Of a stretch of DNA of 36,098 bases, positions 1-36,098 are shown one piece after another. This DNA is from Bacteroidaceae bacterium (GTDB lineage Bacteria; Bacteroidota; Bacteroidia; Bacteroidales; Bacteroidaceae): NCBI GenBank assembly GCA_017958545.1, contig JAGDCM010000116.1, positions 1 through 36,098 on the forward strand, in the 5' to 3' direction. Under the pieces are notes generated by a model that was not told where the DNA came from, made no database searches, and was given only the letters and a program-made list of their open reading frames with translations. The number at the start of each line of letters is the position of its first letter. Position 1 is the first letter of the stretch. Position numbers and translations under genes: made by a program.

Positions 1-1824
1 CTGAATGAGGTCCTCCTGATTGATGAAATTGTAGAAGAATGCCTTCTGGCACATACTCGTCATCGCGAATATCTCAGCTGCCCAGTAGATGCTGACAAGC
101 ACGGAGAGAACGGCCAGAATGGGCACGAGGGTGCGGTTGAAGAGGTCATAGAGCCATGTGCTTGTGATGTATCTTCCCTGCCTTATATGTCTCAGCAGAC
201 GTTTCATATTCGGTTCCTCATGACCCTCGTCGGATGTCACCCAGGCCTTCGACGATGTGACGCGACGGATGAGACTGTTGTTCTCATACATCTCCATGAT
301 GTCGTAAAGGCAGGTGATTGTGGTGATTGCCGCCAACTGGAACGTCCACCAAACCATAATCTGCACAGCCATAAGCGTATAGCCCGACCAAGCAGCTATT
401 GTGGCTATCACCATCGTGACGGCTGTGACGTAGCTGTATATCACATCCAGCATCGGGAGCCCGTCCTGATGGCGCTTCACCATCCTGATTTGCCAGAGCG
501 TGAAGATGAGCAAGATGGGAGGGAAAATGAGATTGAGGATTCCGTTGGGGATGAGTACGATGCGGAACATGATGACGATGGTCGCCATAATCATCAGCGG
601 AGTGTAGATGAGAGCTGCATGAATCATCTCCTTGCCCTTCAGACGTATATATAAAGAAAGGAATATAGCTTCGAGGAGCCAGGCGATGTTGATAATCAAG
701 CCCGTACCCATATATATGAAGTTGAACTTGACAAACGAGCGTATCGCCATCACGATGATGGCAAAGAGAGCCACACCGACCACCCACGTGAGTATGCGGC
801 GCTTCGTCTCGTAGTCCTCTCCGCGCCAGCGCTTGGGCATCAGCCAGCGAAGAGCCACATAAGTGATTGCCAATGCTATCGAGAGGTAGAATATCACGAA
901 GATACTGATGAACAGCACCGACATACCTCTCCACTCGGAGAATGTGTGCTCATGCTGCTTGAATGGCTTGTATTTCGTGACGGCAGCCCTTTGGGCCATA
1001 CCTATATAACGGGGCAGATTGCCGAGAACGGTGAAATAGTTGGCATCGCCGTTCTTGAAGATATTGTCCTGCAGCATTTTATAGCGCATCTGCGCGAACT
1101 TGTTGAGATTGCTCACCTTGTCGCGCACGCTCTCATAATAGGTACTCTCGGCCTCGAGACTCTCCAGGAACATCTGCATGTTATCCCTCAGTGTCTGCGC
1201 ATATTCCAGACACTCTTTGCGGTCGATCAGTTGCTGTCCGCTGAGATAGAGCGGTTCGTTGTTCTCCATTTCTTCGCTATCAACCATCGGTGTGGGCAGC
1301 AAAGCTTTCTCATCGCTGTCCGTCGCTCCCATTGCCGCAGCCAGTGAATCGATGGCAGAAAGCAGGATGCTGTCGCTCTCCGTCAGCACCTCCTCGTCGC
1401 TCTCCGCCACAGGAGGCATACTCTTGAGCGAAGCGATGAGTGCGTCGTAGCGCTCTATCTCCGTCTTCATGCGGTTGATTATCTTCTCGTAGGGAAGCGT
1501 GTTACCGCGCTTCGTACTGAGCTGGAGATGCAGATTCACAGCCTGTTGGCAGGCGTAGGCCATATCGAAGGTGTTTTCCGTCGACTGCGAATAGAGCATC
1601 AGACCTATCTGCTCGCATTGGTTCATATATGACACCAACTGCTGATGCTGGGCGGCTCCCTGCTGCTCATACATCTGCATGAACATCTGCTGCTTGTCGT
1701 AGTCGGCAGCCAATTCAGCCCGCAGCACTCCCAGCGTTCGCGCCAAGTCCCTCTCTTTCAGTACGGCTCGCCCGGGCAGCACCATCACCAGCAGAGCGAG
1801 AATGCATAACAGTTTCTGTTTCAT
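1..1824 (-). CDS. Putative MscS-type mechanosensitive channel, N-terminal part (runs off left edge)
   Basis: The frame is open from an ATG at 1824 down to base 1 (608 codons) with no stop, so the gene is partial at its 3' end. The first ~20 residues form a signal peptide (MKQKLLCILALLVMVLPGRA). Residues ~25-290 are soluble, helical and rich in Gln, Met and Glu, suiting a periplasmic coiled-coil region. From residue ~300 onward there are about eight hydrophobic helices. A long periplasmic N-terminus followed by many helices is the layout of large MscS homologues (MscK/YbiO-like). The conserved pore helix and beta domain would lie beyond the window, so the function is inferred from architecture and general resemblance. 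A TACCTTTG promoter element lies 64 bp upstream. Confidence 0.5.
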   Translation of the reverse strand, partial: MKQKLLCILALLVMVLPGRAVLKERDLARTLGVLRAELAADYDKQQMFMQMYEQQGAAQHQQLVSYMNQCEQIGLMLYSQSTENTFDMAYACQQAVNLHLQLSTKRGNTLPYEKIINRMKTEIERYDALIASLKSMPPVAESDEEVLTESDSILLSAIDSLAAAMGATDSDEKALLPTPMVDSEEMENNEPLYLSGQQLIDRKECLEYAQTLRDNMQMFLESLEAESTYYESVRDKVSNLNKFAQMRYKMLQDNIFKNGDANYFTVLGNLPRYIGMAQRAAVTKYKPFKQHEHTFSEWRGMSVLFISIFVIFYLSIALAITYVALRWLMPKRWRGEDYETKRRILTWVVGVALFAIIVMAIRSFVKFNFIYMGTGLIINIAWLLEAIFLSLYIRLKGKEMIHAALIYTPLMIMATIVIMFRIVLIPNGILNLIFPPILLIFTLWQIRMVKRHQDGLPMLDVIYSYVTAVTMVIATIAAWSGYTLMAVQIMVWWTFQLAAITTITCLYDIMEMYENNSLIRRVTSSKAWVTSDEGHEEPNMKRLLRHIRQGRYITSTWLYDLFNRTLVPILAVLSVLVSIYWAAEIFAMTSMCQKAFFYNFINQEDLIQ

Positions 1825-1887
1825 CTTGCGATATGTTTTTTGTGTCGCATTTCAGCTTTTTGCGCACACCTTTTATTTTTTCGCGTA

Positions 1888-1895
1888 CAAAGGTA
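1888..1895 (-). promoter_or_regulatory. -7 promoter element of the channel-like gene
   Basis: On the minus strand this reads TACCTTTG, a perfect match to the Bacteroidetes TAnnTTTG -7 box. It lies about 64 bp before the ATG at 1824. No convincing TTTG -33 box is seen 19-21 bp further upstream. Confidence 0.55.
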
Positions 1896-2073
1896 TAGTG
1901 TTTCTCTCACATAATATACTTTTTCTTCTCCTTTTTCATCGCAGAGACGCATTTTTTTCATTTTCCTCCCGTTTCACCACTTTGACATCTCCTTTTTCCT
2001 TATAATATATATGATAGCGCATTCCCAATATGGCATCGCTCTTGTATCAGTCAGAGCCCGTGCAGAGGCTTAT

Positions 2074-2187
2074 CGGAGTACGAGCTGACTACGAGCAGTG
2101 TACGAGTAGAATACGAGTAGACAACGAGAAAACTCGTATACAGCTCGTATTCTCCTCGTAGTCAACTCAAGGCCCACTCGTAGTCCG
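2074..2187. repeat. Phased inverted-repeat array of TACGAG / CTCGTA at 11-bp steps
   Basis: TACGAG starts at 2079, 2090, 2101 and 2112, with a variant AACGAG at 2123. After a 10-bp step the complementary CTCGTA starts at 2133, 2144, 2155 and 2177, with a degenerate unit (CTCAAG) at 2166. All other steps are exactly 11 bp, about one helical turn. The core arms 2087-2117 and 2133-2163 are inverted copies matching at 25 of 31 positions, and the outer units CGGAGTACGAG (2074-2084) and CTCGTAGTCCG (2177-2187) are also complementary. The array lies between the HU terminator and the promoter of the channel-like gene. It could be a cooperative protein-binding array, a cruciform or hairpin, or a copy of a dispersed palindromic repeat. 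The 11-bp period is incompatible with coding. Confidence 0.85.
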
Positions 2188-2290
2188 GTAAGGCGCTGGT
2201 AAGACTCTGCTCGGGACAAGAACGGACATACTTGAAAAAACATGGAACAAAGAAACACAAAAAAGGGACGAAAAGAGTTCAAAAAAGCAC

Positions 2291-2315
2291 AAAAAAAGAG
2301 GAACCGAAGTTCCTC
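2291..2315 (-). terminator. Rho-independent terminator after the HU gene
   Basis: On the minus strand there is a perfect 7-bp stem GAGGAAC / GTTCCTC closed by a TTCG tetraloop and followed directly by seven T. It begins about 29 bp after the HU stop codon. This is a textbook intrinsic terminator and separates HU from the array and the channel-like gene downstream. Confidence 0.85.
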
Positions 2316-2343
2316 CTTTTAGGTTGTTCTCAGAAATTGCTGA

Positions 2344-2604
2344 TTAAACGAGGTCAGCAGCAGCCTTGAACTTAACCACCTTCTTGGCAGCGATAGTGAT
2401 CTTCTGCTTTGTTAGGGGGTTAACGCCCTCGCGAGCAGCACGCTCATTTACAGAGAATGTGCCAAAGCCTACGAGCTGAACCTTCTCGCCCTTCTTCATA
2501 GCACCGGCAACGGCAGCGATAGCAGCCTCAACAGCCTTCTTGGCATCAACCTTACTCAGAGCAGCGCTCTCAGCAACACTGTTAATCAAATCAGTTTTGT
2601 TCAT
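2344..2604 (-). CDS. HU-family DNA-binding protein
   Basis: This 86-residue protein has the full HU/IHF fold signature. An N-terminal helical dimerisation part (MNKTDLINSVAE...) is followed by GFGTFSVNERAAREG at ~47-61 and the arm NPLTKQKITI at ~62-71, with a basic C-terminal strand. HU proteins bend and compact DNA non-specifically as dimers. Length and motifs are complete. The gene stands alone, with a terminator right after it and its own promoter, divergent from the rhomboid gene. It cannot be assigned to a particular paralogue (HupA/B or IHF-like) from sequence alone. Confidence 0.93.
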   Translation of the reverse strand: MNKTDLINSVAESAALSKVDAKKAVEAAIAAVAGAMKKGEKVQLVGFGTFSVNERAAREGVNPLTKQKITIAAKKVVKFKAAADLV

Positions 2605-2672
2605 AATGTTGTAAATTAGATTTGGGGTTAATTATTTTTGTTTATCACACTATTTCTCGCCGTTTTGCATGA

Positions 2673-2680
2673 CAAAAATA
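2673..2680 (-). promoter_or_regulatory. Candidate -7 promoter element of the HU gene
   Basis: The minus strand reads TATTTTTG, matching TAnnTTTG, 69 bp before the HU start codon. The surroundings are very A/T-rich and no -33 TTTG sits at the expected distance, so this is a moderate call. Confidence 0.4.
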
Positions 2681-2775
2681 TGGAAAAAACACAGAGAAAA
2701 ACTGATTTTTTCAAAAAAAAAGCAAAAAAAAGCGTAAAATGTGTGATTTTGGGGCCTATTTTCTACTATTTGGCG

Positions 2776-2783
2776 TACCTTTG
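2776..2783 (+). promoter_or_regulatory. -7 promoter element of the rhomboid gene
   Basis: TACCTTTG matches the Bacteroidetes -7 consensus exactly and lies 24 bp before the rhomboid ATG, giving a short leader. A TTTTG at 2747-2751 could act as a distant -33 box, though the spacing (24 bp) is longer than usual. Confidence 0.6.
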
Positions 2784-2807
2784 CCGCAAAATTAACGCAA
2801 AAAGACA

Positions 2808-3419
2808 ATGTTTAGACTCACTCCTGTCGTCAAAAACCTCCTCATCATCAATACGCTATGTTTTGCGGCGATGGTTGTTGGGCGGATGTACTATATCAAC
2901 CTGAACGGATTTCTTGGGTTGCACTTCCTGCTCGCGCCCTCGTTTCACTTCTGGCAGCCATTCACATATATGTTCATGCATGGCAGTTTGGAGCACCTTT
3001 TCTTCAACATGTTTGCCCTCTGGATGTTCGGTAACATTTTGGAGCAGCTGCTAGGACAAAGACAGTTTATCATCTACTATTTCGTCTGCGGATTGGGGGC
3101 AGCCTTCACTCAGGAAGTGGCACAGTTCATACAATCTATGCTGACGGGTATCATCTATGATGTCAGCGTAGTGGGTGCATCGGGAGCCGTCTACGGCATA
3201 CTTCTAGCCTTCGGATATCTGCTGCCCAACGAACGCATTTTCATCTTCCCGCTGCCCGTACCTATACGTGCGAAATTCTTTGTGGTGGGATATGCCGTCA
3301 TCGAACTCACCTCAGCTCTGGCTCAGACGGGAGACGGAGTAGCTCACTGCGCACATCTGGGCGGAATGCTCTTCGGCTTCCTCCTGCTGCGTCATTGGCG
3401 CAAGATGAGGGTTAACTAA
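2808..3419 (+). CDS. Rhomboid-family intramembrane serine protease
   Basis: This 203-residue, strongly hydrophobic protein has about six membrane helices. Rhomboids cleave membrane helices within the bilayer using a Ser-His dyad. The conserved HGSLEHLFFNMFALWMFG segment lies at ~58-75, the nucleophile motif GASG has Ser125, and the catalytic His is H183 in AHLGGMLFG. All key residues are present and the length is normal for a minimal bacterial rhomboid. The next gene follows after 22 bp and is probably co-transcribed. The substrate is unknown. Confidence 0.92.
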   Translation: MFRLTPVVKNLLIINTLCFAAMVVGRMYYINLNGFLGLHFLLAPSFHFWQPFTYMFMHGSLEHLFFNMFALWMFGNILEQLLGQRQFIIYYFVCGLGAAFTQEVAQFIQSMLTGIIYDVSVVGASGAVYGILLAFGYLLPNERIFIFPLPVPIRAKFFVVGYAVIELTSALAQTGDGVAHCAHLGGMLFGFLLLRHWRKMRVN

Positions 3420-3441
3420 TATACTGTAAATCAGAGCCGAC

Positions 3442-4500
3442 GTGAAGAAACTTCTCATCGCACTCATCGCAGGAGCAAACGTCTGCACCATCCTGCTGCT
3501 CTGGGCCGTGTGTCTGTCCTCATGGCTCAGTCCCATGCTGTATCCCCGTTTGGCACAGGCCGGATTGCTCATGCCGATTGCCCTCGGAGCTAATCTGGCA
3601 TTCGTCTTCCTGTGGTTTATCTTCGACATCAAAGGCATTCTGCTACCAATCTTAGGGATACTTCCCGTATATAGTATCTGTCTGGATTACTGTCCGTTGA
3701 ACTTCTCGAAAGACAACATTCCCGACAGCACGGAGACTCTACACATAGCATCTTTCAACAGCGCTAACTGGAGCGTGAAAGACAGTACGGACGGCAAGTG
3801 GAACACACTGCAACTCCTGCGCAAACTCGATGCCGACATCCTTTGTCTGCAGGAACAAGGCAAAATAAAAAGAGAAGTGGAATCCACATTGAAGGATATG
3901 GGCTACGAATGGATGTCGAACAGCAACGTTGCCATCTGCAGCAGACTGCCCTTCATCGGTGACAGCATTCCTACAGGAAATATGGGCCGTTCAATCATAG
4001 CTTGCAAGGTGAAGAACGGAGAAGATACGCTGTTGGTTGTGAGTGTGCACCTCGAGAGCTCCCACATACCTATAGAAGAGCGCGTTGCACTTGGAGAACA
4101 CATCCAGGACCACAATCGCGACGAAATAGAGAAAAGCGGTCGTCTGATACTCGGTTTTCTCAGTTCCTCTGCTGCCGCAAGAGCCTCTCAGGTGAACAAA
4201 CTGGACAGCCTTCTGACGTCTCATAAGGGCGAAAGCATCGTGCTTTGCGGCGATTTCAACGACACACCTGTGTCCAACGCTTACAGGAAAATGAAGCAGC
4301 ATCTCAACTGCTGTTTCCGCGAAAGCGGCAGAGGATTGGGACTGACGTATTCACGTCCCGGTTTCTGGGTGCGCATCGATCACATCTTTGTGAGCGAGGA
4401 TTGGGAGAGCCACAAAACGCAGATTGTGCGGGAATATCCCTCTTCCGACCACTTCCCCATCGTCACGACACTCTCCCGAAAGAGCATTTCTGCTCTCTAA
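3442..4500 (+). CDS. Endonuclease/exonuclease/phosphatase (EEP) family protein, membrane-anchored
   Basis: This 352-residue protein begins with about three membrane helices (residues ~5-84), followed by a complete EEP phosphodiesterase domain. The metal and catalytic motifs are LHIASFN (N106), CLQEQ (E138), SVHLESS (H203), LCGDFND (D271, N273) and SSDHFPI (D336, H337). The family includes nucleases, sphingomyelinases and lipid phosphatases, so the substrate cannot be named. The membrane anchor suggests action at the membrane or in the periplasm. The start is a GTG 22 bp after the rhomboid stop, which gives the hydrophobic N-terminus. A neighbouring rhomboid and EEP gene is a common Bacteroidales arrangement. 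Confidence 0.88.
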   Translation: MKKLLIALIAGANVCTILLLWAVCLSSWLSPMLYPRLAQAGLLMPIALGANLAFVFLWFIFDIKGILLPILGILPVYSICLDYCPLNFSKDNIPDSTETLHIASFNSANWSVKDSTDGKWNTLQLLRKLDADILCLQEQGKIKREVESTLKDMGYEWMSNSNVAICSRLPFIGDSIPTGNMGRSIIACKVKNGEDTLLVVSVHLESSHIPIEERVALGEHIQDHNRDEIEKSGRLILGFLSSSAAARASQVNKLDSLLTSHKGESIVLCGDFNDTPVSNAYRKMKQHLNCCFRESGRGLGLTYSRPGFWVRIDHIFVSEDWESHKTQIVREYPSSDHFPIVTTLSRKSISAL

Positions 4501-4546
4501 ATCAATTTTTTTAGGGGAAAAACTGAGGTTTCTCGTTTTTTCTTCA

Positions 4547-4554
4547 TATCTTTG
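4547..4554 (+). promoter_or_regulatory. -7 promoter element of secDF
   Basis: TATCTTTG matches TAnnTTTG and lies 44 bp before the secDF ATG, in an AT-rich 98-bp gap. A good -33 box is not evident. Confidence 0.55.
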
Positions 4555-4598
4555 TGCCCGAATTTTATAAATAAAACTACAAAATTTCATAAACAACA

Positions 4599-7500
4599 AT
4601 GCAAAACAAAGGATTTGTTAAGTTCTTCGCGCTATTGCTGACGTTGGTATGTCTTTTCTATCTGAGCTTCTCTGTGGTGACAAGCCACTTCGAGAGCAAG
4701 TACGAGGAGATGGTGGCAACGGAAGGCCAGGACGCTGCGGACCGCTACATGGATTCGCTCCAGAACAACAAGGTGTATCTGGGCATCTGGACGCTGAAGG
4801 ACTGCCGTGAGATGGGTATCGGACTGGGTCTGGACCTCAAGGGCGGCATGAACGTTGTGCTCGAGGTGAGCGTACCGGACGTGGTGAAGGCTCTCTCAGA
4901 CCACAAGGAAGAGACAGATGAAACGTTCCGCAAGGCTATCGAGCAGGCTACAAAGGAAGCCACTCAGAGCCAGAAGGACTTTATCACACTTTTCGTCAAG
5001 GACTACAAGGAGCTCGCCCCAGAGCGCTCACTTGCTGAATTGTTTGCTACTCAGCAGTTGCGCGACAAGGTGACCACCAAGAGCACCGACAAGGAAGTGG
5101 AGAACGTGCTGCGCAGCGAAGTGAAGAGTGCCATCGACAACTCTTACAACGTCCTGCGTACCCGTATCGACCGCTTCGGCGTGGTACAGCCCAACATCCA
5201 GGCTCTTGAGGGTCAGGAAGGCCGTATCATGGTGGAAATGCCCGGTATCAAGGAGCCCGAGCGTGTCCGCAAGCTGTTGCAGGGTTCTGCAAACCTCGAA
5301 TTCTGGGAGACCTACTCCACCAGCGAGATTGTTCCTTTCCTCGTGCAGCTCGACCAGAAGTTGGGCGCTGCCGCTTCTGCCGGCGCACTTGACGAGAAGG
5401 CCGACACAACTGCCGTAGCCGAGGAAGAGGTTGCAGCCGACACAGTGAAGGCCGACCTCGCTGCCGCTATCGGCAAGAGCGCTTCTCAGGACACCCAGAG
5501 CACGATGAGCGAAAGTGAACTCGAAGCTGTCCGCAAGCAGCATCCCCTGCTCTCCCGTCTGCAGCTGATGCAGCAGGATATGGGCAGCGTGGTAGGTTAT
5601 GCTTCAAAGCGCGACATGGATGCCATCAGTGCCCTCTTCGAGACACCCGAAGCCAAGGAAGTGCTTCCCTCCGACCTCAGCCTCAAATGGGGTGTGAAGG
5701 GTATGGGCGAAGGCGCTGCTGCCGATATCTACGAACTCTATGCTATCCGCATCACAGAGCGCAACGGTCGTGCTCCTCTGGAGGGCGATGTTGTGACCGA
5801 TGCCAAGGATGAGTTCGACAACAACGGTCGTCCCTGCGTATCCATGAAGATGAATGTGGACGGTGCCCGTCGCTGGGCTGCCCTCACCAAGGCCAACCTC
5901 CACAAGAGCGTAGCCATCGTCCTGGACAACAACGTATACAGCGCTCCCACCGTGCAGAGCGAAATCACCGGTGGTAACAGCCAGATTACAGGTAACTTCA
6001 CCACAGAGGACACCCGCGACCTTGCCAACGTGCTGAAGAGCGGTAAGATGCCCGCTCCCGCAAAGATTGTGAGCGAGGAAATCGTAGGTCCCACACTCGG
6101 TGCCGAGTCCATCCGTCTGGGTATCTGGAGTTGCGTCATCGCCTTCGTAGTACTGATGTTCTACATGATGGCAATGTACGGCATCATTCCCGGTATGGTT
6201 GCCAACTGTGCCCTCCTGCTCAACCTCTTCTTCACCGTCGGCATCCTGACAAGTTTCCAGGCAGCCCTGACGATGAGCGGTATTGCAGGTATGGTATTGA
6301 CACTGGGTATGGCTGTGGATGCCAACGTGCTCATCTACGAGCGCACCAAGGAGGAAATGAAGGCCGGCAAGAAAGTTCGCGAGGCCCTGAAAGCAGGTTA
6401 CGACAACGCATTCTCTGCTATCTTCGACTCCAACCTCACCAGCCTTATCACAGGTATCATCCTCTATAAGTTCGGTACCGGTCCTATCCACGGCTTCGCC
6501 ACGACACTTATCATCGGTATCATCGTGAGTTTCTTCACCGCTGTGTTCCTGACTCGTCTGGTTTACACCACGATGATGGCTCGCGAGAAGTGGCAGAATC
6601 TCACATTCACCAGTCCTATCGGTAAGGCTGTAAGCTTCAAGAACCCTCAGTACAAGTTCATGAGCGCTTACAAGAAGAGCTTCACGGTATTCGTTGCTAT
6701 CTGCATCGTTGCCATCGCAGGTATCGTCACTCGCGGATTCTCCAAGAGTATCGATTTCACCGGTGGTCGTAACTTTATTGTCCTCTTCGAGAACCAGGTT
6801 GAACCCGAGCAGGTGCGCGGCGTTCTGGCCGAAGCCTTCCCCGAGAGCAACACCAGCGCTATCGCACTGGGTGCCGAAGGTAAGACCATTCGTGTCTCCA
6901 CCAACTACCGCATCGATGAGGACGGTATTGAAGTGGACAGCGAAATCGAGCAGCGTCTGTTTGAGGCTCTGAAGAAGGGCGGTGTGCTCTCCGACGACCT
7001 GACACTGGAGAACTTCATCAACCGCGACGAGCGTGCTGGCGGCAGCATCATCTCCTCTCAGAAGGTGGGTCCCGCTGTGGCTGAAGATATCACACGTGGT
7101 GCCATCATAAGTATCATCCTGGCATTCATCGCCATCTTCATCTACATCCTGGCACGTTTCCGCAACGTAGCATTCTCCGTAGGTGCTATCGTGGCTCTCG
7201 GCTTCGACATCATCTTCATTCTGGGTGCATACGCTCTCCTGTGGGGTATCATGCCTTTCTCACTGGAAATCGACCAGACATTCATCGGAGCCATCCTGAC
7301 GGCTATCGGTTACTCCATCAACGATAAGGTGGTGGTATTCGACCGTATCCGCGAGAACATCACACTGTTCCCCAACCGCGACCGTCAGCAGCTCTTCAAC
7401 GACTCTGTTAACAGCACTTTGAACCGTACCATCAACACCTCGGTATCTACCTTCATCGTGCTGGCCGTAATCTTCTTCATCGGTATCTTCGGTGGCGGTG

Positions 7501-7622
7501 CAGGCAGCATCATCAGCTTCTCCTTCGCCATGATACTCGGTGTCATCTTCGGCACATTGAGCTCAATCTTCGTGGCCGTTCCCACCGCCTACGTGACGAT
7601 GGGTAAGACCATTAAGGAATAA
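4599..7622 (+). CDS. secDF: Protein translocase subunit SecDF (fused)
   Basis: This 1007-residue fusion of SecD and SecF uses the proton motive force to help pull proteins through SecYEG. The SecD half has an N-terminal helix (~8-28), GLGLDLKGGMNV at ~75-86, a periplasmic region and six helices including GMAVDANVLIYERTKEE near residue 570. The SecF half has SIDFTGGRN near 717 and AIGYSINDKVVVFDRIRE near 901, followed by its last helices. An Ala/Glu/Asp-rich low-complexity stretch (~255-310) sits in the periplasmic part of SecD and is probably a flexible insert. The fusion is usual in Bacteroidetes. It has its own promoter, and a strong hairpin follows the stop. Confidence 0.96.
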   Translation: MQNKGFVKFFALLLTLVCLFYLSFSVVTSHFESKYEEMVATEGQDAADRYMDSLQNNKVYLGIWTLKDCREMGIGLGLDLKGGMNVVLEVSVPDVVKALSDHKEETDETFRKAIEQATKEATQSQKDFITLFVKDYKELAPERSLAELFATQQLRDKVTTKSTDKEVENVLRSEVKSAIDNSYNVLRTRIDRFGVVQPNIQALEGQEGRIMVEMPGIKEPERVRKLLQGSANLEFWETYSTSEIVPFLVQLDQKLGAAASAGALDEKADTTAVAEEEVAADTVKADLAAAIGKSASQDTQSTMSESELEAVRKQHPLLSRLQLMQQDMGSVVGYASKRDMDAISALFETPEAKEVLPSDLSLKWGVKGMGEGAAADIYELYAIRITERNGRAPLEGDVVTDAKDEFDNNGRPCVSMKMNVDGARRWAALTKANLHKSVAIVLDNNVYSAPTVQSEITGGNSQITGNFTTEDTRDLANVLKSGKMPAPAKIVSEEIVGPTLGAESIRLGIWSCVIAFVVLMFYMMAMYGIIPGMVANCALLLNLFFTVGILTSFQAALTMSGIAGMVLTLGMAVDANVLIYERTKEEMKAGKKVREALKAGYDNAFSAIFDSNLTSLITGIILYKFGTGPIHGFATTLIIGIIVSFFTAVFLTRLVYTTMMAREKWQNLTFTSPIGKAVSFKNPQYKFMSAYKKSFTVFVAICIVAIAGIVTRGFSKSIDFTGGRNFIVLFENQVEPEQVRGVLAEAFPESNTSAIALGAEGKTIRVSTNYRIDEDGIEVDSEIEQRLFEALKKGGVLSDDLTLENFINRDERAGGSIISSQKVGPAVAEDITRGAIISIILAFIAIFIYILARFRNVAFSVGAIVALGFDIIFILGAYALLWGIMPFSLEIDQTFIGAILTAIGYSINDKVVVFDRIRENITLFPNRDRQQLFNDSVNSTLNRTINTSVSTFIVLAVIFFIGIFGGGAGSIISFSFAMILGVIFGTLSSIFVAVPTAYVTMGKTIKE

Positions 7623-7637
7623 AGACTTTGTCCACAC

Positions 7638-7665
7638 CTCTCGGCGGCAGCAATGCCGCTGAGAG
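7638..7665 (+). terminator. Strong hairpin between secDF and tRNA-Arg
   Basis: CTCTC-G-GCGGCA, a GCAA tetraloop, then TGCCGC-T-GAGAG form a 12-bp stem with one G-T pair. It starts 16 bp after the secDF stop and ends 10 bp before tRNA-Arg. There is no T-tract, so it may be a 3'-end stabilising or processing structure rather than an intrinsic terminator. The stem is seen directly; its role is inferred. Confidence 0.5.
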
Positions 7666-7675
7666 AGGACAGGCT

Positions 7676-7747
7676 GCTCCTGTAGTTAAATGGATAGAAC
7701 GGAGGTTTCCTAAACCTTTGATCCGGGTTCGATTCCCGGCGGGAGTA
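7676..7747 (+). tRNA. tRNA-Arg (anticodon CCU)
   Basis: This is a complete 72-nt cloverleaf. The acceptor stem GCTCCTG / CGGGAGT includes two G-U pairs, the anticodon stem is GAGGT / ACCTT with loop TTCCTAA (anticodon CCT, reading AGG), and the T-arm contains GGTTCGATTCC. The discriminator base is A and CCA is not encoded. It sits between secDF and korA. No clear promoter of its own was found, so it may be cut out of a longer transcript. Confidence 0.93.
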
Positions 7748-7801
7748 CACAGGCGCGCAAGCGCGTACATAATAAAATATAATTTGTTTAGGTATTCAGA
7801 T

Positions 7802-9679
7802 ATGGCAGAAAGTTTAACACCACAGAAACAAGCAGAAGAGACCGAAGTGGTCGTTCGCTTCTCCGGAGACTCCGGAGACGGAATGCAGTTGGCTGGTAAC
7901 ATCCTATCCACAGTGTCGGCCACTGTAGGTAACAGTATTTCAACATTCCCCGACTTCCCTGCTGACATACGCGCCCCGCAAGGCTCGCTGACAGGTGTGA
8001 GCGGATTTCAGGTACATATCGGCAGCACCGAGGTGTTCACACCCGGCGACCTGTGCGACGTACTGGTGGCAATGAATGCTGCAGCACTCAAGACGCAACT
8101 CAAATACGCCAAGAAGAACGCAGCCATCATCATCGACACCGATGCCTTCGGACCCAAGGATTTGGAGAAGGCACAGTTCAAGACGGAAGACTATCTCGGC
8201 GAGATGGGTATCGACCCCGACCGCGTGATAGCATGCTCCATCACACAGATGGTAAAGGACTGCCTCTCCAGCGAGCCCGCTTTCATCGTGGACGGCAAGG
8301 TGGACATCAAAGGCATCATGAAGTGCCGCAACATGTTCGCTCTGGGTCTGGTATGCTGGCTCTTCGACCGCGACCTCGACATCGTGGCCAACTTCCTGCG
8401 CGAGAAATTCGCCAAGAAGCCCGCTATCGCAGAGGCAAATATCAAAGTGGTGCAGGCCGGTTACGACTTCGGACACAACACACACTCCTCTGTGGCCAAC
8501 GTACGTCACATCGAGACGAAGAACAAGGTGCCCGGACGCTATATGGACATCACCGGCAACAAGGCCACAGCATACGGTTTCATCGCAGCTGCGGAGAAAG
8601 CCGGACTGAAGCTCTATCTGGGCTCCTATCCCATCACTCCCGCCACCGATGTGCTTCACGAACTCTCAAAGCACAAGTCACTCGGCGTGACAACCGTACA
8701 GTGTGAGGACGAAATCGCAGGTTGCGCCTCATCGCTGGGTGCCAGCTTCGCCGGTGCACTCGCAGTAACATCAACCTCCGGTCCCGGTATCTGCCTCAAG
8801 AGCGAGGCAATGAATCTGGCCGTCATCATGGAACTTCCCCTTGTGGTACTCGACGTACAGCGCGGTGGTCCTGCCACAGGTCTTCCTACGAAGTCTGAAC
8901 AGACAGACCTCCTGCAGGCTCTCTTTGGACGCAACGGCGAAAGTCCCATGCCCGTGATGGCAGCAAAGAGTCCCACCGACTGCTTCAACGCTGCATACGA
9001 GGCATCGAAGATTGCCCTCGAGCATATGACTCCCGTAGTACTTCTCACGGATGCCTATGTGGCAAACGGCAGCGGAGCGTTCCGTCTGCCCAATCTGGCC
9101 GACTATCCCGCCATCAATCCTCCATACGTTCCCGAAGAGATGAATGGCACATGGACACCTTATATGAGAGCAGAGAACGGCACCCGCTACTGGGCTGTTC
9201 CCGGGCGCGAAGGATTCGCCCATATTCTCGGTGGATTGGAGAAAGATGACAAGACCGGCGCTATCTCTACAGCACCCGAGAATCACGACCTGATGACACG
9301 CAAGCGTGCCCAGAAGATAGCCAACATTCCCGTGCCCGACCTTGAAGTGGAAGGATGCAAGGATGATGCCGAACTGCTCATCGTAGGCTTCGGAGGCACA
9401 TACGGTCACCTGCGCGCTGCCACAGAGGAGATGATGCGCAGCGGTAAGAAAGTGGCTCTGGCACACTTCCGCTACATCAACCCTCTGCCTGCCAACACAG
9501 CTGAGGTGATGAAGAAATATCCCAAGGTGGTGGTAGCAGAACAGAACATGGGTCAGCTCGCAGCATGGCTGCGTATGAAGGTAGATAACTTCGTACCCAT
9601 GCAGTTCAACCAGGTAAAGGGTCAGCCTTTCGTGGTAGAGGAGTTAGTCAACGCATTCACAGAAATCTATAACAAGTAA
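7802..9679 (+). CDS. korA: 2-oxoacid:ferredoxin oxidoreductase, alpha subunit with fused gamma domain (2-oxoglutarate type likely)
   Basis: At 625 residues this is a typical length for KorA with the gamma domain at the N-terminus (VVVRFSGDSGDGMQLAG at ~17-31). The pyrimidine-binding alpha domain starts near 265 with YPITPATDVLHELS. With KorB it oxidatively decarboxylates a 2-oxoacid to acyl-CoA, reducing ferredoxin, and in anaerobes it can run in the carboxylating direction. The ATG at 7802 (MAESLTPQK) is chosen because the frame upstream passes through tRNA-Arg. korB starts 6 bp after the stop. The exact 2-oxoacid (2-oxoglutarate or another) is inferred from family resemblance. No separate ferredoxin-like subunit gene is adjacent. 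Confidence 0.9.
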   Translation: MAESLTPQKQAEETEVVVRFSGDSGDGMQLAGNILSTVSATVGNSISTFPDFPADIRAPQGSLTGVSGFQVHIGSTEVFTPGDLCDVLVAMNAAALKTQLKYAKKNAAIIIDTDAFGPKDLEKAQFKTEDYLGEMGIDPDRVIACSITQMVKDCLSSEPAFIVDGKVDIKGIMKCRNMFALGLVCWLFDRDLDIVANFLREKFAKKPAIAEANIKVVQAGYDFGHNTHSSVANVRHIETKNKVPGRYMDITGNKATAYGFIAAAEKAGLKLYLGSYPITPATDVLHELSKHKSLGVTTVQCEDEIAGCASSLGASFAGALAVTSTSGPGICLKSEAMNLAVIMELPLVVLDVQRGGPATGLPTKSEQTDLLQALFGRNGESPMPVMAAKSPTDCFNAAYEASKIALEHMTPVVLLTDAYVANGSGAFRLPNLADYPAINPPYVPEEMNGTWTPYMRAENGTRYWAVPGREGFAHILGGLEKDDKTGAISTAPENHDLMTRKRAQKIANIPVPDLEVEGCKDDAELLIVGFGGTYGHLRAATEEMMRSGKKVALAHFRYINPLPANTAEVMKKYPKVVVAEQNMGQLAAWLRMKVDNFVPMQFNQVKGQPFVVEELVNAFTEIYNK

Positions 9680-9685
9680 GCAACT

Positions 9686-10693
9686 ATGTCACAATATACA
9701 TCTGCAGATTACAAGAAAGGCCAGCCACGCTGGTGCCCCGGATGTGGCGACCACTTCTTCCTGAGTAGCCTCCACAAGGCAATGGCAGAAATCGGTATCG
9801 CACCGCACGATATCGCAGTGATATCCGGTATCGGATGTTCCAGCCGTCTGCCCCACTACATGGCAACATACGGCATGAACACCATACACGGACGCGCTGC
9901 CGCTATCGCCACCGGATGCAAGGTGGCAAACTCCAAACTCACCGTATGGCAGGTGAGCGGCGACGGTGACGGTCTGGCTATCGGAGGCAATCACTTCATC
10001 CATGCCAACCGCCGCAACATCGACATCAACATGATACTCTTGAACAACCGTATCTACGGTCTGACCAAGGGTCAATATTCGCCCACTTCACCGAGAGGTT
10101 TCGTGTCTAAGTCATCACCTTACGGCACTGTGGAAGACCCCTTCCGTCCCGCCGAACTCTGTTTCGGAGCACGCGGACATTTCTTCGCACGTGCAGTGGC
10201 AACAGATGCACCCGGCACTGTGGACATCCTGAAGGCTGCACAGGCTCACAAGGGTGCTGCCGTTTGTGAGATTCTGCAGAACTGCGTCATCTTCAACAAC
10301 GGTACACACGAGAGCGTATATACCAAAGAAGGTCGCGCCAAGAATGCTATCTACGTTAAACACGGAGAACCCCTTATCTTCGGTGAAAACCAGGAATTCG
10401 GTATCATGCAGGAAGGTTTCGGTCTGAAAGTTGTGAAGATTGGCGAGAACGGCATCACACGCGACGACATTCTCGTACACGATGCACACTGCCAGGATAA
10501 CACCTTACAGCTCAAGCTCGCTCTCATGGGCGACGGAGACGGATTCCCCATTGCACTCGGCGTGATACGCGATGTGGAGGCTCCCACCTACAACGATGCC
10601 GTAGAGGCTCAGATAGAAGAAGTGAAGGCAAAGAAGCCCTATCACACTTTCGCTGAACTGCTTGAGACAAACGATATCTGGGAAGTAAAATAA
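9686..10693 (+). CDS. korB: 2-oxoacid:ferredoxin oxidoreductase, beta (TPP-binding) subunit
   Basis: This 335-residue protein carries the thiamine diphosphate-binding half of the enzyme. WCPGCGDHF at ~16-24 supplies conserved cysteines. GIGCSSR is at ~50, and the TPP-Mg motif [13 protein letters not shown] (from ~91) is followed ~25 residues later by [19 protein letters not shown]. It pairs with KorA directly upstream (6-bp gap), and tyrS follows after 19 bp, so the three may share a transcript. Length and motifs match KorB rather than the larger pyruvate enzymes. Confidence 0.92.
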
Positions 10694-10712
10694 ACAACAC
10701 GATAGTCATTCG

Positions 10713-12020
10713 ATGATTAAAAACTTTGTAGAAGAACTGAAGTGGCGTGGAATGCTGGCACAGATGATGCCAGGCACGGAAGAACTGCTCCAGAAAGAAA
10801 TGGTGACAGCCTATCTGGGCACTGACCCAACAGCGGATTCACTGCACATTGGACATTTGTGCGGCATCATGATGCTGCGCCACCTCCAACGCTGCGGTCA
10901 CAAACCCATCATTCTCGTGGGAGGTGCTACCGGTATGATTGGCGACCCTTCCGGCAAGAGCCAGGAACGAAACCTGCTGAACGATGAAACTCTGCGCCAT
11001 AATCAGGAGTGCATCAAGGCTCAGGTGGCCAGGTTCCTCGACTTTGAAAGCAAGGAAGCCAATGCCGCCGTCATGGTGAACAACTACGACTGGATGAAGG
11101 ATTTCACTTTCCTCGACTTTGCCCGTCAAGTAGGTAAACATATAACAGTGAACTATATGATGGCCAAGGAAAGCGTACAGCAGCGCCTGAACGGCACTGC
11201 CCGCGACGGCCTCAGCTTTACGGAGTTTACCTACCAGCTGCTTCAGGGTTATGACTTCCTCTACCTCTATCAGCACTATGGCGTGAAACTCCAATTGGGC
11301 GGCAACGACCAATGGGGTAATATGACCACCGGCACGGAACTCATCCGCCGCACTCTGGGCAATGATGTGGAAACCTTCGCCCTGACCTGTCCGCTTATCA
11401 CAAAGGCAGACGGCAAGAAATTCGGTAAGACAGAGCAGGGAAATATCTGGCTCGACCGCGAACGTACTACTCCCTACGCATTCTACCAGTTCTGGCTGAA
11501 TGTGACAGACGAGGATGCTGCACGCTATATCAAGATTTTCACATCTCTCGACAAGCCTACTATCGATGCTCTCATCGAGGAGCACCAGCAGGATCCCGGA
11601 CGCCGCGTACTGCAGAAGAGACTTGCTGAAGAGGTAACTCTCATGGTGCACGGCAAAGAAGATCTCGAGATGGCACAGGAGGCCTCTAATATACTTTTTG
11701 GCAAGGCCACAAAGGAAAGCCTCATCAAGCTCGACGAGAAGACCCTTCTGGATATATTTGACGGTGTGGACAAGTTTGAAGTGAGCCGCAGTCTGTTGGA
11801 GGGTGAAGGCATTAAGGCCGTTGATCTCCTGGCCGGCGAGACACAATGCTTCTCCTCAAAGGGTGAGATGCGCAAATTGTGCCAAGGCGGCGGCGTTTCC
11901 CTTAATAAGGAAAAACTCCAAGCCTTCGATCAGATGATTACAACCGGCGATTTGCTGGACGATAAATATCTGCTTGCACAGCAAGGTAAAAAGAAGTACT
12001 TTTTACTCATCGTTAAGTAA
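10713..12020 (+). CDS. tyrS: Tyrosine--tRNA ligase
   Basis: This 435-residue class I aminoacyl-tRNA synthetase activates tyrosine and loads it on tRNA-Tyr. The HIGH-type motif appears as SLHIGHL (~44-50) and the KMSKS-equivalent as KFGKTEQG near 236, the form seen in the TyrS group that includes E. coli. The tyrosine pocket segment [12 protein letters not shown] and the GGNDQWGN motif are present. The C-terminus (~365-435) is an S4 RNA-binding domain ([10 protein letters not shown]). The protein is full length. It probably reads through from korB, as no separate promoter is visible in the 19-bp gap. Confidence 0.96.
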
Positions 12021-12055
12021 AAAAGTTACTATTAGGAAATAAAAACAGACGTTTT

Positions 12056-12087
12056 CTTGCAAACAGGCAAGAAATGTTGTATCTTTG
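12056..12087 (+). promoter_or_regulatory. -33/-7 promoter for tRNA-Gln
   Basis: CTTG at 12056-12059 (-33) and TATCTTTG at 12080-12087 (-7) are separated by 20 bp, the usual Bacteroidetes spacing. It lies 45 bp before tRNA-Gln and follows tyrS. No other promoter is seen before the SDR gene, so it may drive that too. Confidence 0.7.
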
Positions 12088-12092
12088 CACTC

Positions 12093-12123
12093 GCAAATGT
12101 ATGCCGCAACGGCAATGATTTGC
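12093..12123 (+). other. Hairpin in the tRNA-Gln 5' leader
   Basis: GCAAAT (12093-12098) pairs with ATTTGC (12118-12123), and inside it TGCCG (12102-12106) pairs with CGGCA (12110-12114) around a CAA loop. The two stems are separated by a 3x3 internal loop. It begins about where transcription should start and ends 8 nt before the mature tRNA. It may be a precursor leader structure; its function is unproven. Confidence 0.5.
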
Positions 12124-12131
12124 ATTTGGAT

Positions 12132-12202
12132 TGGGCTATGGTGTAATGGTAGCACAAGACATTTTGGTCGTCTTAGTTCTGGTTCGAAACCGGATAGCCC
12201 AA
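12132..12202 (+). tRNA. tRNA-Gln (anticodon UUG)
   Basis: This 71-nt cloverleaf has acceptor stem TGGGCTA / TAGCCCA, anticodon loop TTTTGGT (anticodon TTG) and a T-arm containing GGTTCGAAACC. The discriminator base is A and CCA is not encoded. The innermost anticodon-stem pair is an A-C mismatch; the other four pair normally. It has its own -33/-7 promoter and lies 48 bp before the SDR gene. Confidence 0.94.
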
Positions 12203-12250
12203 CTCTCTTTATAACAACAGGAAAGTCTGTAACCTTAAACTTCTTTAATA

Positions 12251-13051
12251 ATGAACATGTTTTCTCTCGAAGGTAAGAACGCTTGGATTACCGGTGCTTC
12301 TTACGGTATTGGTTTTAACATCGCCAAGGCATTTGTGGCAGCAGGTGTTAAGAACATCGTTTTCAACGACATCAACGAAGCCGCTCTGCAGCGCGGTTTG
12401 GACAACTATAAGGAAGCCGGTATCACCAACGTAAAGGGTTACGTTTGTGATGTTACCGACGAGAAGGGCGTAAAAGCTCTTGTTGAGAAGATTCACGAGG
12501 AAGTGGGTCAGATCGACATTCTGGTGAACAACGCCGGTATTATCAAGCGTATCCCCATGCATGAGATGAAGCGCGAAGAGTTCCAGCAGGTCATCGATAT
12601 CGACCTCGTTGCTCCCTATATCGTGAGCGCTGCTGTAATTCCCGAGATGATGGAGCGTCGCGAGGGTAAAATCATCAACATCTGCTCTATGATGTCTGAG
12701 CTGGGACGTGAGACGGTAAGTGCATACGCTGCTGCCAAGGGCGGCCTGAAGATGCTGACACGCAACATCTGCTCGGAATACGGCGAATACAACATACAGT
12801 GCAACGGCATTGGCCCCGGTTATATTGCAACTCCTCAGACAGCTCCTCTGCGTGAGCGTCAGCCGGATGGCAGCCGCCATCCTTTCGACAGCTTCATCTG
12901 CGCCAAGACACCTGCCGGTCGTTGGCTTGATCCCAGCGAACTGGGCGGTCCCGCTGTATTCCTGGCTTCTCATGCTTCTGATGCAGTGAACGGTCATGTG
13001 CTCTATGTTGACGGTGGTATCCTCGCCTATATCGGCAAGCAGCCCAGCTAA
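12251..13051 (+). CDS. SDR-family oxidoreductase, gluconate 5-dehydrogenase / KduD-like
   Basis: This 266-residue classical short-chain dehydrogenase has the cofactor motif TGASYGIG at 14-21, NNAGII near 96 and the catalytic Y159xxxK163 (AYAAAKGG), with a Ser about 14 residues earlier in the IINICSMMS segment. The closest known relatives by pattern are gluconate 5-dehydrogenase and 2-deoxy-D-gluconate 3-dehydrogenase (KduD), which interconvert keto-sugar acids in hexuronate or gluconate breakdown using NAD(P)H. No KduI or gluconate kinase gene is adjacent, so the exact substrate is open. It follows tRNA-Gln by 48 bp without another visible promoter. Confidence 0.82.
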   Translation: MNMFSLEGKNAWITGASYGIGFNIAKAFVAAGVKNIVFNDINEAALQRGLDNYKEAGITNVKGYVCDVTDEKGVKALVEKIHEEVGQIDILVNNAGIIKRIPMHEMKREEFQQVIDIDLVAPYIVSAAVIPEMMERREGKIINICSMMSELGRETVSAYAAAKGGLKMLTRNICSEYGEYNIQCNGIGPGYIATPQTAPLRERQPDGSRHPFDSFICAKTPAGRWLDPSELGGPAVFLASHASDAVNGHVLYVDGGILAYIGKQPS

Positions 13052-13091
13052 AAAATAATTAGTCATACATTCATAACTCGTCACATAAGTA

Positions 13092-14396
13092 TTGAAGAAA
13101 CTCTTCATTGAGACCTACGGATGCCAGATGAATGTCGCCGACAGTGAAGTGGTGGCAAGTATCATGGGGCAAGCCGGGTATGAGACAACAGATATTCAGG
13201 AGGAAGCGGACGCTATCCTCCTGAACACTTGTTCTGTGCGTGACAACGCCGAGCAGAAAATCTATGCCCGTCTGGAATTCCTGCAGAGCGTAAAACGCAA
13301 GAAAAAACTCATTGTTGGAGTTCTCGGATGTATGGCCGAACGGGTAAAAGACGAACTTCTGGAACATCACGGTGCAGACCTTGTATGCGGTCCAGACAGC
13401 TATCTTTCCCTGCCTGATTTGTTCGCACAGGCAGAACTCGGCTACAAAGCCATTAATGTAGAACTCTCGCTCTCGGAAACATACAAGGATATCGTCCCTC
13501 AACGACTTCACGGAGCACGTATAGGAGGATTTGTCAGTATCATGAGAGGATGTAATAACTTTTGCCATTACTGCATCGTCCCGTACACAAGAGGTCGCGA
13601 ACGAAGCAGAGACGTAGAAAGCATCCTTCGCGAATGCCGCGATCTGGAACAAAGAGGCTATAAAGAAGTGACTCTTTTGGGGCAGAATGTGAATTCCTAT
13701 CATTTCGGAGATATCGACTTTCCCAAGCTACTGAGAGAAGTTGCTCACGCAGTACCCTCGATGAGAGTGCGCTTCACCACGAGTCACCCCAAGGATATGA
13801 GTGACGACACTCTGCACGTCATTTCAGAAGAGCCGAACGTATGCAAACACATTCATTTGCCCGTGCAGAGCGGTTCGAACGACGTATTGAAGCGCATGAA
13901 TCGCAAATACACGAGAGAATGGTATCTTGAACGTGTAGAAGCTATCAGGCGTATCATTCCCGACTGCGGCCTTTCAACAGATATCTTCTCCGGGTACTCT
14001 GGAGAGACAGAAGAGGATCATCAGCAGTCACTTTCCCTGATGAGAACGTGCGCCTATGATTCCGCCTTCATGTTCAAATACAGCGAGCGTCCCGGAACAT
14101 ATGCATCAAAACATTTCCCCGACGACATACCGGAAGATGTGAAGACCCGACGTCTCAACGAACTGATAGCACTACAGAATGAACTTTCTGCAGCAGCAAA
14201 CGCACGTTGCATAGGAAAGACTTTTGAGGTATTAATCGAAGGAACCAGCAAACGAAGCCGCGAACAACTGTTCGGACGTACGGAACAAAACAAAGTCGTT
14301 GTGGTCGACAGGGGTTCTCTGCATATCGGAGACAAGGTGATGGTGCGTATCACCGAAAGTTCATCAGCAACATTAAAGGGCGTTCAAGAACAATAG
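13092..14396 (+). CDS. miaB: tRNA-2-methylthio-N6-dimethylallyladenosine synthase
   Basis: This 434-residue radical-SAM methylthiotransferase adds the 2-methylthio group to i6A37 of tRNAs reading U-starting codons. The N-terminal domain binds one Fe-S cluster through C11 (YGCQMN), C47 (NTCSVR) and C80 (LGCMAERV). The radical-SAM cluster cysteines are C154, C158 and C161 (RGCNNFCHYC). A C-terminal TRAM domain follows (~370-430). The start must be the TTG at 13092: an in-frame stop lies two codons upstream, and the next ATG would remove YGC. ftsX begins 4 bp after the stop. Confidence 0.95.
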   Translation: MKKLFIETYGCQMNVADSEVVASIMGQAGYETTDIQEEADAILLNTCSVRDNAEQKIYARLEFLQSVKRKKKLIVGVLGCMAERVKDELLEHHGADLVCGPDSYLSLPDLFAQAELGYKAINVELSLSETYKDIVPQRLHGARIGGFVSIMRGCNNFCHYCIVPYTRGRERSRDVESILRECRDLEQRGYKEVTLLGQNVNSYHFGDIDFPKLLREVAHAVPSMRVRFTTSHPKDMSDDTLHVISEEPNVCKHIHLPVQSGSNDVLKRMNRKYTREWYLERVEAIRRIIPDCGLSTDIFSGYSGETEEDHQQSLSLMRTCAYDSAFMFKYSERPGTYASKHFPDDIPEDVKTRRLNELIALQNELSAAANARCIGKTFEVLIEGTSKRSREQLFGRTEQNKVVVVDRGSLHIGDKVMVRITESSSATLKGVQEQ

Positions 14397-14400
14397 AGAG

Positions 14401-15279
14401 ATGCGAAAGATAATGAAAAAAAGAAAACAGGATTTATTTCGTTGGCAGGCTCTGACGAGTACAATAAGTACCACAATGGTACTCGTCTTGTTGGGCATTC
14501 TGGTACTTTTTGTCCTGACCGCAAAACAACTGCGTGATGACGTGAGAGAAGACCTCGCTGTCACCGTTGTGCTTAAAGACGGCATCGACAACCAAAAAGC
14601 TTTGGCTATCAAGGAACGATGGGAACATCTCCCGTATATCAAACGGCTGGACTACATCAGTAGGGAGCAATCGCTCAAAGAGCAGGTAGAGACTATGGGA
14701 CTCGATCCCACAGAATTCCTCGGTGCCAATCCGTTCTCCATTTCCATGGAACTGCATCTCGTCGCAGACTATGCATGCAGCGACTCCCTGGAATGGATTA
14801 CCAAGGAACTGAGACTGGAAAGGAACGTTTCAGAGATAATGTACCAGAAGGATATGGTGGAAACACTCAACAGCAATCTGCAGCATATCACCGTCGTACT
14901 GCTCGTTGTCACCGCATTGCTTTGCATCATCTCACTGAGCCTGATTAACAACACTGTACGTCTGAGCGTCTACTCACGCAGATTCATCATCCACAACATG
15001 AAACTTGTAGGAGCACGCTGGAGCTTCATCCGCAGGCCATTCCTCCTGAGAAGTCTTTGGATAGGACTGCTTGCGTCCGCTCTCGCCGTACTCATACTCG
15101 CTGCCGGAGTAAACTGGTTGCGCACTTACGAGATTGACCTTGAGAACTTCCTTACCTGGGAGAATCTCGGAATCGCTGTCGTTGTGGTCGTAAGTTTCGG
15201 ACTTGCAATAACGCTTATCTGCACTTATGTAAGCGTGACACACTACCTAAGAATGCGTGAATCCAATCTTTATAAATAA
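14401..15279 (+). CDS. ftsX: Cell division protein FtsX (permease-like)
   Basis: This 292-residue protein has the FtsX layout: a short cytoplasmic N-terminus, one helix (~22-40), an extracytoplasmic domain (~45-160) and three helices (~163-182, 218-238, 257-279). FtsX pairs with the ATPase FtsE to control peptidoglycan hydrolases at the septum. ftsE is not adjacent, as is usual in Bacteroidetes. The ATG at 14401 is used; an in-frame ATG at 14413 is possible. The run ftsX-DUF3098-uppP is a conserved Bacteroidales order and supports the call. Confidence 0.88.
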   Translation: MRKIMKKRKQDLFRWQALTSTISTTMVLVLLGILVLFVLTAKQLRDDVREDLAVTVVLKDGIDNQKALAIKERWEHLPYIKRLDYISREQSLKEQVETMGLDPTEFLGANPFSISMELHLVADYACSDSLEWITKELRLERNVSEIMYQKDMVETLNSNLQHITVVLLVVTALLCIISLSLINNTVRLSVYSRRFIIHNMKLVGARWSFIRRPFLLRSLWIGLLASALAVLILAAGVNWLRTYEIDLENFLTWENLGIAVVVVVSFGLAITLICTYVSVTHYLRMRESNLYK

Positions 15280-15313
15280 TCCCTTATTGTCACATCATAA
15301 CATTAAGACGAAA

Positions 15314-15535
15314 ATGACATTCAATAAGATTAACTACATCATACTCGCCGTTTCCATGGCGGTTATTGTCACCGGGTTCATTCTCATGGCCGGTAGCGGG
15401 AGCACAGAGACATCGTTCAACGAGGACATCTTCTCTCCCGTCCGCATCAAAGTGGCACCGGTGGTTTGTTTCATCGGATTCATGTGTATCATCATCGGTA
15501 TAATGTATAAACCTAAAGCCAAACGTCAGTCATGA
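15314..15535 (+). CDS. Small two-helix membrane protein, DUF3098 family
   Basis: This 73-residue protein starts at the ATG at 15314 ([11 protein letters not shown]); a longer frame opens at 15257 inside ftsX, but that extension is polar and unlikely. Two membrane helices (~8-27 and ~44-64) flank a short loop, with a basic tail (KPKAKRQS). Size, the GFILM(A)GSGS-type turn after helix 1 and its place between ftsX and uppP match the DUF3098 family. The function is unknown; neighbours suggest an envelope or division role. Its stop overlaps the uppP start by 4 bp (ATGA). Confidence 0.78.
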
Positions 15536-16344
15536 GCGAACTGCAAGCATTTATCATGGGCCTCATACAGGGGCTTACGGAATATCTGCCCGTTTCCTCA
15601 AGCGGACACCTGACTATATGCGGCACATTCTTCGGTTTGAACGGCGAGGACAATCTGGCATTTACCATCGCTGTACATGTTGCCACTGTGCTTTCCACAT
15701 TGGTCATACTGCGAAAAAAAATATGGGTCATCCTGAAAGGTATCTTTGACACAACCACTCCGCTATGGAGCCCAGAACGCCGCTATGCAGCCTGCATACT
15801 TATCAGTATGATTCCCGTCGGTATTATCGGACTCTGCTTCAAAGATTATGTGGAAGACATATTCGGCAGCGGTTTAGCCATCGTCGGCTGCTGTCTTATC
15901 ATCACAGCGGCTCTTCTTACGATGAGCCACTACGCACGTCCTCGCCAGAAGGAACAGATAGGACTTAAAGAAGCTTTCATCATCGGTCTTGCACAGGCTG
16001 CAGCAGTGATGCCGGGACTCTCGCGCAGCGGCAGTACCATTGCTACAGGTCAAATGGTGGGATGCAAGAAAGAGGACGTTGCCGAATTCTCGTTCCTTAT
16101 GGTGATACCGCCTATTCTGGGAGAAGCACTCTTGGATGTCCTCAAAATGGTGAAAGGTGGCACGGAAGCTGCAATGGGAAGCATCTCACTTGCTGCACTA
16201 TCTGTTGGGTTCGTTGCTGCATTTATCAGCGGATGCATCGCATGTAAATGGATGATTGCTCTCGTCAAGAAGGGTCGTCTCATCTGGTTCGCCATATATT
16301 GTGCCGTCATTGGCTGCTGTCTGTTAATCTATTCTCTGTTTTGA
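15532..16344 (+). CDS. uppP: Undecaprenyl-diphosphatase (BacA type)
   Basis: This 270-residue integral membrane protein recycles undecaprenyl diphosphate to the monophosphate carrier used for peptidoglycan and other envelope glycans. Both family motifs are present: [13 protein letters not shown] at ~14-26, with E17 and H26, and [13 protein letters not shown] near 160-173, carrying the catalytic Arg region. The rest is hydrophobic helices. Start ATG 15532 overlaps the previous stop (ATGA), and its stop overlaps the truB start (TTGA), pointing to translational coupling. Confidence 0.96.
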
Positions 16345-17024
16345 TTGACTACAAGGAGGGTGTCGTCCTCGCTTTCGACAAACCGCTGGGTTGGACATCT
16401 TTCCAACTTGTAAGCAAAGTGCGAAATACGCTTTGCCTGCATCTGCATGAGAAAAAACTCAAAGTGGGACATGCCGGTACATTGGATCCTCTGGCAACAG
16501 GTGTCCTTCTCATATGCACAGGCAAGGCCACTAAAACAATCGACGAACTCCAGGCAAAAACGAAAGAATACGTTGCCACCTTGCAACTTGGCGCGACAAC
16601 AGCCAGTTTCGACCTCGAGAAACCCATTGATGCCACATTCCCTACAAATCACATCACTCAAGCCCTTATTGAAGATGCGCTGAAACAGTTTGTCGGGCAC
16701 ATAGAGCAAATTCCTCCTGTCTTTTCCGCAGTCAAGGTTGACGGCAAGCGTGCCTATGACCTTGCCAGAAAGGGACGCGACGTGGAGCTAAAACCGAAAA
16801 GTCTGATTATCGATGAAATCGAGATTCTGGACTTCTCTGCAGAAACCATGCAACTGACCCTGCGCATTGTATGCAGCAAAGGCACATATATCAGGGCGCT
16901 GGCCCGCGACATCGGCGAAGCCTTGCAGTCCGGTGCTCACCTTATAGCCCTTCGACGCACACGAGTTGGACAATGGCACGTTGACGACTGCCTCACATTA
17001 GAAAAATTTGAAGAAACAATATGA
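16341..17024 (+). CDS. truB: tRNA pseudouridine(55) synthase
   Basis: This 227-residue protein makes pseudouridine 55 in the T-loop of tRNAs. The catalytic Asp49 sits in [14 protein letters not shown]; the KPLGWTSFQ motif near residue 14 and the C-terminal [13 protein letters not shown]-like segment ([16 protein letters not shown]) are also present. The start is set at the TTG 16341, which overlaps the uppP stop in TTGA and yields [15 protein letters not shown], a normal N-terminus. The frame is open further upstream from 16248, but that would be the shadow of uppP. The stop overlaps the queA start (ATGA). Confidence 0.94.
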
Positions 17025-18133
17025 AACTATCTCAATTCAAGTACAAGTTACCGGAAGAACGTCTCGCACAGTATCCAACCCCCTTCTCTCCAGGAGAGGA
17101 GCGCCCGTACTTCCATCGTGATGAGTGTCGCTTAATGGTGATTCATGCCAAAAGCGGAATCATTGAGCATCGTGAGTCTTTCCGCGATGTCATAAATTTC
17201 TTTGACGAGAAAGACTGTTTCGTTTTCAATGACACTCAGGTCTTTCCTGCACGCCTCTATGGTAACAAAGAAAAGACCGGAGCCAAAATTGAGGTATTTC
17301 TCTTACGTGAACTGAACCCAAATCAAAACCTTTGGGATGTACTGGTGGATCCTGCGCGCAAGATTCGTATCGGAAACAAGCTGTACTTTGGCGAAGACCA
17401 GTCTATTGTGGCAGAAGTTATCGATAACACCACCAGCAGAGGACGCACACTGCGTTTTCTCTATGACGGTCCGCACGACGAGTTCAAACGTATACTTTAC
17501 GCTATGGGCGAAGCACCGCTTCCCCGTGAAATAATAAAGCGCCCGTCCGAACCGGAAGACCTTGAAGACTTCCAGTGTGTTTTCGCAAAACACGAAGGAG
17601 CTGTCACTGTTCCCACGGCAGGACTTCATTTCTCGCCACAGATGCTCAAGATAATGGAAATCAAAGGCATTGAAACTGCTTTCGTAACGCTGCACTGCGG
17701 ACTTGGATGCTTCCGCGAAATTGACGTAGAGGATCTCACAAAACACAAGATGGACAGCGAAGAGATGCACGTTGATGAAACCGCTTGCGACATCATCAAC
17801 CGCACCAAGGAAGAAGGTCATCGTGTCATTGCTGTCGGAACCACCGTACAGCGTGTTCTGGAAACAGCAGTCAGTGCCGACGGCAAGCTGAAACCGTTCG
17901 ACGGATGGACTAACAAGTTCATCTTCCCTCCCTACGAATTCCAGACAGCCGACGCAATGATTGCCAATTTCTATCTTCCCTATTCCTCCCTTCTGATGCT
18001 GTCATGCGCATTCGGCGGATATGACCTGGTCATGAAGGCATATAAAGAAGCTCTTAAATACAACGAGGCAGATCCTAAACGCCGCTATCGCTTCGGCACA
18101 TTCGGAGATGCCATGCTCATACTCAAGGATTGA
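17021..18133 (+). CDS. queA: S-adenosylmethionine:tRNA ribosyltransferase-isomerase
   Basis: This 370-residue enzyme of queuosine synthesis transfers and isomerises the ribosyl part of SAM onto preQ1 in tRNA. Family hallmarks visible are [16 protein letters not shown] near the start, the [14 protein letters not shown] segment near 67-80, EVFLLREL near 92, [17 protein letters not shown] near 190-205 and the TTVQRVLE segment near 270. It is full length, slightly longer than the usual ~350. It overlaps truB (ATGA) and folK (TTGA) by 4 bp each. Confidence 0.95.
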
Positions 18134-18537
18134 CACACCGGTTATATCTTTCGTTAGGCAGCAATCTCGGGGACAGGAAAAAAAATCTCGAAGATGCCAT
18201 CTCACTCATCAACGATTCCGTGGGACACGTTTGCCGCGTCTCTTCGTTCATTGAGACCGAACCGTGGGGATTCAAGAGCGAACATTCTTTCCTGAATGCC
18301 GCCTGTATGGTAGAGACCGCCCTCACGCCGGAGCAGTGCCTGAATGTCACACAGGAAATAGAGCGAAAGCTCGGACGCACAACCAAGAGTTGTGGCAGCT
18401 ATCAGGATCGCATTATTGATATCGATATGCTTTCCTACGACGATTTGTGTATCGACACCCCGCAGCTCACGCTACCACACCCAAGAATGCACGAACGCGA
18501 GTTCGTCATGATTCCTTTAGAAGAAATTACTCACTGA
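18130..18537 (+). CDS. folK: 2-amino-4-hydroxy-6-hydroxymethyldihydropteridine diphosphokinase
   Basis: This 135-residue HPPK moves diphosphate from ATP to 6-hydroxymethyl-dihydropterin in folate synthesis. [14 protein letters not shown] at ~7-20, ETEPWGF near 40, the RIIDIDML metal motif near 95 and [12 protein letters not shown] near 115-126 are all present, so it is complete though compact. The start is the TTG 18130 within TTGA, overlapping the queA stop; no later start retains LGSNLGDR. Confidence 0.93.
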
Positions 18538-18571
18538 CATGTGGACAGATTTGAGCGCTTGCAACCACATG
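18538..18571 (+). promoter_or_regulatory. Inverted repeat in the folK-metK gap
   Basis: A perfect 7-bp inverted repeat CATGTGG / CCACATG (18538-18544 and 18565-18571) encloses 20 bp that themselves contain the palindrome AGCGCT. It starts directly after the folk stop codon and ends 19 bp before the metK ATG. There is no T-tract, so it is more likely an operator or mRNA structure than a terminator. Confidence 0.4.
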
Positions 18572-18590
18572 AAAAAATGCTAAAAACCAA

Positions 18591-19853
18591 ATGAACAATT
18601 ATCTATTTACATCCGAAAGTGTATCAGAGGGTCACCCCGACAAAGTTGCCGACCAGATCAGTGATGCTGTGTTGGACAAACTCCTGGCCTTCGATCCGAA
18701 TTCCAAAGTAGCTTGCGAAACACTTGTCACCACCGGACAAGTTATTCTCGCCGGTGAAATCAAGACACAGGCGTATGTGGATCTCCAACGCATCGCCCGC
18801 GAAGTAATCAGTCGTATCGGCTACACGAAAAGTGAGTATATGTTCGAGGCCAACTCCTGCGGTGTTCTCTCTGCCATCCACGAACAGAGTGCAGACATCA
18901 ATCAGGGTGTCGAGCGCGCCAAAGTGGAAGAGCAGGGAGCCGGAGACCAGGGAATGATGTTCGGTTACGCAACATCAGAGACGGAGAACTACATGCCACT
19001 CTCTCTCGACCTCGCCCACCGTCTTCTCATCGAACTGGCTGCAATACGCAAGGAAGGCCGTAAGATGACATATCTGCGTCCTGATGCAAAGAGTCAGGTC
19101 ACCGTGGAATACAACGGCGACAACCGTCCCGTACGCATCGACACCATTGTACTTTCCACACAGCACGATGAATTCGACAGCGACGAACGTATGCAGCAGC
19201 AGATTCGTCACGATGTAATCAATATCCTCATTCCGCGCGTCAAGGCAAATATCAAGAACGAAAACATACGGGCTCTTTTTGATTCCGATATCACCTATCA
19301 TGTTAATCCCACCGGGAAATTTGTCATCGGCGGTCCGCATGGCGACACGGGACTCACAGGCCGTAAAATCATCGTTGACACCTACGGAGGAAAGGGTGCT
19401 CACGGCGGTGGTGCATTCTCCGGCAAAGACCCTTCGAAGGTGGATCGCTCGGCAGCGTATGCAGCACGCCACATCGCCAAGAACATGGTGGCCGCAGGAG
19501 TGGCAGACGAGATGCTCGTACAGCTCTCATACGCCATCGGAGTGGCACAGCCCGTTAGCATCTATGTGAATACCTACGGAACGTCACACGTGTCTCTCTC
19601 CGACGGTGAAATCGCCACAAAGATAGGTGAGATATTCACCCTCACGCCCTACCAGATAGAGAAGCGCCTCAAACTGCGCAACCCCATTTACGAAGAGACC
19701 GCAGCATATGGTCACATGGGACGCACTCCGCAAACCGTCACCAAGACGTTTGAGAGTCTCTACAACGGAGGCAGAAAGACCGTTGAGGTGGAACTCTTCA
19801 CATGGGAGAAACTGGATTACGTTGACCGCATCAAAAAGGCATTCGCACTATGA
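18591..19853 (+). CDS. metK: S-adenosylmethionine synthase
   Basis: This 420-residue enzyme makes SAM from methionine and [24 protein letters not shown] lies at ~9-29, [10 protein letters not shown] near 120, and the P-loop-like [23 protein letters not shown] near 270-292. Length fits the somewhat longer Bacteroidetes MetK. SAM feeds MiaB and QueA upstream, which use it directly. The 53-bp gap before it holds an inverted repeat but no recognisable SAM riboswitch. The stop overlaps the next gene (ATGA). Confidence 0.97.
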
Positions 19854-20395
19854 CTATAGCTGTATACTGTGCCAGTAACGACGAGATAGACGCAAAATAC
19901 TTCAAGGCGGCAGAGCGTCTCGGTCAGCTCATGGCAGAGAGAGGCATCACCATGGTCAACGGTGCCGGGCGCGTAGGACTCATGGGGGCTGCCTCAAATG
20001 CATCTCTCAGCAACGGGGGCCGTGTGATAGGTGTCATTCCCGCTTTCATGGTGGAATACGGGTGGAATCATCCCGGATTATCCGAAATGATTCAGACGCC
20101 CGACATTCAGTCACGACAGGCAAAGATGGCCGAAATCTCCGACGCAGCAATAGCCTTGCCGGGCGGTGTCGGCACATTGGCAGAACTTTCAGAAGTAATC
20201 ACTTGGAAACAACTCGGCATATACCACAAACCCATTGTCATCATCAATACTGACGGATATTGGGACGAACTGCTGCTTTATTTTGAGCGTGCATCCAGAG
20301 AACATTTCATGCGCAGGCAGAACGCAATCGTCTGGGACGTTGCATCCACACCGGAAGAAGCCATCGATATTATTTTAAGTTCGAAGCACCATTGA
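19850..20395 (+). CDS. LOG-family (TIGR00730) Rossmann-fold nucleotide hydrolase
   Basis: This 181-residue protein has the LOG motif [20 protein letters not shown] near 103-122, preceded by a conserved Arg-containing segment ([12 protein letters not shown]). Family members remove the base from nucleoside 5'-monophosphates (cytokinin riboside 5'-monophosphate phosphoribohydrolase activity in several studied cases). The bacterial in vivo substrate is uncertain. It starts within the metK stop (ATGA) and its own stop overlaps the following TTG (TTGA). Confidence 0.88.
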
Positions 20396-20952
20396 ATAAT
20401 CTCTCACTTCTGCAGTACACTCCATCTGAAGACCCCCTGTTTGTATGCCTCTTTACGGTGTGCATGGTACTGTTTGTACCGCTTCTCTTTTTCTGTAGCA
20501 AACGTTCCCTGCCGTGGTATCTTCCCCTCTCCCTTTTCGGAGGACTCACGCTCCGCTATCTGCTTAACGACCCCTCTCTTCTGTACATCAGTTGGCTGAC
20601 TGTCCTGTCCTATTATCTCTACCGTACAATTATGGGAAGATTCATCAACTGGATCTTTTTTACCCACGAAAAAATTTTACAATGGGAACCGTCATACCGC
20701 ATTTCCCTGCGTGTTGACTACATTCTTTTCGCCCTTTTTCTCAGTTGGCATTTATTTTATGCAAAACCAGACATGTGGAGCCCTTCAGTCCTTCTCCATG
20801 GGCTTATTCTATGCCGAATTTGGCTTTACTTTAAATCCTATCCCATATTTTTTTCAAAAATAAGCTCTTGTTTGCACTTTTTTGTGTACCTTTGCACCCT
20901 TGAAGTAACACCAATGCTCATAATTTCTACATTATTCAGCATCACAGAATAG
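20392..20952 (+). CDS. Multi-helix membrane protein, DUF4271-like
   Basis: This 186-residue, very hydrophobic protein has about five or six helices, aromatic-rich, and ends with VYLCTLEVTPMLII, resembling the conserved C-terminal signature of DUF4271 proteins. Its place directly before hemD is where DUF4271 genes are found in Bacteroidales. The start is a TTG overlapping the LOG-family stop (TTGA). It is shorter than the usual ~210-230 residues and more AT-rich at its 3' end, which also contains the hemD promoter. The function is unknown. Confidence 0.7.
   Translation: MNNLSLLQYTPSEDPLFVCLFTVCMVLFVPLLFFCSKRSLPWYLPLSLFGGLTLRYLLNDPSLLYISWLTVLSYYLYRTIMGRFINWIFFTHEKILQWEPSYRISLRVDYILFALFLSWHLFYAKPDMWSPSVLLHGLILCRIWLYFKSYPIFFSKISSCLHFFVYLCTLEVTPMLIISTLFSITE
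20887..20894 (+). promoter_or_regulatory. -7 promoter element inside the DUF4271-like gene, for hemD-rnpA-yidD
   Basis: TACCTTTG is a perfect -7 match, within the last codons of the membrane protein gene and 88 bp before the hemD ATG. TTG at 20868-20870 is 16 bp upstream, closer than the usual 19-21 bp, so the -33 box is uncertain. Confidence 0.55.
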
Positions 20953-20981
20953 AAGTTTAAGGTAAAAATATTGGACCGGAC

Positions 20982-21728
20982 ATGATTAAGAAAATTCTCG
21001 TTTCGCAGCCTAAGCCCGCCACTGAAAAATCACCCTATTATGAGATTGCCCAGCGATATGGAGTAGAGGTAGTTTTCCGTCCCTTCATCAAGGTGGAAGG
21101 TCTGACGCCCGCCGAGTTCCGTTCTCAGCATATCAGCATTCTTGAGCACAGCGCCGTGGTCTTCACTTCCCGCCACAGCATCGACCATTTCTTCGGTCTC
21201 TGCAAGGCAATGCGTGTACATATCCCTGAGTCGATGAAGTATTTCTGTCTGAGCGAACAGATTGCGCTCTACATCCAGAAGTACATCCCCTATCGCAAGC
21301 GCAAGGTGTTCTACGGTGAAACGGGTAAGATGGAGGCACTTGTGCCGCAGATGTCGAAACATAAGAACGAGCGCTACCTCATTCCTCTGAGCGACGTGCA
21401 CAACGATTCCATTGCCAATATGCTCGACGAGGCCGGTATTGCACACACCGAAGCTGTCATGTACCGCACCGTGTCCAACGATTTCAAAGAGGGCGAGCCT
21501 TTCGACTACGATATGCTCATCTTCTTCTCACCCAGCGGTATTCAGTCGCTTCTGAAGAACTTCCCCAAGTTCAAGCAGAACAACATCGTCATCGCCACCT
21601 ACGGCCCCACCACTGCACAGAGCGTCATCGACGCCGGTTTGCGCCTGGACCTCCAGGCTCCCAACGACGAGCATCCCAGCATGTCGTCCGCTCTCAACGC
21701 TTATCTGCTCAAAGTCAATGACGATTAA
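20982..21728 (+). CDS. hemD: Uroporphyrinogen-III synthase family protein
   Basis: This 248-residue protein has the two-domain HemD pattern. The N-terminal KKILVSQPKP start and VVFTSRHSIDHFF segment (~60-72) are followed by LIPLSDVHNDSIANML, YRTVSND, FDYDMLIFFSPSGIQSLL (~172-189) and VIATYGPTTAQSVIDAGL (~205-222). HemD closes and inverts ring D of hydroxymethylbilane in haem/corrin synthesis. No other haem genes are nearby, as is usual for this Bacteroidetes locus. Its last 11 bases overlap the start of rnpA. Confidence 0.86.
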   Translation: MIKKILVSQPKPATEKSPYYEIAQRYGVEVVFRPFIKVEGLTPAEFRSQHISILEHSAVVFTSRHSIDHFFGLCKAMRVHIPESMKYFCLSEQIALYIQKYIPYRKRKVFYGETGKMEALVPQMSKHKNERYLIPLSDVHNDSIANMLDEAGIAHTEAVMYRTVSNDFKEGEPFDYDMLIFFSPSGIQSLLKNFPKFKQNNIVIATYGPTTAQSVIDAGLRLDLQAPNDEHPSMSSALNAYLLKVNDD

Positions 21729-22074
21729 CGGCCTTCCCAGAGAAGAAAGGCTCAAAAGCCTAAAGGCCATAGAAGCTCTCTTCTCCGGCACAAACCGTTC
21801 TGCAACAGATTTTCCCCTGAAAGTCATTTGGTGCAACACCTCCGAGCCGACATCACGTCTGCTCGTTTCCGTTTCCAAGCGGCAGCATCGCAGAGCCGTT
21901 GCCCGCAACCGCATCAAACGCCAGATACGCGAGGCCTACCGTCTGCACAAAGATTCCGTCACCACTCCGTGCGACATAGCATTCCTTTGGCTCTCAAAGG
22001 ATTTCTTTCCCACACCCGTCATAACTAGGAAGGTCACTTCCCTACTCAATAAAATCTCATGCGCCGACTCCTGA
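21718..22074 (+). CDS. rnpA: Ribonuclease P protein component
   Basis: This 118-residue basic protein assists the catalytic RNA of RNase P in trimming tRNA 5' ends. The hallmark [13 protein letters not shown] lies at ~64-76, preceded by [34 protein letters not shown] opens the fold. The ATG at 21718 lies inside hemD (11-bp overlap) and its end overlaps yidD by 16 bp. The rnpA-yidD pair is widespread, but here it is coupled to hemD rather than to rpmH. Confidence 0.93.
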
Positions 22075-22268
22075 TTCTTCCCATACGGTTCTATCAGCGG
22101 TGCATATCCCCCCTGACACCGCCGTCGTGCCGGTTCACACCGACATGCAGTCAGTATGCCGTTGAGGCTATTGAGAAGCACGGTCCCGTGAAGGGTCTCT
22201 ATTTGGCCGTTCGCCGCATCCTGAGATGCCATCCCTGGGGAGGTCACGGTTACGACCCTGTTCCATGA
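22059..22268 (+). CDS. yidD: Membrane protein insertion efficiency factor YidD
   Basis: This 69-residue protein has the YidD signature: [20 protein letters not shown], then [15 protein letters not shown] and a C-terminal [18 protein letters not shown]. YidD helps YidC insert proteins into the inner membrane and binds it as a peripheral amphipathic protein. It starts 16 bp inside rnpA, consistent with coupled translation. It is complete and of normal length. Confidence 0.95.
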
Positions 22269-22298
22269 ATACAAAACAACACAAATAACTCACACACT

Positions 22299-23810
22299 AT
22301 GGATTTTAACAAGATTTCCGCTGCAGAAGCCGCAGCACTCATCCAGAACGGCCAGACCATCGGTCTTTCAGGCTTCACTCCCGCAGGTGTGCCAAAATGC
22401 ACTCCCGCTGAAATAGCAAAGAAGGCAGAGGCAGAGCATGCTGCCGGTCGTCCCTTCAAAATCAGCGTTTTCACCGGTGCTTCCACAGGCCAGAGCTGCG
22501 ACGGTGCGCTCTCCAACGTCGGCGCCATTGATTTCCGTGCCCCCTACACCACCAACCCCGATTTCCGCAAGAACGTCAACCAGAACACCCTGAACTATTC
22601 GGACCTCAACTTGTCCAACATGGCTACACAGATCCGTCAGGGATATCTCGGTCCCGTCAACTGGGCCATCATCGAGGCCTGCGACATCGAACGTGTAGGC
22701 ACAAAGGCTCACATCTACCTCACAGCAGCCGGTGGTATCTCTCCCACCGTGTGCCGTCTCGCCACCGAGGGTATCATTGTGGAGCTCAACGCCTTCCACT
22801 CTCCCAAGAGCAAGGGTATCCACGATGTCTATGAGATTGAGGACCACCCGCATCGCACCCCCATCATGATCAACAAGGCCAGCGACCGCATCGGTAAGCC
22901 CTATGTTGAGGTGGACGCTTCTCGCATTGTGGGCGTCGTGGAGTGCAACATCCCCGACGAGGCACGCGCCTTCAAGGATCCCGACCCCATCACGTCGCAG
23001 ATCGGCCAGAACGTTGCCGACTTCCTGCTCCTCAATATGAAGCAGGGCCTCATCCCCTCTTCATTCCTCAATCTGCAGAGCGGTGTGGGCAGCGGTGCCA
23101 ATGCTGTGCTCGGTGCTCTGGGCCAGTGCTCCGAGGTGCCCGATTTCAATATCTACACCGAAGTGCTTCAGGACGCTCCCGTGGGCCTTATGAAGCAGGG
23201 CCGTGTGCTCTCGGCCAGCGCATGTTCTCTCACCGTCACCAACGAGTGTCTGCTGGACATCTACGACAACATGGACTTCTTCAAGGACAAGCTTGTGCTC
23301 CGTCCCTCTGAGATTTCCAACTGTCCCGAGGTCATTGCCCGTATCGGTGTCTGCTCTCTCAACACGGCAATCGAGTGCGACATCTACGGCCACGTCAACA
23401 GCACCAAGATCTGCGGCACGAAGATGATGAACGGTATCGGTGGCAGTGCCGACTTCACCAACAATGCCTACCTATCCATCTTCACCTGCGGTTCCACGAC
23501 TAAGGGCGGTGCCATCTCAAGCATCGTACCGTTCGCCAGCCATATCGACCACACCAACCATTTCATCGATGCTGTCATCACCGAATACGGTGTTGCCGAC
23601 CTGCGCCACAAGAGCGACATGCAGAAGGCCGAAGCCCTCATCGCCGTTGCACATCCCGACTACCAGCCTATGCTCCGCGACTATCTGAAGTACGCAGAGA
23701 AGACCGGCGGTCACACGCACCACTGCCTCTCAGCAGCGTTCGCCATGCACGACACCTTCATCCGCAAGGGTGATATGCGCCTTACCGATTTTTCCGAATA
23801 CGTGAAATAA
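22299..23810 (+). CDS. Acetyl-CoA hydrolase / acyl-CoA:carboxylate CoA-transferase
   Basis: This 503-residue protein belongs to the Cat1/AarC branch of class I CoA-transferases. GLSGFTPAGVPK at ~22-33, the GVGSGANAVL loop near 262-271, catalytic Glu288 in IYTEVLQD, and GIGGSADFTNNAYLSIF further on are present. Such enzymes move CoA between succinate, acetate and propionate; in Prevotella-like organisms this fits fermentation to succinate, acetate or propionate. The exact acids are not readable from sequence. It follows yidD by 30 bp, and its last 29 bp overlap the convergent gene on the minus strand. Confidence 0.9.
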   Translation: MDFNKISAAEAAALIQNGQTIGLSGFTPAGVPKCTPAEIAKKAEAEHAAGRPFKISVFTGASTGQSCDGALSNVGAIDFRAPYTTNPDFRKNVNQNTLNYSDLNLSNMATQIRQGYLGPVNWAIIEACDIERVGTKAHIYLTAAGGISPTVCRLATEGIIVELNAFHSPKSKGIHDVYEIEDHPHRTPIMINKASDRIGKPYVEVDASRIVGVVECNIPDEARAFKDPDPITSQIGQNVADFLLLNMKQGLIPSSFLNLQSGVGSGANAVLGALGQCSEVPDFNIYTEVLQDAPVGLMKQGRVLSASACSLTVTNECLLDIYDNMDFFKDKLVLRPSEISNCPEVIARIGVCSLNTAIECDIYGHVNSTKICGTKMMNGIGGSADFTNNAYLSIFTCGSTTKGGAISSIVPFASHIDHTNHFIDAVITEYGVADLRHKSDMQKAEALIAVAHPDYQPMLRDYLKYAEKTGGHTHHCLSAAFAMHDTFIRKGDMRLTDFSEYVK

Positions 23811-24648
23811 TCGAGCTCAACTCGGTCTCCCATCCCTCCGACGGATACACGAACCAGTATCCGTCGGCATCGGGAACCTCAATAGCGACGCGAAACAGGT
23901 CGCGTCCTTTTTCTAATAGCATCTCCAGACCCTTATCGGATATCTCAAAACAAGGCACCTGCCAGCATTTCGGGCTGTGGCCGGTAGTTTGGTTTGCACG
24001 GAACTGCAAATCCCCTGATGTTGTCGGCACGCCTCCGTCGCCGTGTATTATCGACTCCAGGTCGGGTGTTTCACCCGTTCCCACTACAGGATAACTGTCG
24101 GCAATACACTTTGCTCTCAGTATTCTGCGGTCCGCTATGTCGAGGAAGAGAAGTCCTCTTCCGGCAGGATAAGTGGGCGCTTGCGGCTTTGATGCCAGGG
24201 CAATGGCGAAGATATAGGATGTGTCGGTCAGTTGCTCAAGTCTCACCCACTGCTCCGATGCCTGTCCGTTGGTTGCATGTCCTTCCACTATTGCCTTCGA
24301 ATCCTCTCCGCGCGGCTTCTTCACCGTCTGCAGCGTGTTGACATCCACTATTTTCTTCGACGGCATCGTGATTCTCACCATCGTTCTTCCGTTGATGGGT
24401 TCGGTGATTTGCTTGTATCCGGCCTTTGACACCCGCACCTTGTTCTTATTGCTCTGCACGGGCAGCAGGAAGAGTCCGTTACCGTCTGTCGTTGTCTGGT
24501 TGAGCACGCGGTCTCTCTTGTCCACCTCCATCACGGTGGCTCCCTCCACAGCTCCCTGTGCGTCCATCACCTTTCCGCTCACCTGTTGTGCCTTCATTCC
24601 GACTGCCGCGCTCAGCAGCAGCACCGTAGTCATTAGTAGGTTTTTCAT
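23782..24648 (-). CDS. Secreted protein with carboxypeptidase-regulatory-like domain
   Basis: This 288-residue protein begins with a signal peptide (MKNLLMTTVLLLSAAVGMKAQ). A CarboxypepD_reg-like beta-sandwich follows (~22-95: VSGKVMDAQGAVEGATVMEV ... FLLPVQSNKNKVRVSKAGYK), typical of Bacteroidetes surface proteins. The C-terminal ~180 residues, with WVRLEQLTDTSYIFAIAL and GDGGVPTTSGDLQFRANQ, match no domain I recognise. It starts 4 bp after the DUF3109 stop with GGAG in the gap, so it is the last gene of the gpmI operon. Its 3' end overlaps the convergent CoA-transferase gene by 29 bp. Confidence 0.75.
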   Translation of the reverse strand: MKNLLMTTVLLLSAAVGMKAQQVSGKVMDAQGAVEGATVMEVDKRDRVLNQTTTDGNGLFLLPVQSNKNKVRVSKAGYKQITEPINGRTMVRITMPSKKIVDVNTLQTVKKPRGEDSKAIVEGHATNGQASEQWVRLEQLTDTSYIFAIALASKPQAPTYPAGRGLLFLDIADRRILRAKCIADSYPVVGTGETPDLESIIHGDGGVPTTSGDLQFRANQTTGHSPKCWQVPCFEISDKGLEMLLEKGRDLFRVAIEVPDADGYWFVYPSEGWETELSSIISRIRKNR

Positions 24649-24652
24649 CTCC

Positions 24653-25216
24653 TTATTGCTTTTTATCGTAGTTTATTATCATTTCCGCGGCAACGCACAG
24701 TTCGTCGTACCACTTTTCTCCAAACCGTCTCACGAGCGCCTCCTTCATGAAGCGATACAGCTCCAGGCCTTCTTTCTCTCCGCGCCTGCGCGCCGCCTCG
24801 CATATATTCCAGCGGTGATACTGCAGTCCCACGAGTCCTCCGCCGAAGCGTTTTTCCCTGATGGGATACAGGTGGCATGATATCGGTTTCTCGGGCAGCA
24901 GACATCCTTTCGGACCTCTGAACACGCAGTCTCCCCCGTCCACGATGCTTGTCACGAGTTCCCCTTCCGGGTCGGCGTACGCCACTCCCTGCCTGTCCAC
25001 CACGGTCTGTGCCGAGGCTCTCATTGCGGGCCATATGTCGTCCAGCACGCTTTCTATCCGGGCTATCTCGTCCATTGTCACGGGTGCTCCGGCGTCGCCC
25101 TCCTCGCAGCAGCGTCCTGTGCAGGCACTTATGTCGCACGCAAACTTCTCCGTGATGATGTCCGTATGCACGATGACATCGCCCACTTGCAGCATCGGAG
25201 GCAGTTCATTCACCAT
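24653..25216 (-). CDS. Cys-rich DUF3109 family protein
   Basis: This 187-residue protein starts at the ATG 25216, which overlaps the end of ung by 7 bp. A longer frame upstream to 25645 is only the shadow of ung. The cysteine pattern C27-x4-C32-x3-C36-C37, then C97, C105 and C114 (ISCHLYPIR), with a further Cys in WNICEAARR, resembles metal or Fe-S binding proteins of the YkgJ/DUF3109 kind. The biochemical role is unknown. It is coupled to ung upstream and the secreted protein downstream. Confidence 0.76.
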   Translation of the reverse strand: MVNELPPMLQVGDVIVHTDIITEKFACDISACTGRCCEEGDAGAPVTMDEIARIESVLDDIWPAMRASAQTVVDRQGVAYADPEGELVTSIVDGGDCVFRGPKGCLLPEKPISCHLYPIREKRFGGGLVGLQYHRWNICEAARRRGEKEGLELYRFMKEALVRRFGEKWYDELCVAAEMIINYDKKQ

Positions 25217-25872
25217 TGTATCGCCTCCTTTCCGTGTTCTGTGAGATAGCGGTTGCACAGTTCGAAATGATGATTTCCGAAGAATCCCCTGTATGCCGAC
25301 AGCGGACTCGGGTGTGCGCTCCTCAGTATGAGATGCCTCTTCCCGTCGATGAGCGATGCCTTCTTTCCAGCCGGTGCCCCCCACAGCATGAACACCAGTC
25401 CGTCCCTCTCCTCGGAGAGCGTTTTTATCACGGCGTCCGTGAATGTCTCCCATCCCCGTCCCGAGTGACTGAATGCCTGGTGTGCCCTCACCGTGAGACA
25501 GGTGTTGAGCAGGAACACTCCCTGCCGGGCCCAGCGTGTCAGGTTGCCCGACTGCGGTATCTCCGCCCCCGTCTCGTCCTTCACCTCCTGGAATATGTTG
25601 CGCAGCGAGGGCGGGAACTGCACCCCTTCGGGCACTGAGAAACACAGGCCGTGTGCCTGTCCCTCGCCGTGGTAGGGGTCCTGCCCCAGTATCACCACGC
25701 GCACCTTGTCAAAGGGCGTAGTGTCGAAGGCGTTGAAGATGAGCTGTCCCGGCGGATAACAAACACAGGAGCCATACTCCGAGCGAACGAATCGTGTCAG
25801 TTCCTCAAAGTACGGCTTCCCGAATTCCTTATCCAGATGAGCCTTCCAGCTATCTTCTATCCTTACATCCAC
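25210..25872 (-). CDS. ung: Uracil-DNA glycosylase (family 1)
   Basis: This 220-residue enzyme removes uracil from DNA to start base-excision repair. The water-activating motif is GQDPYHG with Asp65, LLNTCLTVRAHQAFSH lies near 125-140, and HPSPLSAYRGFFG with His187 is near the C-terminus. Length and motifs are complete. The start is a GTG at 25872 that shares its first base with the gpmI stop (TAGTG). Its stop overlaps the DUF3109 start by 7 bp, so the three are likely translated together. Confidence 0.96.
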   Translation of the reverse strand: MDVRIEDSWKAHLDKEFGKPYFEELTRFVRSEYGSCVCYPPGQLIFNAFDTTPFDKVRVVILGQDPYHGEGQAHGLCFSVPEGVQFPPSLRNIFQEVKDETGAEIPQSGNLTRWARQGVFLLNTCLTVRAHQAFSHSGRGWETFTDAVIKTLSEERDGLVFMLWGAPAGKKASLIDGKRHLILRSAHPSPLSAYRGFFGNHHFELCNRYLTEHGKEAIQW

Positions 25873-27392
25873 TAGTCACTTATCAGGCACTTGCCCGTCA
25901 TTTCCTCCGGTTGCTCCAGACCCATGATGTGCAGGATGCTGGGTGCCACGTCGGCCAGCACTCCGGCTTCCACCTTGGCCTGCTTGTTTTCGGTCACGTA
26001 GATGAAGGGCACAGGGTTGAGCGAGTGTGCCGTGTTGGGCGTACCGTCGGGGTTCAGCGCGTTGTCGGCGTTTCCGTGGTCGGCGATGATTATTGTCTCG
26101 TAGCCGACAGCCTTCGCAGCCTCCACCACTTCGCTCACGCACTTGTCCACAGCCGCCACGGCCTTCTCTATTGCCTCATACACTCCCGTGTGGCCCACCA
26201 TGTCACCGTTGGCGAAGTTCACCACGATGAAATCGTACTTGTCTTCCTTTATGGCAGCCACCAGTTTGTCCTTCACCTCGAAGGCCGACATCTCGGGCTT
26301 GAGGTCGTAGGTCTGCACTTTGGGTGAAGCCACCAGCACGCGCTCCTCGCCGTCGTATGGAGCCTCGCGACCGCCGTTGAAGAAGAATGTCACGTGTGCA
26401 TACTTCTCCGTCTCGGCTGTGTGAAGCTGTGTCAGTCCCTTCTGCGAGAGATATTCGCCCAGCGTGTTCTCCACGTTCTCCTTGGGGAAGAGGATGTGCA
26501 CGCCCTTGAACGATGCGTCGTAGGGTGTCATGCAGTAGTACTGCAGACCGGGTATTGTCTTCATGCCCTGCTCCGGCATATCCTGCTGTGTGAGTGCTAT
26601 TGTGATTTCCTTGGCGCGGTCGTTGCGGTAGTTGAAGAATATCACCACGTCGCCCTCCTTGATGGTGCCGTCCACGGTGGCATTGTGTATGGGTTTGATG
26701 AATTCGTCCGTCACGCCCTCGTCATAGCTCTCCTGCATTGCCTGCACCATGTCGGTGGCCTGCTTTCCCTCGCCGTTCACGATGAGGTCGTAACCCACCT
26801 TCACGCGCTCCCACCTCTTGTCGCGGTCCATGGCGTAGAATCGGCCCACGATGCTTGCTATGGCTGCGTTGCCGACCTTCTTGCATTCATCTGTCACCTG
26901 CTGTATGAAACCCTTGCCGGACTGCGGGTCTGTGTCGCGGCCGTCCATATAGCAGTGCACGAAGGTGTTCTTCACGCCGTATTCCTTACCTATCTCGATG
27001 AGTTTGAACAGGTGGTCGAGCGACGAGTGCACACCGCCGTTTGATGTCAGACCCATCAGGTGTACGCTCTTGCCCTGCTCCTTGGCGTATGTGTATGCAG
27101 AGATTATCTCCTTGTTTTTGAGGATGCTTCCGTCCTTGCATGCGCGGTTGATTTTCACGAGGTCCTGATACACGATGCGTCCTGCGCCGATGTTGAGGTG
27201 TCCCACTTCGGAGTTGCCCATCTGTCCGTCGGGCAGTCCCACGTTCTCACCGCATGCCAGCAGATAGCTGTTGGGGTAGTTTTCTGCCAGATAGTCCATG
27301 TAGGGTGTCGGTGTGTTGTAGATCACGTCGCCCTTACCCTTGTTACCGATTCCCCATCCGTCGAGGATCATCAAAAGTGCTTTCTTTGCCAT
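25872..27392 (-). CDS. gpmI: 2,3-bisphosphoglycerate-independent phosphoglycerate mutase
   Basis: This 506-residue metalloenzyme interconverts 3- and 2-phosphoglycerate in glycolysis. Metal ligand D11 lies in LILDGWG, the catalytic Ser61 is in [27 protein letters not shown] is near 123-135, and the metal motif ADHGNADN is near 443-450. The ATG 27392 ([14 protein letters not shown]) gives the normal N-terminus. The frame stays open to 27599, but that stretch contains the promoter and is not coding. It is the first gene of gpmI-ung-DUF3109-secreted protein. Confidence 0.96.
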
Positions 27393-27445
27393 ATCTTTAT
27401 AAATTTTCTGTTTGTTTTTCGTGCATATCATGCCCCCAATAAATG

Positions 27446-27477
27446 CAAAGGTACAACTTTTTTTCTCCGTTTCCAAA
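27446..27477 (-). promoter_or_regulatory. -33/-7 promoter of the gpmI operon
   Basis: On the minus strand TTTG (27474-27477) and TACCTTTG (27446-27453) are 20 bp apart, an almost ideal Bacteroidetes sigma-ABfr promoter. It lies 54 bp before the gpmI ATG, in an AT-rich leader. Confidence 0.8.
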
Positions 27478-27727
27478 TTTTTGGCGGATTTTTTTGTTTT
27501 GTAAAAGTACACCTTTACAGTATATATATGCAGTTGCAAGTAGACGATTTTACAAATTAACAAATTGATACAATCTGTAAACCGTAATTGGTAAACCAAA
27601 CTTTTATCTTTTGTCTTTTGTGTTCTTTAAGTCATATTGGTTGCAATGGCAAAATAAAGAGAAAGAGAGTGTCAACTTTTGTTTAACGGAAATGTTTGTC
27701 TGCGCATCTGAGGGCACGACGCCATCG
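27478..27727. other. AT-rich intergenic region, no gene recognised
   Basis: This stretch between the gpmI promoter and the esterase remnant is AT-rich and has no convincing ORF, tRNA or terminator. The esterase-like coding pattern stops at 27728, and the other minus-strand frames past that point do not restore the missing C-terminal part of the family. Confidence 0.5.
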
Positions 27728-28147
27728 TCAGTTGGCCGACGCATCGTGCTTCAGGAAATCCAGCGACTGACTGCGCAGATAACCGCTGATGTCGTAGACC
27801 ATGAAGAACCTTTCAGGATGGTGCACTCCATACACCGTGGCCGCTCCGCCTCCCATCGAGAAACCCGCAATGGCACGCCCCGCCTTGTCGATACGAACGC
27901 GGTAGGTCTTCTCCACGTAGGGAATCAGTTCCTGGAAGAAATACTCCTCGTATCGCCAGTCGAGCGCACCGTCCTCACCTTCCGTGGCATTGAAATACAT
28001 CATATTCTGCTGATTGCCCTCCGGACACACGATGACCATATCGCCCACAGCACCGCAACGGACGAGGCTGTCGGCAAGTTGCGAGACATGGTGGTAGCGC
28101 TCGTAATCCGTGTGAGCCCCACCACCGCCGTGCATTAGATAGAGCAC
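27728..28147 (-). pseudogene. Truncated alpha/beta-hydrolase (esterase D / feruloyl-esterase-like) remnant
   Basis: The 139-codon frame starts almost at the oxyanion-hole strand (VLYLMHGGGG) and holds the nucleophile elbow GFSMGGGAA, so it resembles the centre of a Bacteroidetes esterase of the XynZ/feruloyl type. About 35 residues after the elbow it stops, so the Asp and His of the triad, normally ~100 residues further on, are missing. No signal peptide or beta-sandwich precedes it: the frame extends only to a stop at 28205-28207, and a GTG at 28147 is the only nearby start. It overlaps the previous gene by 13 bp in another frame. Most likely it is a decayed fragment. Confidence 0.6.
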
Positions 28148-29142
28148 GGCATCTTCAGGGAAAGGAATCTGCCGGAGTCGCCCTCGCCGGCTGACGCACT
28201 GCGGCTAGCCTGTGCATCGCTGACGATAGCGTACACCGCACAGCGTATCTCGTCGACCGTGCCGAAGAGAAGATAGTATTCGTAGTCCACGATACTGTTC
28301 TTGCGCATGAGCAGTTTGCGAACCGGAGCGATATAAGACGTGGCATGGTCCTTGGCCTCTCCGCTGCGTGAAGGACGGTGACGGCCCGCCATGAAATGCT
28401 CGGCTTCGGGACTGTAGACACCTATCCCCCATCCGTCATCACCGATGAAGGCCATCCACTTTTCCGCTACATCGCGGTAGGTGCCCCAGCGGTAGCCCTT
28501 CTCACCGTAGGTCAGTTGCTCCACAGCGATGCTGTCGGCGGGTGCGGCTGTGAACGGATGCTCGCCGCGATAAGCGTAGAGATGGTTCAGGGACGAGATG
28601 GGATAGACGGCAGGTATCTCCTGATCGTTGAGGGTGCTGTCGCCGTAGATATTATCCGTGCGATGGCAGGTGAGGCGGCAGTGTACATGCACCATATTGT
28701 CCTTCAAGGTGGTCCACTGCTCCATCTCGGCCTCAGCAGGGCGATTGTCCATATCCCACAGCATGGGTATGCACTTCACGTAGGTGGACTGCCCGTCGCA
28801 ACGGCTCTCCAGTATCTTGGCGCGGTTGCGCTTGTAGTCGCCCGCCTGTATGGGGTTCCAGCACCACGGCGACCACGAAGGGCTCTGCCCCTCGGACTGA
28901 CGGTTCACCAGCTGTCCGGCATAGTAGGACTGCTGTATGTATCTGCCCTCGTCGCTTATGTTGATGTAGTTGCGCTTGCGCCCGTCGCGACCGATAAAAC
29001 AGATGCCGCCGCCGCGTGTGAGATCCTGCCGCAGCGTGATGCGTCCGTTGCTCACCTCAAGATAGTCGCTCTTCTTTCCCTGCATGTCCACAGACAGCTG
29101 AAAGAGGAGCAGTAATGCCAGAAAAAGAGTCTTTCTCATCAT
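28135..29142 (-). CDS. Secreted protein of unknown function
   Basis: This 335-residue protein has an N-terminal signal peptide (MMRKTLFLALLLLFQLSV). The body is rich in Tyr, Trp and Gly and looks like beta-sandwich or carbohydrate-associated material: RYIQQSYYAGQLV near 68-80, SWSPWCWNPIQAGDY near 90-104, then WGTYRDVAEKWMAFIGDDGWGIGVYSP. I do not recognise the family. The last ~30 residues (SRSASAGEGDSGRF...) are low-quality and run over the esterase remnant, so the natural C-terminus may have been altered by the same event. It has its own promoter that overlaps the asnB terminator. Confidence 0.65.
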   Translation of the reverse strand: MMRKTLFLALLLLFQLSVDMQGKKSDYLEVSNGRITLRQDLTRGGGICFIGRDGRKRNYINISDEGRYIQQSYYAGQLVNRQSEGQSPSWSPWCWNPIQAGDYKRNRAKILESRCDGQSTYVKCIPMLWDMDNRPAEAEMEQWTTLKDNMVHVHCRLTCHRTDNIYGDSTLNDQEIPAVYPISSLNHLYAYRGEHPFTAAPADSIAVEQLTYGEKGYRWGTYRDVAEKWMAFIGDDGWGIGVYSPEAEHFMAGRHRPSRSGEAKDHATSYIAPVRKLLMRKNSIVDYEYYLLFGTVDEIRCAVYAIVSDAQASRSASAGEGDSGRFLSLKMPCSI

Positions 29143-29162
29143 CGTTTCATGTTTTCACGATG

Positions 29163-29195
29163 CAAAGATAAGGAAAAATTCCAAAGCACAGCAAA
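29163..29195 (-). promoter_or_regulatory. -33/-7 promoter of the unknown secreted-protein gene
   Basis: On the minus strand TTTG (29192-29195) and TATCTTTG (29163-29170) are 21 bp apart. The start codon at 29142 is 20 bp downstream of the -7 box. The -33 box lies in the loop of the inverted repeat that follows asnB. Confidence 0.7.
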
Positions 29196-29210
29196 TGCAC
29201 TTTGGAATTT
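29174..29210 (-). terminator. Hairpin with T-run after asnB
   Basis: On the minus strand AAATTCCAAAG (29210-29200) and CTTTGGAATTT (29186-29176) form an 11-bp perfect inverted repeat around a 13-nt loop, and the last arm continues as ATTTTTCC. It lies 45 bp after the asnB stop. It is AT-rich and thus a modest terminator; it could also be an operator, since it encloses the next gene's -33 box. Confidence 0.6.
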
Positions 29211-29254
29211 ATGTATTTTTAGGACATGTGGCGCGTGTTTTTTCACACCATACG

Positions 29255-30919
29255 TCAATATGCCTGCTCATGCACGCCCTTGACGGCTCTGCCGCTGGGG
29301 TCATTCATATTCTTGAAGGCCGCATCCCATTCGAGGGCGATGGCTGTGGAACATGCCACAGAAGCCTCCTGGTTCACACTGCGGGCAGCGGAGTCGCTGG
29401 GGAAGTGCTCTGCGAAGATGCTGCGGTAGAAATACTCCTCCTTGTTGAGCGGCGGGTTGACGGGGAAACGCTCTGCGGCGTGTGCCATCTGTTCGTCGGT
29501 AACGGCTTCGGATGTTATCTTCTTCAGAGTGTCTATCCACGAATAACCCACACCGTCGCTGAACTGCTCCTTCTGTCTCCATGCAATCTCATCGGGCAGC
29601 ATGTCGGCAAAGGCCTCGCGCACAATCTTCTTCTCAATGGTTGAGCCGGGACACATCTTCACACTTGGATTCGTGCGCATAGCCACATCAAGGAACTCCT
29701 TGTCGAGGAATGGAACACGGCCCTCCACACCCCATGCCGAAAGACTCTTGTTGGCACGTAGGCAGTCGTAATAGTGGAGCTTGGAGAGTTTGCGCACGGT
29801 CTCGTCGTGGAAGTCCTTGGCCGTCGGGGCTTTGTGGAAATAGAGATATCCGCCGAATATCTCGTCTGCACCCTCGCCGGAGAGCACCATCTTGATACCC
29901 ATCGATTTGATGACGCGGGCCAGCAGATACATAGGCGTGGATGCCCGGACGGTGGTCACATCGTATGTCTCGATGAAGTATATCACGTCGCGTATGGCAT
30001 CAAGTCCCTCCTGTATGGTATAGTTGATTTCATGGTGGACAGTGCCGATATGCTCAGCCACGAGCCGTGCCTTTGTCAGGTCGGGAGCCCCCTTCAAACC
30101 TACTGCGAAGGAGTGCAGGCGGGGCCAGTAGGCACGGGTCTGCGAACCATCCTCAATACGCATTTGGGAGAATTTCTCTGCGATGGCGGAGATGACAGAT
30201 GAATCCAAGCCGCCGGAGAGCAGCACACCGTAGGGCACGTCGCTCATCAGCTGGCGCTTCACAGCATCCTCCAGAGCGTCGTGGATGGCGTCCACCGATG
30301 CCGGATTATCCTTCACGGCATCGTATTCGAACCAGTCGCGACGGTAATAGCGCTTAATACCGGGTTCCTTGCTCCAGTAGTAGTGTCCGGGCAGGAAGGG
30401 TTCATAGCTCTCGCACTGACCCTCCAGCGCCTTCAGTTCGGAGGCCACATAGACGGTGCCGTCGCTGTCGTAACCGATATATAAAGGAATAACACCGATG
30501 GGGTCGCGGGCAATGAGAAATTCGTCCTTCTCGTCGTCATAAAGCGCGAAGGCAAAGATACCGCTGAGGTCTTCGAGGAAGTTGATACCCTTCTCGCGAT
30601 AGAGGGCGAGAATCACCTCGCAGTCGCTGCCCGTCTGGAACTCGTACTGCCCGGCGAAGCGGCGGCGTATCTCCTGATGATTGTATATCTCGCCGTTGAC
30701 GGCCAGCACCTGTTTGCGGTCGGGCGAGAACAGGGGTTGCCCGCCGCTCTCGGGGTCGACGATAGAGAGTCGTTCGTGGGCGAGGATAGCACTGCCGCCG
30801 CAGTATATTCCACTCCAGTCGGGACCGCGATGACGTATCTTCTGACTCATGCACAGCGCTTTCCGACGCAGTTCCGGCGTCTGCTGCTTCACATTAAAAA
30901 TACCTACTATTCCACACAT
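29255..30919 (-). CDS. asnB: Asparagine synthase (glutamine-hydrolysing)
   Basis: This 554-residue enzyme makes asparagine from aspartate, ATP and glutamine-derived ammonia. The class II glutaminase domain begins with the nucleophile C2 (MCGIVGIF) and holds the substrate Arg in AHERLSIVD and N75-G76 in AVNGEIYN. The synthetase domain has the ATP PP-loop SGGLDSSVISAI near 235-246 and SGEGADEIFGGYLYF. Length equals that of E. coli AsnB. It lies 38 bp behind the PurF-like gene and ends before a hairpin terminator. Confidence 0.96.
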   Translation of the reverse strand: MCGIVGIFNVKQQTPELRRKALCMSQKIRHRGPDWSGIYCGGSAILAHERLSIVDPESGGQPLFSPDRKQVLAVNGEIYNHQEIRRRFAGQYEFQTGSDCEVILALYREKGINFLEDLSGIFAFALYDDEKDEFLIARDPIGVIPLYIGYDSDGTVYVASELKALEGQCESYEPFLPGHYYWSKEPGIKRYYRRDWFEYDAVKDNPASVDAIHDALEDAVKRQLMSDVPYGVLLSGGLDSSVISAIAEKFSQMRIEDGSQTRAYWPRLHSFAVGLKGAPDLTKARLVAEHIGTVHHEINYTIQEGLDAIRDVIYFIETYDVTTVRASTPMYLLARVIKSMGIKMVLSGEGADEIFGGYLYFHKAPTAKDFHDETVRKLSKLHYYDCLRANKSLSAWGVEGRVPFLDKEFLDVAMRTNPSVKMCPGSTIEKKIVREAFADMLPDEIAWRQKEQFSDGVGYSWIDTLKKITSEAVTDEQMAHAAERFPVNPPLNKEEYFYRSIFAEHFPSDSAARSVNQEASVACSTAIALEWDAAFKNMNDPSGRAVKGVHEQAY

Positions 30920-30926
30920 AATATTC

Positions 30927-30954
30927 AGTTCAAAGTTAAAAGTTCAAAGTTAAA
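30927..30954. repeat. Tandem 14-bp repeat in the PurF-like/asnB gap
   Basis: AGTTCAAAGTTAAA occurs twice head-to-tail (30927-30940 and 30941-30954), followed by AGTTTA. It fills most of the 38-bp gap. Such AAAGTT-type short repeats look like slippage-prone spacer DNA; no function is claimed. Confidence 0.7.
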
Positions 30955-30957
30955 AGT

Positions 30958-32718
30958 TTATTGTTGGGACTGCATATTGCGATTCTCCACATATTTTACA
31001 AAGGCCTGGTTCACGAGACGGTTGCCGCCGGGTGTGGGATACTGACCCGTGAAGTACCAGTCGCCGTGATGGTCGGGACATGCGGCATGAAGACCTTCTA
31101 TCGTCTGAAAGACAAATTCCACGGGAGCCTGCATACCGGCAGGGCGCAGCATCTCCGCCATCTTGCGGTTGATGTCGTCCACGGTGAACGGTTCGTAGAG
31201 AGCACAGACGCAGTTTCTCTGCTCCGCCTTCGGTTTACTGAGCTCCGCATGGCATGCTTCGTAGACATTGTGGAGCAACTGCCACATACCGCGCTCCTCA
31301 ATGAGGGCGATGGTGGCACGGAAGGCGCAGAACTCCTCCAGACGGGGCATATCGATGCCGTAGTAGTCGGGATAGCGTATCTGCGGCGAACTGCTGACCA
31401 TCACAATCTTCTTGGGATGCAGGCGGTCGAGTATCTTGAGGATGCTCTCCTTGAGGGTGGTGCCGCGCACTATGCTGTCGTCGATGATGACAAGGTTGTC
31501 CACATAGGGTCGCAGCGAACCATAAGTGATATCGTAGACGTGCGAGGCAAGGTCGTTGCGCGAACCGGCCTCCGTGATGAACGTGCGCAGTTTGATGTCC
31601 TTCCACGCCACCTTCTCGCTGCGCACATAGAATCCCTGACTACGCAAACCCTCCATCATACCGTAGAACGCCACTTCTGCCGTGTTGGGGATGAAGGAGA
31701 AGACGGTATGGTCGGTGTCGCCTCCGATGGCACTCAGGATGGGAGCTGTGAGCTGCTGTCCCAGTTGCTTGCGCTCGTGGTAAATGTCGCTGTCGTTGCC
31801 TCGGCTGAAATAGATACGCTCGAACGAACAGCGCGACTGCTGTTTAGCCTCCAGGATGGTCTCCAGAGAAGAGGTGCCGTCTTTGTGGATAATCAGCGCC
31901 TGACCGGCAGGCAGTTCCTCGACGGCTTCACTGGTGAGGTCGAAAGTGGTCTGCAGGACGGCACGCTCGCTGGCTACGGCAATCACCTCGTCGTCCCTGT
32001 AGAAGAATGCGGGACGTATGCCCCAGGGGTCGCGCATTGCGAACATCTCGCCCGAACCCGTCATGCCGCACATCACATAGCCGCCGTCGTAGTCGGCCAT
32101 CGTGGTGCGCAGCACATTGGCCATCTGCACGTGGTCCTCAATGTGGCGCGTGATGTCGGTATTCTCCAGCCCCTGCGCTTTGGCTTCCACAAAGCAACGC
32201 TCCACCTCGCGGTCCAGCCGGTGCCCCATCCACTCCAGCGTAATATACGAGTCGCTGTAGATGCGCGGCGACTGTCCCTGCTGTATTATCTTTTCGAAGA
32301 TTTCATCGATATTCGTCATGTTGAAGTTGCCGCACAGGCAGAGGTTCTTCGCCCTCCAGTTGTTGCGGCGCAGGAAGGGATGCACGTACTGCAGCCCGCT
32401 CTTTCCCGTGGTGGAGTAGCGCAGATGTCCCATATAAAGCTGGGCATCGGTCCACTCATGCGTCACGTGGTCGAATATCTCCGTGATGGCATCCTTGCCC
32501 AGAGCTTTTTCGCGGAACATATATTCCGTGCCGACGGGAGCATCCATATTCACGCAGGCAATACCGGCACCCTCCTGACCGCGGTTGTGCTGCTTCTCCA
32601 TCATGAGATAGAGCTTGCTGAGGCCGTAGGACTGTGTGCCGTATTTCTCCCGGTAGTATTTTTGCGGTTTCAGAAGCCTCACCAGAGCCACGCCGCATTC
32701 ATGCTTCAGCTGTTCCAT
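30958..32718 (-). CDS. Long PurF-like amidophosphoribosyltransferase
   Basis: This 586-residue protein has a class II glutaminase domain with nucleophile C8 after a 7-residue propeptide-like MEQLKHE, HNRGQEGAGI at 44-53 and R100 in GHLRYSTTG. A phosphoribosyltransferase domain follows with the PRPP loop IIDDSIVRGTT at 411-421. Family members transfer glutamine amide nitrogen to PRPP, the first step of purine synthesis. It is ~80 residues longer than E. coli PurF, and the oxyanion Asn-Gly pair appears as C129-G130 (LCGNFN). It may be a paralogue specific to Bacteroidetes. Its start overlaps the pyrG end by 20 bp. Confidence 0.85.
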   Translation of the reverse strand: MEQLKHECGVALVRLLKPQKYYREKYGTQSYGLSKLYLMMEKQHNRGQEGAGIACVNMDAPVGTEYMFREKALGKDAITEIFDHVTHEWTDAQLYMGHLRYSTTGKSGLQYVHPFLRRNNWRAKNLCLCGNFNMTNIDEIFEKIIQQGQSPRIYSDSYITLEWMGHRLDREVERCFVEAKAQGLENTDITRHIEDHVQMANVLRTTMADYDGGYVMCGMTGSGEMFAMRDPWGIRPAFFYRDDEVIAVASERAVLQTTFDLTSEAVEELPAGQALIIHKDGTSSLETILEAKQQSRCSFERIYFSRGNDSDIYHERKQLGQQLTAPILSAIGGDTDHTVFSFIPNTAEVAFYGMMEGLRSQGFYVRSEKVAWKDIKLRTFITEAGSRNDLASHVYDITYGSLRPYVDNLVIIDDSIVRGTTLKESILKILDRLHPKKIVMVSSSPQIRYPDYYGIDMPRLEEFCAFRATIALIEERGMWQLLHNVYEACHAELSKPKAEQRNCVCALYEPFTVDDINRKMAEMLRPAGMQAPVEFVFQTIEGLHAACPDHHGDWYFTGQYPTPGGNRLVNQAFVKYVENRNMQSQQ

Positions 32719-34312
32719 TTACACATGTTTTTATGAAATCCATGAAAAGCGGGTGCGGACGCAGCACTGTGGATGAATACTCCGGGTGGAACTGCGTGCC
32801 GATATACCACTTCAGGGCAGGTATCTCGACTATTTCCACGAGGTCGGCGGCAGGATTTATGCCGACACATTTCATACCCTTTGTCTCGTACTCTTCCTTA
32901 TATTTATTATTGAACTCATAGCGATGGCGGTGACGCTCCTTGATAACCGTCTCCCCTCCGTAGAGTTCGAAGGTGCGACTGCCAGGCACGAGTTCGCACT
33001 CGTAGGCTCCCAGACGCATCGTACCGCCCATCTCCGTGATACTCTTCTGCTCCTCCATCATATCGATGACGTTGTGCGGTGTGTCGGGATTCATCTCGGC
33101 ACTGTTGGCATCCTTGTAACCCAACACGTTGCGGGCAAACTCTATCACCATCATCTGCATTCCCAGACAGATGCCGAAGGTCGGTATGTCGTGGGTGCGG
33201 GTATATTCCGTGGCGATGATTTTGCCCTCAATGCCGCGCTGTCCGAAACCCGGACAGATGACCACACCCGTCACGCCGCTGAGTTTCTCTGCAACATTCT
33301 CCTCCGCTATCTCCTCGCTGTTTACAAAATGTATCTTCGTCTTCACGTCGTTGTATATGCCGGCCAGATTGAGACTCTCGCGAATTGACTTGTAAGCATC
33401 CTGAAGGTCGTACTTGCCCACCAGTGCGATGTGTACCTCGCGAGCGGCGTCGCGCTGCTTCTGGAGGAAATTGTTCCAGGGCTTCATCGTGGGCGTCTCA
33501 CCCACGGGAATACCTATCTTGCGCAGTATTGCAGCATCGAGTCCCTGTCGCTGCATACGTACGGGCACCTCGTAGATGCTGGGCACATCCTCGCTCTGCA
33601 CCACACATTCCAAGTCGACGTTGCAGAACGAAGCCACCTTCAGACGCATCGAATCGTCCAGATGACGCTCCGTACGCAGCACCAGGATGTCTGGCTGAAT
33701 ACCCATTCCCTGCAGTTCCTTCACGGAGTGCTGGGTGGGTTTCGTCTTCAGTTCGTCGGCAGCCTTCAGGTACGGCACGTAGGTCAGGTGCACGCAGACG
33801 GCATCGCGGCCCAGTTGCCAGCGCAGTTGTCGGATGGCTTCCATGAACGGAGCACTCTCGATGTCACCGATAGTGCCGCCAACTTCCGTTATCACGAAAT
33901 CCAAATCCTCGCCATGCTCGTCTTCACGAAGCATCCTGCGCTTTATCTCGTCCGTGATGTGCGGCACCACCTGGATGGTCTTGCCCAAATAGTCGCCGTG
34001 ACGCTCGCGGTCGATGACGGTTTTGTAGATGCGACCCGTTGTGATGGAGTTGTGGCGCGTGGTGTGAATACCCGTGAACCGCTCGTAGTGACCCAGGTCG
34101 AGGTCGGTCTCCATACCGTCCTCTGTGACGTAGCACTCGCCGTGCTCATAGGGATTCAGCGTGCCGGGGTCGATATTGATGTAAGGGTCGAACTTCTGTA
34201 TGGTGACCTTGAACCCACGTGCCTGCAACAATTTGCCGATACTGGCAGAGATGATACCCTTGCCCAGCGATGAGACTACACCGCCCGTGACGAAGATGTA
34301 TTTGGTGTTCAT
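32699..34312 (-). CDS. pyrG: CTP synthase
   Basis: This 537-residue enzyme converts UTP to CTP with glutamine as nitrogen donor. The synthetase domain opens with KYIFVTGGVVSSLGKGIISASIG, and the C-terminal class I glutaminase has C382 in FGICLGMQ (E. coli C379) and a C-terminal HPEYSST with the catalytic His-Glu. The ATG 34312 (MNTKYIFV) is used; the frame is open to 34354, but the promoter lies there. It is the first gene of pyrG, PurF-like, asnB, and overlaps the PurF-like gene by 20 bp. Confidence 0.97.
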   Translation of the reverse strand: MNTKYIFVTGGVVSSLGKGIISASIGKLLQARGFKVTIQKFDPYINIDPGTLNPYEHGECYVTEDGMETDLDLGHYERFTGIHTTRHNSITTGRIYKTVIDRERHGDYLGKTIQVVPHITDEIKRRMLREDEHGEDLDFVITEVGGTIGDIESAPFMEAIRQLRWQLGRDAVCVHLTYVPYLKAADELKTKPTQHSVKELQGMGIQPDILVLRTERHLDDSMRLKVASFCNVDLECVVQSEDVPSIYEVPVRMQRQGLDAAILRKIGIPVGETPTMKPWNNFLQKQRDAAREVHIALVGKYDLQDAYKSIRESLNLAGIYNDVKTKIHFVNSEEIAEENVAEKLSGVTGVVICPGFGQRGIEGKIIATEYTRTHDIPTFGICLGMQMMVIEFARNVLGYKDANSAEMNPDTPHNVIDMMEEQKSITEMGGTMRLGAYECELVPGSRTFELYGGETVIKERHRHRYEFNNKYKEEYETKGMKCVGINPAADLVEIVEIPALKWYIGTQFHPEYSSTVLRPHPLFMDFIKTCVNGTAEA

Positions 34313-34351
34313 CTTTTTATCTCGAATTGTCATTTTGTTCAAAATTTGCCG

Positions 34352-34383
34352 CAAAGGTATGACATTTTGTTCGATTATGCAAA
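34352..34383 (-). promoter_or_regulatory. -33/-7 promoter of the pyrG operon
   Basis: On the minus strand TTTG (34380-34383) and TACCTTTG (34352-34359) are 20 bp apart, matching the Bacteroidetes consensus. The pyrG ATG is 40 bp downstream. Confidence 0.8.
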
Positions 34384-34499
34384 ATATTCACAACAAAAAG
34401 TAAACAAAATGCCGCTTTCTTTGATATATTTCATTGCACCGCTCGATTTTATCCTTACATTTTGTCACCAAAAAACACTAATATTCCAAATAAAAGTAG

Positions 34500-34507
34500 T
34501 AACTTTG
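34500..34507 (+). promoter_or_regulatory. -7 promoter element of the DUF4932-like gene
   Basis: TAACTTTG matches TAnnTTTG and lies 63 bp before the ATG at 34571, in the divergent region shared with pyrG. No good -33 box is seen at the right distance. Confidence 0.5.
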
Positions 34508-34570
34508 CGGGCGAAAAACCTATATATTGGCAAAACAAAAACCCTTTTAACAGCCAAATCCTTCGTCACC

Positions 34571-35665
34571 ATGAAGAAAATCATACTATCCCTCTTCCTT
34601 GCCATCCTCGCAATTACAGCGACGGCGCAAATCAAAGTGGAAGTCAGCGAAACCGTCGAACTGCTGAGCATCCTTGCACGCACGGCAGGCTATCCGGAGT
34701 ATAGTATGGATTTGGCCGGGCAGTACACCACGGACACCGAAACGTGGTTTGCGCCCTACAGGCAGCACGCAGCCGTCGCCCTCGCTCAGGACATCCGTGC
34801 CAAGTACGGTATCGGTTACGAGCGCATAATGAACATGGCTGTTCACCTCGACATCGAAAAGGGCAAACTCGCGCTCATCGGCAATCGTGCCGAACTGAAC
34901 AACGGCGTATACAACGGCTGGCAGAACGTTGATGTCGATGACTTCGTGGAAAAGCTCAATCAGTTTTACAAAGACACACGTTTCCACAAGTTCTTCGAGC
35001 AGCATCGCGCCTTCTACGATGAGGGGATAAAGAACTTCGAGACTGAAGTTCTGCCCACATTCCATCAGAAGTGGTACGCCGGTTTCTACGGCACGGAAGC
35101 CCCCGGACAGTTTCACATCGTCATCAATTTCACCTACGGACGCCACAACAACGGTGCGAACCGCCAACTTCCCGGTCAGCCTTTCGAGGTGTTCGCAATC
35201 ATGGGCTACCAACTCAACCCCGCGACGGCACAGCCCCAATGGTTTCCCGACATCCTTATCCACGAGTTCAACCACTCTTTCGTGAATCCTCTGCTTGACA
35301 ATGCAACCAATGCCGCCCTCATCGAGAAGGTGGGTCAGAGGCTCTACACGTGGTCGCAGCCCGAGATGAACAACCAGGCCTACAACGACTGGCGCATCGT
35401 CATCAACGAGAGCGTCGTCCGCGCAGCCGTCTTCATCTATATGAAGGACAACGGACTCGTCAGCAAACAGACGCTCAACGACATGTTCAACGAAATATGG
35501 CGCAACGGTTTCCGCTGGACACCCGAACTAGTCGCCAGCCTCCGCTACTATGCCAACAACCGCGACAAGTACAAGACGCTGGGTGACTATTATCCCGAAA
35601 TAGCCAAATGTCTTGAGAAATACATTATTGACGAAGCGGGACGAATGCAAAACGCCTTGAAATAA
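34571..35665 (+). CDS. Secreted DUF4932-like protein with a zinc-peptidase-type HExxH motif
   Basis: This 364-residue protein starts at the ATG 34571 with a signal peptide (MKKIILSLFLAILAITATAQ). The frame is open further upstream but contains the promoter. Residues 231-235 are HEFNH, an HExxH zinc motif, followed ~55 residues later by INESVVRAAVF, which could hold the third ligand (Glu) as in gluzincins. The N-terminal part (VELLSILARTAGYPEY) and overall look match DUF4932 proteins of Bacteroidetes. The catalytic activity is inferred, not shown. The next gene begins 24 bp downstream. Confidence 0.7.
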   Translation: MKKIILSLFLAILAITATAQIKVEVSETVELLSILARTAGYPEYSMDLAGQYTTDTETWFAPYRQHAAVALAQDIRAKYGIGYERIMNMAVHLDIEKGKLALIGNRAELNNGVYNGWQNVDVDDFVEKLNQFYKDTRFHKFFEQHRAFYDEGIKNFETEVLPTFHQKWYAGFYGTEAPGQFHIVINFTYGRHNNGANRQLPGQPFEVFAIMGYQLNPATAQPQWFPDILIHEFNHSFVNPLLDNATNAALIEKVGQRLYTWSQPEMNNQAYNDWRIVINESVVRAAVFIYMKDNGLVSKQTLNDMFNEIWRNGFRWTPELVASLRYYANNRDKYKTLGDYYPEIAKCLEKYIIDEAGRMQNALK

Positions 35666-35689
35666 TAGAGGTATCAATCATTAAACACC

Positions 35690-36098
35690 ATGAAAAAATT
35701 ACTTATTATAGTGTGTGCGATGTGTTGTTATTTGATGGCACAAGCACAACCAGCTGGAGGTTTCGGAGGCGTCCAGAAACCGAAAGCAGAACTTCCCACC
35801 TCTCAGGAGTGGAAGGATGTCAACTATGCCGGCGACGACCAAGTCTATCACACCTGCGACATCTACCTGCCTAAGAAAGAGGCTGCCAGCTATCCCGTCG
35901 TGATACACATCTACGGTAGCGCGTGGTTCAACAACAACGGCAAGGGTATGGCCGATCTCGGCACCATCGGTCGTTCGCTGCTCGAAGCCGGCTATGCCGT
36001 CGTCTGTCCCAACCACCGCAGCAGCGCGGATGCCAAGTGGCCTGCCCAGATTCACGACATACGTGCCGTCATCCGTTTTGTGCGCGGTGAGGCTGCGA
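35690..36098 (+). CDS. Secreted alpha/beta hydrolase, N-terminal part (runs off right edge)
   Basis: The frame is open from the ATG 35690 to the window edge (136 codons). A signal peptide (MKKLLIIVCAMCCYLMAQAQ) is followed by a Gly/Pro linker and an esterase/lipase-type hydrolase start: DIYLPKK, YPVVIHIYGSAWFNNNGKG in the oxyanion-hole position (where HGGGW is more common), then VCPNHRSS and DIRAVIRFVRGEA. The nucleophile Ser lies beyond the edge. It resembles carbohydrate esterase-like hydrolases of Bacteroidetes; the substrate is unknown. It is probably co-transcribed with the HEFNH protein 24 bp upstream. Confidence 0.82.
   Translation, partial: MKKLLIIVCAMCCYLMAQAQPAGGFGGVQKPKAELPTSQEWKDVNYAGDDQVYHTCDIYLPKKEAASYPVVIHIYGSAWFNNNGKGMADLGTIGRSLLEAGYAVVCPNHRSSADAKWPAQIHDIRAVIRFVRGEAA

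Follow-up and report, generated by a model that had tools for sequence, protein, structure and literature searches.

Dispersed arrays of helix-phased 11-bp units in a Bacteroidaceae genome: candidate platforms for an oligomerising DNA-binding protein

Introduction

Between an HU gene and a channel-like gene of a Bacteroidaceae bacterium lies an array of hexamers that recur every 11 bp and invert about a common centre, and the question raised by this locus is what such an array is for. It lies near the start of the window, by which we mean the whole stretch of DNA that was analysed (36,098 nt). A first-pass annotation, made from the letters of this DNA, described ten units at 2074-2187, took them for helix-phased sites of one protein forming a control site between the two genes, and noted that their symmetry would also allow a cruciform or RNA hairpin. 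Bacterial repeats are usually judged by sequence identity, and a family that keeps mainly its motif, phase and place is therefore easily missed. Arrays of this kind also lend themselves to distinguishing selection for recognition of the DNA from selection for pairing of a hairpin.

Results

Layout and setting of the array

Reading of the sequence bore out the ten units and their spacing. On the left, TACGAG starts at 2079, 2090, 2101 and 2112 and AACGAG at 2123, within five inner units (2074-2128, + strand); on the right, five inverted inner units (2133-2187, - strand) carry CTCGTA at 2133, 2144, 2155 and 2177 and a degenerate CTCAAG at 2166. All steps are 11 bp, with the sole exception of the 10-bp step across an AAAA centre (2129-2132). 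A repeat finder reported an inverted repeat (37 nt, 81%; 2082-2118 / 2132-2168) plus four direct copies at 11-bp spacing. While the units and their coordinates were right, the extent first assigned to the array was too short by two 11-bp units per arm, and 2074-2187 forms the inner part of a palindrome that measures 158 bp, or possibly 202 bp, and is built of 11-bp units. The whole aligned element (2052-2209, assigned to neither strand) comprises seven 11-bp units, the 4-bp centre and seven inverted units, as delimited by gapless alignments of the nine copies in its own genome and of 31 copies from three genomes. Its two outer left units, CAGAGCCCGTG and CAGAGGCTTAT (2052-2073, + strand), keep a CAGAG half and lack the ACGAG half, and the two outer right units, the complements CAGCGCCTTAC and CAGAGTCTTAC (2188-2209, - strand), are likewise of the CAGAG type. 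An extended element of nine units per arm, the two outermost of which are weakly conserved, spans about 2030-2231.

The array is downstream of the HU gene, a neighbour outside the element (2344-2604, - strand; PF00216, E 1.4e-29), and upstream of the channel-like gene (1-1824, - strand), which is cut by the window start and whose 608 aa within the window gave no Pfam match. A terminator-like stem-loop (12 pairs, then a T-run; 2293-2320, - strand) follows HU ahead of the array; the pattern scan that located it returned 2 sites in the region compared to 1.0 expected in shuffles. A match to TANNTTTG (1888-1895, - strand), which we take to be the Bacteroidota -7 promoter consensus, precedes the start of the channel-like gene by 71 bp and is a candidate promoter element of that gene. 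Since it sits between the terminator-like stem of HU and the possible promoter of the next gene, the array may be untranscribed. Elsewhere in the window are a SAM-II riboswitch (18535-18593, + strand; Rfam RF01726, 58.8 bits) and two tRNA genes (7676-7747 and 12132-12202; RF00005).

Copies within the own genome

Chance is not an adequate explanation for the array, because an exact pattern of three of its units gave 22 matches, some of them overlapping, in the 1.9-Mb draft genome to which the window belongs as one contig (G000; 127 contigs, 78% complete), compared to 0 for the reversed control, and because the predicted fold of the array strand in the window has a z of -7.8 relative to 200 shuffles. 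The 22 matches resolve into nine places, each with a full copy, the HU-site array included, and these nine align over 158 columns with zero gaps. Two divergent copies, C99 (E 2.4e-9) and C32 (E 2e-5), were recovered with a covariance model; in both, GCGAG replaces most ACGAG. Inspection of the nine places placed no copy inside a recognisable gene. Two arrays overlap the 3' ends of genes that we named by eye (lpxB and ribD), and two others are crossed by frames without an assigned identity (287 aa at C30 and 122 aa at C47). The first-pass annotation had favoured a control site local to HU and the channel-like gene, and had reasoned that many copies scattered through the genome would instead point to a dispersed repeat. 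Nine full copies at different loci are what we found, and a control site local to these two genes is not supported.

Repeats with an 8-bp period also occur in this genome. An array of ACRAGTTG adjoins the C19 copy, and at L049 (about 5130-5175) an 8-bp-period array written ACAAGTTG/ACGAGTTG touches the outermost units of the adjoining 11-bp array. Comparable 8-bp inverted arrays are present in six other genus genomes, one of them apparently between acpP and fabF (L275, by eye).

Carriers among relatives and shared sites

A scan of 84,980 species genomes yielded at least 114 stretches, and all listed ones were inspected. Among the matches listed, the same element is present in at least two MAGs, Bacteroidaceae Tb.RUG.95 (G041) and Bacteroidales RUG14814 (G042), whose coordinates equal those of two genus members (G056 and G148, respectively) and which are apparently the same assemblies. 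With 10 of 12 places from Tb.RUG.95 (C18 and C45, which look like other sequence, were left out), all 12 from RUG14814 and the nine own copies, 31 copies were available. Many of the listed stretches are simple tandem repeats in other phyla. The Bacteroidota MAG bin178 has a different palindromic 11-bp array family (unit ACAGGTACGAG) on many contigs, several of its arrays near contig ends (L057, L105, L136, L137, L148). None of 12 viral stretches contains the CAGAG/ACGAG element by eye; two (L178 and L182) have one inverted hexamer each. The exact three-unit pattern was absent from 40 further relatives, a set in which 24 belong to the genus. The covariance model, run with strict filters that may lose weak matches, hit 14 of 139 genus genomes at E <= 0.01, strongly in three (the own genome, G056 and G148), and its weaker matches include arrays that share the layout and differ in their units (TGGCTTACGTC in G084, for example). 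By eye, the matches of model R1 in G018, G157, G016, G104, G089 and G070 are 8-bp-type repeats, not members of the 11-bp family.

Comparison of flanks placed 11 of 14 distinct sites in at least two of the three species, with one shared pair (L249, at a contig end) resting on a single flank, and most arrays therefore stay in place. Orthologues exist for seven of the nine own copies, and the expectation that the array would be conserved at its locus was borne out, both close relatives carrying it at the HU site. At the rpsL/LemA site, RUG14814 has extra genes close by. The cydA site was not counted as shared, the own array (GCGAG type) and that of RUG14814 differing in their distance from the gene; none was seen there in G056. 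The lpxB-site array occurs in the own genome alone, both relatives lacking it. The own LpxB (L049, 5277-6428) ends inside the array, its last residues encoded by the element, and the LpxB of the relatives has a C-terminus of its own, matching residues 1-365 of 383. The empty site shows no clean target-site duplication, and its flank is rearranged.

All 31 copies, trimmed to 158 bp, align without gaps. Copies are nearly but not strictly uniform in length: in RUG14814, L260, L261 and L264 seem to be displaced or shortened by entire units, and the MAFFT alignment of the HU site contains one 11-bp gap.

These distributions bear on the main rival to a role for the host, namely that the arrays are a REP- or MITE-like selfish repeat without host function, the motif of which would be kept by transposase or recombinase reading or by gene-conversion overwriting. 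Dispersed, mostly intergenic, palindromic copies and an lpxB-site array confined to the own genome fit this account. The sharing of 11 of 14 sites, in contrast, makes the family old for a mobile repeat, and the lpxB site, the sole one seen empty, lacks a clean target-site duplication. A search for RAYT-type (PF01797) transposases, whose control matched in 5 of the 14 known genomes, likewise gave nothing in any of the three carriers, although one of these is only 78% complete; G060, another member of the genus, does have such a gene. We regard a selfish repeat as possible, albeit not probable.

The 11-bp unit and its variable letters

The 310 inner units share the consensus YRGWN-WACGAG. Position 1 holds a pyrimidine (C or T) in 97% of units and a purine in about 1%, position 3 is G in 87%, and position 5 (N) carries 0.06 bit, while each letter of the ACGAG core is kept in 92-97%. 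Copies were found via TACGAG patterns, and part of the constancy of the core is therefore ascertainment; the YRGWN half formed no part of the search pattern and is hence free of it. The shape of the hexamer alone would suit targets of DNA modification or restriction, with the arrays serving as methylation-rich marks, given that some methylating defence systems have similar sites, asymmetric and with A as the fifth letter. Such marks would leave the 11-bp phase, the constant unit number, the inverted symmetry and the YRGWN half unexplained, and we consider them a highly improbable explanation.

At orthologous sites, identity of the ACGAG core between the own genome and the two relatives is 0.89-0.92, the same range as between non-orthologous copies, which counts against a protein-binding role. 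Spacer identity between own and relatives' copies is 0.51-0.57 at orthologous sites and 0.52 between non-orthologous copies. Over the whole 158 bp, the own genome and RUG14814 are 0.661 identical at orthologous sites (n=7) and 0.665 at non-orthologous ones (n=101), whereas the adjacent 158-bp flanks retain 0.566 identity at orthologous sites compared to 0.273 for unrelated flanks. Flank identity is expressed here as matches per 158 bp, since the aligned-column measure is inflated by free gaps (0.73 for unrelated flanks). The own genome and Tb.RUG.95 show a faint orthology signal (0.705 vs 0.666 non-orthologous; flanks 0.678), and Tb.RUG.95 and RUG14814 a stronger one (0.802 vs 0.724; flanks 0.588). 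Thus, between the own genome and RUG14814 the variable letters have lost their orthology signal, and motif, phase and place have been kept.

Descent by unit has left little trace in the spacers of the own genome, where identity is 0.489 for the same unit and 0.456 for different units; in Tb.RUG.95 and RUG14814 the values are 0.64-0.66 and 0.53. Likeness of spacers within a genome is likewise 0.65 in each of the two relatives vs 0.54 in the own genome, which points to homogenisation, a process that can by itself keep sequences alike. Saturation of motif-limited positions by point mutation could account for the lost signal. Exchange between arrays, perhaps begun by breaks at the palindrome centres, would fit better, because copies are alike inside Tb.RUG.95 and inside RUG14814, and it may have erased the orthology signal. 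Homogenised spacers in the two relatives, together with an element that has no orthology signal between flanks that have one, are also points in favour of a selfish repeat. The own genome tells against it, as its spacers are hardly homogenised and its hexamers are nonetheless kept.

Pairing of the arms and orientation of neighbouring genes

The symmetry of the element likewise admits a transcribed RNA hairpin (a terminator, an attenuator or an mRNA-stabilising stem), in which pairing would be what matters. The strong fold of the window copy noted above and the long predicted folds in all nine own copies (obtained without a shuffle control) are compatible with it, as is an excess of G-T over A-C mismatches on one strand (170 vs 104), the strand that folds better than the other in Tb.RUG.95 and RUG14814. 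Pairing of the arms is nevertheless at the level of column make-up: across the 31 copies, 69.5% of cells pair compared to 69.1% in shuffles, and the covariation score (0.157 vs 0.152) was reached by 97 of 500 shuffles. In the innermost unit, pairing fails at columns 71/88 in 29 of the 31 copies and at columns 72/87 in 27. Native arms fold with means of -71.7, -64.9 and -67.1 kcal/mol in the three genomes and swapped arms with -74.5, -67.3 and -70.3 kcal/mol, and the other strand agrees. Cells changed on both sides are slightly in excess, in the direction of pairing (124 vs 109.6 in shuffles, a value that 27 of 500 shuffles attained). Within one own element, the two arms also resemble each other more than arms of different elements do, both in their outer units (0.652 vs 0.586) and in the first inner spacer (0.689 vs 0.547), which a pairing role would also lead one to expect. 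No curated Rfam family was found at the array at the gathering threshold.

Orientation of the neighbouring genes weakens a terminator role as well. We classified 13 of the 14 sites by hand (C30, at a contig end, was omitted), because automatic gene calls were noisy, having dropped HU and misread site 4; rsmH, rpsL, ribD and lpxB were named by eye from sequence. Six of the 13 sites lie between divergent genes (phosphatase/unknown, rsmH/PCMD, rpsL/LemA, carbamoyltransferase/DUF4294, clostripain/kinase and patatin/melibiase), six between co-directional genes (HU, ribD, FKBP, an acyltransferase with a tRNA, which is uncertain, lpxB and cytochrome bd) and only one between convergent genes (AcrB-type/TamB). 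The named flanking genes have no common function that we could see, which counts against a protein platform.

Taken together, arm pairing gives no sign of selection, and the cruciform or hairpin that the symmetry seemed to allow is not supported as a selected structure; this favours reading of the DNA unit by unit over an RNA hairpin or cruciform. We consider a transcribed hairpin unlikely.

Phased arrays across the genus

An any-motif scan for arrays (lags 5-60) was applied to 78 stretches (1.30 Mb) from 53 other genus genomes, a sample that is not random, 40 of the stretches (L300-L339) lying around the channel-like gene, and whose gene calls are rough; L377 and L378 were excluded, as their genomes had been picked for matches. 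The commonest period was 22 bp (54 arrays), followed by 7 bp (31), 8 bp (12), 21 bp (4) and 10, 11 and 23 bp (2 each). Period 22 accounts for 30 of 38 palindromic arrays, and block-shuffled stretches gave 0 palindromic arrays at lags 5-22. An 11-, 22- or 44-bp array is present in 29 of the 53 genomes, whereas 248 kb from 16 other families of the order contained one 22-bp array. Intergenic gaps of at least 100 bp, about 103 kb of the 1.30 Mb, hold 42 of the 54 22-bp arrays, and a frame of at least 150 aa crosses 15 of the 54 compared to 365 of 400 random windows. A 9-mer is shared by 21 of 50 same-genome array pairs, 58 of 1381 different-genome pairs and 0 of 50 same-genome pairs of random windows. 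In L337, L357 and L317, CGCCGCACGCGG at 22-bp spacing alternates with palindrome-like ATTGCAAT, an arrangement common to G077 and G053.

Like the 11-bp family, the 22-bp arrays are mostly intergenic, their motif is often genome-specific and their period is a multiple of 11 bp. In contrast to it, they are shorter (mostly 3-4 units), vary in unit number and lie between divergent genes less often than expected (6 vs 11). Since they are shorter and less often divergent, their function may not be that of the 11-bp family. A more speculative reading, which we put forward with considerable doubt, is that helix-phased intergenic arrays of 11 or 22 bp evolve fast throughout the genus, with largely genome-specific motifs matching a protein whose specificity would shift between species; they would then form a genome-wide self-recognition or chromosome-organising code, in which position and phase are kept and letters are rewritten in concert.

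Discussion

The 11-bp family is defined by a motif, an 11-bp phase, a near-constant copy length and retention at orthologous sites. We propose that its members are vertically inherited, dispersed platforms of about ten in-phase sites for a putative oligomerising DNA-binding protein, an explanation to which we give about an even chance. The strongest argument for it is the degenerate pattern of the 11-bp unit, which appears to be the trace of a protein that reads sequence. The original suggestion of helix-phased sites for one protein gains from the strict yet degenerate motif of the 310 inner units and from the 31 gapless copies. Weighing against a platform, in addition to the points raised above, are the TACGAG ascertainment, the lpxB array confined to the own genome, the homogenisation within Tb.RUG.95 and RUG14814, the irregular L260, L261 and L264, and the likeness of arms within an element.

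A platform of this kind might work as follows. About ten YRGWNWACGAG sites, five per arm, would point inwards to the A-rich 4-bp centre. With successive sites about one helical turn apart, subunits could load side by side on one face of the DNA, one subunit or dimer per turn and from both arms, and would meet or close at the A-rich centre as an oligomeric nucleoprotein complex. We infer that a protein reads the array, that its binding would be cooperative and that the complex would act on neighbouring genes or on the nucleoid; an architectural or regulatory role, as an insulator or control platform in intergenic DNA, seems likely in that event. If the arrays are protein platforms, they would represent a new DNA-binding system with one- or two-turn spacing, used across the genus, whose motifs change between species. 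In a literature search that covered few subscription papers, we saw no description of phased arrays with an 11- or 22-bp period in this group.

Several known repeats invite comparison. REP elements are 20-40 bp long with a GTAG or CGTC tag, the GTAG ones often accompanied by a RAYT gene (PMC3733652). They share with the present arrays a dispersed, palindromic nature and differ from them in that the latter are 158-202 bp long, have an 11-bp period and CAGAG-type outer units, and come without PF01797 in any of the three carriers. Of the features of a MITE, inverted arms are present, and no clean target-site duplication was seen at the empty lpxB site, whose flank is rearranged. BrickBuilt, a MITE of Porphyromonas gingivalis, is described as 19 dispersed, species-restricted intergenic copies built of 23-nt tandem direct repeats (1 to 22.8 units) with a leader and tail (PMC4596501). 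Both are dispersed intergenic elements of short-period repeats; ours differ in their 11-bp units, near-constant unit number and inverted arms.

A closer parallel may be found in ParR/parC, the ParMRC system of plasmid R1. The repeats of R1 parC form two sets of five, and platforms of this type are bound by a ribbon-helix-helix or similar oligomeric protein. ParR of R1 requires at least two 11-bp repeats, and the title of a reference cited in the same paper speaks of ten repeats in R1 (PMC9426499). The likeness lies in short repeats that a protein occupies in a row to form a nucleoprotein solenoid, the binder being putative in our case, and the feature of a ParR-type platform that is present here is the helix-phased array itself, with its 11-bp step and ten inner units. 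The parC repeats are direct and lie beside parM on a plasmid, while ours have inverted arms and many chromosomal copies. No par gene was seen among the neighbours looked at, those with Pfam matches being other genes, and a StbA/ParM family search was without a match anywhere, its controls being silent too. Being inverted, dispersed and without a neighbouring par gene, the element would fall outside the parC class; by analogy of layout, parC of R1 would nonetheless be its nearest working likeness.
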